From NCBI GenBank assembly GCA_023260985.1, contig JALRKY010000080.1:25976-89975 (forward strand): a stretch of DNA of 64,000 nucleotides. Reading direction: 5' to 3'. Numbering within the stretch: the stretch's first letter is position 1; each line of letters opens with the position of its first letter. The DNA is from Altererythrobacter sp. (GTDB lineage: Bacteria; Pseudomonadota; Alphaproteobacteria; Sphingomonadales; Sphingomonadaceae). Shown in pieces: positions 1-64,000 of the stretch. The notes below the pieces were generated by a model, which saw only the letters and a program-made list of their open reading frames with translations, had not been told where the DNA came from and did no database searches. Position numbers and translations under genes: made by a program.

Positions 1-660
1 CATCACATGCACCACATCGGGCTTCACGTAATCGAGCAGGCGCTGGTAGTGCGTGATCAGCAGCACGCCCTTGTCGGGGCGACGCATGATCGCGTTGATG
101 CCTTCGCCCACGATCCGCAGCGCATCGATATCGAGCCCGCTGTCGGTTTCGTCGAGCACGGCGAATTTCGGGTCGAGGATGCCCATCTGGACCATTTCGG
201 CGCGCTTCTTCTCGCCGCCCGAAAAGCCGACGTTCACATTGCGCTTGAGCATGTCCATGTCGAGCCGCAGCAGACCGGCCTTTTCCTTGGCCAGCTTGAG
301 GAATTCGCCACCTGAAAGGGGCTCTTCGCCGCGCGCTTTGCGCTGGGCGTTGAGCGATTCGCGCAGGAACTGGACATTGGACACGCCGGGGATCTCGACC
401 GGATATTGGAAGCCGAGGAACAGGCCTGCGGCGGCGCGTTCGTAAGGTTCGAGTTCGAGCAGGTCCTCGCCCGCGAATTCGACCGAACCCTCGGTCACTT
501 CATACCCGGGCCGGCCGCCCAGCACATAGGCCAGCGTGGACTTGCCCGCGCCATTGGGGCCCATGATCGCGTGCACCTCGCCAGCGTTCACGGTGAGTGA
601 GAGGCCCTTAAGGATTTGCTTGCCGTCAATCTCGGCGTGGAGGTTATCGATCTTCAGCAT
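1..660 (-). CDS. sufC: Fe-S cluster assembly ATPase SufC (3' end beyond window start)
   Basis: Minus-strand translation MLKIDNLHAEIDGKQILKGLSLTVNAGEVHAIMGPNGAGKSTLAYVL...FSGGEKKRAEM...LDETDSGLD: Walker A, ABC signature and Walker B of SufC. Confidence 0.93.
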   Translation of the reverse strand, partial: MLKIDNLHAEIDGKQILKGLSLTVNAGEVHAIMGPNGAGKSTLAYVLGGRPGYEVTEGSVEFAGEDLLELEPYERAAAGLFLGFQYPVEIPGVSNVQFLRESLNAQRKARGEEPLSGGEFLKLAKEKAGLLRLDMDMLKRNVNVGFSGGEKKRAEMVQMGILDPKFAVLDETDSGLDIDALRIVGEGINAIMRRPDKGVLLITHYQRLLDYVKPDVVHVM

Positions 661-1177
661 TTCGTGTCCTGCTTGCGCTAGAGCGCGGTCTGGGCGCGCT
701 GTCGCGTTGGTGCTTGCGACGGGCCTCGCCCTTGTCGGCGATGCGCATGCGCATCCCGACGGTGATCCGCTGGAGCACTGCGTCCATGTTCTCGAGAATG
801 TCCTGCGCCTTGATTCGCATCACGCGAATGCCAACCGCTTCGAGGCTCTTGTCGCGGCGCTTGGCGATGGCCTCGTTCGCGCCTTCCTCGTCGATCGCGA
901 TGGCCATGCCAAGGTTGTGGCAACCGAAATCGACAATGGCCGAACCGATTACCGCATGGCGGGTGAATTTGTAGCGCCCCATGTCGGCCTTGGCGAAGCG
1001 CGCCGCCAGCGCCTTGTGCGCCTCGGAGGAATGGCGGCGCATCTCGCGCGCCTGCTCGTGCAGCGCATCGAGCCGCTTCTCCGAGATTTCCCAGCCACGG
1101 CCCTTTTTCTTGAGCGCGGGGGAAGTGTCGTCCTGCTCGGACGCAGGCTTGATCTGAAGTGTTTTGCGGTCGGTCAT
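644..1177 (-). CDS. DUF559-like (endonuclease-fold) domain protein inside the suf operon
   Basis: ORF MTDRKTLQIKPAS...AREMRRHSSEAHKALAARF...KFTRHAVIGSAIVDFGCHNLGMAIAIDEEG...VRVMRIKAQDILENMDAVL resembles DUF559; overlaps the sufC start. Confidence 0.7.
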   Translation of the reverse strand: MTDRKTLQIKPASEQDDTSPALKKKGRGWEISEKRLDALHEQAREMRRHSSEAHKALAARFAKADMGRYKFTRHAVIGSAIVDFGCHNLGMAIAIDEEGANEAIAKRRDKSLEAVGIRVMRIKAQDILENMDAVLQRITVGMRMRIADKGEARRKHQRDSAPRPRSSASRTRNAEDR

Positions 1178-1421
1178 TAGACTTCGATGCTCATCAAAAG
1201 CGCCAGCATGACGACGAAGCCAGCGGACCCGGCGATGAGGCCGCGCAGCCTCCAATTCCCATCCGGATCGCGGAGAAACGATAGTCCGACAGTGCCGAGG
1301 GTCAACAAAGCCGTTAGCGGCAGCGTATAAGCGAAGTCTCGGTCAACGAGTGTAAGAACGGCGGCCACCAGTAAAGGCAGGGCAGCGACCAGTGGCAGCC
1401 ATGTAGCAATTGCCTTGCTCA

Positions 1422-1422
<1 letters not shown>
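1177..1422 (-). CDS. Small membrane protein, hypothetical
   Basis: About 81-aa ORF with hydrophobic segments (ATWLPLVAALPLLVAAVLTL); start overlaps the sufB stop. Confidence 0.6.
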
Positions 1423-2914
<1,492 letters not shown>

Positions 2915-2918
<4 letters not shown>

Positions 2919-3325
2919 ACCGCTACTCGCTGCGCCACGAGCTGCGTCAGCGGGATGCCCGCCAGCGCGCCGCGCAATGCCTGGTTGATCACCGGCCAGT
3001 GCGGCTTGACCGAACAGGCGTGATCGACCGCGCAATCCTGTCCTTCGACGCATTGAGTAAGCGCAATCGGCCCTTCTACCGCTTCGACGATATCGGCCAC
3101 AGTGATCGCGGCGGCCGGGCGTGCCAGCTGCAATCCGCCGCCCGCGCCGCGCACGCTGCGCAGCAGCCCGGCCTTGCCAAGGATGCTAACGAGCTTCTGC
3201 ACCGTCGGCAGCGGCAGGCCGGTCTCTTCTGCCAGCTCGGTCGCCGAAGTGCGTCCGCCGCCACAATGGCGCGCGGCCGCGCTCATCGTAACGACCGCAT
3301 AATCGGCAAGGTTTGACAGGCGCAT
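2915..3325 (-). CDS. Rrf2-family transcriptional regulator (IscR/SufR-like)
   Basis: [20 protein letters not shown]...[32 protein letters not shown]...[19 protein letters not shown]: winged helix plus three-Cys region of Rrf2 regulators. Confidence 0.88.
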
Positions 3326-3338
3326 GGCACTCCAGCTC

Positions 3339-3363
3339 AAATCGGACTGATTCGTTCCGATTT
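3339..3363. promoter_or_regulatory. Candidate Rrf2-type operator
   Basis: Perfect 8-bp inverted repeat AAATCGGA-N9-TCCGATTT 14 bp upstream of the rrf2 start codon. Confidence 0.6.
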
Positions 3364-3656
3364 CTAGTTAGGAGCGCAAATGCGAGGTTTCAATGCGAAT
3401 CGCGCAGTTGCGAGCCGCTCTCAAACTAGCTCAGTCGCGCTCGGCGCCCAATTGTTCCGCCTCTTCGCATCGCTGCTCCGAGCCCTTCGGGTCGCAGGTT
3501 CCAACTAGCCGATTCAATGCCACGCGGATTGTATGTAAACGACAAGAATTGATTTGAATCACAAAATTCTTTGCCGTCAAATTGAAATATTTAACCAAAA
3601 TCGTCAGCTACTACGAAAGCTCGACAGCGCGCCGCGCGCTTGCCATAGGCGAAACG

Positions 3657-4697
3657 ATGCTTTTCCGCCTCCTACGCCCCGCGCTTTTCTGCCTCGAATC
3701 AGAATGGGCCCACCGACTCGCGATCGAGGGCCTCAAATTTATGCCGCGGCGCCCGCCCGCGGCGCCGGGGACGCTCTCCATCGATGTGGCCGGGATCGTC
3801 TTTCCCAACCCGGTCGGCGTGGCCGCAGGGTTCGACAAGGATGCCGAAGTGCCCGACGCACTGCTCGGACTGGGCTTTGGTTTCGCCGAGGTCGGCTCGA
3901 TCACGCCCATCCCTCAATCGGGCAATCCCAAACCGCGCCTGTTCCGCCTTTCTGAGGACCGTGCGGTGATCAATCGCATGGGTTTCAACAATGGCGGCGG
4001 CGAAGCCGCGCTAGAACGACTGGCGCAGCGCAAGGGCCGACCGGGCGTGCTCGGCATCAATATCGGCGCGAATAAGGATTCGGCGGACCGGATCGGCGAT
4101 TACGCCATCATGACGCGGCTCATGGCACCGCACGCCAGCTATCTAGCGGTCAATATTTCAAGCCCCAACACGCCCGGGTTGCGCACACTGCAGGACGAAG
4201 CTGCGCTGACGGAGCTGCTGGACGCAGTATTGGCCGCGCGCGACGAAGCAATGCCCGAGGGCGCTCCACCTGTGTTCCTCAAGGTCGCCCCCGATCTCGA
4301 ACCCGCCGATATCGACGCCATCGCGCGGATAGCGCTCGAAAAGCGGCTGGGCGCGCTCATCGTATCAAACACCACCGTCTCGCGGCCCGCGCTCCGTTCC
4401 CGCCATGCGGGAGAGGTGGGCGGGCTTTCCGGCGCGCCGCTGCGCCTGCTTGCGCTCCAGCGCGTGCGCGATTTCCGCAAGGCGACCGGTGGTGCCATTC
4501 CGCTGGTTGGAGTGGGCGGGATCGCCAGCGCCGAAGACTCGTGGGAGCGGATCAAGGCTGGCGCGAGCCTAGTGCAGATCTACAGTGCGATGGTCTATGA
4601 AGGGCCGACCCTTGGCGCCAGGATAGTGCGCGGGCTGGAGCGGTTGATGCGCCGCGAAGGGTTCGCAAGCATTGCCGAAGCCATCGGAAGCGAATAA
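3657..4697 (+). CDS. pyrD: Dihydroorotate dehydrogenase (quinone), class 2
   Basis: NPVGVAAGFDKDAEVPDALLGLGFGFAEVGSITPIPQSGNPKPRLFRL...NRMGFNN...VNISSPNTPGLR...GVGGI: PyrD motifs. Confidence 0.94.
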   Translation: MLFRLLRPALFCLESEWAHRLAIEGLKFMPRRPPAAPGTLSIDVAGIVFPNPVGVAAGFDKDAEVPDALLGLGFGFAEVGSITPIPQSGNPKPRLFRLSEDRAVINRMGFNNGGGEAALERLAQRKGRPGVLGINIGANKDSADRIGDYAIMTRLMAPHASYLAVNISSPNTPGLRTLQDEAALTELLDAVLAARDEAMPEGAPPVFLKVAPDLEPADIDAIARIALEKRLGALIVSNTTVSRPALRSRHAGEVGGLSGAPLRLLALQRVRDFRKATGGAIPLVGVGGIASAEDSWERIKAGASLVQIYSAMVYEGPTLGARIVRGLERLMRREGFASIAEAIGSE

Positions 4698-4707
4698 TCC
4701 TCCGCGC

Positions 4708-6435
4708 ATGAATGCCAAGCCCATCGCGCGATTGATCGCCAGTCCGCTTCTTGTTGGCCTTGTCCTATCGGGCTGCGCCTCTACTGCCGCAATTGCCGAA
4801 AGCGGCCCGCCACACTCGGCCGAAAGCGCTGTAAGCGCGGCCGATCCGCGCGCGCAAGCTGCGGGCGAGGCGATGCTGGCGGCGGGCGGCAACGCCACCG
4901 ATGCTGCGATCGCAGTGATGCTGGCGCTGACCGTGGTCGAACCGCAAAGCTCGGGGATAGGTGGAGGCGGCTTCCTGGTACGCGGCGCGGCCGATGGCGA
5001 TGTCACGACCTATGACGGTCGAGAAAAGGCGCCGGCGGGAGCGAGCCCCGACTGGTTCCTGCGCGCCGACGGCTCGCTACCGAGCTTTGAGGAATCGGTC
5101 CAGAGCGGCCTCAGCGTAGGCGTGCCGGGGAACATCCGCATGGCAGCGATGGCGCATCACGAACACGGCAGGCTGCCCTGGGCCAAGCTGTTCGAACCGG
5201 CAATCGCCCTTGCAAGCGGCGGATTCCAGATCAACAACCGCCTCTACAATGCACTGAGTGCCAATCCCGAACATTCGGGATTCAGCCATGAGGCGCGGCA
5301 GCTCTACTTCGACGCCGACGGCAAGGTTTTGCCCGCTGGCAGCATGGTGAAGAACGAGGTCCTGGCGCAGGCGTTCGAGCGGATCGCGAGCGAAGGCCCC
5401 GACGCCTTCTACCTGTCCGACATGGGCAAGAAGCTCGTCGCCCAAGTGGCGCAAGCGACACCGCGCGAAGGCGCGATGACGATGAGCGACCTGACTGAGT
5501 ATGACGCGAAGCAGCGCGATGCGGTGTGCGGCAGCTACCGCAAGTATCGCGTCTGCAGCATGGGCCCACCCAGTTCAGGCGGTGTCGCCGTGTTGCAGAT
5601 TCTCGGCCAACTCGAACGCTTCGATCTTACGGCATTGGGCAAAGACAATCCGGTCACTTGGCACCTGTTCATCGAATCGCAGCGGCTCGCCTATGCCGAC
5701 CGCGAGCTATACATGGCCGACCCGGATTACATCGACGTGCCGGTCGCCGGGCTGATCGCCTCCGACTATGTGGCGACGCGCAGCGCACTGATCGACCCAG
5801 GCAAGCGCAACGACAATGTTGCCCCCGGAACCCCAGTCGGCGCAAAGCTGGCGCTGGTAGATGGAGACGAGCCCGAGGAGCATGGCACGTCACATTTCGC
5901 CGCGGTCGATAGTGAAGGCACGATGGTCAGCTACACTTCGACTATCGAAAGTTCGTTCGGTTCTGGCCTGATGGCAAACGGCTTCTACCTCAATAACGAA
6001 CTGACCGATTTCAGCCGTTCGCCCGAAGTAAAAGGTCGGGTCGTTGCCAATCGAGTCGAAGGTGGCAAGCGCCCGCGCAGCTCGATGTCCCCCACGGTCG
6101 TGTGGGATCCGCAGGGCCATCCCTTCATGGTTATAGGCGCAGCAGGTGGCCCAACGATCCCGGTGACAACCACTCGCGCGATTATCGGCGCGATCGATTT
6201 CGGCCTGTCTGCGCAGGAATCGCTCGCGCTTCCGTTCCTGATGGCTGTCGGCAACGCGCTGATGCTTGAACAGGGCACTTGGCTCGCATCGACCGCACCG
6301 CAGTTCGAAGCACTGGGGCACTCGCGGATCGTGCTTCGCGAGGCGCCGATCAAGGGCAATGCGATAGTGCGCGAAGGTGAGCAGTGGATGAGCGCGCGCG
6401 ACCCGCGAATCGAGACCGGGCTCGACGTGCCTTGA
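4708..6435 (+). CDS. ggt: Gamma-glutamyltransferase (exported)
   Basis: AAGGNATDAAIAVMLALTVVEPQSSGIGGGGFLV...GTSHFAAVDSEGTMVSYTSTIESSFGSG...RPRSSMSPTVV: GGT motifs incl. catalytic Thr; LSGC lipobox-like signal. Confidence 0.93.
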   Translation: MNAKPIARLIASPLLVGLVLSGCASTAAIAESGPPHSAESAVSAADPRAQAAGEAMLAAGGNATDAAIAVMLALTVVEPQSSGIGGGGFLVRGAADGDVTTYDGREKAPAGASPDWFLRADGSLPSFEESVQSGLSVGVPGNIRMAAMAHHEHGRLPWAKLFEPAIALASGGFQINNRLYNALSANPEHSGFSHEARQLYFDADGKVLPAGSMVKNEVLAQAFERIASEGPDAFYLSDMGKKLVAQVAQATPREGAMTMSDLTEYDAKQRDAVCGSYRKYRVCSMGPPSSGGVAVLQILGQLERFDLTALGKDNPVTWHLFIESQRLAYADRELYMADPDYIDVPVAGLIASDYVATRSALIDPGKRNDNVAPGTPVGAKLALVDGDEPEEHGTSHFAAVDSEGTMVSYTSTIESSFGSGLMANGFYLNNELTDFSRSPEVKGRVVANRVEGGKRPRSSMSPTVVWDPQGHPFMVIGAAGGPTIPVTTTRAIIGAIDFGLSAQESLALPFLMAVGNALMLEQGTWLASTAPQFEALGHSRIVLREAPIKGNAIVREGEQWMSARDPRIETGLDVP

Positions 6436-6514
6436 GCCGCACAGCCACTTGCCCATAAACGCGGCCGAGCTTAATCCCTTGCGATAAACAGAAAAACGGC
6501 GCGAGGAGCCTGGG

Positions 6515-8305
6515 GTGCTGCAAGACATCGATTCTGCCAAAAATCTGGTCGAACTCTTCCTGAGGCGCGCTGATGAGAAAGGCGATGCGCCCTTCCTCGG
6601 CAGCAAGCGGGGCGGCCAGTGGGTAACGCAGAGCTGGCGAGAAGCGGCTGAGCGGGTCTGCCTGCTGGCGGAGAGCCTGCGCAGCCTCGGGCTCAACCCC
6701 GGCGACCGTGTGGTGCTGGTCAGCGAGAACCGGCCCGAGTGGTGCATTGCCGATCTTGCAATCATGGCCGCAGGCTGCGTCACCGTGCCCGCCTACATCA
6801 CTAACACCACCCGCGATCACAGCCACATCCTCGACAATTCGGGCGCGCGCGCGGTGTTCGTTTCCGACGAGAAGCTGCTCGGGCCGCTTCATCCCGCGAT
6901 CCAGTCGACCGGGCTGGTCGAGCATGTCATCGGGATCGAGGACTTGCACCGGCACCAGTCGGGCAGCTTCGACTACCATTCCTGGGAACGAATGACGTCT
7001 GGAGACGCGCCGGCCGCGCGCAAGGCGGTGGAAGAGCAGCTTGCAGGCATCGGGCGCGAACAGACGGCCTGCATCATCTACACCAGCGGCACCGGCGGTG
7101 CACCGCGCGGCGTGCTGCAGCACCATGGCATGATCCTGTGCAATGTGGCGGGCGCAGCCGAAATCCTGATCGACGATTTCGGGATCAAGGACGATCGCTT
7201 TCTGTCGTTCCTCCCGCTCAGCCATGCCTATGAGCACACCGGCGGACAGTTCCTGCCGATCGGAGTGGGCGCGGAAATCTTCTATTCCGAAGGGTTGGAA
7301 AAGCTCGCCAGCAATATCGAGGAAACCCGCCCCACGATCATGGTGGTGGTGCCGCGCCTGTTCGAAGTGCTGCGCACGCGCATCATGAAACAGGTCGAGA
7401 AGCAGGGCAAGTTCGCCAACTACCTGATGGACCGCGCATTGATCATGAGCGAGGTGGGCTGCAAGCGGCTGCGCGACAGGCCGATGAACTTCATCCTCGA
7501 GAAGACGTTGCGCCCCAAGATTCGCGGGCGTTTCGGGGGGCGGATCAAGGCCATGGTAAGCGGCGGTGCACCGCTGAACCCCGAGGTCGGCACTTTCTTC
7601 GAAGCGATGGGCCTCACCATGCTTCAGGGCTATGGCCAGACCGAGGCCGGGCCGGTGATCAGCTGCAACCGCCCCGCGGCGGGCCTCAAGATGGACACTG
7701 TCGGCCCGCCGATGCGCGGCGTCGAAGTGCGGATCGCGGATGACGGCGAGATCCTCGTGCGCGGCGAACTGGTAATGCACGGTTACTGGCGCAACGATGC
7801 CGAAACCGCACGCACGATCGTCGACGGCTGGCTCCACACGGGCGACATCGGACATCTCGACGAAGTCGGGCGAATCGTCATAACCGACCGCAAGAAGGAC
7901 ATGATCGTCAACGACAAGGGCGACAATATCGCGCCGCAGAAGATTGAGGGCATGCTCACGCTGCAGCCCGAGATCGCGCAGGCGATGGTGAGCGGCGACA
8001 AGCGGCCCTACGTCGTGGGCCTAATCGTGCCTGATGCCGAATGGGCGGTCGACTGGGCCAAGGCCAATGACGAAAAGTTCGACATGAAGGCATTGCAGGA
8101 CTTGCCCGCTTTCAAGACTGCGGTCCGCGCCGCGATCGACCGGGTCAACCAGGATCTCTCAGTGATCGAAAAAGTGCGCGGCTTTGCCTTCGCGGACGAG
8201 GCATTCTCGATCGAGAACGAAGAAATGACGCCGAGCATGAAGATCCGCCGGCACAAGATCCGCGAGCGCTACCAGGATCGGATCGATGGGCTCTATCGAA
8301 GCTAG
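6515..8305 (+). CDS. Long-chain acyl-CoA synthetase (AMP-forming)
   Basis: IIYTSGTGGAPRGVLQHHGM...SGGAPLNPEVGTFFEAMGLTMLQGYGQTEAGPV...GWLHTGDIGHLDEVGRIVITDRKKD; GTG start with GAGGAG upstream. Confidence 0.9.
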   Translation: MLQDIDSAKNLVELFLRRADEKGDAPFLGSKRGGQWVTQSWREAAERVCLLAESLRSLGLNPGDRVVLVSENRPEWCIADLAIMAAGCVTVPAYITNTTRDHSHILDNSGARAVFVSDEKLLGPLHPAIQSTGLVEHVIGIEDLHRHQSGSFDYHSWERMTSGDAPAARKAVEEQLAGIGREQTACIIYTSGTGGAPRGVLQHHGMILCNVAGAAEILIDDFGIKDDRFLSFLPLSHAYEHTGGQFLPIGVGAEIFYSEGLEKLASNIEETRPTIMVVVPRLFEVLRTRIMKQVEKQGKFANYLMDRALIMSEVGCKRLRDRPMNFILEKTLRPKIRGRFGGRIKAMVSGGAPLNPEVGTFFEAMGLTMLQGYGQTEAGPVISCNRPAAGLKMDTVGPPMRGVEVRIADDGEILVRGELVMHGYWRNDAETARTIVDGWLHTGDIGHLDEVGRIVITDRKKDMIVNDKGDNIAPQKIEGMLTLQPEIAQAMVSGDKRPYVVGLIVPDAEWAVDWAKANDEKFDMKALQDLPAFKTAVRAAIDRVNQDLSVIEKVRGFAFADEAFSIENEEMTPSMKIRRHKIRERYQDRIDGLYRS

Positions 8306-8309
8306 GTGA

Positions 8310-8786
8310 TTGAGTGCGCTTCTCCTTGCTTTGGCCGCCTTGAGCGGCTGCACCATGGCCCTCGCGAACGGCCAAGCTGTGGCGGGCGGTTTTGAGCCGG
8401 GGCACTACCTCCCCGAACTCTCGATCCAGAATGACGGCTCCGGACATGCCCTGATCCAGCTCGAGAACCTGGAATCCGGAACAAAGCACCTCTATTACGT
8501 TGCTCGTTCGTCATCGGCGGAAATCAGGTTCGTACCGGTCGGTCGCTATAGCTTGAGTTTTGCCATGGACGGCAGGCTGGCAGCCGATTGCGTGACGCTG
8601 GTGTCTGCCAAGATGGTAGTCAGGTTCGAGGAACCGTTCGAGTTCACTGTCGAAGAAAAATACGTCCAGACTGCGAACGAATTCTATACCGACATCGTCG
8701 TGATGAATCAGTGGGCGACCCTGTTTGGCGTCGAAGATGGCAACGGTCCTTCCGATGCGATAACTATTGAAGATTTCAATCGTTAA
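8310..8786 (+). CDS. Putative lipoprotein, hypothetical
   Basis: MSALLLALAALSGC lipobox (TTG start) followed by a soluble domain of unknown family. Confidence 0.5.
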   Translation: MSALLLALAALSGCTMALANGQAVAGGFEPGHYLPELSIQNDGSGHALIQLENLESGTKHLYYVARSSSAEIRFVPVGRYSLSFAMDGRLAADCVTLVSAKMVVRFEEPFEFTVEEKYVQTANEFYTDIVVMNQWATLFGVEDGNGPSDAITIEDFNR

Positions 8787-8868
8787 GGGCTGGGCCTCGC
8801 GTACCTGCGTGCTGTGGCACGAGGGATCGCGGTATCCTGCGATCGCCTGACTGATACTTGCGAGCGGT

Positions 8869-9399
8869 TCAGGCCGCCTCGGCTGCTTCGATATATTCCG
8901 GGTAGAAGCTCGGTTCGCGGTCAGACCAACCGGGCGCGGTCGCGGCGGCCTCGCTGAGGCTCTGCAGGAGCATCTTTCGTTGTTCGGGGTGGATCTGCGG
9001 CAAGGCGGCGGCGGCGCAGAAGCCGCTTGGCAGCCAAGGACGCACATCGGCGCCAAGCAGGCGTTCGTAGAGGAAGCGAAAGGCCGAAAAGCTGACGATC
9101 CGTTCCTGCGAAAGATCGAAAGCGGCAACGCGTACCAGCTTGCCGATGAAGCCTTCGACCTGCGCGATCGTGGCATCGTGCGGGATGGTGGCGCGAAGCG
9201 CCTTCAACTCCTGGTAGGCGACATACTGGCTACGGATCGCGGCGTTTTCGCCTTCGCTGCGCGCCCACAGCTTGAAGGCGTCCTGCCGTCCCAGCCCGAT
9301 GTCGAGGCTGCGCTTGATGTAACGCTGTTCCGCGGCCGAGAAGCTCGCGAATTCGCGCATCTCGTTGATCGTCATCGATGCGGTGCCGGCAATAGCCAT
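8869..9399 (-). CDS. Hypothetical protein
   Basis: 176-aa ORF MAIAGTASMTINEMREFASFSAAEQRYIKRSLDIGLGRQDAF...; no family recognised. Confidence 0.5.
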   Translation of the reverse strand: MAIAGTASMTINEMREFASFSAAEQRYIKRSLDIGLGRQDAFKLWARSEGENAAIRSQYVAYQELKALRATIPHDATIAQVEGFIGKLVRVAAFDLSQERIVSFSAFRFLYERLLGADVRPWLPSGFCAAAALPQIHPEQRKMLLQSLSEAAATAPGWSDREPSFYPEYIEAAEAA

Positions 9400-9464
9400 G
9401 GCGGATGCTCCCTGTTTCAAGGAGCAGGTTCGCGCAATGTGGTTAATTTAGCGTTAGCTATCGA

Positions 9465-10445
9465 TCAGATTAGTCCCGCGAGCGGCGAACTCGGGTCGGC
9501 ATACATGCGGCGGCCCATGCGCCCGGCAAGATAGGCCTCGCGCCCGGCCTCGACGCTGAGCTTCATTGCCCGGGCCATGCGGATCGGGTCTTTCGCTTCG
9601 GCGATCGCAGTGTTCATCAGAACACCGTCGCAACCGAGTTCCATTGCCACTGCCGCATCGCTCGCAGTGCCGACGCCCGCATCGACCAGCACCGGCACAT
9701 TGGCACCTTCGACGATCAGTCGAATCGTGACGCGGTTCTGGATGCCGAGGCCCGATCCGATGGGCGCGCCCAGCGGCATCACCGCCACCGCACCTGCTTC
9801 TTCCAGCTGCTTCGCGGCGATGGGATCGTCGACGCAATAGACCATGGGCAGGAAGCCCTCTTTCGCGAGGATTTCGGTCGCCTTGAGCGTTTCGCGCATG
9901 TCGGGGTAGAGCGTGCGAGCTTCGCCCAGCACTTCGAGCTTCACCAAATCCCAGCCGCCCGCCTCTCGCGCCAGCCGCAACGTGCGGATCGCGTCATCGG
10001 CGGTGAAGCAGCCCGCGGTGTTGGGCAGGTAGGTGATCTTCTTGGGATCGATGTAGTCGGTCAGCATCGGCGCCTTGGGGTCGCTGACATTGACCCGACG
10101 CACCGCCACAGTCACGATCTCGGCGCCGCTCGCCTCCAACGCCGCCGCGTTCTGACCGAAATCCTTGTACTTGCCTGTACCGACGATCAGCCGACTTCGG
10201 AAAGTCCGCCCGGCCACGCTCCAGGTGTCATCGTCGGAGCCGCCGCCCACGAAATGCACGATCTCCAGCGTGTCGCCGTCCTGCAGCGGCGCTTCAGGCA
10301 GCGTTGAGCGCGGCACGATCTCACGGTTGCGCTCGACCGCCACCTTGGTGGGATCGAGCTCTAACTCGCGAACCAGTGCGGCGATAGTTTCAGCGGTGGT
10401 CCGGCGGCTCTCGCCGTTGAGGGTGATTGTCTTGGCGGTGTTCAT
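9465..10445 (-). CDS. thiSG: ThiS-ThiG fusion (sulfur carrier + thiazole synthase)
   Basis: N-terminal ThiS-like domain ending HFVGGG joined in frame to ThiG ([24 protein letters not shown]...[33 protein letters not shown]). Confidence 0.9.
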
Positions 10446-10463
10446 ACCAGCGCCACATAGCCC

Positions 10464-10835
10464 TCAATGCGCGTGACGCAAGTTGAGGATGTGTCCGGTC
10501 GACACCAGCGCCACGCCGATCATGGTCAGCACCACTTCGTAGAGCCCGTGCGGAACGGCAAGCGCGCCGCCCATGAAGGTCAGGCCCATCATCGCGGTGA
10601 CGAAAGGCAGGCGGCGGCGATGCCTGAGCGCCCCCCAGCCGATCGCGACCGCTGCGATGATCAGCGCCAGCGCCAGTCCGAAGCGATGGATTTCGGGGAC
10701 CAGCAGCAATTGCCCACCAAGCCCCAGCACCGAAACCAGCAGGGTCGTGAGCACGCAATGCAACAGGCAAAGGCTCGATAGCCAGATGCCTGCGCGGTCG
10801 AGCCGCCGCCGAATCGAGATGGAGTTGTGCGCCAT
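10464..10835 (-). CDS. MerC-domain membrane protein
   Basis: MAHNSISIRRRLDRAGIWLSSLCLLHCVLTTLLV... : MerC-like CxxHC motif and four hydrophobic helices. Confidence 0.75.
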   Translation of the reverse strand: MAHNSISIRRRLDRAGIWLSSLCLLHCVLTTLLVSVLGLGGQLLLVPEIHRFGLALALIIAAVAIGWGALRHRRRLPFVTAMMGLTFMGGALAVPHGLYEVVLTMIGVALVSTGHILNLRHAH

Positions 10836-10851
10836 GGCGAGCCTGCCCTTT

Positions 10852-10868
10852 ATGTAACGGTGTAACAT
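10852..10868. promoter_or_regulatory. Candidate Zur/Fur-family operator
   Basis: 17-bp near-palindrome ATGTAACGGTGTAACAT starting 16 bp upstream of the MerC-domain start codon. Confidence 0.4.
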
Positions 10869-10941
10869 CTTGCAAGTGTTGCAAGCGATAGTGCGGCGAT
10901 TCGGCTTGCACTTTCGGCGGGCAGTGCCGATTAGCTGCGCC

Positions 10942-12015
10942 ATGTCAGCAAGCGCAGGCCAATCAGCAATGAGCGAATCTCCTAACCATGCAACTCTGCG
11001 CCCGCTGGCGCTGGTGCGCTGGCTATATGTTGTCGCAGCAATGGTAGTGGTGATCGTGGCTGTCGGAGGGATCACCCGCCTGACGGAGAGCGGGCTTTCG
11101 ATCACTCAGTGGAACCCGGTCACTGGCGTGCTTCCGCCAATCGGCGAGGCGGCTTGGCAGGCCGAGTTCGAACTTTACCGCAAGACGCCCGAGTATCTCT
11201 ACGAAGCGGGGCCAGCCGGAATGACGCTGGCCGATTTCAAGTTCATTTTCTTCTGGGAATGGTTTCACCGCCTGATCGGTCGGCTGATCGGGCTAGCCTA
11301 TGCGCTGCCGCTGGCATGGTTCTGGATCAAAGGTGCGATCCCGCAGGGATACAAGCCGCGCCTGCTGGCGCTGCTGGCGCTGGGGGCACTGCAAGGTACC
11401 TTCGGCTGGCTGATGGTGCGTTCGGGACTGAGCGGGCAGATGACCGATGTCAGCCACTTCTGGCTTTCGATCCACTTGCTCACGGCCTTCTTCACACTTG
11501 GCGGGTTAGTGTGGACAGCGCGCGACCTGCAAGCGCTGGCGCAAAACCCCACCGCGCAGCCCGCACGGTTGACCGGCCCGTCATTGATCGTTGCCCTGGT
11601 GCTGTTCGTGCAATTGTTGCTGGGCGCTTGGGTGGCTGGGCTCAATGCAGGCCATGCCGCTTATGACTGGCCATTGATGAATGGGGAGTTTTTCCCTCAG
11701 CCCGATCTGTCGCGTGGATGGGCGTGGGCGCTGACTCACGATCCCTTCCTGCTCCATTTCCTGCATCGCTGGTGGGCCTGGGTCGCTGTGGGCGCGCTCA
11801 TCTGGCTGGCGCGTCGAGTGCGCAAGGCCGAGCGCAGCGCCTCGATCGCGATCCACAGCGCTTTCGGCGTGATGGTGATACTCGGCATCGCCACCGTGCT
11901 GACCGAGGTATCGCTTTGGGTGGCGGTGGCGCACCAGTTGACCGGCGCGCTGCTGGTCGCGAGCGTTGCCTGGGGCATGCATGCCGATGGGCGGCGAAGG
12001 GTCCTTTACGCGTGA
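10942..12015 (+). CDS. ctaA: Heme A synthase (COX15/CtaA)
   Basis: GGITRLTESGLSITQWNPVTGVLPP...EFFWEWFHRLIGRLIG-like region, QGTFGWLMVRSGL...: CtaA motifs; start could also be 10969. Confidence 0.92.
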   Translation: MSASAGQSAMSESPNHATLRPLALVRWLYVVAAMVVVIVAVGGITRLTESGLSITQWNPVTGVLPPIGEAAWQAEFELYRKTPEYLYEAGPAGMTLADFKFIFFWEWFHRLIGRLIGLAYALPLAWFWIKGAIPQGYKPRLLALLALGALQGTFGWLMVRSGLSGQMTDVSHFWLSIHLLTAFFTLGGLVWTARDLQALAQNPTAQPARLTGPSLIVALVLFVQLLLGAWVAGLNAGHAAYDWPLMNGEFFPQPDLSRGWAWALTHDPFLLHFLHRWWAWVAVGALIWLARRVRKAERSASIAIHSAFGVMVILGIATVLTEVSLWVAVAHQLTGALLVASVAWGMHADGRRRVLYA

Positions 12016-12329
12016 GCGCGCTGATCTGGTGCCCCTTTCCCGATCGGGACAGCGCCCGCGCGGCGGCCCAGACACTGCTCAACGAGAAACTGGTAGCTTG
12101 CGTGAACCTGCTCGGCCCGATTGAATCGATTTTTGACTGGCAAGGTGAGCGGAGCAGCGCCGCGGAAATTGGCGTGCTGTTCAAGACCGATGAGGGCTTG
12201 CTCGATCGCGCGATCACTCGTTTGGAAGTGCTGCATCCCTATGATACGCCAGCCATTCTCGGCTGGCGCTGTGATTCCGCTGCAGGAGCAACGCGCGCCT
12301 GGCTCGGCCTGTTGGGTCAGGGAGATTAG
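12012..12329 (+). CDS. cutA: Divalent-cation tolerance protein CutA
   Basis: AAQTLLNEKLVACVNLLGPIESIFDWQGE...LFKTDEGLLDRAITRLEVLHPYDTPAIL; GTGA overlap with ctaA stop. Confidence 0.9.
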   Translation: MSALIWCPFPDRDSARAAAQTLLNEKLVACVNLLGPIESIFDWQGERSSAAEIGVLFKTDEGLLDRAITRLEVLHPYDTPAILGWRCDSAAGATRAWLGLLGQGD

Positions 12330-12337
12330 GGATTGGA

Positions 12338-13048
12338 ATGTGGTCGCGCCGCTCCGCCTTGGGTGCGATGGCAGGGATGGCGTTGACAAGCCTTGCCGGG
12401 TTAGCTCGGGCCGCAGACGGCCTGCGGTTGCCGCAAGTACCGATGCGGTTGGCACGGCGGCTCATACGAGAATTTCAGGATGGCGATAAGATTCTTGTTG
12501 AACGCGAATGGCTCGTAAACTTTTCCATGCGCCCTGGGGGGATCGCTGTCGACGGGCGCCAACTCCATGCCTATGTCCAGGCGCCGCCGCGCATCGTGGC
12601 CATCGCCGAGATTGAGCGAAATCGTTCTACTGAGGGCCTGTTTCCGATCCTGCTCGACAGCACGGGCATGATCGCTTCAGTCGGGCCGTCAGAAGCTTAT
12701 GGGGACGTTGATGCCGCCGTGCGGGCGGCCGAGCAGATCTTTGCCCGTGCTGCGGTTTCGGAATCGGAGTCAAAGACGCACAGGCGCCTCCTAGCGCAAT
12801 TGCAGCAGGCGGGAAGCTCGATGCTCGACCAAATGCCGCGCGACCTGTTTTTCCCGCGTCGGCTTGCTCTGCATGAAACCCGCCCGCTGGCCCTGCCCGA
12901 TGGCACGACTGGCGAATTCGAACTGGTTTACACGGCGCAAACCACCCCGGGCGCGGCATGGCTCGATCGAGCCGAGCGGCGGGTCACGACCCGGCTGGCA
13001 GGCAGCGAGAGATTCTCGTCTGAGACGTGGAGCCTGGCCGAAACCTGA
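12338..13048 (+). CDS. Hypothetical exported protein
   Basis: MWSRRSALGAMAGMALTSLAGLARA Tat/Sec-like signal; no family recognised. Confidence 0.5.
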   Translation: MWSRRSALGAMAGMALTSLAGLARAADGLRLPQVPMRLARRLIREFQDGDKILVEREWLVNFSMRPGGIAVDGRQLHAYVQAPPRIVAIAEIERNRSTEGLFPILLDSTGMIASVGPSEAYGDVDAAVRAAEQIFARAAVSESESKTHRRLLAQLQQAGSSMLDQMPRDLFFPRRLALHETRPLALPDGTTGEFELVYTAQTTPGAAWLDRAERRVTTRLAGSERFSSETWSLAET

Positions 13049-13226
13049 TCCTGTCTGAGGTGCATGGTATTATTTTACCTCCTCCGAAAAGCGCGGTTTT
13101 GCTTGACTTGCGCGTCTCCAAACGACATTTGCGCCGCGATCTCGCACCTGCGGCATTGCGCCGCGGGGAGGATTCGGGCCGGAGCGATGTCGCTGCAGCC
13201 CTATAGATATCTAGGAATATGAACCC

Positions 13227-13706
13227 ATGAAGGCGCTCAGCAAGCAGACCCGGTCCGTGAAGCCGGCCGAGGTCGAAAAGAAATGGCACCTGATCGATGC
13301 CGACGGCCTGGTTGTAGGCCGCGTCGCGACAATCATCGCCAATATCCTGCGCGGCAAGAACAAGCCGAGCTACACCCCGCATGTCGACTGCGGCGACCAC
13401 GTCATCGTCATCAATGCCGACAAGGTGAAGTTCACCGGTCGCAAGATGGCCGACAAGGTCTATTACAAGCACACCGGCCACCCGGGCGGCATCAAGGAAA
13501 CGACTCCCGCCAAGGTGCTGGAAGGCCGCTTCCCCGAGCGTGTGCTTGAAAAGGCAGTCGAACGCATGATCCCCCGCGGCCCGCTTGGCCGCCAGCAGAT
13601 GAAGGCGCTGCATCTCTATGCCGGCACCGAGCACCCGCATGACGGCCAGAAGCCCGAAACGCTCGACGTCGCTTCCATGAATCGCAAGAACAAGGTCACC
13701 GCATAA
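13227..13706 (+). CDS. rplM: Ribosomal protein L13
   Basis: [58 protein letters not shown]. Confidence 0.97.
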
Positions 13707-14227
13707 TGGCTGACGAAACCAACAACGAAACGGTCACCGATCTGGCCGAGCTCAAGACCATCGCCGGCGACGCCCCTGAAGGTGACGCAGCGGTGATCGC
13801 CGTTGCCACTGCACCGCTGCGCGAGCAGGAGCTCGACGCGCACGGCCGCGCATATGCCACTGGCCGCCGCAAGGACGCAACCGCACGCGTGTGGCTGAAG
13901 CCCGGCGCCGGCAAGGTCATCGTCAACGGCCGCGAGCAGGAAGTTTACTTCGCGCGCCCGACGCTGCGCCTCGTCATCGACCAGCCTTTCGCGATCACCG
14001 ATCGCCAGGGCCAGTATGATGTCGTCGCGACAGTCAAGGGCGGTGGCCTGTCGGGTCAGGCAGGCGCCGTGAAGCACGGCATCGCTCAGGCGCTGAGCAA
14101 ATATGAACCGGCCCTGCGGTCGACGGTTAAGGCCGCCGGCTTCCTCACCCGCGACAGCCGCGTGGTTGAGCGCAAGAAGTACGGCCGGGCCAAGGCTCGC
14201 CGCAGCTTCCAGTTCTCGAAGCGCTGA
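13706..14227 (+). CDS. rpsI: Ribosomal protein S9 (N-terminally extended)
   Basis: [28 protein letters not shown]...[25 protein letters not shown]; start overlaps rplM stop. Confidence 0.97.
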
Positions 14228-14250
14228 TCCTTTCGGCTCTTCGGCACCCA

Positions 14251-14283
14251 AAAGAGGGCGGTCCTGCGGGGCCGCCCTTTTCG
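14251..14283 (+). terminator. Intrinsic terminator after rpsI
   Basis: aaagaGGGCGG tcctgcgggg CCGCCCttttcg stem-loop with T run between convergent genes. Confidence 0.75.
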
Positions 14284-14305
14284 TTTGTAGCGTGGAAACC
14301 GCGAG

Positions 14306-15058
14306 CTAGGGGTGGAAGTCGCGCGATTCGACGGAGATGGCGCCTGAGGAATCGATCCGCAGCACATTGTACGAAGGCGGGGCATTGTGCCGCAGCCGGG
14401 TCGAGAGCGTGCCCGCACCGATCATTCGCATCGCCTGGTTGTCGCGCGAGCGCACCTGATCGAACGGGAAATGGACATGGCCCGAAAGGACCGCGCTGGC
14501 CCCTGCCGCCGCCAGCTTTGCGAAGGCCATGTCGCCGCGGATCGTCGGGTTCTTGCGCCCATCCGCTTCAGCCAGCAACGGGTGGTGGCACGCGACCAGC
14601 TTCGGCCGAGGATCTGGGCGCAGGGCCTCAAGCCGCGCCAATGCCGCATCGAGATTGCGGCGTGTCACTACCCCGTCGGACCACGGCCAGCGCATCTGCG
14701 CGGGCACGTTTGTATCGAAAGGCACAATCAGCGCATGGTCGAGCGCGATCTCCGCGCCGACGGCCCGCTCCAACGCACCGAAACGGGCATAGGGTCGACG
14801 AAACCGCTCCCACGGGTTGTAATAGGGCATGTCGTGATTGCCCGGCTGCAGCATCACCGGCACGCCCAGGCTTGCAAACCATTCGGCCGCTTCAGCATAT
14901 TGCCGATGAGTAGCGCGCTGCGTCAGGTCGCCAGTGCAAATCAGTGCATCGGGCCCTTCCGCATCCACCGCCGCTTCGAACCATGCCATTGCCGCGCGGT
15001 CCTCGACCCCGAAATGGGTATCGCTGAAATGGAACAGGATCGAAGTATTTTCCGGCAT
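14306..15058 (-). CDS. Metallophosphoesterase (3',5'-cyclic nucleotide phosphodiesterase-like)
   Basis: FSDTHFG...CTGDLTQ...PGNHD...CHHPLL...GHVH motifs of calcineurin-like phosphoesterases. Confidence 0.88.
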   Translation of the reverse strand: MPENTSILFHFSDTHFGVEDRAAMAWFEAAVDAEGPDALICTGDLTQRATHRQYAEAAEWFASLGVPVMLQPGNHDMPYYNPWERFRRPYARFGALERAVGAEIALDHALIVPFDTNVPAQMRWPWSDGVVTRRNLDAALARLEALRPDPRPKLVACHHPLLAEADGRKNPTIRGDMAFAKLAAAGASAVLSGHVHFPFDQVRSRDNQAMRMIGAGTLSTRLRHNAPPSYNVLRIDSSGAISVESRDFHP

Positions 15059-15101
15059 GGAGCAGGCGCCTAGCACATCTACCCTTTGAAGGAAGTGTCT
15101 G

Positions 15102-15386
15102 TCAGATTCGCCCGGTGAGGATTAGCCACGCCGCCAGTGCGTTGAGCACCGTGTAAATCAGATAGGCCCAGGCCAGCCCGGGCCAACCGTTAGCGGCGAG
15201 CATGAGCGCCGCAAGCAGGATCAGGAATTCGGTGAGCAGCGTCAGCCGACCGCCAAGCATGTGCACGAACCACGGCACATGCCCCGGCAGCGGGTGGCGG
15301 CTTTCGAGCACCGCCTTATGCAGCGCGAAGTTGCCGATGCCCAGCAGGAAGATGATCGCGATCGCCACAATTATATTATTGCGCAA
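15102..15386 (-). CDS. Small membrane protein, hypothetical
   Basis: 94 aa with three hydrophobic segments. Confidence 0.55.
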   Translation of the reverse strand: MRNNIIVAIAIIFLLGIGNFALHKAVLESRHPLPGHVPWFVHMLGGRLTLLTEFLILLAALMLAANGWPGLAWAYLIYTVLNALAAWLILTGRI

Positions 15387-15574
15387 ACGCCGGTCGATGG
15401 GAAATGGTTGTTCATCGGGCCTTGTCGATCATCGGTCCGAACTCTGCATCGCCGGTCGAACCTTAGTGCACCGCTGTCGAGCTAAGGCTGCACCTGCGAG
15501 CTGATGACCGTAGTTTTCATCTCGCGGCAAGGCCCCCCTCCCCCTTCTGGAGGTCGCTGCGAATGGAGGAAATT

Positions 15575-15883
15575 ATGTTGAAGTCCGCACTTGCGGCAGC
15601 AAGCCTCGGTGCTCTGCTCGCAACCGCCCCCGCGGTTGCCGGCGAACAGGATGGCCGGTCGATTCACGTGACCTACGGCGATCTAAACCTCGCTGCTGCC
15701 GCCGGGCAAGACCGGCTCGAAGGGCGCATCGTCCGGGCTGCGCGCAAGGTTTGCGGCGTGGGATCACCCACAACCCGCCCGCGCCAAATCGGCACGGCAC
15801 AGCGCAACTGCATGGCCGCCGCCATGAAAAGCGCGCACAGTCAGATGGCCGACGCGATCGACGAACAAAAGCTGGGCGCCTGA
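15575..15883 (+). CDS. UrcA family protein
   Basis: Signal peptide then SIHVTYGDLNLAAAAGQDRLEGRIVRAARKVCG...; GGAGGA RBS. Confidence 0.8.
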   Translation: MLKSALAAASLGALLATAPAVAGEQDGRSIHVTYGDLNLAAAAGQDRLEGRIVRAARKVCGVGSPTTRPRQIGTAQRNCMAAAMKSAHSQMADAIDEQKLGA

Positions 15884-15920
15884 CCCGGCATTACTGACTG
15901 CACCCCCTGTGCAGGCTTGC

Positions 15921-15960
15921 GGCCTGAGCCCTTTCCAGTCCCGGGGCTCGGGCCGCTTCT
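15921..15960 (+). terminator. Probable terminator after the urcA-family gene
   Basis: GGCCTGAGCCC ... GGGCTCGGGCC 11-bp stem followed by gcttcttta. Confidence 0.5.
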
Positions 15961-16001
15961 TTATCTGCAATCTGTGGGGTCGCCCCGGAAAACGCCGCGA
16001 C

Positions 16002-16748
16002 TCAGCGGCCGGCCATCGCCTTGACCTTGGGGAGATAGGTGCGGCCGATCCGCAAGGCATCGCCGCATTCGAGCTCCGCCGACCAGACGCCCAGCCCGTC
16101 ATGCCTGAGGCCTCGGATGTGATCCTTGCGCAGGATGGTCGAGCGGTGAATGCGGATGAATTGGTCCGGGTCGAGCCGCTGTTCGAGGCCCGCAATCGTT
16201 TGCAGCAGCAGATAGCTGCGACCGCCATCGTTCTGGTCGCCGACGAACAGGCGAACATAGTCGCGTTCCGCATCAATGCGGCACACTTCGCTCACCGCAA
16301 TCCGCAGCAGCTCGGAACGATGCGGCACCCATAGTTCCTCGAGCCATTCGCTCTCGCTGCTGCGCGGGTTTCCGCGCCGCGCCACGGCGCGTTCGATCGC
16401 GCGTGCCAGGCGGTCTGCGGCCACAGGTTTTAGGACATAGTCGATAGCGTCGAGATCGAATGCCTCGACCGCAAAATTGTCATGCGCAGTCACGAAGATC
16501 ACCGCCGGCGGATTGTCCTTGCGGGCCAGCTCGCGCGCGACACCCAGCCCATCGAGTTCGGGCATGGTCATGTCCAGCAGCACGAGATCGGGCAACAGGG
16601 CATCGATCAGGCGCAGCGCCGCCGCTCCGTCGCTCGCTGTACCTACGACACTGATCGAGCCAAGCTCGGCGCAGATCACCTGGATGCGCTCAACGGCCAG
16701 CGGTTCATCGTCGACAATCATCGTTCTCAATGGAGACTCAGATTGCAT
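16002..16748 (-). CDS. LytTR-type response regulator
   Basis: REC domain (MIVDDEPLAVERIQ...LPDLVLLDMTMPELDG...FVTAHDNFAVEAFDLDAIDYVLKPV) plus LytTR (RIDAERDYVRLFV...RIHRSTILRKDHI). Confidence 0.92.
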   Translation of the reverse strand: MQSESPLRTMIVDDEPLAVERIQVICAELGSISVVGTASDGAAALRLIDALLPDLVLLDMTMPELDGLGVARELARKDNPPAVIFVTAHDNFAVEAFDLDAIDYVLKPVAADRLARAIERAVARRGNPRSSESEWLEELWVPHRSELLRIAVSEVCRIDAERDYVRLFVGDQNDGGRSYLLLQTIAGLEQRLDPDQFIRIHRSTILRKDHIRGLRHDGLGVWSAELECGDALRIGRTYLPKVKAMAGR

Positions 16749-16752
16749 AGCT

Positions 16753-17988
16753 TCAGCCGTTGCGGGTCAAGGGTAGGCGAATTTCGGTGCGATATCCACC
16801 CGGCACCGCCCTCGATTCAAGCGTGACGTCGGGCCCGAAACGCGCTTCGATCCGGTCACGCACATTGGCAAGACCGATGCCGAAGCCCTTGCGCGCCGAC
16901 TCGGGCACGCCCGGGCCATCATCGCTGACGGTGATCACCAGCCGGCCGAACTCCTCACGCGCGGAAACGGTGATGGTGACCGGTCGGCTTACCGGCGAAA
17001 CGGCATATTTGACCGAATTTTCAACCAGTGGCTGCAGGATCATGCCGGGTACGCGGGCGTCGGCAAGATCGCGCGGAAGTTCGAAACTGCTGCGCAGCCT
17101 CTCTGGAAACCGCACCGCTTCGATCTCGAGGTAGAGCTTCTGCAAGTCGAACTCGTCTTCGAGCGGCACATCGCTAGTGGGATCGTCGGCCAGACTATGG
17201 CGATAGAAACGCGACATGGTCTGGATCATCTGCTCGGCGCGCTCCGCCTTGCCGGTCATGACCAGCGAAGAAAGTGAATTGAGCGTGTTGAACAGGAAGT
17301 GCGGATTGACCTGGTAGCGCAGTGAACGCAGTTCGGCAGCTTTGGCCGCATTGCGGAATTCCTGTTCGCGCCGCTCCGCAACGCGCGCCTTCTCACCCGT
17401 CAGTAAGGCGAGGTAGATTGCGCACCATGCCAGCATCATGAAGTAGCGGCTGAAGGCGATGTCTGTCAGCGAGCCGAGCGAGTCGAGAAAGCCCATTTCT
17501 TCCGGCTGGCCATCGGCCATCGATTCGCTTTCGGGGAAAAGGTTGCGTTCGGTTTCCGATGTGCCCCCAGATGCAGTGTCATGCGCAGTGGCAGTCGCTG
17601 CATTGCCGCCGTCGGTCACTCCGGCATCCTTCATTATGCGCTCGTTGATGAGGCGCTCCATCTTCACGTTCATGTCGGCGAAGACGACGGCGTTGATCTG
17701 CGCCAGCAGCAATGCAGCGGGCAGCGACAACACCAATGCGGCAGCGGTCTTCTTCCAAATGGCGCCCGCATCGAACAGGCGAAGCACCGCCCATAGCACC
17801 AGGGTGACCGCCATGCCGCCTAGCACGACGGCACCGCGTCGGACCATCATTTCGGGCGAATGGCCGATGCCGATGATCTCCCACCGCGCAGACGCGAGCA
17901 GGAAATACATCGCCCAAAGCACCACCACTGAAATCAGGACGGTACGAAAGGCGACCCTTGGCTGCGGCTTGGCTGAGGCTGTCGTCAT
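16753..17988 (-). CDS. LytS-type membrane sensor histidine kinase
   Basis: TM helices, then LRSLRYQVNPHFLFNTLNSLSSLV and GMILQPLVENSVKYAV...DDGPGVPE: His_kinase and HATPase domains. Confidence 0.92.
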   Translation of the reverse strand: MTTASAKPQPRVAFRTVLISVVVLWAMYFLLASARWEIIGIGHSPEMMVRRGAVVLGGMAVTLVLWAVLRLFDAGAIWKKTAAALVLSLPAALLLAQINAVVFADMNVKMERLINERIMKDAGVTDGGNAATATAHDTASGGTSETERNLFPESESMADGQPEEMGFLDSLGSLTDIAFSRYFMMLAWCAIYLALLTGEKARVAERREQEFRNAAKAAELRSLRYQVNPHFLFNTLNSLSSLVMTGKAERAEQMIQTMSRFYRHSLADDPTSDVPLEDEFDLQKLYLEIEAVRFPERLRSSFELPRDLADARVPGMILQPLVENSVKYAVSPVSRPVTITVSAREEFGRLVITVSDDGPGVPESARKGFGIGLANVRDRIEARFGPDVTLESRAVPGGYRTEIRLPLTRNG

Positions 17989-18050
17989 TACCAATGCCCC
18001 TTAACCCCGGAGGTCGCCCAAGGCCAATCCGTCGTCGGCTACGGAATGGT

Positions 18051-18070
18051 GTTCATCGAAAGTTCATCGA
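18051..18070. repeat. Tandem 9-bp direct repeat upstream of the histidine kinase gene
   Basis: GTTCATCGA-aa-GTTCATCGA, 11-bp period. Confidence 0.6.
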
Positions 18071-18088
18071 GTGACCAACGACGCGAAA

Positions 18089-19615
18089 TCACCCTCGCGC
18101 GAGCAGATTTTCCTTTGCAATCCGCTCTTTCCATTGCGCTGGAGCCAGTGTGTGGACATTGGTGCCCTGGCTGTCGACCGCAACGGTAACGGGCATATCC
18201 TTCACCGTGAACTCGTAGATCGCCTCCATCCCGAGATCCTCGAAAGCGACGACCTTGGCCTCCTTGATCGCGCGTGCGACGAGGTAGGCCGCGCCGCCCA
18301 CCGCCATCAAATAGGCGACCTTGAAGCGGCTGATCACTTCGACCGCATTGTGCCCACGCTCGGCCTTGCCGATCATCGCCAGCAGCCCGAGATCGAGCAT
18401 CATCTCGGTGAACTTGTCCATACGGGTGGCGGTGGTCGGGCCGGCCGGGCCCACTACTTCGCCCATCACCGGATCGACCGGGCCGACGTAATAGATCGCA
18501 CGCCCCTTGAACTCGACCGGCAGTTCCTCGCCCTTGTCGAGCATGTCCTGGATGCGCTTGTGCGCCGCATCGCGCCCGGTCAGCATCGCGCCGCTGAGCA
18601 GCAGTCGGTCGCCCGCTTGCCAGCTGGCGACTTCCTCGGGCGTGAGATGGTCGAGATCGACCCGCTTGGCCTCCTTGTCCGGCTGCCAGTGAACATCGGG
18701 CCACTGGTTGAGATCGGGCTGATCGAGATAGGCGGGGCCCGAACCGTCCATCACCACATGCGCGTGGCGGGTGGCGGCGCAATTGGGGATCATCGCCACC
18801 GGTTTGCCCGCGGCGTGGCACGGCCAGTCGAGAATCTTGACGTCAAGCACGGTCGACAGCCCGCCGAGACCCTGTGCACCCACGCCCATCGCATTGACCG
18901 CATCGAAAATGTCGATCCGCAGCTGCTCGATATCGTTCTGCGCGCCGCGCGCTTTCAGCTGGGCCATGTCGATCGGCTCCATCAGCGATTCCTTGGCGAG
19001 CTTCATGCAATGCTCGGCCGTGCCGCCAATGCCGACGCCAAGCATGCCCGGAGGGCACCAACCCGCGCCCATCGAAGGGATCTGCTCGACCGCCCAGTCG
19101 ACGATGTTGTCGCTGGGGTTCATCATCTTGAATTTCGACTTGTTTTCGCTGCCGCCGCCCTTGGCCGCAACGTCGATCGAAATCGTGTTGCCGGGCACCA
19201 TTTCGACCGACAGCACACAGGGCGTGTTGTCGCGCGTGTTCCGGCGAGTGAAAGCCGGATCTGCCAGGATCGAAGCACGCAGCTTGTTCTCGGGGTGGTT
19301 ATAGGCGCGGCGCACCCCTTCATCGACTACATCCTGCAGCGAACGCGCCGATTCGAGCCGGCATTGCTGGCCCCATTTGATGAAGACGTTGACGATGCCG
19401 GTGTCCTGGCAGATCGGCCGGTGCCCTTCGGCGCACATCCGGCTGTTGGTCAGGATCTGGGCGATCGCATCCTTCGCGGCCGGGCCTTGCTCGGCCTTAT
19501 AGGCCTCGCCCAGCGCGGTGATATAGTCCACCGGGTGATAATAGGAGATAAATTGCAGCGCATCCGCCACGGTCTCGATCAGATCGTCTTCGCGGATTGT
19601 GATCATGTCGCTCAT
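18089..19615 (-). CDS. Class I fumarate hydratase
   Basis: MSDMITIREDDLIETVADALQFISYYHP...GHRPICQDTGIVNVF...GAGWCPPGMLGVGIGGTAEH...GPAGPTTATRMD. Confidence 0.94.
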   Translation of the reverse strand: MSDMITIREDDLIETVADALQFISYYHPVDYITALGEAYKAEQGPAAKDAIAQILTNSRMCAEGHRPICQDTGIVNVFIKWGQQCRLESARSLQDVVDEGVRRAYNHPENKLRASILADPAFTRRNTRDNTPCVLSVEMVPGNTISIDVAAKGGGSENKSKFKMMNPSDNIVDWAVEQIPSMGAGWCPPGMLGVGIGGTAEHCMKLAKESLMEPIDMAQLKARGAQNDIEQLRIDIFDAVNAMGVGAQGLGGLSTVLDVKILDWPCHAAGKPVAMIPNCAATRHAHVVMDGSGPAYLDQPDLNQWPDVHWQPDKEAKRVDLDHLTPEEVASWQAGDRLLLSGAMLTGRDAAHKRIQDMLDKGEELPVEFKGRAIYYVGPVDPVMGEVVGPAGPTTATRMDKFTEMMLDLGLLAMIGKAERGHNAVEVISRFKVAYLMAVGGAAYLVARAIKEAKVVAFEDLGMEAIYEFTVKDMPVTVAVDSQGTNVHTLAPAQWKERIAKENLLARG

Positions 19616-19724
19616 CGAAGCTGTGCTCCTGTCGGTCGATTCAACCGCCCCATAGACGCGTGCTGCTCCTAGCGTCAAAGCGCTTGGCTGCAAGCACCGC
19701 AATCGCTAGAGCAGTTTGACGTAG

Positions 19725-19744
19725 TGTATTGTTTATGTAATACA
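19725..19744. promoter_or_regulatory. Candidate operator (copy 1)
   Basis: TGTATT-GTTTATGT-AATACA palindrome just downstream of TTGACG (19716) at the pcm-like promoter; 19/20 match to 51143-51162. Confidence 0.55.
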
Positions 19745-19757
19745 GCCGACGGAAATC

Positions 19758-20345
19758 ATGACCGAGACCAATATGCCCGCAGCCCGCAAGGCTATGATTG
19801 ACAGCCAGCTCCGCACCAGCGGCGTGAACGAGCCTTTCGTTCTCGCGCGCATGGGCGCGGTCGCGCGCGAGGATTTCGTGCCGGAAGGCGCGCGGGCGAT
19901 CGCCTATGTCGATCGCGCCGTGCCGCTTGGAAATGGCAAGCATCTCGCCGCCCCGCTGGTGCACGGCAGGATGCTTGCCGAAGCGCGCCCCGCCGCGAGC
20001 GACAGCGCGCTCGTAGTCGAAAGCGGATCGGGATATCTTGCCGAACTTCTACGGCCGCTGGTCGACTCGCTCGCCACGATCTCGTCGGACGAGATCGCCA
20101 AGGGCAAGCGCGGCCGCAAGAGCTATTCGCTGGTGCTGGTGGATGGCGCGATCGAGCAGCTTCCCGAATCGCTCGCCAAGCAGCTCGAAGAAAACGGCCG
20201 CATCGTCACTGGCATCGTGCAGCGGGGGGTAACTCGCCTCGCCGTAGGCCGCAAGGTTGCGAGCAGCGTCACTCTGCAGCCGGTTGCCGATATCGGCATC
20301 CCCGTGCTGCATGCGTTCAATCGCCCCAAGGAATGGAGTTTCTAA
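19758..20345 (+). CDS. Protein-L-isoaspartate O-methyltransferase-like protein
   Basis: MIDSQLRTSGVNEPFVLARMGAVAREDFVPEGARAIAYVDRAVPLG...; methylase core (VVESGSGYLAELL) looks degenerate. Confidence 0.82.
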   Translation: MTETNMPAARKAMIDSQLRTSGVNEPFVLARMGAVAREDFVPEGARAIAYVDRAVPLGNGKHLAAPLVHGRMLAEARPAASDSALVVESGSGYLAELLRPLVDSLATISSDEIAKGKRGRKSYSLVLVDGAIEQLPESLAKQLEENGRIVTGIVQRGVTRLAVGRKVASSVTLQPVADIGIPVLHAFNRPKEWSF

Positions 20346-21832
20346 CCTTGCCTAAACGGAGCCCTCCGCTGCGGCGCATTGCCGCTGTTCTCCTGCTGGG
20401 CTCCGCGTTGGCCCCTGCGACCGCACAGGCCGACAGCCTGCGCGAAGCGCTCGCCAGTACATATGAAACCAACCCCACCCTGCAGGCGGCTCGCGCACAA
20501 CAACGCGCCGCCGACGAGGAAGTGCCGATCCAGCGCGCGCAGGGGCTGCCCAATGCAAGCGCGACCGGAAATCATGTCGAATTTCTGCGGACCTCGCCCA
20601 ACAGCTTCACCGCGCCAGAGCGGCGCCTGCAGATCGGCCCCGATCTCAATGTGCCGGTCTATTCGGGCGGCGCGGTTCGCAACGGGATCAAGGCGGCAAA
20701 GGAACGGGTAGCGGCGGGACAAGCGGATCTGCGCGGCATCGAAAGTGCGATCTTCAGCCAGGTCGTTGCCGCCTATATGGATGTGCTGCGCAGCGAAGCA
20801 CTGGTGGCGCTTTCGGCCAACCAGGTCGGAGTCCTAACCGTCAATCTGCAAGCGACCAGCGACCGGTTCGAAATCGGCGAACTGACTAGCACCGACGTGG
20901 CGCAGTCGCAGTCGCGCCTCGCGCTGGCGCAGGGCGACCTGCGCAATGCGCAAGCCAATTTGATCTCCTTCCGCGAGAACTACATCCAGCTGGTTGGCCG
21001 CGCGCCGAGCAATTTGGAACCGCCGCCGCCGCTGCCGGGCCTTCCCGAAACCGTGGGCGAAGCGGTGGTTGCCGCACTCGACAACAACCCCGACCTGATC
21101 GCCGCGAAGGAGCGCGCCAGCGCCGCAGGCTTCGATTCCGAAGTGGCCGGCGGAGGGCGCCTGCCGAGGGTGGGCCTGTTCGCCGGGCTCGACTACACCG
21201 ATTATTTCGGTACGCTGGGCGGCCCAATCTCCTCCAACTTCAGGCAAAGCGAGACCACCGCCAATGCGGGGGTCCAAGTCACAATCCCGATCTTCCAGGG
21301 CGGCCTTCCGGCAGCGCGCCAACGCCAAGCCTATGCCCGCGAAAGCGCCGCGCTAGAGAACGTCATCGCGACCGAGCGCGACGTGATTGCGCAGGTCCGC
21401 GCAGCCCATTCGAGCTGGCAGGCCTCCAATGCGGTTATCTTCAGTTCGGAGGCGGCGGTTTCCGCTGCCGAGCTGAGCCTCGAAGGTGTGCGCGCGGAAA
21501 ATTCAATCGGCAACCGCACGATCCTGGACGTGCTCAACGCGGAGCAGGAGCTGCTTTCCGCTCGCGCCCAGCTGGTGACCGCGCGGCGCAACGCCTATGT
21601 CGCGGGCTTCAGCGTGCTGGCGGCAATGGGGCGGGCCGAAGCGCGTGACCTCAACCTCGACACCGGCGTACTATATGATCCCGAAGTCAACGCTCGCCGG
21701 GTGCGTGGCCAGCTGTTCGACTGGCAGCGCGATGAAGAACCTGCTGCAACATCAACGAGAACCGTTGACATCCCCGCGCCTGACGCGATGATTGGCCCGC
21801 CCGGTGAATCGGGAGACGCCACCACCGATTGA
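20333..21832 (+). CDS. TolC-family outer membrane protein
   Basis: DSLREALASTYETNPTLQAARAQQRAADE...LTSTDVAQSQSRLALAQGDL...NRTILDVLNAEQELLSARAQLVTARR. Confidence 0.93.
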   Translation: MEFLTLPKRSPPLRRIAAVLLLGSALAPATAQADSLREALASTYETNPTLQAARAQQRAADEEVPIQRAQGLPNASATGNHVEFLRTSPNSFTAPERRLQIGPDLNVPVYSGGAVRNGIKAAKERVAAGQADLRGIESAIFSQVVAAYMDVLRSEALVALSANQVGVLTVNLQATSDRFEIGELTSTDVAQSQSRLALAQGDLRNAQANLISFRENYIQLVGRAPSNLEPPPPLPGLPETVGEAVVAALDNNPDLIAAKERASAAGFDSEVAGGGRLPRVGLFAGLDYTDYFGTLGGPISSNFRQSETTANAGVQVTIPIFQGGLPAARQRQAYARESAALENVIATERDVIAQVRAAHSSWQASNAVIFSSEAAVSAAELSLEGVRAENSIGNRTILDVLNAEQELLSARAQLVTARRNAYVAGFSVLAAMGRAEARDLNLDTGVLYDPEVNARRVRGQLFDWQRDEEPAATSTRTVDIPAPDAMIGPPGESGDATTD

Positions 21833-21884
21833 CGTCACCTGCCCGCCGGGCGCAGCTTAGTCGAACAACAGGGGATCGCGCGCA

Positions 21885-22376
21885 ATGGCGCAGCATGGTG
21901 AAGCTTCGGTCGAAGAGATTCTCGAATCGATCAAGAAGGTGATTGCGCGCGACAATCTCGACACCGCGCAGGCCCCTGCCCCTCGAACGCTCGCGCGCGA
22001 GGTCGACGAAGACGACGATTCCGACATACTCGAACTCACCAGCATGGAGTTCGCACAGGACCCGCTGCGCCAACCCGATGCCGGCATCGAATATGACGCG
22101 TACGACTCTGAATCTGACGAGGCCGATGAGGCTGACACACCGCTGACCACCGATTCGGTGCGCCAGTCGATGCGCGAGAATTTCGAAGCACTGGCAATGC
22201 TCGCCGAGCCGGGCGCCCGGCCACAGATCGTATGCTCGGGCGAGACTTCGCTCGAAGGGCTGGTGCGCGAAATGCTGCGCCCGATGCTGGCCGAATGGCT
22301 CGACAAGAACCTGCCGGGCATGGTCGAAAAGATGGTCCAGGCTGAAATCGCGCGGATCGCGGGCAAACGCCGCTAG
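21885..22376 (+). CDS. DUF2497 / PopZ-like polar organising protein
   Basis: SVEEILESIKKVIARDN N-terminal helix, acidic central region, C-terminal SLEGLVREMLRPMLAEWLDKNLPGMVEKMVQAEIARIAGKRR. Confidence 0.85.
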   Translation: MAQHGEASVEEILESIKKVIARDNLDTAQAPAPRTLAREVDEDDDSDILELTSMEFAQDPLRQPDAGIEYDAYDSESDEADEADTPLTTDSVRQSMRENFEALAMLAEPGARPQIVCSGETSLEGLVREMLRPMLAEWLDKNLPGMVEKMVQAEIARIAGKRR

Positions 22377-22410
22377 CGCCAAGCCGGTCGAGCAGTTAAG
22401 CCTGCTCGCC

Positions 22411-24555
22411 ATGACCAGGTCACACGCGCTACTCTTCGCCGCCGCGCTGCTCGCGGCCCCCGCCACTGCACATGACCACGGCCCCGCCGCTCCGCCGATG
22501 CAAGCGCAGGACCTTGTCACAATGCCCCGGCTCGGCGCGGCCGTCACTTCGCCCGACGGGCGGCTGGCGATCTATCGAGTTACGGAGGCTGACGCCAAAA
22601 CCTATGCACGCAGCGGCGAATGGTATCTGATCGACCTCGCCGATCCCGAAGCGGGTTCAGTCAAGCTCTACCTTGGCGACGGCGCTTCAGACTTGGCGTT
22701 CGGTCCAAACGGAGCACTCTATTTCCTGTCGGATCGCGCAGACACAGGGGATGCGTCGTCCGGCGGCGGCTACGCCCGACTCTGGCGCGTCGAATTGCAC
22801 GCGGGTGGCGTTACGGGCGCTCCCACAATCGTCGCCGATTTCGTAGGCACCGCGATCGACGGATTCAAGCTTTCGCCCGATGGCAAAAGGCTGGCGGTGT
22901 GGGCGCCGATCGCGCGCGACTGCCCAGGCTTCGGGTGCGAAAGCGACGGCAAGGCGCATTTACCCGGGCCGGGCAGCGGGCGTCTTTACGACGCGGCCGA
23001 CGGCTTCGTCCGGCATTGGGACCGCTGGACCACGCCCGGCATATTCAATCGCGTGTTCGTGTTCGACCTGACGGACGGGAAAGTGGCGGGCGGAGGTGTG
23101 CCGCTCGACGGGCGCGACCCGGCAACCGACCTCACCGGCAACACGCCCACCATGCCCTTCGGCGGGGCCGAGGATGTCGCGTGGGCGCCCGACGGCACAG
23201 GCGTCTATTTCGTGGCGCGCGTCGCCGATGCAGCAGAGCCGCGCTCGACCGATCTCGACATCTACTGGTCCGATCTTTCGGGCTCGACCCCGGTCGAACT
23301 GACCGAAGCCAATCTTGCATATGATTCAGCCCCTGCCCCGTCCCCCGACGGGCGTTGGCTGGCCTATCTCGCAATGGAACGGCCTACTTATGAGGCGGAC
23401 CGGCTAGTGATCCAGCTACGCGATGTGCGGACTGGAAAGACCCGCGCACTAACACAGGATTTCGACCGCAGTTTCGACAGCATCGCATGGACCCCCGATT
23501 CGCGCTGGATCGTCGCCACGGCAGGCGACATGCTCGACACTCCTGCGTTCCGGATCGATCCGCGCACCGGCGCAGTCGAGCGGCTTGACCTGATGGCGGG
23601 CAATGAAGCGCATATTGCGGGCGTGACTCCGCTTCCGGACGGCCGCTTGCTGTTCACGCGCGATTCGATCGGAGCGCCGCACGAACTCTATCTCTCGAAA
23701 GACTGGAAGCAGGCGCGCCTGCTCACCGACATCACGATGAGCCGGATGGGGCAACTGGCGACGACCGTCACCAGCCGCTTCAGCTTCACCGGGGCGAATG
23801 ACGACACGGTTTGGGGCCAGATCACCCGCCTCGAAAAGCAGGAGGGGCCAATCCCGGCCATCCTCTACATCCACGGCGGGCCGCAGGGCTCGTTCAACGA
23901 TGGCTGGTCGAGCCGCTGGAACCCGCGCGTGCTCGCAAGCCAGGGCTATGCCGTGATCTCGGTCGATTTCCACGGCAGCACCGGATACGGCCAGGCTTTC
24001 ACCGATGCGATCAACCGCGACTGGGGCGGCAAGCCGCTCGAAGACCTGCAACTTGGTCTTGCCGCCGCGCTCGCGCTCGACCCACAGATCGACGGTAGCA
24101 ATGCCTGCGCAATGGGCGCCAGCTATGGCGGCTACATGGTCAACTGGATCGCCGGGAGGTGGCCGGACCGCTTCAAATGCCTGGTCCAGCACGACGGGCT
24201 GTTCGAGATGCGCAGCTTCTATTTCGCGACCGAGGAATCGTGGTTCCCGCGCTGGGACTTCGGTGGGTCTTACTCCGAAGCGAGCGAAACCTACGAGAAG
24301 TGGAATCCGGCGAACCATGTCGGCAAATGGCAAACGCCAATGCTGGTGGTCACTGGTGAGAACGACTTCCGCGTTCCCTATACGCAGGGGATCCAGAGCT
24401 TCACCGTGCTGCAGGAACGCGGCATTCCCGCGCAACTGCTGGTCTTCCCCGACGAAAACCACTGGGTGCTGGGCGCCAAGAACTCGCTGCAATGGCACAA
24501 TACCGTGTTCGACTGGCTTGCGCGCTGGTTGAAGCCCCAAGCCCCCGCCGAATGA
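22411..24555 (+). CDS. S9-family (prolyl oligopeptidase-like) peptidase, exported
   Basis: Signal peptide, beta-propeller repeats, YIHGGPQGSF...GASYGGYMVNWI...GENDFRVPYTQG...DENHWVL catalytic motifs. Confidence 0.92.
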   Translation: MTRSHALLFAAALLAAPATAHDHGPAAPPMQAQDLVTMPRLGAAVTSPDGRLAIYRVTEADAKTYARSGEWYLIDLADPEAGSVKLYLGDGASDLAFGPNGALYFLSDRADTGDASSGGGYARLWRVELHAGGVTGAPTIVADFVGTAIDGFKLSPDGKRLAVWAPIARDCPGFGCESDGKAHLPGPGSGRLYDAADGFVRHWDRWTTPGIFNRVFVFDLTDGKVAGGGVPLDGRDPATDLTGNTPTMPFGGAEDVAWAPDGTGVYFVARVADAAEPRSTDLDIYWSDLSGSTPVELTEANLAYDSAPAPSPDGRWLAYLAMERPTYEADRLVIQLRDVRTGKTRALTQDFDRSFDSIAWTPDSRWIVATAGDMLDTPAFRIDPRTGAVERLDLMAGNEAHIAGVTPLPDGRLLFTRDSIGAPHELYLSKDWKQARLLTDITMSRMGQLATTVTSRFSFTGANDDTVWGQITRLEKQEGPIPAILYIHGGPQGSFNDGWSSRWNPRVLASQGYAVISVDFHGSTGYGQAFTDAINRDWGGKPLEDLQLGLAAALALDPQIDGSNACAMGASYGGYMVNWIAGRWPDRFKCLVQHDGLFEMRSFYFATEESWFPRWDFGGSYSEASETYEKWNPANHVGKWQTPMLVVTGENDFRVPYTQGIQSFTVLQERGIPAQLLVFPDENHWVLGAKNSLQWHNTVFDWLARWLKPQAPAE

Positions 24556-24950
24556 GCCTACGCGCACCCCTCGAGGAGGCCGAACTTGCGCTGGCCAAGC
24601 TCGGCAGTGAAAGCATCGAGCGACATATCTTCCTTTGCGCGATGAGCGAGAAGCAGAAATGCTGTTCGCGCGAAGAGGGCGAGGCGGCCTGGAAATACCT
24701 CAAGCGGCGCCTCAACGAGCTCAAGCTGGCTGGGCCCAAGCGTATCAGTCCAGACGGGAGGCCCTGCGGCGGCGTACAGCGCACCAGGGCCGACTGCCTG
24801 CAGGTCTGCGCGGCAGGACCGATCGCTGTCGTGTGGCCCGATCGTGTCTGGTACCACTCGGCGCGCGAGGATGTGCTGGAGCTGATCATCCAGCAGCATC
24901 TGATTGGCGGCGAACCGGTCGAGGAATTCCGCCTGCGAAGCGCGCGTTAG
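24552..24950 (+). CDS. (2Fe-2S) ferredoxin-domain protein (thioredoxin-like)
   Basis: RHIFLCAMSEKQKCC...LAGPKRISPDGRPCGGVQRTRADCLQVCAAGPIAVVWPDRVWY: four-Cys pattern. Confidence 0.8.
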   Translation: MSLRAPLEEAELALAKLGSESIERHIFLCAMSEKQKCCSREEGEAAWKYLKRRLNELKLAGPKRISPDGRPCGGVQRTRADCLQVCAAGPIAVVWPDRVWYHSAREDVLELIIQQHLIGGEPVEEFRLRSAR

Positions 24951-24960
24951 GCGCGACCGT

Positions 24961-25275
24961 TCAATCTTCGTCGGGTTGCGGCAGATTGTTGTCGACCGAG
25001 GCATCGTGCCCGGTGCCATTCGACAGGAACACGAGGCCCATCAAGGCACTGGTGAGCAGCATGGTAACGCCGAGCCCCAATGCCACGGCAATGTAGAAAT
25101 GCACCGAGATCGCGCCGTTCGATTTGTAGAGCAGCGCCAGTGCGATGAGCACGACTCCCACCGTCGCAAGGAACATGAAGCGCATGATCCGGCGATAACG
25201 CGCCCAGGCGAAAGCGGCCTTTTCGGGATCGTCGAGGGGGGATTTGCCAACCATGCCCGCCACATGGCCTCTCAT
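24961..25275 (-). CDS. Small membrane protein, hypothetical
   Basis: Two hydrophobic helices; ORF start uncertain. Confidence 0.55.
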   Translation of the reverse strand: MRGHVAGMVGKSPLDDPEKAAFAWARYRRIMRFMFLATVGVVLIALALLYKSNGAISVHFYIAVALGLGVTMLLTSALMGLVFLSNGTGHDASVDNNLPQPDED

Positions 25276-25370
25276 GTCGTTCGATGCAACGTCGCATTTC
25301 GGACTGCATGATTCGCCTTTTGCGCACAAAAATGTCATTCTTCGCAAGGGAATCGAAGAGGAGACATGCA

Positions 25371-25802
25371 ATGAGCATCGCGCTGATCACTCAGGATCGC
25401 AGCGCCGCGAACGTCATTTCCTGCGATGCGTCGACACCCATGCGCGAAGCGGTGAAGCTGCTGGCGGAGAAACGCATAGGCGCACTTCCGGTCTTGCGGG
25501 GTGGCTCAGTGGTCGGGATCTTCTCCGAGCGCGATGTGATCTACCGGTTGGCGCAGGAAGGCGAGATCTGCCTCGACCGCCCACTTGCCGAAGTGATGAC
25601 GGCCCCCCCAATTACCGTCGATACGAGCACGCTGGTCGACGATGCGCTGGCACTTATGACGCGGCGACGGATCCGCCACCTGCCGGTGATCGAAGGCGGC
25701 GCGATGGTGGCCTTCATCTCAATCGGCGATCTGGTGAAGCACCGCATTGACCAGGTCGAGCACGAGGCTGAGGCGATGCGGATCTATATCCAGACCGCTT
25801 GA
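25371..25802 (+). CDS. Tandem CBS-domain protein
   Basis: MREAVKLLAEKRIGALPVLRGGSVVGIFSERDVIYRL ... DDALALMTRRRIRHLPVIEGGAMVAFISIGDLVK. Confidence 0.9.
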   Translation: MSIALITQDRSAANVISCDASTPMREAVKLLAEKRIGALPVLRGGSVVGIFSERDVIYRLAQEGEICLDRPLAEVMTAPPITVDTSTLVDDALALMTRRRIRHLPVIEGGAMVAFISIGDLVKHRIDQVEHEAEAMRIYIQTA

Positions 25803-25835
25803 TGATTTCCCCTGCGGTTCCTACATCCGGCCGCA

Positions 25836-26165
25836 ATGGCTGACGCACTCACCCTTTCGCCCGCTGCCGCCAAGCGAGTGGCGTTGATCGCCGAGAAACA
25901 GGCGAAGCCTGCTATTCTGCGTCTGGCGGTGGAAGGCGGCGGCTGCTCGGGCTTCCAGTACAAGTTCGACCTGGCCGATGCGCCAGAGGCCGACGACATG
26001 GTGAGCGAGACCGATGGCGTCCGGCTGGTGGTCGACGCCATAAGCCTGGATCTCGTCGCGGGCAGCGTGGTCGATTTCGTCGAATCGCTGGGCGGTGCGG
26101 CCTTTCGCGTCGAGAACCCGCAAGCCGCTGCTGGTTGCGGCTGCGGATCAAGCTTCGGGATTTGA
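25836..26165 (+). CDS. HesB/IscA/ErpA-type Fe-S assembly protein
   Basis: LRLAVEGGGCSGFQYKFDL ... GCGCGSSF. Confidence 0.9.
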   Translation: MADALTLSPAAAKRVALIAEKQAKPAILRLAVEGGGCSGFQYKFDLADAPEADDMVSETDGVRLVVDAISLDLVAGSVVDFVESLGGAAFRVENPQAAAGCGCGSSFGI

Positions 26166-26202
26166 ATTAGACCCGAGGACGATGTTCGGGCACTAAGCCC
26201 TC

Positions 26203-27000
26203 ATGAAAATTGCCACATTCAACATCAACGGTATCAAGGCTCGCCTGCCGCGCCTGAAGGAATGGCTCGTCGAAACGCGCCCCACGGTCGCCTGCCTGCA
26301 AGAGATCAAGAGCATGGACGAGAACTTCCCGGGCCATGAGTTCGAGGAGATCGGCTACCGCGCCCTCTGGCACGGACAGAAGTCCTTCAACGGCGTCGCC
26401 ATACTGGTTGATGCGGAAGCCGGGATCGAAGGCCCCATCGAAGTGCAGCGCGGGCTGGGCATCCCAGGCCCCGACGATTCGGGTCAGGAACAGGCGCGAT
26501 ATCTCGAAGCCGATGTCGGCGGCTTACGCATTGTGTGCATCTACCTGCCCAATGGCAATCCGCAGCCGGGCCCGAAATTCGACTACAAGCTGGTATGGAT
26601 GCAGCATTTGCGCGCCCGCATGGCGCAGATCTTGGCCGAGGAGGTTCCCGCCGCTGTACTGGGCGATTTCAACGTGATCCCGGAGGACAATGACGTGTGG
26701 TCGGTGAAATCCGTGGCCGACGATGCGCTGATGCAGCCCCAATCGCGCGCGGCCTACTCGCGCTTGCTGGGAGATGGCTGGACCGACGCGGTGCGCACGC
26801 ACAATCCGCGCGGCGACGTGTGGACCTATTGGGACTACCAGGCGGGCGCCTGGAAACGCGACCACGGCTTCCGCATCGACCACATATTGCTTAGCCCCGA
26901 GCTGGCCGACCGGCTCGAAGCGGTTGGTGTCGATCGCGCACATCGCGGGCGCGAAAAAGCGAGCGACCATGCGCCGGTATGGGCCGTTCTGCGAGGCTGA
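26203..27000 (+). CDS. xthA: Exodeoxyribonuclease III
   Basis: MKIATFNINGIKARLPRLKEWL...CLQEIKSMDENFP...GDFNVIPED...RIDHILLSPELADRL...SDHAPVWA. Confidence 0.93.
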   Translation: MKIATFNINGIKARLPRLKEWLVETRPTVACLQEIKSMDENFPGHEFEEIGYRALWHGQKSFNGVAILVDAEAGIEGPIEVQRGLGIPGPDDSGQEQARYLEADVGGLRIVCIYLPNGNPQPGPKFDYKLVWMQHLRARMAQILAEEVPAAVLGDFNVIPEDNDVWSVKSVADDALMQPQSRAAYSRLLGDGWTDAVRTHNPRGDVWTYWDYQAGAWKRDHGFRIDHILLSPELADRLEAVGVDRAHRGREKASDHAPVWAVLRG

Positions 27001-27010
27001 TCCAATGCAA

Positions 27011-27045
27011 AGGGCCCCAACCTTACGGCGGGGCCCTCCTGTATT
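27011..27045 (+). terminator. Terminator between convergent xthA and the cell-wall hydrolase gene
   Basis: AGGGCCCC aaccttacggc GGGGCCCT stem-loop. Confidence 0.6.
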
Positions 27046-27063
27046 TCATCCATTCGCTCCTAT

Positions 27064-27726
27064 TCAGCGATAGAAGATGTGCCGGCTGATAACGGCGCGC
27101 ACCACTTTCTTGTTGCTCCAACTCGGGCGCACATATTTCGCGTGGAAATAGAGCGAATCGCCCGCTTCCGATTCCCACAAACCTTCATGCGCGATGCGGG
27201 CGATTGCCTTGGCGCGCTGCCAGGCTTCCGTACCGGTCTTGATGCGCGGCATTTCACCGTCGCTCACGAAGGAAAACTGCGCGCGCTGGTAAACCACGCC
27301 GCAATAGCTTGGCGGGAAGCGCGGGTTGTCAGCGCGGTTGATCACCACTTGCGCCACAGCCAGCTGGCCGGCGAGCGGTTCGCCGCGCGCTTCGAAATAG
27401 ACCGCGCCGGCAAGGCACTGCATCTGTTCGGAAAGCGCAAGTTCGGTATCGGTGGCGGCAACGAGCTGGCGCAGCGAGCCTGTCTTGGACGGCTGCGCAT
27501 CGCCAGCGTCGGCAGCTTCATCGGTGACGACGGTCGGTTGTACCACTTCCTGAGAGATGAACACGGGGGTGGATGCACTATTCGATCCACCGGCGGTGTT
27601 CCCCGCCTCGATCTGCCCGGGATCAGTCTCCTGGGCAAAAGCGCCGGATGTGTCGGCGCTGGCAAATGTAAGGCCAAACAAAACCGCACCAGCGGCAAGC
27701 CCGAGCCTGTGGCTCCTGCGAATCAT
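27064..27726 (-). CDS. Cell wall hydrolase, SleB family
   Basis: MQCLAGAVYFEARGEPLAGQLAVAQVVINRADNPRFPPSYCGVVYQRAQFSFVSDG. Confidence 0.92.
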   Translation of the reverse strand: MIRRSHRLGLAAGAVLFGLTFASADTSGAFAQETDPGQIEAGNTAGGSNSASTPVFISQEVVQPTVVTDEAADAGDAQPSKTGSLRQLVAATDTELALSEQMQCLAGAVYFEARGEPLAGQLAVAQVVINRADNPRFPPSYCGVVYQRAQFSFVSDGEMPRIKTGTEAWQRAKAIARIAHEGLWESEAGDSLYFHAKYVRPSWSNKKVVRAVISRHIFYR

Positions 27727-27927
27727 ATATCCATATTTTTAGGCGGTGGACGCGCACAGACGCAGGCTTGGACCGATCGCGCTTTTGCGCGTTTGTTACG
27801 GTCCGATTTATCGGCCTGCCGGCCGCCCCCCGTCTGCGTGCTTGCACCCCAGCCTTATTGCCGAAGGGCGCCGCCTGCGCACCTGGAAGTTAGCGGGCCA
27901 CGTAGAGTCGAGCGGCGAACAGTCAAG

Positions 27928-28263
27928 TCAACGCGGCAAGGATGCGACGAACCGTTCTCCATCAGCGATATCTGCCTCCAAAATCCAGGTGTCGGGGTCC
28001 TGTCGCTTGCGTTTCTCGAGGTATTCGAAAATTTCCTGCAGATTTTCAGGATTTTGCCTCCTTGCAGCAATATAAGGCCGTGAGCCGTCCAGCTGCGGCA
28101 ATCTTTCGAAAAGTACTGCTTGGCCGCCACGATAGATAGTTAAGATGAGGATGGTTCCGGCATCCTTTTCGCCCTTGGCGATAACGCTTGCGAAACCACC
28201 TTGCGATTCGATTGCACGGATCAGACCGGCCACTTCGAGATGTGCTGGAAGCCGCGCATCCAT
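27928..28263 (-). CDS. DUF1491 family protein
   Basis: MDARLPAHLEVAGLIRAIESQGGFASVIAKGEKDAGTILIL...DPDTWILEADIADGERFVA. Confidence 0.82.
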   Translation of the reverse strand: MDARLPAHLEVAGLIRAIESQGGFASVIAKGEKDAGTILILTIYRGGQAVLFERLPQLDGSRPYIAARRQNPENLQEIFEYLEKRKRQDPDTWILEADIADGERFVASLPR

Positions 28264-28371
28264 CTGCGCTAGCTATCCTTGCCTGGGCACACCGACATAA
28301 GGGGCCGCGTTCTCACTCGGCAATCCGGCACGTCTCCGGTCACGGGAGCCGCAACCGCTCCGTGCAATCCA

Positions 28372-28833
28372 TCATGCAGCATCGCGGTCGAGATGGTTGC
28401 TCAGCAGCGCAAACATCGCTTCGGCATCCGGCGCTTCGAGCAACGCTTCGCGCTTGGCGTCGTCCCGCACCAGTCGCGAAATCGCCGCCAGCGCATGCAA
28501 ATGCGCCGCACCCGCGTTCTCGGGAGAAAGCAGGCCAAACACCAGATCGACCGCCATACCGTCGGCCGCATCGAAATCGACGGGCGATTCGAGCCGCAAC
28601 AGCACCGTAACCGGGCGATTCACTTCAGAAGACCGGGTGTGCGGTATCGCGACGCCATTGCCGAATCCGGTCGAGCCGAGCTTTTCGCGCACCTCGATCC
28701 CATCAAGCGTTTGCACAGGATCGACCGCATAGGCGCGCCCAAACAGCGCAGCGACCCGTTCCAGAACATCCTGCTTCGATTCAAGCCGAACGGTTGCGAC
28801 CGCGTCGGGAAGCAATTGAAAATTCGCGTTCAT
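28372..28833 (-). CDS. ptsN: PTS IIA-like nitrogen regulatory protein
   Basis: EKLGSTGFGNGVAIPHTRSSEVNRPVTVLLRLESPVDFDAADGMAVDLVFGLLSPENAG. Confidence 0.93.
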   Translation of the reverse strand: MNANFQLLPDAVATVRLESKQDVLERVAALFGRAYAVDPVQTLDGIEVREKLGSTGFGNGVAIPHTRSSEVNRPVTVLLRLESPVDFDAADGMAVDLVFGLLSPENAGAAHLHALAAISRLVRDDAKREALLEAPDAEAMFALLSNHLDRDAA

Positions 28834-28966
28834 GTCAGCTTGCAATACATCCAATGACAATACCGGCAACTGTTGGCGATATGGCCGCCGCCCTTTGTAA
28901 GCGCCATGCCTTCAGCAACATTAAAGAGCCGTCGAGCTTGCCGCATTCTATCCTGCGGCACTTGAT

Positions 28967-29551
28967 TTAGCGAGGCTCAACCCAGCCGATCGACCCATCG
29001 GAGCGGCGATAGACCATATTATTCCTGCCGGTGCCAGCATTTTTGAAAAACAGCGCATTCGTATTGCGCAGATCGAGCATCATCACAGCGTCGGCCACGC
29101 TGGCTTCGGGGATATCTACGCTGGTTTCAGCGATGATCGGCGGTGCATCGCTGGTGACTTCATCTTCCGCCTCATCGCTTGCAAAGATGGTGTAAGCCGC
29201 TTCTTCGAATGCGTAGGCGGCTTCCTCTTGGCGCTGGGCGTGCGCAGCCTGCTCGTGCCTGTCGGTCAGGCGCCGTTTGTAGCGGCGCAGCTGCTTGTCG
29301 ATCTTTTCCGCGGCTCCATCGAGCGCCAAATGGGCATCTTGCGCTTCGGCATGTGCCTTGAGGATCAATCCCTGCATGACATGCGTCACTATGTCGCATT
29401 TGAACATGCCTGCCGGCGCCTTGCCGAAAGTGACATGCGAGGACAGCGCACGATCGAAATATTTGTCGACCATCCCGCCAAGGCGTTCCGCCACATGGTC
29501 CTGAAGGGCGGCGCCCGTTTCGATCTGATGACCCGAAACCCGAATATCCAT
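28967..29551 (-). CDS. hpf: Ribosome hibernation promoting factor (long form)
   Basis: MDIRVSGHQIETGAALQDHVAERLGGMVDKYFD...; C-terminal LDLRNTNALFFKNAGTGRNNMVYRRSDGSIGWVEPR. Confidence 0.93.
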   Translation of the reverse strand: MDIRVSGHQIETGAALQDHVAERLGGMVDKYFDRALSSHVTFGKAPAGMFKCDIVTHVMQGLILKAHAEAQDAHLALDGAAEKIDKQLRRYKRRLTDRHEQAAHAQRQEEAAYAFEEAAYTIFASDEAEDEVTSDAPPIIAETSVDIPEASVADAVMMLDLRNTNALFFKNAGTGRNNMVYRRSDGSIGWVEPR

Positions 29552-29603
29552 GATGGCCCAATCTCCTTTCTGTTCTTTCGAGGCCGCACCGGCCCCGAAA
29601 ATT

Positions 29604-30296
29604 TCAGTTCGACCAGAGTGGGGAGTCGATCTGGTCGACAAATGCCTTGTGCCGCGCCAGTTCCTCATCGGTCGGCGCATGTGGCCGTGGTTCACGGAGG
29701 GGTCGCATTGCAGCGGTAGCTGCAACGGAGTGAGAAATTTCAACCTCGACCAGAGCGGTTTCCGCCGCGAGCTCGAGCCCGATCTGGCGACCACCAGTGA
29801 GTTCGACATAGACCTGCGCCAACAGCTCTGCGTCGAGGAGCGCGCCATGCTTAACGCGGTGGCTGCGATCGATCCCGTAACGGGTGCACAGTGCATCGAG
29901 CGAAACCTTCGCGCCGGGATGACGTTTGCGCGCGATCGCAACGGTGTCGATCATCCGGTCGTTGTTGACCCGAGCCATGCCGATCCGCTCAAGCTCGGAA
30001 TTGAGGAAGCCGAAGTCGAACCCGGCGTTGTGCGCCACCAGCGGCGCATCGCCGAGGAACTCCATCAGTTCTTCGGCGCGCTCGGCAAAGCGGAGCTTAT
30101 CCGAAAGGAACGAGATTGACAGGCCGTGGACGGCTTCTGCCGCAGCGGGCATGTCTCGTTCCGGGTTGAAATAGGCATGGAAGCTGGCGCCGCTTGGCAC
30201 CCGGTTGATCATTTCGATGCATCCGATTTCTACCATCCGGTCGCCCGAAGCTGGGTCGAGGCCGGTGGTTTCGGTGTCGAAAACGATTTCCCGCAT
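29604..30296 (-). CDS. dnaQ: DNA polymerase III epsilon subunit
   Basis: MREIVFDTETTGLDPASGDRMVEIGCIEMINR...VAHNAGFDFGFLNSEL. Confidence 0.93.
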   Translation of the reverse strand: MREIVFDTETTGLDPASGDRMVEIGCIEMINRVPSGASFHAYFNPERDMPAAAEAVHGLSISFLSDKLRFAERAEELMEFLGDAPLVAHNAGFDFGFLNSELERIGMARVNNDRMIDTVAIARKRHPGAKVSLDALCTRYGIDRSHRVKHGALLDAELLAQVYVELTGGRQIGLELAAETALVEVEISHSVAATAAMRPLREPRPHAPTDEELARHKAFVDQIDSPLWSN

Positions 30297-30357
30297 CGAT
30301 TTCAATATCGGACTCGGTTTGGCATTTGGCAAGCAATTCTGCGCGGCAAAATGCCGT

Positions 30358-30954
30358 CTATTCTCCGGCCGAAAGTCGCTCGATCAATGCGACCACTTCG
30401 GCTTCGGTTTCCGCATGCGACACGTCGGTGTTGATCACATGGTCTGCCTTCGCGCGCTTTTCCGCATCGGGCACCTGGAGATCGAGCATGTGGGCGAATT
30501 TCTCGGGCGTCATACCGGGCCGAGCGAGCACTCGCTGGCGCTGGGCATCGGTCGGGGCCGAGACGACGACCACCGTATCGACCTGTTTTTCTCCGCCCTT
30601 CTCGAACAACAACGGGATATCGAACACCACGATCGGCGCGCCACCATGTTCGATCATGAAATCGGCGCGACGCGCCGCAACTGCGGGATGGACGATTGAT
30701 TCGAGCCGGGCGAGAGCTTGCTTGTCGCCAAACACCTGCGCGCCAAGCGCCTCGCGCTTGACCCCTTCAGGCCCGGTCGAGCCAGGGAAGGCCGCTTCTA
30801 TCGCAGGAAGCAACTCAGCACCGGGGCGTTGCATCCGGCGCACTTCGGCATCGGCGTCGAACACGGGAACGCCGTGGCGGATGAACATTTCCGCGACGGT
30901 CGACTTGCCCATGCCGATCGATCCGGTGAGGCCAACAATGAGCGGTCGGGTCAT
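30358..30954 (-). CDS. coaE: Dephospho-CoA kinase
   Basis: MTRPLIVGLTGSIGMGKSTVAEMFIRHGVPVFDAD. Confidence 0.93.
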   Translation of the reverse strand: MTRPLIVGLTGSIGMGKSTVAEMFIRHGVPVFDADAEVRRMQRPGAELLPAIEAAFPGSTGPEGVKREALGAQVFGDKQALARLESIVHPAVAARRADFMIEHGGAPIVVFDIPLLFEKGGEKQVDTVVVVSAPTDAQRQRVLARPGMTPEKFAHMLDLQVPDAEKRAKADHVINTDVSHAETEAEVVALIERLSAGE

Positions 30955-31805
30955 CAGGTGAGCATCTCCCTCAGTTCGTCATCGTGCCGGCGCGGCGGCG
31001 CTTCCCCGAAGAAGCGCTCGAACGCGAGCGCCGCCTGCCCGATAAGCATATTAAGCCCATCGAGTGTGCGGTGCCTGGCGGTGCAAGCCACCTTGAGGAA
31101 GACAGTATCAACCGGATCAGTCACGATGTCATAGGCGATCGCGCCCGGAGGCGCGTGGCTCCAGTCGAAGGCAAGTGGTGGCTGGCCGCGCATGCCCAGC
31201 GGCAAGGCATTGACCACCAGGTCGAGGCAGCCCTCACGGTCATCAAAGGGAAAATCGGTTGGATCAGCAAAGTGCGCGAGCTCGATTGCATGGTGCTCGC
31301 CTTTGGGGGTAAGTTCATCGAGCATGGCGCGCGCCTTGGCTGGATCGCGCGCGGCGAGCACCAATGTGAAACCCTCGTCAGCAAGCGCCGCAACAATCGC
31401 GCGCGCTGCGCCGCCTGTACCGAGCACCCGCGCCATACGAAACAGGTGCCGCTGGCTCAGCTCGTAGTGCAGCGGCTCGAGGAAACCACCCGCGTCGGTA
31501 TTATAGCCGACCAGCTGCTCACCCTCGCGAACGATCGTGTTGACCGCGCCGATACGCGCCGCCAGCGGATCGAGCCGGTCGAGCAGCGTGATCACCGCCT
31601 GCTTGTGTGGCATGGTGACATTGCAACCGCGCCAGTCGGGATCCGCGCGACGGTTATCAAGGTAATCTGCCAGTTGCCCCATAGTGACATGCACGGCCCG
31701 GTAAGCGGCATTGAGGCCCAAATGAGCAATCCAGAAACCATGGATCGCGGGGCTTTTTGATTGGGTGATAGGATCGCCTATAACTTCGGCGTAGGGAAGG
31801 CTCAC
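30954..31805 (-). CDS. aroE: Shikimate dehydrogenase
   Basis: AEVIGDPITQSKSPAIHGFWI...GCNVTMPHKQAVI...YNTDAGGF...VLGTGGAARAIVAAL. Confidence 0.93.
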   Translation of the reverse strand: MSLPYAEVIGDPITQSKSPAIHGFWIAHLGLNAAYRAVHVTMGQLADYLDNRRADPDWRGCNVTMPHKQAVITLLDRLDPLAARIGAVNTIVREGEQLVGYNTDAGGFLEPLHYELSQRHLFRMARVLGTGGAARAIVAALADEGFTLVLAARDPAKARAMLDELTPKGEHHAIELAHFADPTDFPFDDREGCLDLVVNALPLGMRGQPPLAFDWSHAPPGAIAYDIVTDPVDTVFLKVACTARHRTLDGLNMLIGQAALAFERFFGEAPPRRHDDELREMLT

Positions 31806-32386
31806 GATTCCAACTCCCCTAGCTCGCGCAGAGCTGTGAGCACGCCGAGCAGCGGCATGCCGAGCACGGTGAAGTGGTCACCTTCGATCGCGTCGAACAA
31901 TTGCACACCCAGCCCTTCGATACGGAACACGCCAACGCAGTGGCTGACTTTGGGCCATTCGGCGTCGAGATATCGCTCGATGAATCCGTCGCTCAGTTCG
32001 CGCACATGCAGCCGTGCAAGCGAAGCCTCGCTCCATTCGCAAGTATCGTCGCGCACCAATGCCGCGGCGCTATGCAGTTCCATCACCTTGCCCGAAAAGA
32101 AATGCAGGTGCTCTGCCGCCCGCGCGCGGCTTTCAGGCTTGTCGAAACGCCGCCCGCCACACATCACCAGGCTGTCGCTGCCGATTACCAACCGCCCAGG
32201 ATGCGTGCTTGCCACTGCTTGTGCCTTTGCGACACTCAACGCTTCGGCGATCTCGCCTGGAGCGCACTCCACCAACCCAGCTTCCAACACTCGCTCATCG
32301 AGTGATGCAGGGATCGCTTCATGTGCAATACCTGCTACATCGAGCATGGCGCGACGCGACGCGCTCTTCGAAGCGAGCAAGATCAT
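31802..32386 (-). CDS. Maf-like nucleotide pyrophosphatase
   Basis: MILLASKSASRRAMLDVAGIAHEAIPASLDE...LVIGSDSLV. Confidence 0.9.
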   Translation of the reverse strand: MILLASKSASRRAMLDVAGIAHEAIPASLDERVLEAGLVECAPGEIAEALSVAKAQAVASTHPGRLVIGSDSLVMCGGRRFDKPESRARAAEHLHFFSGKVMELHSAAALVRDDTCEWSEASLARLHVRELSDGFIERYLDAEWPKVSHCVGVFRIEGLGVQLFDAIEGDHFTVLGMPLLGVLTALRELGELES

Positions 32387-33231
32387 ATTGCGCCTTCACC
32401 CTCTTTGTCGCCAGGTCTCGGCCTATCGGTGCGCTCCTGCATGAAGCGGATCACTGCGGCAGCGGTTTCCTCGATCGATCGGCGCGTTACGTCGATCACT
32501 GGCCAACCATTATCGGCAAACATGCGGCGCGCAAACTGCACTTCCTCGCGCACTTTTTCGCCATCGACATAGGAAGTCTCGGTGCCTTCATTGAGCGACA
32601 ACAGCCGGTTGCGCCGCACCTGCACCAGCCGTTCGGGGGCGGTGGTAAGCCCCACCACGAGTGGGCGACGGAGCCCGAACAGCGTTGGTGGTGGTGGAGA
32701 TTCCATTACCAACGGGATATTCGCAACCTTGTATCCGCGATTGGCGAGATAGATGCTGGTCGGCGTCTTCGAACTGCGCGATACGCCAGCGAGTACGATA
32801 TCCGCCTCTTCCCAATCTTCCCATCCTACGCCGTCATCATGCGCGATAGTATAATGAATTGCTTCGACTCTGCGGAAATAGGCCTCGTCCATCAGGTGCT
32901 GGCGGCCGGGCCTACCATGCGCTTCCTCGCCGAGCTGGACTTCGAGCGCCGCCGTGACCGCATCGAGCACCGGTACAGCGGGTAGGCCAAGCTGGCGGCA
33001 ATGCTCCTCCAGCCTTGCGCGGGTTTCCGGATTCACGAGCGTGAACAGAACTAGGCCAGGGCTGTTTGTGAGTGACGGCACGATCCGGTCGAGATGTTGG
33101 CGTGAACGCACCATCGGCCAGAAATGGCGCACGACGTCTGGATTGTCGAATTGCGCGAGCGCCGCCTTGGCGATCATCTCGAGCGTTTCTCCGGTCGAGT
33201 CCGAAACGAGGTGGAGGTGCATGCGTTGCAT
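32383..33231 (-). CDS. PEP synthase/PPDK regulatory protein (DUF299)
   Basis: MHLHLVSDSTGETLEMIAKAALAQF...LAGVSRSSKTPTSIYLANRGYKVANIPLV. Confidence 0.92.
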   Translation of the reverse strand: MQRMHLHLVSDSTGETLEMIAKAALAQFDNPDVVRHFWPMVRSRQHLDRIVPSLTNSPGLVLFTLVNPETRARLEEHCRQLGLPAVPVLDAVTAALEVQLGEEAHGRPGRQHLMDEAYFRRVEAIHYTIAHDDGVGWEDWEEADIVLAGVSRSSKTPTSIYLANRGYKVANIPLVMESPPPPTLFGLRRPLVVGLTTAPERLVQVRRNRLLSLNEGTETSYVDGEKVREEVQFARRMFADNGWPVIDVTRRSIEETAAAVIRFMQERTDRPRPGDKEGEGAI

Positions 33232-33562
33232 TGCGTGGTAGTTGCATCCTTGCTGGGAATGCCTGTGGAGAATGCAAGGCATAAACCACGGGAGAGGCCT
33301 GCCGACAAGTTTGGGGAGAGATTCCATGCCCGCTATCAGCTTTATCGCCAGTGAGTTTGTAGACATCGAGCGTCGCTATCAACAGGCTGGGGATAGCGCG
33401 AATAAGTTTGACTCGACCTAGGTAATCCCACGATTCGCAAGCCGGACGGTACTTTGCTCCGCGGGAAAAATCGGGCAGGAGCCACTTGTCCCCGAAATCC
33501 ACAAGGCCAACAGACTCCTAAATCCTTTTATAAATATAATTATATTGATTGGATAAGACATC
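33232..33562. other. Candidate chromosomal replication origin (oriC, Cori-type)
   Basis: Divergent DUF299 / hemE gap with a 40-nt stretch of about 82% AT (33521-33560), degenerate DnaA-box-like 9-mers (33264, 33376, 33495) and four GANTC sites (33320, 33410, 33432, 33513). Confidence 0.65.
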
Positions 33563-34582
33563 ATGCCCGGCTTGCTTCTCGACACTTTGCGCGGTCAAAA
33601 GGGTGATCGGGTACCCATATGGCTGATGCGCCAGGCAGGGCGTTACCTTTCAGAATATCGCGCATTGCGTGCCGAAAAGGGCGGATTCCTCGAACTCGTC
33701 TACGATAGCGAAGCCGCGGCGGAGATCACGATCCAACCATTGCGCCGGTTCGGCTTCGACGGGGCGATCCTGTTCTCGGATATCCTGATCGTGCCGCATG
33801 CGATGGGACAGGGGCTCGAATTCCTCGCGGGCGAAGGCCCCAAGCTGTCGCCACCGCTACTAGACGCGCGATTGGAGGATTTCACCGCGCAACCCGAACG
33901 GTTCGAAGCGATCTATGAAACCGTGCGGCTGTGCCGGGCGCAGCTCGGCGAAAGCGTGACCATGCTCGGTTTCGCGGGCAGCCCCTGGACCGTCGCGACC
34001 TATATGGTGGCGGGCGAAGGCAGCCGCGACCAACATGACACGCGCGAGTTGGCCTATGTCGATCCGGCGCGGTTCGAGGAAATTATCGGCGCCATCGTCG
34101 ACGTGTCGATAACTTATCTGCGCGGGCAGATCGATGCTGGGGCCGAAGCAGTGCAATTGTTCGACAGTTGGGCCGGCAGTCTCGCACCAGACCAATTCGA
34201 CCGCTGGGTGATTGCGCCCAATGCCGCGATCACCGCCGCGCTCAAGCAATCTCATCCGGGTACGCCGGTGATCGGCTTTCCCAAGGGCGCGGGAGCCAAG
34301 CTTGCTGCCTATGCCAATGAGACCGGGGTTGACGCAGTGGGATTGGATGAGACGGTCGATCCCGAACGGGCGGATCGCGAATTGCCCAAGGGCATGCCGG
34401 TGCAAGGTAATCTTGATCCACTGCTGCTGATGGCGGGCGGTGCGCCCCTGGTCGATCGCGCGCGCTTCATCCTCAGGACTTTCGCCGATCGCCCGCATGT
34501 GTTCAATCTGGGCCACGGGATCGGACAGTTCACGCCGATCAAGCATGTCGACCAGCTCGTTGCGGCCGTGCGCGGACAGTGA
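33563..34582 (+). CDS. hemE: Uroporphyrinogen decarboxylase
   Basis: PIWLMRQAGRYLSEYRALRAEKGGFLEL...FSDILIVPHAMGQGLEF...GNLDP...FNLGHGIGQFTP. Confidence 0.95.
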   Translation: MPGLLLDTLRGQKGDRVPIWLMRQAGRYLSEYRALRAEKGGFLELVYDSEAAAEITIQPLRRFGFDGAILFSDILIVPHAMGQGLEFLAGEGPKLSPPLLDARLEDFTAQPERFEAIYETVRLCRAQLGESVTMLGFAGSPWTVATYMVAGEGSRDQHDTRELAYVDPARFEEIIGAIVDVSITYLRGQIDAGAEAVQLFDSWAGSLAPDQFDRWVIAPNAAITAALKQSHPGTPVIGFPKGAGAKLAAYANETGVDAVGLDETVDPERADRELPKGMPVQGNLDPLLLMAGGAPLVDRARFILRTFADRPHVFNLGHGIGQFTPIKHVDQLVAAVRGQ

Positions 34583-34634
34583 TGATTGTGGCGGGGGATG
34601 ACGCGGTGGTGAACTGCGCCTACATAAGCGAGCG

Positions 34635-35090
34635 ATGCAGGACGTCATCGCCATGACCTATCTTTGGCTCAAGGCTGGCCACATCATTTTCGTGGTCTTC
34701 TGGATGGCGGGCCTTTTCATGCTCCCGCGGCAACTTATCTATGTCCACCCGGCGCAACCCGGTTCGGAAGAGGAAGTACTATGGGTTCACCGCATGGGCC
34801 TGTTGCGCAAGGTCATCCTCACGCCGAGCTTGGTGGTGGTGTGGGTGCTTGGCCTGCTCATGGCGGCCGAATTAGGCCTGTTTGCGGCCGCGCCGGGATT
34901 GGGCTGGCTTCATGCCAAGCTGCTCTTCGTGCTGCTGCTCACTGGCTATCACGGCTTCATGGTCGCGCAATCGAAGAAGGTTGCCGCCGGAGAGCGGCCG
35001 CTCAGCGAAAAACAACTGCGCATGCTGGGCGAAGCGCCCGGCCTGCTGCTGGCGATTATCGTGGTGCTGGCGGTGCTCCGCCCTTTCTGA
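34635..35090 (+). CDS. hemJ: HemJ-type protoporphyrinogen oxidase
   Basis: MTYLWLKAGHIIFVVFWMAGLFMLPRQLIYV...WLHAKLLFVLLLTGYHGFM; sits between hemE and rho. Confidence 0.87.
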   Translation: MQDVIAMTYLWLKAGHIIFVVFWMAGLFMLPRQLIYVHPAQPGSEEEVLWVHRMGLLRKVILTPSLVVVWVLGLLMAAELGLFAAAPGLGWLHAKLLFVLLLTGYHGFMVAQSKKVAAGERPLSEKQLRMLGEAPGLLLAIIVVLAVLRPF

Positions 35091-35275
35091 ACCATTTGCT
35101 CGGCGAACAATCGGCGATTGACGGCGGTTTCCGCGGGTCGTATTTTGAAATCCTCTAACCGGCATGAGGCTTCGCATTCGGTGAAGCCAAGGTCTGCTTT
35201 CTCCAAGCCCATATGCCTCACTCAAAAGACGAGGCGACGACCTGTAGGCCAATCCAGAGACGGACATATATTGCA

Positions 35276-36541
35276 ATGCATCTCAAAGACTTGAAACGTA
35301 AGACACCGGCCGAACTAGTCGCCATGGCTGAAGAGTTGGGTGTCGAAGGCGCATCGACCATGCGCCGGCAGGATCTGCTGTTCAGCATCCTGCGCGAACT
35401 TGCTGAAGACGAGGAATATGAAGAGAAGATCATGGGTGTCGGCACCATCGAGGTGCTGCAGGACGGATTTGGCTTCCTGCGCTCGCCTGAGGCGAACTAT
35501 CTCGCCGGGCCCGACGACATTTATGTCTCGCCCAACCAGATCCGAAAATGGGGCCTGAGGACTGGCGACACGGTTGAAGGTGAGATCCGCGCCCCGCGCG
35601 ACGGTGAGCGCTATTTTGCCCTCACAAGCCTCACGAGCGTCAATTTTGACGATCCGGAGGCGGTGCGCCACCGCACCAATTTCGACAACCTCACACCGCT
35701 CTATCCGGACAAGAAGCTGACTCTTGATCCGGTCGACCCGACCGTGAAGGACAGGAGCGCGCGGGTGATCGACATCATCGCGCCGCAGGGCAAGGGCCAG
35801 CGCGCGCTGATCGTGGCGCCGCCGCGCACCGGCAAGACCGTTCTGCTGCAGAACATCGCCAAGGCGATTACCGACAATCACCCCGAGGTGTTCCTGATCG
35901 TGCTCCTGGTCGACGAACGACCCGAGGAAGTCACCGACATGCAGCGCAGCGTGAAGGGTGAGGTTATTTCCTCAACCTTCGACGAGCCTGCGACGCGCCA
36001 CGTGCAGGTCGCCGAAATGGTGATCGAAAAAGCCAAGCGCCTGGTCGAACACAAGCATGATGTGGTGATCCTCCTTGACTCGATCACGCGCCTCGGCCGT
36101 GCCTATAACACCGTGGTTCCGAGCTCAGGCAAGGTACTGACCGGCGGTGTCGACGCCAATGCCCTGCAGCGCCCCAAGCGTTTCTTTGGCGCAGCGCGCA
36201 ACATCGAGGAAGGCGGTTCTCTTTCGATCATCGCCACCGCGCTGATCGATACCGGCAGCCGCATGGACGAAGTGATCTTTGAAGAGTTCAAGGGCACCGG
36301 CAACAGCGAAATCGTGCTCGACCGCAAGGTCGCAGACAAGCGCATCTTCCCGGCGCTCGATGTCGGCAAGTCCGGCACCCGCAAGGAAGAACTGCTGGTG
36401 GGCAAGGACAATCTGTCGAAGATGTGGGTGCTGCGCCGCATCCTCATGCAGATGGGCACCATCGATGCGATGGAATTCCTGCTCGATAAGATGAAAGATT
36501 CGAAGTCGAACGAAGACTTCTTTGCGACGATGAACCAGTAA
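35276..36541 (+). CDS. rho: Transcription termination factor Rho
   Basis: [39 protein letters not shown]...[15 protein letters not shown]...[13 protein letters not shown]. Confidence 0.97.
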
Positions 36542-36620
36542 ACATTGTTGGGTCCGCGCCATTGCGCATTATGGCGCGGGCCCGCTTGCCTTTGGGCGCT
36601 ATCCAGCTATCACCGGGCCA

Positions 36621-37013
36621 ATGCTGCGCCAATATGTCTATATCAGCACTGCGGACGGGATCGGTCCCGAGGATATCGCTTCGATCCTCGACTCGTGCCA
36701 GCACAACAATAGCGAGCGCAATGTTACTGGCCTGCTGCTCTACAACGGGCGCAATTTTCTCCAGCTACTCGAAGGCGATGTAGAGGATCTGTCCTGGGTG
36801 ATGCGCAAGATCGAAGCCGATCCGCGCCATAACGGGGTTTCGATTATCGAGGATATCGCCATTGCCGGGCGCGCCTGCCCCGACTGGCTCATGCGGCATA
36901 TCCGCATTGTCGACCAGGTGCCCGAGAGGCGTGTGGCGCTCGACGCCGAACTGCCCGCCGCGCTCGAGCCGAACCTGCGGCGGATCATCCTGAATTTTGC
37001 GGCACTGAACTAG
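36621..37013 (+). CDS. Short BLUF-domain (FAD blue-light photoreceptor) protein
   Basis: QYVYIS...ILDSCQHNNSERNVTGLLLYNGRNFLQLLEGDVEDLSWVMRKIEADPRHNGVSI...CPDWLM: BLUF core with Tyr, Asn, Gln and Trp in expected places. Confidence 0.9.
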   Translation: MLRQYVYISTADGIGPEDIASILDSCQHNNSERNVTGLLLYNGRNFLQLLEGDVEDLSWVMRKIEADPRHNGVSIIEDIAIAGRACPDWLMRHIRIVDQVPERRVALDAELPAALEPNLRRIILNFAALN

Positions 37014-37047
37014 GCGCGAAGCTCGCTACGCAATCGAGCACGCAGCC

Positions 37048-37449
37048 CTAGGCCTTTTGGTGATCCAGCTGCGCAGCCATCATTTCCCAGACCTTGTTTA
37101 TGGCCTTGAGTGGGCGAACCATCACTTTGAAATCCTTGATCAAACCATCCTCGTCGAAAGCGATCATGTCGATCCCATTGACGTGGATGTCATCCATCTC
37201 GGTGGTGAATTCGAGCACGACAGTGTCGTCGCCCACAACTTCGCGCACATAGGTGAAGCTGCCATTTCCCAGCGTCGCCCCCGCTGCAGTGAGATAGGCG
37301 ACCACGATCGGCTTGCCCACTTGCGGGGTGTGGACGACAGGCGAGTGAAACACCGCGTCATCGCGCATTATGGCGGCGAGTGCGGCAGGATCGCTTCCTC
37401 CTTCGATCACTTCGTGCCAGCGCTTGAGGCCTTCGGCTGCAATGCTCAT
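37048..37449 (-). CDS. NTF2/SnoaL-like protein
   Basis: AAEGLKRWHEVIEGGSDPAALAAIMRDDAVFHSPVVHTPQVGKPIVVAYL. Confidence 0.75.
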   Translation of the reverse strand: MSIAAEGLKRWHEVIEGGSDPAALAAIMRDDAVFHSPVVHTPQVGKPIVVAYLTAAGATLGNGSFTYVREVVGDDTVVLEFTTEMDDIHVNGIDMIAFDEDGLIKDFKVMVRPLKAINKVWEMMAAQLDHQKA

Positions 37450-37475
37450 TGGATGCTCCCTATAATCCGCGATGT

Positions 37476-38174
37476 TCAGCCGAGATGTTCGGCGAAAAAG
37501 GCCTTCGTGCGGTTGTCGGCGAGCTGCGCGCCCGCTTCGTTGCGGCGGTTGCCGCTTTCAGTGGCGAAGCCATGGTCGAGCCCTTCGTAATCATAGAGCG
37601 TGACCCGCGGATGATCGTCCAGCCCGGCATGCATCGCGGCTTGCGCTTCAGGTCCGACGAAATGGTCTGCGGTAGGCACGTGCAACAACAGGGGATGCGC
37701 GATGCCGTGCTTCTCGCCCAGCATCTGGTCGATCATCACCCCGTAATAGCCGACCGAGGCGTCGATATCGGTGCGCGCTGCAGTCATATAGGCGAGCTTG
37801 CCGCCCAGGCAGTAACCGACGCAGCCGACCTTCGGCACGCCGGCCACACGGCGGATCCAGTGGATCGTCGCTTCGATGTCCTTCACCCCGTCATCGGGAT
37901 TGTATTCCCCGAAATAGCCGAGCGCTTCCTGGAATTCGGCTTCGACGTCCGGGTCGAGCTGGATGCCCGGCTTCATGCGGAAGAACAGGTCGGGCGCGAC
38001 CGCGAGATAGCCTTCGGCCGCCCAGCTGTCGCATTTGTTGCGGATCCCGGGGTTCACCCCGAAGATCTCCTGAATCACAATGATCGCTGCCTTGGGTGTG
38101 CCCGCAGGCCGCGCGACATAGGCATCGAAGCTGGCATTGCCGTCGAAGGTGGGGATCGTCGCGTACTGGGTCAT
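37476..38174 (-). CDS. Dienelactone hydrolase family protein
   Basis: IIVIQEIFGVNPGIRNKCDSWAAEGYLAVAPDLFFR...VGCVGYCLGGKLAY. Confidence 0.9.
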   Translation of the reverse strand: MTQYATIPTFDGNASFDAYVARPAGTPKAAIIVIQEIFGVNPGIRNKCDSWAAEGYLAVAPDLFFRMKPGIQLDPDVEAEFQEALGYFGEYNPDDGVKDIEATIHWIRRVAGVPKVGCVGYCLGGKLAYMTAARTDIDASVGYYGVMIDQMLGEKHGIAHPLLLHVPTADHFVGPEAQAAMHAGLDDHPRVTLYDYEGLDHGFATESGNRRNEAGAQLADNRTKAFFAEHLG

Positions 38175-38289
38175 TGCGGCTGCTCCTTTGATTCAGCGTG
38201 AAAGCGGCTTATCGCTTGCCGCAGGTGATTGCCAAACCCAAATATGTCAGGCGATACGGGGTTCCCGAAGGTTGGAGGGAGTAAGCGCG

Positions 38290-38547
38290 ATGAAGGTTCA
38301 TATCGAAATCGACTGCACGCCCGAAGAGGCGCGGGCCTTCATGGGGCTGCCCGATGTGTCGAAGGCCAACAATATCTATGTCAAAAGCATCGCCAAGGCG
38401 ATGAAAGGGGTCTCCAATCCCGACCAGTTGCAGGAATATGCCCAGCAGCTCGCACCAATGGGGCAGATGGGGTTCAAGATGTTCCAGAGCTTCATGGAAA
38501 GCGGCATGCGCGGCGCAGGGTCCAAATCGAAATCTGACGACGACTAG
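38290..38547 (+). CDS. Conserved small protein, hypothetical
   Basis: MKVHIEIDCTPEEARAFMGLPDVSKANNIYVKSIAKAMKGV..., 85 aa. Confidence 0.65.
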   Translation: MKVHIEIDCTPEEARAFMGLPDVSKANNIYVKSIAKAMKGVSNPDQLQEYAQQLAPMGQMGFKMFQSFMESGMRGAGSKSKSDDD

Positions 38548-38565
38548 GAACTGCGTCGTTTACGC

Positions 38566-39843
38566 ATGAGCGACACCATCTTTGCACTTTCCAGCGGGGC
38601 TCCGCCCGCGGCGATCGGCGTGATCCGCATCAGCGGGCCGGCGGCCGGCGCGGCCTTGCGCGCGCTGGTCGGGCGCGATGTCGAACCGAGGCATGCCAGC
38701 CTGGTTAAGCTTCGTGGGGATGATGGTGCGCTTCTGGACGAGGCGCTGGTGCTTTGGTTCCCGGGCCCGAATACCGCGACGGGCGAAGACCTTGCCGAAT
38801 TGCATTGCCATGGCGGCCGGGCGGTGATTTCCGCCATTGAAGCGGAATTGGGTGCGATTTCAGGCCTGCGCCGCGCCGAACCGGGCGAGTTTACACGCCG
38901 CGCCTTTGCCAACGGGCGGATCGACCTTGCCGAAGCCGAAGGGCTGGCGGACCTTCTCAGCGCCGAAACCGAGCTCCAGCGCAGCGCGGCAATCGCCATG
39001 GCGGGCGGGAGATTCTCCCGGCAGGTCGAGTTGTGGCGCGACGGCGTGTTACGGCTCTCGGCCGAAGTGGAGGCGGCGCTCGACTTTGCCGATGAGGACG
39101 ATGTGGGCGGGTTGGCAGCCGATTTCGGCGCGCGTCTCGACCAGTTGGCGAGTGAACTGGCGCTATGGCTTGCGCGGCCGCGATCGGAACGGCTGGGAGA
39201 GGGTTTCCGCGTGGTGCTCTCTGGGCCGCCCAATGCCGGAAAATCCACTTTGTTCAATGCGTTGGTTGAGAGCGAGGCGGCCATCACTTCGCCCATTGCG
39301 GGGACTACGCGCGATGTGATCGAGCGCTCGGTGGCGATCGCCGGAATTCCCTTCACCTTCGTCGATACTGCGGGCCTGCATGAGGGAGGGGGCGACGAAA
39401 TCGAATCGATAGGGATTGGGCGTGCGCGCGAACAGCTCGAACGTGCCGATCTGGTTCTCTGGTTGGGGCCCGAATACGAGGGACCGAGTGGGTGTTGGGA
39501 GGTCGAGGCACAGATCGACAATCATGCGCATCTGGTTAAATCTGCGCCTGATTGGCGGGTTTCCGCGCGGACAGGGGAAAATCTGGGCGCACTGAAGGCC
39601 GGGCTGGTCGAGAAGGCGCGTCAGTGCATGCCGAGGCCCGGAGAGGCCGCGCTCAACGCACGCCAGCATGGATTGCTCGCCGACGCCAATATTGCGTTGA
39701 GCGAGGCTAGCGAGCTGTCTGACCCCCTCATTATTGCAGAATGCCTGCGCCGGGCGCGCACAGATATCGACCGTCTGGTCGGACGGGCGACCACCGAGGA
39801 CATGCTCGACGCGCTGTTCGGGCGTTTCTGCATCGGGAAATAG
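38566..39843 (+). CDS. mnmE: tRNA modification GTPase MnmE
   Basis: SDTIFALSSGAPPAAIGVIRISGP...GPPNAGKSTLFNALVESEAAITSPIAGTTRDVIE; C-terminal RFCIGK. Confidence 0.95.
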   Translation: MSDTIFALSSGAPPAAIGVIRISGPAAGAALRALVGRDVEPRHASLVKLRGDDGALLDEALVLWFPGPNTATGEDLAELHCHGGRAVISAIEAELGAISGLRRAEPGEFTRRAFANGRIDLAEAEGLADLLSAETELQRSAAIAMAGGRFSRQVELWRDGVLRLSAEVEAALDFADEDDVGGLAADFGARLDQLASELALWLARPRSERLGEGFRVVLSGPPNAGKSTLFNALVESEAAITSPIAGTTRDVIERSVAIAGIPFTFVDTAGLHEGGGDEIESIGIGRAREQLERADLVLWLGPEYEGPSGCWEVEAQIDNHAHLVKSAPDWRVSARTGENLGALKAGLVEKARQCMPRPGEAALNARQHGLLADANIALSEASELSDPLIIAECLRRARTDIDRLVGRATTEDMLDALFGRFCIGK

Positions 39844-39858
39844 ACGGCAACACCCCGA

Positions 39859-39874
39859 TGTTTCACGTGAAACA
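39859..39874. promoter_or_regulatory. parS: parS site (perfect)
   Basis: TGTTTCACGTGAAACA in the mnmE-mnmG gap. Confidence 0.95.
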
Positions 39875-39936
39875 TCGCGTCCCCGCTCTCGCGAAAGTTC
39901 TTTGACCCCGCGCCAGCGCGCCTGTATCGGCGCGAC

Positions 39937-41790
39937 ATGCGTAGCTTCGACGTGCTTGTGGTCGGCGGCGGTCATGCCGGTGTCGAGGCGGCCTGTGCGG
40001 CCGCCCGCATGGGTGCGCGCACGGGCCTGGTGAGCTTCGATCTCGACGCAATCGGCGCGATGAGCTGCAATCCGGCGATCGGGGGCTTGGGCAAAGGCCA
40101 TCTGGTGCGTGAAGTTGATGCGCTCGACGGGGTGATCGGGCGCGCAGCCGATGCCGGGGCAATCCATTACCGCATGCTCAACCGCTCGAAGGGGAGCGCC
40201 GTTTGGGGCCCACGCGTGCAGGCCGACCGCGTGCTGTTCAAGGCTGCGGTGCAGAGGGCGGTCAAGGCGCAAGCTGGGCTCGATCTGATCGAGGATGAGG
40301 TGGCAGCACTGCAACTCACTGCGGGTCGTGTTGCCGGGCTGGAATTGGCCGACGGCACGGCGATCGAAGCGGCGGCCGTTATCCTGTGCACCGGGACATT
40401 CCTCGGGGGCACGCTGTTTCGCGGTGAGGAACGCTTCGAAGGCGGACGGATTGGCGAGAATTCGGCACAGAAACTTGCAGCGCAGTTGCGCGGCGCGAAT
40501 TTGCCGATGGCGCGACTCAAGACCGGCACGCCGCCCCGGCTCGACGGGCGCACGATCGACTGGGCCAGTCTCGAAGAGCAGCCATCCGATCCCGATCACT
40601 GGACCATGTCGCCGCTCACCGAGCGTCGCGCCAATCCGCAAATCTTCTGCGCGATCACACGCACCACCGAGGCCGCGCACGAAGCGATCCGCGCGAATCT
40701 GCACCGTTCCCCGCTATTTACTGGAGCGATCGGAGCGGCCGGGCCGCGCTATTGCCCCTCAATCGAGGACAAGATCCATCGCTTTGGCGATCGTGAGGGA
40801 CACCAGGTATTCCTCGAGCCCGAGGGCTTGAGCACGCATCTGGTCTATCCCAACGGGATAAGCACCTCTCTGCCGGCTGATGTCCAACTCACCATGCTCC
40901 GCGCCATGCCGGGGCTTGAGCAGGTTGTGATGGAAGTCCCGGGTTATGCGGTGGAATATGATCACATCGATCCGCGTGCGCTCACGGCGGACCTGCAATT
41001 GCGAGCGATTCCGGGGCTTTACTGCGCCGGGCAGATCAATGGCACAACGGGCTATGAAGAGGCTTCTGCACAGGGGCTGGTGGCGGGGCTCCACGCCGCA
41101 GCGCATGTTTTGGGCCTTGAGGCACCACGGCTCGACCGGGCGAACAGCTATATCGCAGTGATGGTCGACGATCTGACCCTGCAAGGCGTGAGCGAACCCT
41201 ACCGCATGTTGACTGCGCGGGCCGAGTACCGCCTGCGTCTGCGCGCCAACAACGCTTCCACGCGCCTTACCCCGCTGGGGATCGAAGCGGGCTGCGTCGG
41301 AGCGGAGCGTGCGGAATGGTTTGCGCGCCGTGAAGAGCGCCGTGCAGCTTTGGCCGGGCATTTCGATACAGCGATCCATGCCCGCGAGTTGAGCGAGGCC
41401 GGCCTGCCGGTGCGGCGCGACGGCGGCACCAAGCAAGTGAGTGAATGGCTGCGGCACGAAGGAGTGGGCCTGGCCGATTTGAACCAATGGCTGGATCAGG
41501 AACTCTCCTTCGATGATCCGTTGATCGCCGAAATGGCCGAAGACGCGGCCTACGCCCCTTACCTTGCGCGGCAGGATGCCGAACTGCGCGATCTGCGTGC
41601 AAGCGAAGCGCTTGAACTGGCGCGTGATTTTCCCTTTGGCGAGGTTCCGGGGCTGTCCAACGAGATGGTCGAGCGGCTTGAGGCAGCAAAGCCCGCCAAT
41701 CTCGCGGCGGCGGGAAGGGTGCCTGGGATCACGCCCGCTGCGCTTTCGGCTCTGCTTGTTCATGCGCGCCGGAGGCAGAAGGCCGCATGA
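39937..41790 (+). CDS. mnmG: tRNA uridine 5-carboxymethylaminomethyl modification protein MnmG
   Basis: [26 protein letters not shown]...[23 protein letters not shown]. Confidence 0.96.
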
Positions 41791-42410
41791 ACGGGCAACT
41801 CCTGAGCGACGAGGTGTCGGCGCGGCGCTATGTGGAGCAGATCGCGGATCAGGTCGCGATGGAACGGCTTGAAGTGCTGATTGCTGAGCTTCTTGCCGAG
41901 AACCAGCGCCAGAACCTGATCTCGCACCCTTCCGAGGCGCAGGTGTGGCAGCGCCATATTGCCGACAGCGCGCAATTGCTGCGATTTGTTCCACGTGAAA
42001 CATCTGGCACCTGGCTCGACCTTGGCACGGGGGCTGGCTTCCCTGGCATGGTGATTGCTGCGATCGAGCCCGAGCGCGAAGTGGTGCTGGTCGAATCGCG
42101 GGCGCGCCGCGTCGAATGGCTCGAACGAATGGCGGAGAAGCTCGCGCTTCCGCTGTGTCGGGTCGAAGGCAAGCGGCTTGAGCTGGTCAAACCGTTCCCG
42201 GCGCGTGTCATTTCGGCACGCGCCTTCGCGCCATTGCCAAAGCTCCTGAAACTATCCGCACCCTTTTCCACAAAGGCGACCACCTACCTGTTGCCCAAGG
42301 GGCGCTCGGCGGCGCAGGAACTGGAATCAATCCCTGCAAAGATTCGTCGGATGTTTCACGTGGAACACTCCTTGACCGATGCAGAGGCGGGGATCATCGT
42401 AAGCACCTGA
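41787..42410 (+). CDS. rsmG: 16S rRNA (guanine-N7) methyltransferase RsmG
   Basis: ENQRQNLIS...[13 protein letters not shown]...[20 protein letters not shown] overlap with mnmG. Confidence 0.93.
41987..42002. promoter_or_regulatory. parS: parS site (one mismatch) inside rsmG
   Basis: TGTTcCACGTGAAACA. Confidence 0.85.
42352..42367. promoter_or_regulatory. parS: parS site (one mismatch) near the 3' end of rsmG
   Basis: TGTTTCACGTGgAACA. Confidence 0.85.
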
Positions 42411-42434
42411 GTGCGGGAAGGCGGAAAGCAGCCG

Positions 42435-43211
42435 ATGATCACGATAGCCATTGCGAACCAAAAGGGCGGGGTGGGCAAAACCACAACCGCGATCAATATC
42501 GCTACCGCAATGGCGGCGATCGGCTGGCGCACGCTGCTGATCGACCTCGACCCGCAGGGAAATGCCTCGACCGGGCTGGGTGTGGGCACCGCTGCGCGCG
42601 TCGCGTCGAGCTATGATGTGCTGATCGATGGTGTCTCGCTCAAGGATGCAATGGTTGCTACGAGCATTCCCGGACTCGATATCGTTCCGGCGACGGTAGA
42701 TCTCAGCGGTGCCGAAGTGGAGCTGGTTTCGGTAGAGGAACGGACTTCGCGCCTTGCCACTGCTCTTTCGGCGCATCGCGGGCACGATATCTGCTTCATC
42801 GACTGCCCACCCTCGCTCGGCCTGCTCACGCTCAACGCGCTTTCGGCCGCCGATACATTGCTGGTGCCGCTGCAGTGCGAATTCTTCGCGCTTGAGGGCC
42901 TCAGCCAGCTGTTGCAGACGGTGGAGCAGGTGCAGCAGCGCTTCAATCCCGCGCTCGGCATCATCGGCGTGGCGCTCACCATGTTCGATCGGCGCAACCG
43001 CCTGACCGACCAGGTGGCGGACGATGTACGCGAATGCCTCGCCGGCCTGGTGTTCGACACCGTGATCCCGCGCAATGTGCGCCTGTCCGAAGCGCCGAGC
43101 CACGGCTTGCCCGCACTGGTCTATGACCACTCTTGCGCCGGCAGCCGCGCCTATATCGCACTCGCGCGCGAACTCATCGGGCGCCTGCCCCGCGAAAGGA
43201 AAGCCGCATGA
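42435..43211 (+). CDS. parA: Chromosome partitioning ATPase ParA
   Basis: MITIAIANQKGGVGKTTTAINIATAMA...LLIDLDPQGNASTGLG. Confidence 0.95.
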   Translation: MITIAIANQKGGVGKTTTAINIATAMAAIGWRTLLIDLDPQGNASTGLGVGTAARVASSYDVLIDGVSLKDAMVATSIPGLDIVPATVDLSGAEVELVSVEERTSRLATALSAHRGHDICFIDCPPSLGLLTLNALSAADTLLVPLQCEFFALEGLSQLLQTVEQVQQRFNPALGIIGVALTMFDRRNRLTDQVADDVRECLAGLVFDTVIPRNVRLSEAPSHGLPALVYDHSCAGSRAYIALARELIGRLPRERKAA

Positions 43212-44188
43212 GCAACCCGACCGATCCGATCCGCTTTTCGGTGCCGGGCGTTGCAGCTACTGACCGGAAGAAGAAGCTCGGTCGCGGGCTGGGTGCCTTG
43301 TTGGGTGAAACCCGGCGCGAAGAACCGTTGGCGCAGCCTTCAGCCGACGTTTCGTCTGAAATCGGCGTTAAAACAGAATCTTACGCGACTTCGGGTCTCG
43401 CATCGCTACCTGTTTCGTCGATTGAACCGCTGCCCGGCCAGCCTCGCAAGCATTTCGACGAGGCTGCTCTCGACGAGCTCGCTGCCTCGATTGCCACGCG
43501 CGGAGTGATCCAGCCGGTGATCGTGCGCCCGCGTGGTGCAGGGCGTTACCAGCTGGTGGCGGGCGAGCGCCGCTGGCGCGCAGCGCAGAAGGCGCGGCTC
43601 CACGAAATTCCGGCGCTGGTGCGCGAACTAGACGAGCGCGAAGTTATGGCGCTCGCGCTGATCGAGAATATCCAGCGCGAGGATCTCAATCCGGTCGAGG
43701 AAGCGCGTGCCTACCAGCGGCTGAGCGATGACGAAGGGCTGACCCAGGCCGATATCGCGCGCATGGTCGAAAAGTCGCGCAGCCACGTCGCAAACCTCCA
43801 GCGCCTGCTGGCACTGCCCGATGCGGTGCTCGACCTGGTCGAGCAAGGCACGCTGTCGATGGGGCATGCGCGTGCGTTGATCGGGAATGACGATGCGATC
43901 GCGCTCGCGAAGCAGGCGGTGCGCGACAATCTCTCGGTGCGCGAAGTCGAGCAACTCGTCCGCGGCGATGCGGCGCCCAAACTACGCAAATCGGCAAAAC
44001 GCAACACGCGCGAGCCGGCCAAGGATGCCGATATCGCTGCGGTGCAGGCGCATCTCGAGGAATTCCTGGGCCTGACGGTGCGGATCAAGACTGAAACCGA
44101 TCCGCGCAAGGGGGCGGTAACGATTCGCTATCGCACGCTCGACCAGCTCGATTTGATCTGCCAGCGACTAACCGGCGGAGATATCTAG
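43208..44188 (+). CDS. parB: Chromosome partitioning protein ParB
   Basis: LGRGLGALLG...VSSIEPLPGQPRKHFDEAALDELAASIATRGVIQPVIVRP...LVAGERRWRAAQKARLHEIPALV. Confidence 0.95.
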   Translation: MSNPTDPIRFSVPGVAATDRKKKLGRGLGALLGETRREEPLAQPSADVSSEIGVKTESYATSGLASLPVSSIEPLPGQPRKHFDEAALDELAASIATRGVIQPVIVRPRGAGRYQLVAGERRWRAAQKARLHEIPALVRELDEREVMALALIENIQREDLNPVEEARAYQRLSDDEGLTQADIARMVEKSRSHVANLQRLLALPDAVLDLVEQGTLSMGHARALIGNDDAIALAKQAVRDNLSVREVEQLVRGDAAPKLRKSAKRNTREPAKDADIAAVQAHLEEFLGLTVRIKTETDPRKGAVTIRYRTLDQLDLICQRLTGGDI

Positions 44189-44197
44189 CCCGCGAGC

Positions 44198-44257
44198 AAG
44201 TCGCGCCGCGCGACTTTCCGCACAAAGGCGTGGGCAAGAAGTTGCGCCGCGCAACTT
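44198..44257. repeat. Two tandem 19-nt hairpins with compensatory changes
   Basis: AAGTCGCG-CCG-CGCGACTT (44198-44216) and AAGTTGCG-CCG-CGCAACTT (44239-44257). Confidence 0.8.
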
Positions 44258-44302
44258 GATGCAAAGCAAACAACTGAATTTTCGTGTGAATTTCCGGCGC
44301 GA

Positions 44303-44797
44303 CTAGATTCGCGATGCGAGAAGTTCAGCCAACGCTTCGATTCCCGCTGCATCGTCGGCGGTGAATCGTGCGGGGGCCGGGCTGTCGAGATCGATCACAG
44401 CCACAACTTCGCCATTGCGCTTCACCGGCACCACCAGTTCCGATCGGCTCGCCGCGTCGCAAGCGATATGTCCGGGGAAGGCGTGGACGTCTTCGACCAA
44501 TTGCGTTTCGCCCGATGCCGCCGCTGCGCCGCAAACGCCCCTGCCCAGCGGGATGCGGATGCAGGCTGGGCGGCCAACGAAGGGGCCTAGCACCAGTTCC
44601 TCGCCATTGCCGGTTTCGACCATGCGATAAAAGCCCGCCCAGTTGAGATCGGGCAGGAATTCCCACACCAGCGCAGCGACATTGGCCATATTGGCCACGC
44701 CGTCGCTTTCGCCCTGGGTCAGGGCATCGGCAGCATCGCACAATTGGCGATAGCGCTCTGCGGGTTCGAGCGCAGGATCGGGGCGAAAATCATACAT
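44303..44797 (-). CDS. msrC: GAF-domain free-methionine-(R)-sulfoxide reductase
   Basis: NWAGFYRM...LVLGPFVGRPACIRIPLGRGVCGAAAASGETQLVEDVHAFPGHIACDAASRSELVVPV: fRMsr cysteines. Confidence 0.9.
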   Translation of the reverse strand: MYDFRPDPALEPAERYRQLCDAADALTQGESDGVANMANVAALVWEFLPDLNWAGFYRMVETGNGEELVLGPFVGRPACIRIPLGRGVCGAAAASGETQLVEDVHAFPGHIACDAASRSELVVPVKRNGEVVAVIDLDSPAPARFTADDAAGIEALAELLASRI

Positions 44798-44895
44798 CGT
44801 GCCGTGCGATCTAGTGCCGCGCGCGACGAAGGCAAGCCCGGCGCGTGAAAGAGGGAGATTGCGGCGCCCCTTCGGCTAGCCTATTCCCTTGCGCC

Positions 44896-46365
44896 ATGAG
44901 CACAACTCGCAAGATACTGATCGCCCTTCTCCTTATCATCCTGCTGCTGGGAGCCGCCATCTGGTGGCTGGCGCGCGGCGACACTGCGACCCTATCGGTC
45001 GCCGAAGTTGCAGGCACCGATCCCACGCTGGAGCAGCCCAAGGCCGAATCCTTCCCAACAGTTCGCATTGCCAAACCGGTCGGCTGGGCCGAGGGCGAAG
45101 CGCCCGAAGCCGCCGAAGGGCTGGCGGTTGCGCGTTTCGCCGAAGGACTCGATCACCCGCGTGTGTTGCAGGCGCTGCCCAATGGCGACGTGCTCGCGGC
45201 ACTGGCGCGTTCGCCCAAGAGCGATGACGACGGCGGCATCATGGGTTGGATCGCCGACCTGCTGATGAGCCGTGCCGGGGCAACCGGCGACTCACCCAAC
45301 CAAATCGTGCTGCTGCGCGATGCGGATGGCGATGGCAACGCGGAAGTGAAGCAAGTGATCCTCGATGAATCGGGTGGGCTCGATTCGCCTTCGGGGATGG
45401 GCTGGCATGACGGCACGCTCTATGTCGCCAACCACGATGAAGTGCTTGCCTATCCTTACGAACTTGGCACGCTCAAGGTCACCGGCAAGGCGCGCAAGCT
45501 GATGGACCTGCCGCCGGGCGGCGGCCACTGGATGCGCAATCTCGAACTCAACCCCGAAGGCACGCTACTCTATGTTGCGGTCGGTTCGGTCTCGAACATT
45601 GGCGAGAGCGGGATGGAGGTCGAGCAGGGCCGCGCGATGATCTGGGAATATGACCTGACGACCAATCGCCAGCGCCAATTCGCGGTCGGGCTGCGCAATC
45701 CCAACGGGCTTGCGTGGAGCCCCTGGTCGGGCGAGCTGTGGACCACTGTGAACGAGCGCGACATGCTCGGCAGCGATCTCGTGCCAGACTACCTCACAAA
45801 CGTGCCTGTGGGTGCGCAATATGGCTGGCCGTGGGTTTACTGGAAGGAGAATCTCGACGAGCGCGTCAAGGCGCCGCGCCCGGCCTATCTGGTCGAATAT
45901 GCGCGCAAGCCCGAATATGCGCTTGGCCCGCACGTCGCCGCGCTTGGGCTGGTCTTCACGCAGGAAGGCCACTTGATGGGCGATAAATTCGCCAGCGGGG
46001 CCTTCATCGCGCGTCACGGCTCGTGGAACCGCAAGCCGGCCTCGGGCTATGACGTGGTTTATGTCGCCTTCGATGCGCGCGGCAATCCGCAGGGCAAGCC
46101 CGTTCCGCTGCTGACCGGCTTCTTCAAGGGCGACGGCACCACGCATGGCCGACCGACCTGGGTCGAATGGGCGGGCGACGGCGCGCTGCTGGCGAGCGAC
46201 GACACGGCTGGTATCATCTGGCGGGTCAATGCGCCGGGCGCGCAGCCCGGCAAGGGCATCGAGCGGGTGCGCTCGGCTCCGCTCCGCCCGCAACGCGAGC
46301 TATCGGGTGATCCGCAGGCTGTTTTCACCGGCGAGGAGCTGGAACGCATCGTCCCGGTGCAATAG
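44896..46365 (+). CDS. PQQ-type sorbosone dehydrogenase family protein, membrane-anchored
   Basis: N-terminal TM; ARFAEGLDHPRVLQALPNGDVLAA...RNPNGLAWSPWSGELWTTVNERDMLGSDLVPDYLT. Confidence 0.87.
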   Translation: MSTTRKILIALLLIILLLGAAIWWLARGDTATLSVAEVAGTDPTLEQPKAESFPTVRIAKPVGWAEGEAPEAAEGLAVARFAEGLDHPRVLQALPNGDVLAALARSPKSDDDGGIMGWIADLLMSRAGATGDSPNQIVLLRDADGDGNAEVKQVILDESGGLDSPSGMGWHDGTLYVANHDEVLAYPYELGTLKVTGKARKLMDLPPGGGHWMRNLELNPEGTLLYVAVGSVSNIGESGMEVEQGRAMIWEYDLTTNRQRQFAVGLRNPNGLAWSPWSGELWTTVNERDMLGSDLVPDYLTNVPVGAQYGWPWVYWKENLDERVKAPRPAYLVEYARKPEYALGPHVAALGLVFTQEGHLMGDKFASGAFIARHGSWNRKPASGYDVVYVAFDARGNPQGKPVPLLTGFFKGDGTTHGRPTWVEWAGDGALLASDDTAGIIWRVNAPGAQPGKGIERVRSAPLRPQRELSGDPQAVFTGEELERIVPVQ

Positions 46366-46382
46366 GGCGCGAAGTCGCGACG

Positions 46383-47210
46383 TCAGATTGCTTTCCCGGC
46401 CCGACCGGCCAGCTCGACCACGAATTGCCAGGCGCTGCGCCCTGACAGCGGGCCGCGTTCGCGCGACCAGCTGAGCGCATCCTCGGGCGACCATTCAACA
46501 CCCAGTGGCGTGGCATGGGCTGCGACGATCGAAAGGAACTCGTCCTGCGAGCAGGGGTGGAACCCCAGTCGCAGGCCGAAACGGTCGGCCAGCGCGAGCG
46601 AATCGTCCATCCGGTCGCGTTCCTGCAGCGGATCGGCCTGGTCCTCGCTGCTCCGTGCAAGGATGGCGCGATGGTTGGAGGTCACCGCCAGCCGCACATT
46701 GGCGGGGCGCGGCGCAAGGCTGCCCTCGAGCGCGCTGCGCAAATGCCGCATGGTCTGGTCGGACGAATGGTCGAAGGCGAGATCGTCAAGAAACAGGATG
46801 AAGCGCCGCTCGAGATGGCCGATCGCGGCGAACAGTTCGGGCAGGGCATCGAGGCTGGCGGGATCGAGCTCGACCAGCGCCAGCCGGGCACCGGCTTCCT
46901 CCTGTTCGGCGGCGACGCAGGCACGCAGCAGCGCAGATTTGCCCATGCCGCGTGCGCCCCACAGCAGCATGTCATGCGCGGCATGGCCCTGCGCATGGCG
47001 CCGCACGTTCTCGCGTACCGCGATTTTCTGCCGGTCGATCGCCTTGAGCCGGTCGAGCGGCAACGCATCGAGTTGCGCTACTGCGCGAACCCGGCCTGCG
47101 CTCCAGACATAGCCCGCATGGCCGAGCCAGTCGGCGTTGTCCTGCGCGGGCGGGGCCAACCGTTCAAGCGCCTCGGCAATGCGTGCCAGCGGATCGCCCT
47201 GGTCGGCCAT
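46383..47210 (-). CDS. DUF815 family ATPase
   Basis: DMLLWGARGMGKSALLRACVAAEQ...RFILFLDDLAFD...LAVTSNHRAIL...RFGLRLGFHP. Confidence 0.85.
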   Translation of the reverse strand: MADQGDPLARIAEALERLAPPAQDNADWLGHAGYVWSAGRVRAVAQLDALPLDRLKAIDRQKIAVRENVRRHAQGHAAHDMLLWGARGMGKSALLRACVAAEQEEAGARLALVELDPASLDALPELFAAIGHLERRFILFLDDLAFDHSSDQTMRHLRSALEGSLAPRPANVRLAVTSNHRAILARSSEDQADPLQERDRMDDSLALADRFGLRLGFHPCSQDEFLSIVAAHATPLGVEWSPEDALSWSRERGPLSGRSAWQFVVELAGRAGKAI

Positions 47211-47218
47211 GCCGCGCT

Positions 47219-48961
47219 CTAGCTCGCGAGCGCTTCGGCAGAGAGGCTGTAGAGCAGCCCTGCCCCTGCGGTGGCTGACGTCTTGAGGCCGCTTGCCTCC
47301 GGCACGATTCGATCAAGGAAGAAGCGCGTCGTGACCGGCTTGGTCGCGGCCAGCGTGGGGGCTGCGCCCGCCGCAATCGCCTGCGCCTGCTTCGCCAGCT
47401 GCCAGCCTGCGACTGCGACCGCGAGCATGGTGCAGAAGGGCACACTGCCCGCGAGCCTGTCGTCGAGGCTGGCTCTGCTCGCCATCCATGTGGCGATCGC
47501 ACGGCAATCTTCGGCTAGGGCGCGCAGCGCGGGCTCTTCACCAGCGTCGTGGATAATGTCGGCGATCAGCGCCTCGACCACGCCGCCCTGCTCGAGCCCG
47601 AGCTTGCGCGTGACGAGGTCGGCCGCCTGGATGCCATTGGTGCCTTCGTAGATCGGGGCGATCTTCGAATCGCGCCAATGCTGCGCCGCGCCGGTTTCCT
47701 CGATGAAGCCCATCCCGCCGTGCACCTGCACTCCGATTCCGGAGACTTCGACCCCGACATCGGTGCCCCAGGCCTTGACCAGAGGCACCAATACCTCGGC
47801 GCGCTGCCCCGCGGCGAGATTGCCCAGCGTGCCGCGATCGACTTGGCCTGCGCAATAATAGAGCAGCGCGCGCGCGCCTTCGGTCAGCGCCTTCATGCGC
47901 AGCAGCATGCGCCGCACATCGGGATGCTCGATGATTGCGACAGGCGATTTGTCGGGCGAGCCCGCGCGGGCCGACTGCACGCGGTCGCGCGCATAGGCGA
48001 GCGCTTGCTGCGTCGCTCGCTCGCCGATCTGCACGCCCTGGTTGCCGACATTGATGCGCGCGTTGTTCATCATTGTGAACATCGCCATCAGCCCGCGATT
48101 GGGCTCGCCGACCAATTCTCCCACGCATTCGCCATTGTCGCCATAGGACATGACGCAAGTGGGCGAAGCGTTGATGCCCAGCTTGTGCTCAAGGCTGACG
48201 CAGCGAAGGTCGTTCTTCGGGCCAAGCGAGCCGTCGTCCTTCACATGGTATTTGGGCACAAGGAACAGCGAGATCCCGCGCGTGCCTTCGGGTGCGTCGG
48301 GCAAACGCGCCAGCACGAGATGGACGATGTTCTCGGCCAGCTCATGTTCGCCCCAGGTGATGTAGATCTTCTGGCCCTGGATCAGGTATTTGCCTGCGTG
48401 CTCGCCCTGTTCGATCGGCGTTGCTGTGGCGCGCAGTGCGCCGACGTCCGAACCCGCCTGCGGCTCGGTGAGATTCATCGTGCCCGACCATTTGCCGCTG
48501 ACGAGGTCGGGAAGGTACCTCGCCTTCTGCGCGTCCGAGCCGTGATGTTCGAGCGCTTCGATCGCGCCCACGCTCAGCATCGGCAGCAGGTTGAACGCCA
48601 TGTTCGCGCTGCCGAGGTTCTCGAGCACGTTGCAGGCGAGCGTGAAGGGCAGGCCTTGCCCGCCGAATTCTACCGGCGATGCGATCGCATTCCAGCCCTG
48701 CTCGACATAGGCGGCGTAGGCTTCGGCGAAACCGTCGGGCAGGCGCACCACGCCATTCTCGAGCTTCGCGCCTTCGAGGTCGCCAATGCGGTTCAGCGGC
48801 GCGAATTCGCCCGCTGCGAATTGCCCCACGCCTTCGACGATCGCTTCGACCAGATCGGGCTCGGCTGCGGCGAAGCGCTCGCTCTGCGCGAGCTCGTCGA
48901 TCCCGGCGTTGACGCGGATGGCAAGCAGCTGGTCCTGGGTGGGCGGCGTATAGGGAGTCAC
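47219..48961 (-). CDS. Acyl-CoA dehydrogenase
   Basis: GWNAIASPVEFGGQGLPFTL...MNLTEPQAGSDVGALRATA...GQKIYITWGEH...IYEGTNGIQAADL; GTG start likely. Confidence 0.9.
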   Translation of the reverse strand: MTPYTPPTQDQLLAIRVNAGIDELAQSERFAAAEPDLVEAIVEGVGQFAAGEFAPLNRIGDLEGAKLENGVVRLPDGFAEAYAAYVEQGWNAIASPVEFGGQGLPFTLACNVLENLGSANMAFNLLPMLSVGAIEALEHHGSDAQKARYLPDLVSGKWSGTMNLTEPQAGSDVGALRATATPIEQGEHAGKYLIQGQKIYITWGEHELAENIVHLVLARLPDAPEGTRGISLFLVPKYHVKDDGSLGPKNDLRCVSLEHKLGINASPTCVMSYGDNGECVGELVGEPNRGLMAMFTMMNNARINVGNQGVQIGERATQQALAYARDRVQSARAGSPDKSPVAIIEHPDVRRMLLRMKALTEGARALLYYCAGQVDRGTLGNLAAGQRAEVLVPLVKAWGTDVGVEVSGIGVQVHGGMGFIEETGAAQHWRDSKIAPIYEGTNGIQAADLVTRKLGLEQGGVVEALIADIIHDAGEEPALRALAEDCRAIATWMASRASLDDRLAGSVPFCTMLAVAVAGWQLAKQAQAIAAGAAPTLAATKPVTTRFFLDRIVPEASGLKTSATAGAGLLYSLSAEALAS

Positions 48962-49028
48962 GTCGGTCGAATCCTTGTCTCGCAGCAAAAAACTTGGCTT
49001 TGCGCGTCCCCACCTATAGCGGGCGGGC

Positions 49029-50000
49029 ATGACCGGCAAGAACGCTACGGAAGTGATAGCTGCGGACGCAGCGGGAATCGCGCGAGCGGCGACGATTCTT
49101 GCCGGGGGCGGGCTGGTCGCGGTGCCGACCGAGACGGTCTATGGACTCGCGGCGCGCGCCGACAGCCCCGAAGCGGTGGCCCGGATATATGCCGCGAAAG
49201 GCAGGCCCGATTTCAACCCGCTGATCGTGCATGTCCGCGATGTGGAGCAGGCGCAGCGATACGCGCAGCTTTCGGGTGTCGCGCTGGATGTGGCGGGGGG
49301 CGAGTGGCCGGGGCCGCTGACGCTGGTCCTTCCGCTGCGCGCTGATGCGGGCTTGGCACCGGCCGTGAGTGCTGGGCTGCCGACCGTCGCCTTGCGGTGC
49401 CCGGCGCATCCGGTGATGCGCCATTTGCTCGAACAGGTCGATTTCCCGCTGGCGGCCCCTTCGGCCAATCGCAGCGGATTTATCAGCCCGACGCGGCTCG
49501 AGCATGTGCTGGCCTCGCTCGATGGAAGGATCGAGATGGTGCTCGATGGCGGCCCCTGTGCGGCCGGTGTCGAATCGACCATCATTGCGATCCGCGAGGA
49601 TGGCAGTTGGGACGAGCTGCGGCCCGGCCCGGTGGATGTCGAGACCCTGCGCGCGCGATATGGCGGCGCGCGAAACAAAATTGGCGGGGAGACTCCCGCC
49701 GGAAGTATTGAAGCGCGTATTGAATCTCCGGGCCAGCTAGCCAGCCACTATGCTCCTGGAAAACCCGTGCGGCTGGGCGCGCTCGATGCCGAAGCTGGCG
49801 AATTCCTGATCGGCTTTGGCGATGTGGCGGGCGATTGCACCCTTTCCGCGGCGGGCGAATTGGATGAAGCCGCCGCACGGCTCTACGATTGCTTGCATCT
49901 TGCCGCGGCCAGCGAGCACTCACGCATTGCCGTGGCGCCGGTTCCTGAACGCGGGATCGGCAAGGCGATCAACGACCGACTGCGGCGCGCCGCAGCCTGA
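49029..50000 (+). CDS. Threonylcarbamoyl-AMP synthase (Sua5/YrdC family)
   Basis: LAGGGLVAVPTETVYGLAARADSPEAVARIYAAKGRPDFNPLIVHV...APSANRSGFISPT. Confidence 0.93.
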   Translation: MTGKNATEVIAADAAGIARAATILAGGGLVAVPTETVYGLAARADSPEAVARIYAAKGRPDFNPLIVHVRDVEQAQRYAQLSGVALDVAGGEWPGPLTLVLPLRADAGLAPAVSAGLPTVALRCPAHPVMRHLLEQVDFPLAAPSANRSGFISPTRLEHVLASLDGRIEMVLDGGPCAAGVESTIIAIREDGSWDELRPGPVDVETLRARYGGARNKIGGETPAGSIEARIESPGQLASHYAPGKPVRLGALDAEAGEFLIGFGDVAGDCTLSAAGELDEAAARLYDCLHLAAASEHSRIAVAPVPERGIGKAINDRLRRAAA

Positions 50001-50010
50001 TTCTGCTCGC

Positions 50011-50349
50011 TCAACGCTCGGGAGATGCGGCCAGCCCGGGGTTGTTGCGCAGCAGGATCTGGATTTCCGAGTAGGTTTCCTTCGCCTCGAAGCAGGCGCG
50101 ATCATTGCCTTCGCGGCATTTCTCCAGCTGCCGATCATAGCGCCGCTCGAACTGGCGCAACTCTTCCTCGCGTTCACGCATTTCGCGTCCGCGCTTCTCG
50201 TCGGCTTCGGACTGGCTGGTGGTGGCAAGGTCGACTCCCTTGCTTGCAACCTTGACGGGTGCGGTCACGACGTCAGCGGCGGCGCGAACCACGCAGCCGC
50301 CAAGGAAAAGGGAAGACAGGGCGAGAGCAAGGAAGGGAAGGCCGCGCAT
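50011..50349 (-). CDS. Putative lipoprotein, hypothetical
   Basis: MRGLPFLALALSSLFLGGC lipobox, then a charged coiled-coil-like region. Confidence 0.65.
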   Translation of the reverse strand: MRGLPFLALALSSLFLGGCVVRAAADVVTAPVKVASKGVDLATTSQSEADEKRGREMREREEELRQFERRYDRQLEKCREGNDRACFEAKETYSEIQILLRNNPGLAASPER

Positions 50350-50420
50350 GGGCTGGATGTCCCACACGCGGCCATTGCTTGTCCAGCGGCACGCGATGAA
50401 GCGCGCCGAATTGCCTTCGG

Positions 50421-51121
50421 TTATTCGGCTGGGGCGGCCTCTTCAGCACCCGGCTCGCACTTGAGCGTGCCCGAACCCATTGCGTTGATCTCGCAGGCCG
50501 CGCGCCCGATCACGCGCACATCGCCCGAGCCCATGATGCTCGCCTCGACCTTGCCGTCCGAGGCGAATCTGGCCGAGCCCGCACCGGCGACGGTGACATC
50601 GGCGCTGTCGACCTTGAGACTCGCCATGTCGGCCTTGCCCGAACCGAGAATGTTGAGGTCGAGCGTCGTCGCCGTACCGGCGGTCGTGAAGGTGCCTACG
50701 CCGGCGATGGTTACATCGGCAGTGTCCGCCATGGCAGCCGTTTCGACCTTGCCCGAACCGGCGATCACGATTCTTTTGGCGCAGGCATCGTCACTCGCAC
50801 GATCGCCGTGCCGCTGTGATCCCATTTGCCGTTCTTGCGCATCACCGCGAGCGCGCCGTCCTTGAGCGAGAAGCGGAGCAATTCGGTCGTTTCGCTGTCG
50901 CCTTCGACATCGATGTCGAGCGCGTCGCTTTCGCTCAGCTCCACCGTGTCGGGGCCGGCCAGGATCAGCGCGGTCGGCGCATCGCCCGACATGTCGAGCT
51001 CGGCCGGCGGTACGCCTTCCTCGCCATTGATTTCGATATTCATGTCATTGCAGCCAGCCACCGCCGCGGAAAGGGCGATCGCTGCAACGGGCGCCAGGCG
51101 CTTGATCAGCTTGCTCAGCAT
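50421..51121 (-). pseudogene. GIN-domain (DUF2807) lipoprotein gene with an internal frameshift
   Basis: ORF1 MLSKLIKRLAPVAAIALSAAVAGCNDMNIEI...VRVTMPAPKES* and ORF2 ...KRIVIAGSGKVETAAMADTADVTIAGVGTF... join if one A is added to the A4 run at 50774-50777. Confidence 0.75.
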
Positions 51122-51142
51122 GGGTTCCTCCACTACATAATC

Positions 51143-51162
51143 TGTATTGTTCATGTAATACA
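51143..51162. promoter_or_regulatory. Candidate operator (copy 2)
   Basis: TGTATT-GTTCATGT-AATACA palindrome just upstream of the GIN-domain gene; 19/20 match to 19725-19744. Confidence 0.55.
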
Positions 51163-51190
51163 CTATGAGACCCACATTAACCGCCCATAC

Positions 51191-51221
51191 GAAAAGGGCC
51201 GCCCTTTCGGGCAGCCCTTCG
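51191..51221 (-). terminator. Intrinsic terminator after carD
   Basis: Minus strand: AAGGGCTGCCCGAAAGGGCGGCCCTTTTCG stem-loop with T run. Confidence 0.65.
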
Positions 51222-51246
51222 TCGAATTCAGAATATCGCCGGTCTA

Positions 51247-51780
51247 TCAGGCGTCTTCGGTGTTCTCGTAATATTGCGGCGCGTGCTTGCGCAGCACATC
51301 GAGAATCTTGCCGAGCGCGGTCGGTTCGTCGGTTTCTTCCATCGCCGCAAGTTCGCGCGCGAGGCGGCTCGACGCCGCCTCGAAGATCTGGCGTTCCGAA
51401 TAGCTCTGCTCGGGCTGGTCTTCGGGGCGGAACAGGTCACGCGTCACTTCGGCGATCGATACCAGGTCGCCCGAATTGATCTTCGCTTCATATTCCTGCG
51501 CGCGACGCGACCACATGGTACGTTTGACCTTGGGCTTGCCCTTGAGCGTTTCCATCGCTTCCTTGAGCGTCTTGTCGCTCGACAGCTTGCGCATGCCGAT
51601 TGCTTCGACCTTGTTGGTGGGCACGCGCAGCGTCATCCGCTCCTTTTCGAAACGCAGCACATACAGCTCAAGCTGCATGCCGGCGATTTCTTCGTTCTGG
51701 AGTTCGATAACGCGGCCCACGCCATGCTTGGGATAGACCACATAGTCGCCGACGGTGAAGGCAGGAGCCTTGCTTGCCAT
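51247..51780 (-). CDS. CarD-family transcriptional regulator
   Basis: FTVGDYVVYPKHGVGRVIELQNEEIAGMQLELYVLRFEKERMTLRVPTNKVEAIGMRKL. Confidence 0.94.
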   Translation of the reverse strand: MASKAPAFTVGDYVVYPKHGVGRVIELQNEEIAGMQLELYVLRFEKERMTLRVPTNKVEAIGMRKLSSDKTLKEAMETLKGKPKVKRTMWSRRAQEYEAKINSGDLVSIAEVTRDLFRPEDQPEQSYSERQIFEAASSRLARELAAMEETDEPTALGKILDVLRKHAPQYYENTEDA

Positions 51781-52069
51781 GCACAATCCTTTCTCTGGTC
51801 CAGGCCATTGATGGACAGTCGAAGAGGCCCTTTCGGGCCTGCAATTGCAGGCTCCGCGCGCCGCCAACTATCCGAGAATTTGGCCTTGCCTTTCTTTGCT
51901 ACAACCCGGGCGCGGGAACCTCTCCGGAGCGGTTGATCAATTATATAGCAGACCCGCAACAAAATTGCGAGTCGCAAGCGCAATCGCCCCGAATGCTATC
52001 GGGAAAGGTCGTGTGAAGCCTAATCTGCGGAAGGCTTGGCCAGTGCCTCGCAGGGGCAGCGAGCCCGGT

Positions 52070-52408
52070 TCAGTCGCCTTCGCCTGGCTCGGGCGAGAAG
52101 TACTTCTCGAACTTGCCTTCCTCGCCCTTGTGGTCGTCGGCGTCGGCCGGCGGTTCCTTCTGGGTGGTGATATTGGGCCATTCGGCCGAATATTTGGCAT
52201 TAAGCTCGAGCCACTTTTCGAGGCCGTCCTCGGTATCGGGCAGAATCGCCTCGGCCGGGCATTCGGGCTCGCACACACCGCAGTCGATGCATTCGGAGGG
52301 GTTGATGACCAGCATCGTCGCACCCTCGTAGAAACAGTCGACCGGACATACTTCGACACAGTCGGTATATTTGCACCGGATGCAGGCGTCGGTGACGACA
52401 TAGGTCAT
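52070..52408 (-). CDS. fdxA: 7Fe ferredoxin FdxA
   Basis: [55 protein letters not shown]. Confidence 0.95.
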
Positions 52409-52728
52409 GTGGCGGATTCCCCTTGCGTATCGCGTGTTTCGTCCGCTGCTATCGCGCTTTCTCCGCTTCGGTCAAGCTCGCGATAATGCGAACGCGCCAT
52501 TCCGGGCGGGCCGCGCCGGTCGGGCAGGGAAAGAACCTCTACGATCCGCACCTGGTTCCCCAGCGGGAACGTGAGCATGTCGCCCGGATGCACATCCTCG
52601 CTGCCGCCCCGCACATGCACACCGTTGAGCCGGATGTGCCCCTCGGCGATCATCGCCTGTGCGCGACTGCGCGTTCGGGCAAAGCGCAGATAGACCAGCA
52701 GCCGGTCCATCCGCATTGCCTCGCCCAT
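52405..52728 (-). CDS. S4-domain RNA-binding protein (HslR-like)
   Basis: [53 protein letters not shown]. Confidence 0.88.
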
Positions 52729-55358
52729 CAGCCGAGCAGTTCCTTGAGCGCGTCGAAAGCACCGCCTGCGCGCGCCGGGCCATGCTGCCTTTCGCGCGGC
52801 TTTCCGCCTTTCCCGGCTGGCTTTCCTTTGCCGCCTCCCTTGGCGCGGCCCTTATGGTTCGACTTGCTATGCCTTTGCTTGGCTGCGGGTGCATCGTGAT
52901 CGTTGCGTTCGCCAGGGCGGCGCGGGCGCCAGCTCCACATGTCCGGCGCGGGCGGGCCGAATGCGCCTTCAGCCAGCGAGCGGACGCCCTGCCGCTTGAA
53001 CCCGGCACTGCCGAGCAGGCGCGGGATATTGCCCGCTTCAAGCCCGATCGAGATCGGGAGCGAAAGGTCGATCGCGAATTGCGATGGCGGTTTGGCTTTG
53101 CCCCCTGCCCCGGCTGCCTTTGCGCGTACGTTGAAAGCGGCGCGCAGGATTTTCTCGGCAAGGTCGACGCGGATCGCTTGGCTGCCCGCCGGTCGATAGC
53201 CCGCGGGCAAGCGCCGCTGCTCGCCGATCGCCGGCAGCATGGAATCTTCGAGCGGGCGGCGGTCGATCCCCAGTGCATGAAGCAACCGGCGCGGAGCGGG
53301 CTTGAGCAGCGCGGGCACGAAGATGTCGAGCGCGCCGAACGTAACGCCGAGCTTGCGCAGGTAGGGCCGCAATTCCTTGGGCAAATGCTGCAACCCGGCA
53401 TCCTCGCGGCTGACGCTGCCATGGCCTGCGATCACTGTGTGGAGCAGTGCGCGCGCTTCGGAGCCCGCCGCCGGATCGCGCGCTGCCGCCGCAAGCGCGC
53501 GGAGCGGCGCGAGCGGTTCAAGCTGAGCCTCAAGCCAGCCGAGCAGCGCCGCTTCGAATGGCTTGCGCTCGAGTTCGGGCAAGAGGGCAAGCTCGCGCAC
53601 CGAAACGAGGCGCGGCTTGCCGAAATCATCAGGCAGTTCGACTTGGGCGAGCCGGTGGCCGTTCCACTGGATCGCGCCTTCGGACAATTCGAGTTCGCCA
53701 AGCCCTTCGGACGCGATCCATTGCGCGCGCTGCGTCAACAAGGCCGGCAGCGCCTTCTCGCCTGCCGCGAGAAGCATCTTGCGGTCCGCCACGGTGGCGT
53801 CCGGCGCGACCACGAAGCGGAACCCTTCGAGCTTTCCAATCGGTTCGCCATCGACAGTCAGCGCGCCATCGGGCGCGAGTTCGACCGGCAGGTCGTTGCC
53901 ATCTTGGCCCAACGATTTCATCAAAAGCGAAGTCCTCCGGTTTACAAATCTCTCGGTCAGCCGCGCATGGAGCGCATCCGACAGCTTTGCCTCGGCTGCG
54001 CGCGCGCGCGCGAACATTTCGTCGCGCGCCAGGACCCAGTCGGGGCGCTGGCAGATATAGGCCCAGGAACGCACCGTGGCTATCCGGCCTTGCAGCGTGT
54101 CGATATCGCCTTGCGTCTGGTCGAGTTCGGCAATCCGCGCGGCGACGTAGTCCGCCCCGATATAGCCTTCGCAAAGGTCTTGCCATAGCCGCGCAACGAA
54201 GCGCGCGTGCTGCTCTTTGCCGACCGCGCGGAAATCGGGCAGCGAGCAGGCCTCCCAGAAGCGCCGTACCAATCCCGCACCCTTGATGCTTTGCACCAGC
54301 GGTTCCTCGCCCAACAGTTTGAGCACGGCCAGGTCGATTGCCTCGGGTGCTGCGCGCAGTTGCGGTTCGTCTGGCGGCGCCTCAAGGTCGCCGATCAGCG
54401 TGGAGAGATCGTCAAAGCGCGGTTCGGCTTCGCGCCAGAACAAATGCGCCAGCGGCGCGAAGCGATGCTCCTCGATCGCGTAAATTTCTTCATCGTTGAA
54501 CTCGGGCGGCGAGGCCGTGCTGCCACGCATGCCCGAAACCGTGCCGAAGGTGCCGTCGCGCTGATGCCGACCCGCGCGACCGGCGATCTGCCCCATCTCG
54601 GCGGGGGTCAGCCGCCGCTGGCGTCGCCCGTCGAATTTGGAGAGCGAAGCGAAAGCGACATGGTCGAGGTCGAGATTGAGCCCCATGCCGATCGCATCGG
54701 TGGCGACAATGTAATCGACCTCGCCGTTCTGGAAGAGTTCGACCTGCTTGTTGCGCGTTTCGGGTGACAGTGCGCCCATCACCACTGCCGCCCCGCCGCG
54801 AAAGCGCCGCAGCGCTTCAGCCATGGCGTAAACCTGCTCGACGCTGAAGACGACCACCGCGCTGCGCGGCGGCAGGCGCGACAGCTTGTAGCTTCCCGCA
54901 TGGCTGAGGGTTGAGAAACGCGGGCGACCGACGAGCTCAGCGCGCGGCACCAGCGCCTTGATCATCGGTTCGAGCGTCGAAGATCCGAGAATCATCGTCT
55001 CTTCGCGGCCGCGGGCATTGACCAGCCGGTCGGTGAAAATATGCCCGCGCTCGGGATCGGCGGCGAGTTGCGCCTCGTCCAGCGCTACGAAGGCATGGCC
55101 ACCGCCGAGCCGGTCCATCGCTTCGACCGTGCAGCAGAAATAACGGGCGTCGGGCGGTTCGATCCTTTCCTCGCCGGTGATCAGGGCCACCATCTTCTCG
55201 CCCTTGATCGCGCGGAGCCGGTCGAACACTTCGCGCGCAAGCAGCCTCAGCGGAAAGCCGATCATCCCGCTCGAATGGCCGCACATGCGCTCGATCGCGA
55301 GATGGGTCTTGCCGGTATTGGTCGGGCCCAGAACCGCCTTGATCGTGCCGTCGCTCAC
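52728..55358 (-). CDS. SUV3-like superfamily II RNA helicase
   Basis: IKAVLGPTNTGKTHLAIERMCGHSSGMIGFPLRLLAREVFDRL...ALDEAQLAADPERGHIFT...DAIGMGLNLDLDHVAFASLSKFDG...QIAGRAGRHQRDGTFGTV; low-complexity basic C-terminus; start uncertain. Confidence 0.85.
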   Translation of the reverse strand: MSDGTIKAVLGPTNTGKTHLAIERMCGHSSGMIGFPLRLLAREVFDRLRAIKGEKMVALITGEERIEPPDARYFCCTVEAMDRLGGGHAFVALDEAQLAADPERGHIFTDRLVNARGREETMILGSSTLEPMIKALVPRAELVGRPRFSTLSHAGSYKLSRLPPRSAVVVFSVEQVYAMAEALRRFRGGAAVVMGALSPETRNKQVELFQNGEVDYIVATDAIGMGLNLDLDHVAFASLSKFDGRRQRRLTPAEMGQIAGRAGRHQRDGTFGTVSGMRGSTASPPEFNDEEIYAIEEHRFAPLAHLFWREAEPRFDDLSTLIGDLEAPPDEPQLRAAPEAIDLAVLKLLGEEPLVQSIKGAGLVRRFWEACSLPDFRAVGKEQHARFVARLWQDLCEGYIGADYVAARIAELDQTQGDIDTLQGRIATVRSWAYICQRPDWVLARDEMFARARAAEAKLSDALHARLTERFVNRRTSLLMKSLGQDGNDLPVELAPDGALTVDGEPIGKLEGFRFVVAPDATVADRKMLLAAGEKALPALLTQRAQWIASEGLGELELSEGAIQWNGHRLAQVELPDDFGKPRLVSVRELALLPELERKPFEAALLGWLEAQLEPLAPLRALAAAARDPAAGSEARALLHTVIAGHGSVSREDAGLQHLPKELRPYLRKLGVTFGALDIFVPALLKPAPRRLLHALGIDRRPLEDSMLPAIGEQRRLPAGYRPAGSQAIRVDLAEKILRAAFNVRAKAAGAGGKAKPPSQFAIDLSLPISIGLEAGNIPRLLGSAGFKRQGVRSLAEGAFGPPAPDMWSWRPRRPGERNDHDAPAAKQRHSKSNHKGRAKGGGKGKPAGKGGKPRERQHGPARAGGAFDALKELLG

Positions 55359-55551
55359 AATCGCATTTGTGGCACTGCGCCGCGCCCCCCGCAACCGCGC
55401 GGCACGCCGCTTGGGGCGCTTCTCAACATTTCGCCGCTTGGTGGACTCGCTTGATCGCGCATTAAGCCAGCATTTACTTTGATCGGCGAAAAAAATGGGC
55501 CATTGAGCGCGCTGCACCATAGGGTTCGCAGGTCGTGAGGGAGTTGGGGCT

Positions 55552-57183
55552 TTGGAGCAATTGCGCGAATTGCCGGGCGAGACCGCGAAAGCGATTGAGG
55601 AACAGTTCCTCGATTTCGACGACGTGCAGCCTGTCGGTAGCGCATCGGCCAGCGATTCCTCTGCCCCCGACAAGATCGTGCTCAAGCGCGTGGAGGACTG
55701 GCGCGCGCGCTTCGACGAATGGCGCACCGAGGCCTCGCGACGGCTCGAGGGGATCGATATCGCTCCCGATCTGGCGGAGGACATCGGCAGCCGCCGCTGG
55801 TTCCGCGGGCTGGGCACGATGTTGGGGTTGAGCGCAGTCGCGCTGGCGCTATGGCCCGATTTCGCCCCGCTCGAAGCGCGGCCCGCGATGACGATCGACC
55901 AGACCGCGCGCGACGAATTCCGCAGCCACATGATCCTGCCGCTGGCGCTTGGCGCCGACAGCGGGCGGCAAATGGGTGCCGGGCCACGCGTGGAGCGGCT
56001 CGCTTCGGCTCCGGAGCGTCCGCAGGTCGAGCTGGTTGCCACGCTGTCGCGCGGCGACAGTTTCGAGCGCATGCTGCAGCGCGCCGGCGTGCGGCCAAGC
56101 GATGCTGCGCGGGTGCAGGAACTGATAGCGGGCGAAATGCCGCTCGACCAGATCGAGCCTGGCACCACGATCGATATCACGCTCGGCCGCCGCCCAGCTC
56201 CAGGCGCCGACCGCCCGTTCGACGACCTTTCCTTCCGCGCCCGCTTCGATCTCGAGCTCGAAGTGCTCAACGACAATGGCAATCTGTCGCTGCGCCGTAA
56301 CGTGATCCGCGTGGACGACACGCCGCTGCGGATTCGCGGCACAGTGGGCAAGAGCCTTTATCGTTCGGCCCGTGCGGCGGGTGCGCCGTCCAGCGCGGTT
56401 CAGGAATTCATTAAGGCGCTCGACGGGCAGATCGACCTTGAACGCAGCGTGCGAGCCACCGACGAGTTCGACATCATTATCGCCTATCGCCGCGCCGCGA
56501 CGGGCGAACGACAGGCGGGCAAGGTGCTTTATGCCGGGATCGACCGCGACGGAAAGCCCAAGACCCAGCTGATGCGCTGGGGGCAAGATGGCAATTTCTT
56601 CGAGGCTTCGGGTGTAGGCGAACAGCGCGGCGGTATGGTCTCGCCAGTGCCAGGCCGCCTCACTTCTGGGTATGGCATGCGCCGCCACCCGATCCTCGGC
56701 TATCGCCGGATGCACTCGGGCGTCGATTTCAGCGCGCGCTATGGCACGCCGATCGTTGCGGTTACCGATGGCCGGGTGGCCGCGGCGGGCCGCATGGGCG
56801 GCTGCGGCATCGCGGTGCGGCTGAGCCATGGCAACGGCCTGTCGACCCGTTATTGCCACATGAGCCGGATGGCAGTGAATTCGGGCCAGCAGGTCCGCCG
56901 TGGGCAAGTAATCGGCTATGTCGGCTCGACCGGGCTCTCGACCGGTGCGCACCTCCATTACGAGATGTATCGCAATGGCCGCGCGGTTGATCCGCGCACG
57001 GTCAATTTCGTCACTCGCGCGCAGCTCGAAGGGCGCGAACTGATGAGCTTCCGCGCCGCATTGTCCGAACTCAAGATGATCGAACCGGGTGCCGCGCTCG
57101 AAGATCTTGAGCTGCAACCGAGCGAGATTGCAGCGCCCAAACGCGAAATCGAGAAGATCGACAACAAGCGGAAGATCGGCTGA
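55552..57183 (+). CDS. M23-family murein peptidase
   Basis: GRLTSGYGMRRHPILGYRRMHSGVDFSARYGTPIVAVTDGRV...STGLSTGAHLHYEMYRNGRAVDP. Confidence 0.92.
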   Translation: MEQLRELPGETAKAIEEQFLDFDDVQPVGSASASDSSAPDKIVLKRVEDWRARFDEWRTEASRRLEGIDIAPDLAEDIGSRRWFRGLGTMLGLSAVALALWPDFAPLEARPAMTIDQTARDEFRSHMILPLALGADSGRQMGAGPRVERLASAPERPQVELVATLSRGDSFERMLQRAGVRPSDAARVQELIAGEMPLDQIEPGTTIDITLGRRPAPGADRPFDDLSFRARFDLELEVLNDNGNLSLRRNVIRVDDTPLRIRGTVGKSLYRSARAAGAPSSAVQEFIKALDGQIDLERSVRATDEFDIIIAYRRAATGERQAGKVLYAGIDRDGKPKTQLMRWGQDGNFFEASGVGEQRGGMVSPVPGRLTSGYGMRRHPILGYRRMHSGVDFSARYGTPIVAVTDGRVAAAGRMGGCGIAVRLSHGNGLSTRYCHMSRMAVNSGQQVRRGQVIGYVGSTGLSTGAHLHYEMYRNGRAVDPRTVNFVTRAQLEGRELMSFRAALSELKMIEPGAALEDLELQPSEIAAPKREIEKIDNKRKIG

Positions 57184-57232
57184 ACGCCAGCACCCGATTG
57201 CGCCCCCTGCAATTATCCGGCAACACGCGCGG

Positions 57233-58228
57233 ATGAGCGTATCCTATCCCAATTTGCGCATGCGCCGCACCCGCGCCAGCCAATGGAGCCGCGCGCTCCA
57301 TCGCGAAAACATTCTGACTCCGGCAGACCTGATCTGGCCGCTGTTCGTGACTTCGGGGGCGGGCGTGGAAGAGCCGATCGCCACACTGCCCGGAGTATCG
57401 CGCTGGTCGGTCGACGGGATTGCGCAGCGCGCGCAGGAAGCGGCGGCGATGGGCATTCCCTGTGTCGCGCTGTTCCCCAATACGCCCGCCGACAGGCGCA
57501 GCGACGATGGCGCCGAAGCGCTCAACCCTGACAATCTGATGTGCCAGGCGATCAAGGCGATCCGCGATGCCTGCGGCAGCGATATCGGCATCCTCACAGA
57601 TGTCGCGCTCGATCCCTACACCAGCCACGGGCAGGACGGGCTCGTCGACGATGGCGGCTATGTCGTGAACGACGATACCGTCGCGGTGCTGGTCGACCAG
57701 GCGCTCAACCAGGCCGAAGCCGGGGCGGACATCATCGCTCCGTCGGACATGATGGATGGCCGCGTGCGCGCGATTCGCATGGCGCTCGAAATGAACGGTC
57801 ACCCCAACGTCCAGATCATGAGCTATGCCGCGAAATACGCCAGCGCCTTTTACGGGCCGTTCCGCGATGCGGTGGGTTCGCGCGGGCTGCTGAAGGGCGA
57901 CAAGAAGACCTACCAGATGGATCCCGCCAATGGCGATGAGGCACTGCGTGAAGTGGCGCTCGACATTGCCGAGGGTGCCGACAGCGTGATGGTGAAGCCG
58001 GGGCTGCCCTATCTCGACATCGTGCGGCGCGTGAAGGAGCGCTTCGAAGTGCCGGTCTTCGCCTACCAGGTCTCCGGCGAATACGCGATGATTGAGGCGG
58101 CGGTGGCTGCAGGCGCAGGCGATCGCGATGCGCTGGTGCTCGAAACGTTGCTTGCGTTCAAGCGGGCGGGCTGCAGCGGCGTGCTGAGCTACCACGCCTT
58201 TCATGCGGCGCGCCTGCTTGGCGGGTGA
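57233..58228 (+). CDS. hemB: Delta-aminolevulinic acid dehydratase
   Basis: RMRRTRASQWSRALHRENILTPADLIWPLFV...DVALDPYTSHGQDG...APSDMMDGRV...YQVSGEYAMI. Confidence 0.95.
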   Translation: MSVSYPNLRMRRTRASQWSRALHRENILTPADLIWPLFVTSGAGVEEPIATLPGVSRWSVDGIAQRAQEAAAMGIPCVALFPNTPADRRSDDGAEALNPDNLMCQAIKAIRDACGSDIGILTDVALDPYTSHGQDGLVDDGGYVVNDDTVAVLVDQALNQAEAGADIIAPSDMMDGRVRAIRMALEMNGHPNVQIMSYAAKYASAFYGPFRDAVGSRGLLKGDKKTYQMDPANGDEALREVALDIAEGADSVMVKPGLPYLDIVRRVKERFEVPVFAYQVSGEYAMIEAAVAAGAGDRDALVLETLLAFKRAGCSGVLSYHAFHAARLLGG

Positions 58229-58233
58229 ATCCG

Positions 58234-58794
58234 ATGGCGGAATTTCGGCACGAAACCGAGCGGCTGGTGCTGCGCGACTGGCGCGATGCGGATTGGGCGG
58301 AGTTCTTCCGGGTGACCAATACCCCGGCGGTGATGCGCTGGCTCGGCGGCGTGTTGGACGAAGCGGGCAAGGAGGCAACCCGCGCCCGGGTGGAAAGCTG
58401 CGCTGCAAGCAACGGTTTCTGCTTCTGGGCCATTGAGCGCAAGGACGACGCTGCGCTGCTGGGCTTTTGCGGGCTCAAGCGTGCCAACGCGCCCGGCTCT
58501 ACGGTTATCGACAAAATGGAGGTTGGCTGGCGGCTGCGCGAGGATGCCTGGGGCAAAGGCTGCGCCAAGGAGGCGGCGAGCGCCGCAATCGATGCCGGGT
58601 TCGATCGCTTCCATGCCGATGAGATCGTAGCATTGACGGTTATCGACAATGAAGCGAGCAGGGGACTGATGAAGCGGCTGGGCATGCGGCGGCGCGCAGA
58701 GCTCGACTATCCCGATGCGCGCTACGATCCGCCTTGGCGCGATACGATCGTCTATTCCATCGACCGCCCAGCATGGGAGAAGCAGCGTGGGTGA
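58234..58794 (+). CDS. GNAT acetyltransferase (copy 1)
   Basis: ETERLVLRDWRDADWAEFFRVTNTPAVMRWLGG...GWRLREDAWGKGCAKEAASAAIDAGF. Confidence 0.88.
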   Translation: MAEFRHETERLVLRDWRDADWAEFFRVTNTPAVMRWLGGVLDEAGKEATRARVESCAASNGFCFWAIERKDDAALLGFCGLKRANAPGSTVIDKMEVGWRLREDAWGKGCAKEAASAAIDAGFDRFHADEIVALTVIDNEASRGLMKRLGMRRRAELDYPDARYDPPWRDTIVYSIDRPAWEKQRG

Positions 58795-59344
58795 TATTGT
58801 GATCGAGACCGAGCGACTGGTGCTGCGCCGGATCGACGAAAGCGATGCCGAGCTGCAATTCCGCGTGCTCAACACGCCGACCGTGATGGAACATCTCGGC
58901 GGAGTAAAGGAACTGCACGAGATCGAAGCCAAGCACGCCAAATCGATGGCATGGTTCGCGCAGCGCGGGTTCGGCTTCATGATGATGATTGAAAAATCCA
59001 GCGGCGAGCTGGTCGGCCATTGCGGGATGAAGCTGGTCGACAATCCGCTCGCCCCAAATCAGGGCGATCACGAGATAGGCTGGCTCGTGCGCGAGGATCG
59101 CTGGCGCCACGGCTATGCCAATGAAGCGATGCGCGCGGTGATCGACTGGGCCTTTGCAACGATTGGCGTGCCCCACCTCGTGGCGCTTACCTGCGACCGG
59201 AACGTGCCGAGCTGGCGCTTCATGGAGAAGCTGGGGATGGAGCGGCGGCGCGATCTCGATTTCGACGATCCCGCTTATGACCCGCAGGACAACCCGACTA
59301 TCCAGTATATGCTGACACGCGAGCAATGGGAGCAAGAGCAATGA
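58787..59344 (+). CDS. GNAT acetyltransferase (copy 2)
   Basis: ETERLVLRRIDESDAELQFRVLNTPTVMEHLGG...GWLVREDRWRHGYANEAMRAVIDWAF; GTG start overlaps previous stop. Confidence 0.88.
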   Translation: MGDIVIETERLVLRRIDESDAELQFRVLNTPTVMEHLGGVKELHEIEAKHAKSMAWFAQRGFGFMMMIEKSSGELVGHCGMKLVDNPLAPNQGDHEIGWLVREDRWRHGYANEAMRAVIDWAFATIGVPHLVALTCDRNVPSWRFMEKLGMERRRDLDFDDPAYDPQDNPTIQYMLTREQWEQEQ

Positions 59345-59916
59345 CCGCAAGGCCAGGAGTCAACATCGTCCCGATCCATGGCAAGTCCCCGCAGATCCAC
59401 GACAGCGCCTTTATCGCGCCGGGCTGCACTATCATCGGCGATGTTACGATCGGTGCGGACAGCTCGATCTGGTACAATTGCGTTTTGCGCGCCGATGTCA
59501 GCCGGATCGTGATCGGCGAACGCAGCAATGTGCAGGACGGCAGCATCCTGCATTGCGACCCGCCGCGCCCGGGCGACCCGGACGGTTCGCCGCTGATCAT
59601 CGGCGACGATGTGCTGATTGGCCACATGGCGATGATCCATGGCTGCACTATCCACGATCGCGGGTTCGTGGGTCTGGGAGCGATTGCGATGAACAAATCG
59701 GTGATCGGCAGCGATGCCATGCTTGCTGCCGGCGCGATGCTCACCGAAGGCAAGGTGATGGAGCCGCGCATGCTGTGGGCGGGGCGCCCGGCCAAGCCGC
59801 TGCGCGAACTCAACGATGCCGCGATCGCGGGGATGCGGATGGGCACCGCGCATTATGTCGAGAACGGCCGTGCCCATGCCGCGGCGGTAGCCGCCGCTTT
59901 GGGCGACCCGGCCTAG
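59341..59916 (+). CDS. Gamma-carbonic-anhydrase family protein
   Basis: DSAFIAPGCTIIGDVTIGADSSIWYNCVLRADVSRIVIGERSNVQDGSILH: left-handed beta-helix repeats. Confidence 0.92.
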   Translation: MTARPGVNIVPIHGKSPQIHDSAFIAPGCTIIGDVTIGADSSIWYNCVLRADVSRIVIGERSNVQDGSILHCDPPRPGDPDGSPLIIGDDVLIGHMAMIHGCTIHDRGFVGLGAIAMNKSVIGSDAMLAAGAMLTEGKVMEPRMLWAGRPAKPLRELNDAAIAGMRMGTAHYVENGRAHAAAVAAALGDPA

Positions 59917-59918
59917 GG

Positions 59919-60215
59919 GTGGCGCGGCCGCGCGCCGAATTGCCGCCGCCAGAGGCGGTGCACGCATTGATCGACGGTGAAGGACGGCTGGCGCTGCGGG
60001 TGACGCCCGGCGCGCGCAGCGAAGCGATGTCGATCGACGGTGGCCAGCTGCTGGTCAAGGTGCGCGCCAGGCCGCAAGACGGGGCGGCCAATCAGGCGGT
60101 GCTGGAACTGCTCGCCAGGGCCCTCGATATCGCCCCGTCGCGAATCGAATTGCTGCGTGGCGCGGGCGCGCGCGAGAAGCTCTTCCGGATCGTCGCCTGG
60201 GCGAGCCCCCCATAG
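59919..60215 (+). CDS. DUF167 family protein
   Basis: LALRVTPGARSEAMSIDGGQLLVKVRARPQDGAANQAVLELLARALDIAPSRIELLRGAGAREKLFRI. Confidence 0.87.
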   Translation: MARPRAELPPPEAVHALIDGEGRLALRVTPGARSEAMSIDGGQLLVKVRARPQDGAANQAVLELLARALDIAPSRIELLRGAGAREKLFRIVAWASPP

Positions 60216-60273
60216 TCGGGCGAGATCGCCCGCCTGCCTCGGGGCATGAACGCTCAGGCCCGCCGCTCGGAGA

Positions 60274-62355
60274 TCACTCTGTTTTGTCGCCTTTGCGGTA
60301 CTTGTCGAACCAGGCAATAACCGCAGAGGTTCGCGCGGCTTGCTGGCTGGGCGACTGCGAGAGATTGTTGTGGCTCGAATCAGGGGTAACCACCAGCATG
60401 GTGTCGACTCCGGCCAGCTTGAGCGCGCCGTAATATTGCTCGGCCTCGCTGCGCGGGGTGCGATAGTCGTCCGCGCCGACCAGGACCAGCGTCGGGGTCT
60501 TCACATTGCCCACAAGGCTCAGCGGCGATCGCGCCCAATAGCCCTGCGGGTCTTCCCACGGCAGCGCACCGAGCCAGTAGCGCCCGAAATAGGCGGTGCC
60601 GTCTGCCGTCAGCGAATGGCTGGTCCAGTTGATCACCGGCTTGTGCGAGGCTGCCGCCTTAAACCGGTTGGTCTTGCCGACCAGCCAGCTGGTCAGCACC
60701 CCACCGCCAGAGCCTCCGGTGACGTAAAGATCATTCGGATCGGCATAGCCTGCGGCAATCGCGGCATCGACCACGGCCATCAGCTCGTCGAAATTGCTGA
60801 TCGGGTAATTGTCCTCGATCCGGTCGGCAAAGGCTTCGCCATAGCCGGTTGAGCCGCCCGGATTGCTGAACACCACGGCATATCCCGCCGCGCCATAGAG
60901 CTGGTAATCCGCCGAAAACAGCGGGCCATAGGCGGCATAGGGGCCGCCGTGCATTTCAAGGATGGTCGGCACCTTGTCGCCCGGCTTGTATCCCGGCGGC
61001 AGCATGATCCACGCCGGGATCCTGGTGCCATCGGGCGCGGCCACTTCGAGTGCACGGGTTTCGCCGAGCTTTTTGTCCGATAGCTTGAGTTCGTTGAGTG
61101 CAGTGAGCTGGCGCATCCCCGCCTTGGTCGTCACGCCGACGTCGGGCGGGCGCGTGCTGCTCGCGGTGGTGAACGCCATCGTCCCGCCATCGCTCACCGA
61201 CCATTCGCCGCCGGTATAGGGAAGCGCGTAATAGGTACTGCCCAGAGCGGGCGCGAGCGGGGTGACCTGCCCGTTCACTGAAACGCGCGCGACGCGGTGT
61301 TCGCCATCGCTCTCATAGCTGACGAACAAGCCGGCAGCGGTCCATTCGAGCCCGTCGAAGCTGCGGTCAAAATCCGCTGCGATCCGCCGCGCACCCGAAC
61401 CGTCTGCATTCATCAGGTAGAGCCCGGTCTGGTCATAGGCATTGCCGAGATCGTCGAAGCCGAAATAGGCGATCTGCTTGCCATCGGGCGAGAATTGCGC
61501 GCCGCTATCGGGCCCCTTGCGGCTGGTTAGCGCGGTGATCGCGCCGCTCGCGACATCGAGCGCGTAGATTTCGGACTGCAGCGGTTCGAGCTCCCAATCG
61601 GCATTGCGATTGGCGCTGAACAGCAAGGTCTTGCCATTGGGGCTCCATTCGACCGAGCCGCCATTGTCATAGGGGCCGAAGGTCAGTTGGCGCGGCGCGC
61701 CGCCGGTCGCCGCGACGAGGAAGAGCTGCGATGTGCCCGGCTGGACGTAGCCTCCACCGTCATTGCGGAAGGAGATCTTGTCGATCACCTGCAGCGGCTT
61801 GCCCCATTCGGCGCCCTCGGGCTTGGCGGGAGGCTTGCCCAGGCTCGGTGGTTCGGCCGCAACGCGCGCGGTATAGGCGATGCGGGTGCCATCCGGCGAC
61901 CAGGCGATCGTGCCGGGTGCTTCGGGCAGCGCGGTGATATTGGCACGCGCGCCGCTCGCCAGCCACAGCACATGCAGTTCCGGGCCGCCGCCGCTTGCGG
62001 TCGAGACATAGGCGATGCGGGTGCCATCGGGCGACCAGCGCGGCGAGCCGTGCGATCCTTCGCCTGTGACCAGAGGGGTCTGCGCGCCGCTGGCCACATC
62101 GACCAGCCAGATCGAGCTGACCGCGCGGTCGGTCATGATGTCATTGGTGCGCCGGACATAGGCGATCTGCTTGCCGTCGGGGCTGATGCGCGGATCGGCC
62201 GCTACCGTAAGCCCGAACAGGTCGTCGCCGGTGAAATGCGGGTCCGACGCGGCGCCCTCCGCCGCGTCAGCGTGTCCGTCGGCCAGCGCCGGTGTAGCCA
62301 GCACGGCGGGGCTGGCGAGAACGAGCGCCAGCGCGGTAAGGCGAAATGCAGTCAT
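60274..62355 (-). CDS. S9-family peptidase (acylaminoacyl-peptidase-like), exported
   Basis: Signal peptide, TolB-like repeats (PRISPDGKQIAYV, SPRWSPDGTRIAYVS), EMHGGPYAAYG...TGGSGGGVLTSWLVG...GADDYRTP...DSSHNNL. Confidence 0.92.
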   Translation of the reverse strand: MTAFRLTALALVLASPAVLATPALADGHADAAEGAASDPHFTGDDLFGLTVAADPRISPDGKQIAYVRRTNDIMTDRAVSSIWLVDVASGAQTPLVTGEGSHGSPRWSPDGTRIAYVSTASGGGPELHVLWLASGARANITALPEAPGTIAWSPDGTRIAYTARVAAEPPSLGKPPAKPEGAEWGKPLQVIDKISFRNDGGGYVQPGTSQLFLVAATGGAPRQLTFGPYDNGGSVEWSPNGKTLLFSANRNADWELEPLQSEIYALDVASGAITALTSRKGPDSGAQFSPDGKQIAYFGFDDLGNAYDQTGLYLMNADGSGARRIAADFDRSFDGLEWTAAGLFVSYESDGEHRVARVSVNGQVTPLAPALGSTYYALPYTGGEWSVSDGGTMAFTTASSTRPPDVGVTTKAGMRQLTALNELKLSDKKLGETRALEVAAPDGTRIPAWIMLPPGYKPGDKVPTILEMHGGPYAAYGPLFSADYQLYGAAGYAVVFSNPGGSTGYGEAFADRIEDNYPISNFDELMAVVDAAIAAGYADPNDLYVTGGSGGGVLTSWLVGKTNRFKAAASHKPVINWTSHSLTADGTAYFGRYWLGALPWEDPQGYWARSPLSLVGNVKTPTLVLVGADDYRTPRSEAEQYYGALKLAGVDTMLVVTPDSSHNNLSQSPSQQAARTSAVIAWFDKYRKGDKTE

Positions 62356-62511
62356 GTGAACCCCCCTCTAATCGGCCGAATAGATGGCCATGCACCGGTC
62401 AATCATATCCCGGTGGTAAATGCTAGAGACAGGGCGGAGTGGGGACGCGAGAAGGGGCCACGCTTCGCCGAAGCGCGGACCCCGCTCGACTGGTGGGCAC
62501 TCGTCTGGCCC

Positions 62512-63933
<1,422 letters not shown>

Positions 63934-64000
63934 TTGCGATCAGGGCAAGAACAGTTTGTCCAATTGTCGCGAACACTTTTGTCACGATAGATCACCAATG
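63934..64000. mobile_element. Possible end of an insertion element interrupting clpA
   Basis: Non-ClpA sequence ttgcgatcagggcaagaacagTTTGTCCAATTGTCGCGAACACTTTTGTCACGATAG with three TTGTC repeats; continues beyond window. Confidence 0.4.

Follow-up and report, generated by a model that had tools for sequence, protein, structure and literature searches.

The three 16-mers found between mnmE and parA in the window (the whole 64,000-nucleotide stretch of Altererythrobacter sp. DNA that was analysed) almost certainly represent the parS centromere of this sphingomonad's chromosome, and two of the presumed ParB loading sites lie inside rsmG, where they would be read both as protein and as centromere. 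For the Alphaproteobacteria more widely, parS has probably left its mark on a housekeeping enzyme: on this reading it is the centromere, not methylation, that accounts for the VSRET-type peptide near the N-terminus of RsmG and, in sphingomonads, for the VPRET and FHVEQ peptides. In the course of evolution the centromere would have shifted among a few fixed codon positions in rsmG, the reading frame and the variant of the motif being settled by protein and DNA together.

By analogy with other species, in which the mechanism is known, ParB encoded by the neighbouring gene would load onto the DNA at each site, forming a CTP-dependent clamp, and slide outward across mnmG, rsmG and parAB, and ParA would then pull the ParB-coated, origin-proximal block to a cell pole. 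With two of the three loading sites inside rsmG, the same bases would have to serve the protein and the centromere.

The parS sites and their neighbourhood

The sites lie in a series of five genes on the forward strand. The first is mnmE (38566-39843), coding for a tRNA-modifying GTPase with the Pfam domains TrmE_N, MnmE_helical and MMR_HSR1, and it is followed by mnmG/gidA (39937-41790; Pfam GIDA, E=5e-147). The 16S rRNA methyltransferase gene rsmG/gidB (41787-42410), which hosts two of the sites, is assigned by Pfam GidB (E=7e-33), by solved RsmG relatives and by an AlphaFold model with a pLDDT of 96.7. Adjoining the sites are parA (42435-43211), encoding a Walker-type partition ATPase (Pfam AAA_31, E=2.5e-57), and parB (43208-44188; Pfam ParB_N, HTH_ParB and ParB_C), whose product shows the GERRWRA box, the HTH and the dimerisation domains, so that both partition genes carry the expected domains. 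The best solved match of the window ParB is Caulobacter ParB (6t1f, E=5e-54), and its KSRSHVAN and MGHARA motifs align with KSRSHVAN and AGHARA of that protein. It also keeps Arg173 and Gly201 (Caulobacter numbering), the specificity residues of ParB and not of Noc; this Arg and Gly are absolutely conserved in parS-binding ParB and set it apart from Noc (PMC7383237).

Site 1 (39859-39874), the perfect palindrome TGTTTCACGTGAAACA, lies in the mnmE-mnmG gap, 15 bases past the mnmE stop and 62 bases ahead of the mnmG start. Sites 2 (41987-42002, TGTTCCACGTGAAACA) and 3 (42352-42367, TGTTTCACGTGGAACA) fall in two different reading frames of rsmG, where they cover residues 67-72 (read as FVPRET) and residues 189-194 (read as MFHVEH), respectively; none of the three is assigned a strand. 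The earlier note had reported these three 16-mers, two of them in rsmG, and each was recovered at exactly the same position. When up to two mismatches were allowed, a search of the window returned the same three sites only, all exact to the consensus TGTTNCACGTGNAACA, while shuffled windows gave a mean of 0.09 matches and a maximum of 1. The genome-wide search for equally good matches that the earlier note had proposed was run on the whole assembly (2.07 Mb, 82 contigs, 95% complete) and found, with 0-1 mismatch to TGTTYCACGTGRAACA, these three sites and no other, clustered within 2.5 kb rather than scattered; because this assembly is in pieces and, at 2.07 Mb, falls short of the about 3.0 Mb of other members of the genus, it could lack further sites. 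Matches with two mismatches occur at four further places, which we attribute to chance because a reversed control pattern gives 5. A plasmid search gave distant matches only, none with 80% query coverage. Site 1 also overlaps the ATG of a 15-codon reading frame (39858-39905) upstream of mnmG, which is possibly meaningless, and a search for generic promoters and terminators in this gap found none. A ParB/parS centromere beside parAB, as the earlier note had proposed, thus appears well supported by the uniqueness of the sites in the genome, their conservation in relatives and a ParB of canonical type.

The replication origin is a candidate only, placed mainly by synteny with Caulobacter and Hyphomonas in the AT-rich gap before hemE (33450-33562, no strand assigned; GC 0.40-0.42), close to the minimum of the cumulative GC skew near 30-34 kb of the window. 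Neither the consensus DnaA box TTATNCACA nor a DnaA-box cluster was found in a search across the window, the gap included. The parS sites lie 6.3-8.8 kb from this gap, in agreement with the 6-9 kb to oriC given in the earlier note, while the identification of the gap as oriC continues to lean on synteny. Comparable distances have been described in Caulobacter, where ParB covers a region of about 10 kb at a distance of about 8 kb from the origin (PMC5815017), and in Hyphomonas, whose parAB genes are about 7 kb away from hemE (PMC6650430).

Fixed positions of parS in rsmG across relatives

The comparison comprised 147 loci, namely 140 family loci, six named loci and the window, and 145 of them contain all five genes of the mnmE-mnmG-rsmG-parA-parB block. 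The nearest named relatives of the genome (Altererythrobacter, Erythrobacter and Sphingomonas) place it among the sphingomonads. Exact sites are present in 134 of 151 family genomes, mostly 1-5 per genome; the reversed control pattern gives no such match. In a class-wide sample, 117 of 153 genomes carry exact sites. A few genomes (G300, G154, G238, G158 and G098) carry 7-13 exact sites. Conversely, exact parS is absent from 17 of the 151 family genomes although these are nearly complete (G009, G011, G024, G025 and 13 others), and some of these lineages must use degenerate sites. In many loci a single outer base of the site is changed (the first T or the last A), which suggests that the outer positions of parS are relaxed.

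The mnmE-mnmG gap holds 110 exact sites among the 147 loci. Within RsmG, 208 of 214 sites (exact or with one mismatch) occur at only three codon positions, each in a single frame, which we call slots N, M and C. Slot N lies at residues 18-19 in frame 2, is occupied in 61 of the 147 loci and encodes V[SP]R[EG]T; slot M lies at residues 66-67, also in frame 2 (55/147); and slot C lies at residue 189 (once 187) in frame 1 and encodes FHV[EK][HQ] (92/147). The rsmG of the window carries the pair M and C (sites 2 and 3). N and M never occur together in one rsmG gene among the family loci; for independent-pair tests of replacement among the three slots, the supported pairs were too few.

In the class sample, N is the usual slot (45 of 70 loci), and most of these loci have a further site about 1.6-2.1 kb ahead of the rsmG reading frame, at the expected place of the mnmE-mnmG gap. 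Since N is the commonest slot across the class and mostly comes with an upstream site, N plus gap looks like the ancestral arrangement in Alphaproteobacteria, with M and C later, the polarity being read from this wider sampling. Three alphaproteobacterial loci (L231, L232 and L247) have three parS-like sites in one rsmG gene. Outside Alphaproteobacteria, a parS-like site within rsmG was found in four of 27 loci from other classes of the phylum (L317, L318, L321 and L323), in each case near the 3' end of the gene, so placement in rsmG recurs.

One public record calls for a separate remark. Bases 1-1479 of L010 (JALRCU010000033.1), a contig titled as a Holophagaceae MAG, are 100% identical over 1,479 bases to window positions 41108-42586; the break falls within parA, and from there on the contig consists of unrelated DNA with a GC content of about 50%, whereas L011, a close relative, stays collinear. 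L010 looks like a chimeric contig.

Codons, peptides and the choice of parS variant

The earlier note had suggested comparing rsmG codon choice in relatives. In that comparison the parS codons GTT YCA CGT GRA AC account for 115 of the 118 V[SP]R[EG]T peptides found in RsmG, where codon usage predicts 0.1, and GTT, TCA, CCA and CGT are minority codons. Likewise, FHV[EK][QHP] is written in parS codons in 93 of 95 cases vs 7 expected. The peptides follow the sites as closely as the codons do. The peptide of slot N is found in 58 of 61 loci with parS there vs 0 of 86 without it, that of slot M in 52 of 55 vs 3 of 92, and that of slot C in 92 of 92 vs 5 of 55. In L011 the M peptide is unchanged, a CGT to CGC substitution breaks parS, and an extra exact parS lies inside mnmG. 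From the fixed codons, the absence of the peptides where parS is missing and the case of L011, we infer selection for parS at the DNA level, which on these comparisons explains codons and peptides alike. At the few fixed positions that it occupies in RsmG, parS holds rare codons in place and, as judged from the aligned genes, imposes V[SP]R[EG]T or FHV[EK][HQ].

The constraint also acts in the opposite direction. The degenerate base R of the motif decides between Glu and Gly in slots N and M and between Glu and Lys in slot C, and R=G accounts for 18% of sites in N, 11% in M and 88% in C, compared with 57% in the noncoding mnmE-mnmG gap (C vs N+M, p about 1e-20 in a Fisher test that ignores relatedness). 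Of the 53 genomes in which M and C are both occupied, 41 combine A in M with G in C. Mapped on a MnmG+ParA tree, where the counts are parsimony minima, R changes 6 times for 61 rows in N, 11 times for 55 in M, 10 times for 92 in C and 33 times for 136 in the gap, while the Y base, which is synonymous in C, changes there as often as in the gap (23 changes for 92 rows and 37 for 136). Coding sites in frame 0, in which R=A would make a TGA stop, occur outside rsmG and have R=G in all seven cases; none of the family rsmG sites is in frame 0. The base R is thus chosen so that each frame retains glutamate, the protein constraining which parS variant occurs. The earlier note had argued that the same bases serve coding and ParB binding, pointing to the one substitution in each intragenic site; the sharing is borne out by the frame dependence of R, but the single substitutions prove nothing, because the two bases concerned also vary in intergenic sites of relatives (Y=C in 50% of mnmE-mnmG sites, and R=G at the gap frequency given above).

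In the AlphaFold model of the window RsmG, slot N corresponds to the turn from the first helix into the second, slot M to the loop joining helix 47-67 to the first strand (76-79), and slot C to the strand 190-194, where FHVEx-S matches the F-x-[IV]-x-x-S pattern of RsmG relatives without parS. The model suggests that parS may persist where the RsmG fold tolerates the peptides that parS can encode.

The agreement of the C-slot peptide with that strand pattern is what speaks for a protein-first origin of the sites, in which RsmG needs VPRET and FHVEH and the resemblance to parS follows from conservation of the protein. We hold this to be extremely unlikely, and it is largely refuted by the slots without parS, from which the peptides are mostly missing, by codons fixed far beyond codon usage, and by L011, in which the M peptide is retained while parS is broken and an exact copy stands in mnmG. 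It is also very unlikely that the sites are mainly ParB-bound transcriptional operators of an rsmG-parAB operon, with the centromere elsewhere. Such repression of neighbouring genes has been shown for the intergenic parS3 and parS4 of Pseudomonas aeruginosa (PMC7022226); in our case, however, the genome offers no other good site, two of the three sites fall within a gene, and a search around site 1 found no sigma-70-like promoter. The sites may nevertheless have a secondary regulatory effect. As for palindromes arising by chance in a GC-rich genome, nothing was found in favour of this reading and its probability is practically nil: three exact sites stand against the 0.09 expected even with two mismatches allowed, their position and frame are conserved across the family, and the shuffles together with the conserved slots refute this reading.

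Known systems and significance

Intragenic parS, including a site within gidB/rsmG beside parA, has already been published (PMC4409726, PMC4368675). In Thermus thermophilus HB27, the chromosomal parSc lies within gidB (rsmG) and ParB binding has been demonstrated by EMSA; as in the window, parS is situated in the 16S rRNA methyltransferase gene just upstream of parA, and its distance from oriC there is about 6 kb (PMC4409726). However, T. thermophilus belongs to another phylum and has one site, one base off consensus, whereas here two rsmG sites are accompanied by a site in the mnmE-mnmG gap. Among Alphaproteobacteria, the ParABS system of Caulobacter crescentus is similar in its cluster about 8 kb from the origin, in the same motif with T/C variation and in a closely related ParB (PMC5815017, PMC7383237); it has seven putative sites, and binding is proven there but deduced here. 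Hyphomonas neptunium has two perfect parS just upstream of parAB, about 7 kb from hemE (PMC6650430), compared with three sites here, including slots M and C. In P. aeruginosa, nine of the ten parS fall in coding sequences, and synonymous recoding was applied to them; its set is larger than ours and partly origin-distal (PMC4368675). Selection for parS even within coding sequence has also been proposed for repABC plasmids (PMC9040568). We found no paper on fixed codon slots or a peptide footprint in the literature covered, which is partial and does not include the main parS survey (Livny 2007). The arrangement itself is of a known kind, to which the fixed slots and the peptides of RsmG add a useful evolutionary footprint.

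The locus offers a natural case in which one stretch of DNA would be both protein code and centromere, with a measurable trade-off between the two, and synonymous recoding can separate the coding and the centromere functions. The location of the centromere would become readable from protein alignments, and residues of RsmG that appear conserved, such as VSRET and FHVEQ, may be unrelated to methylation.
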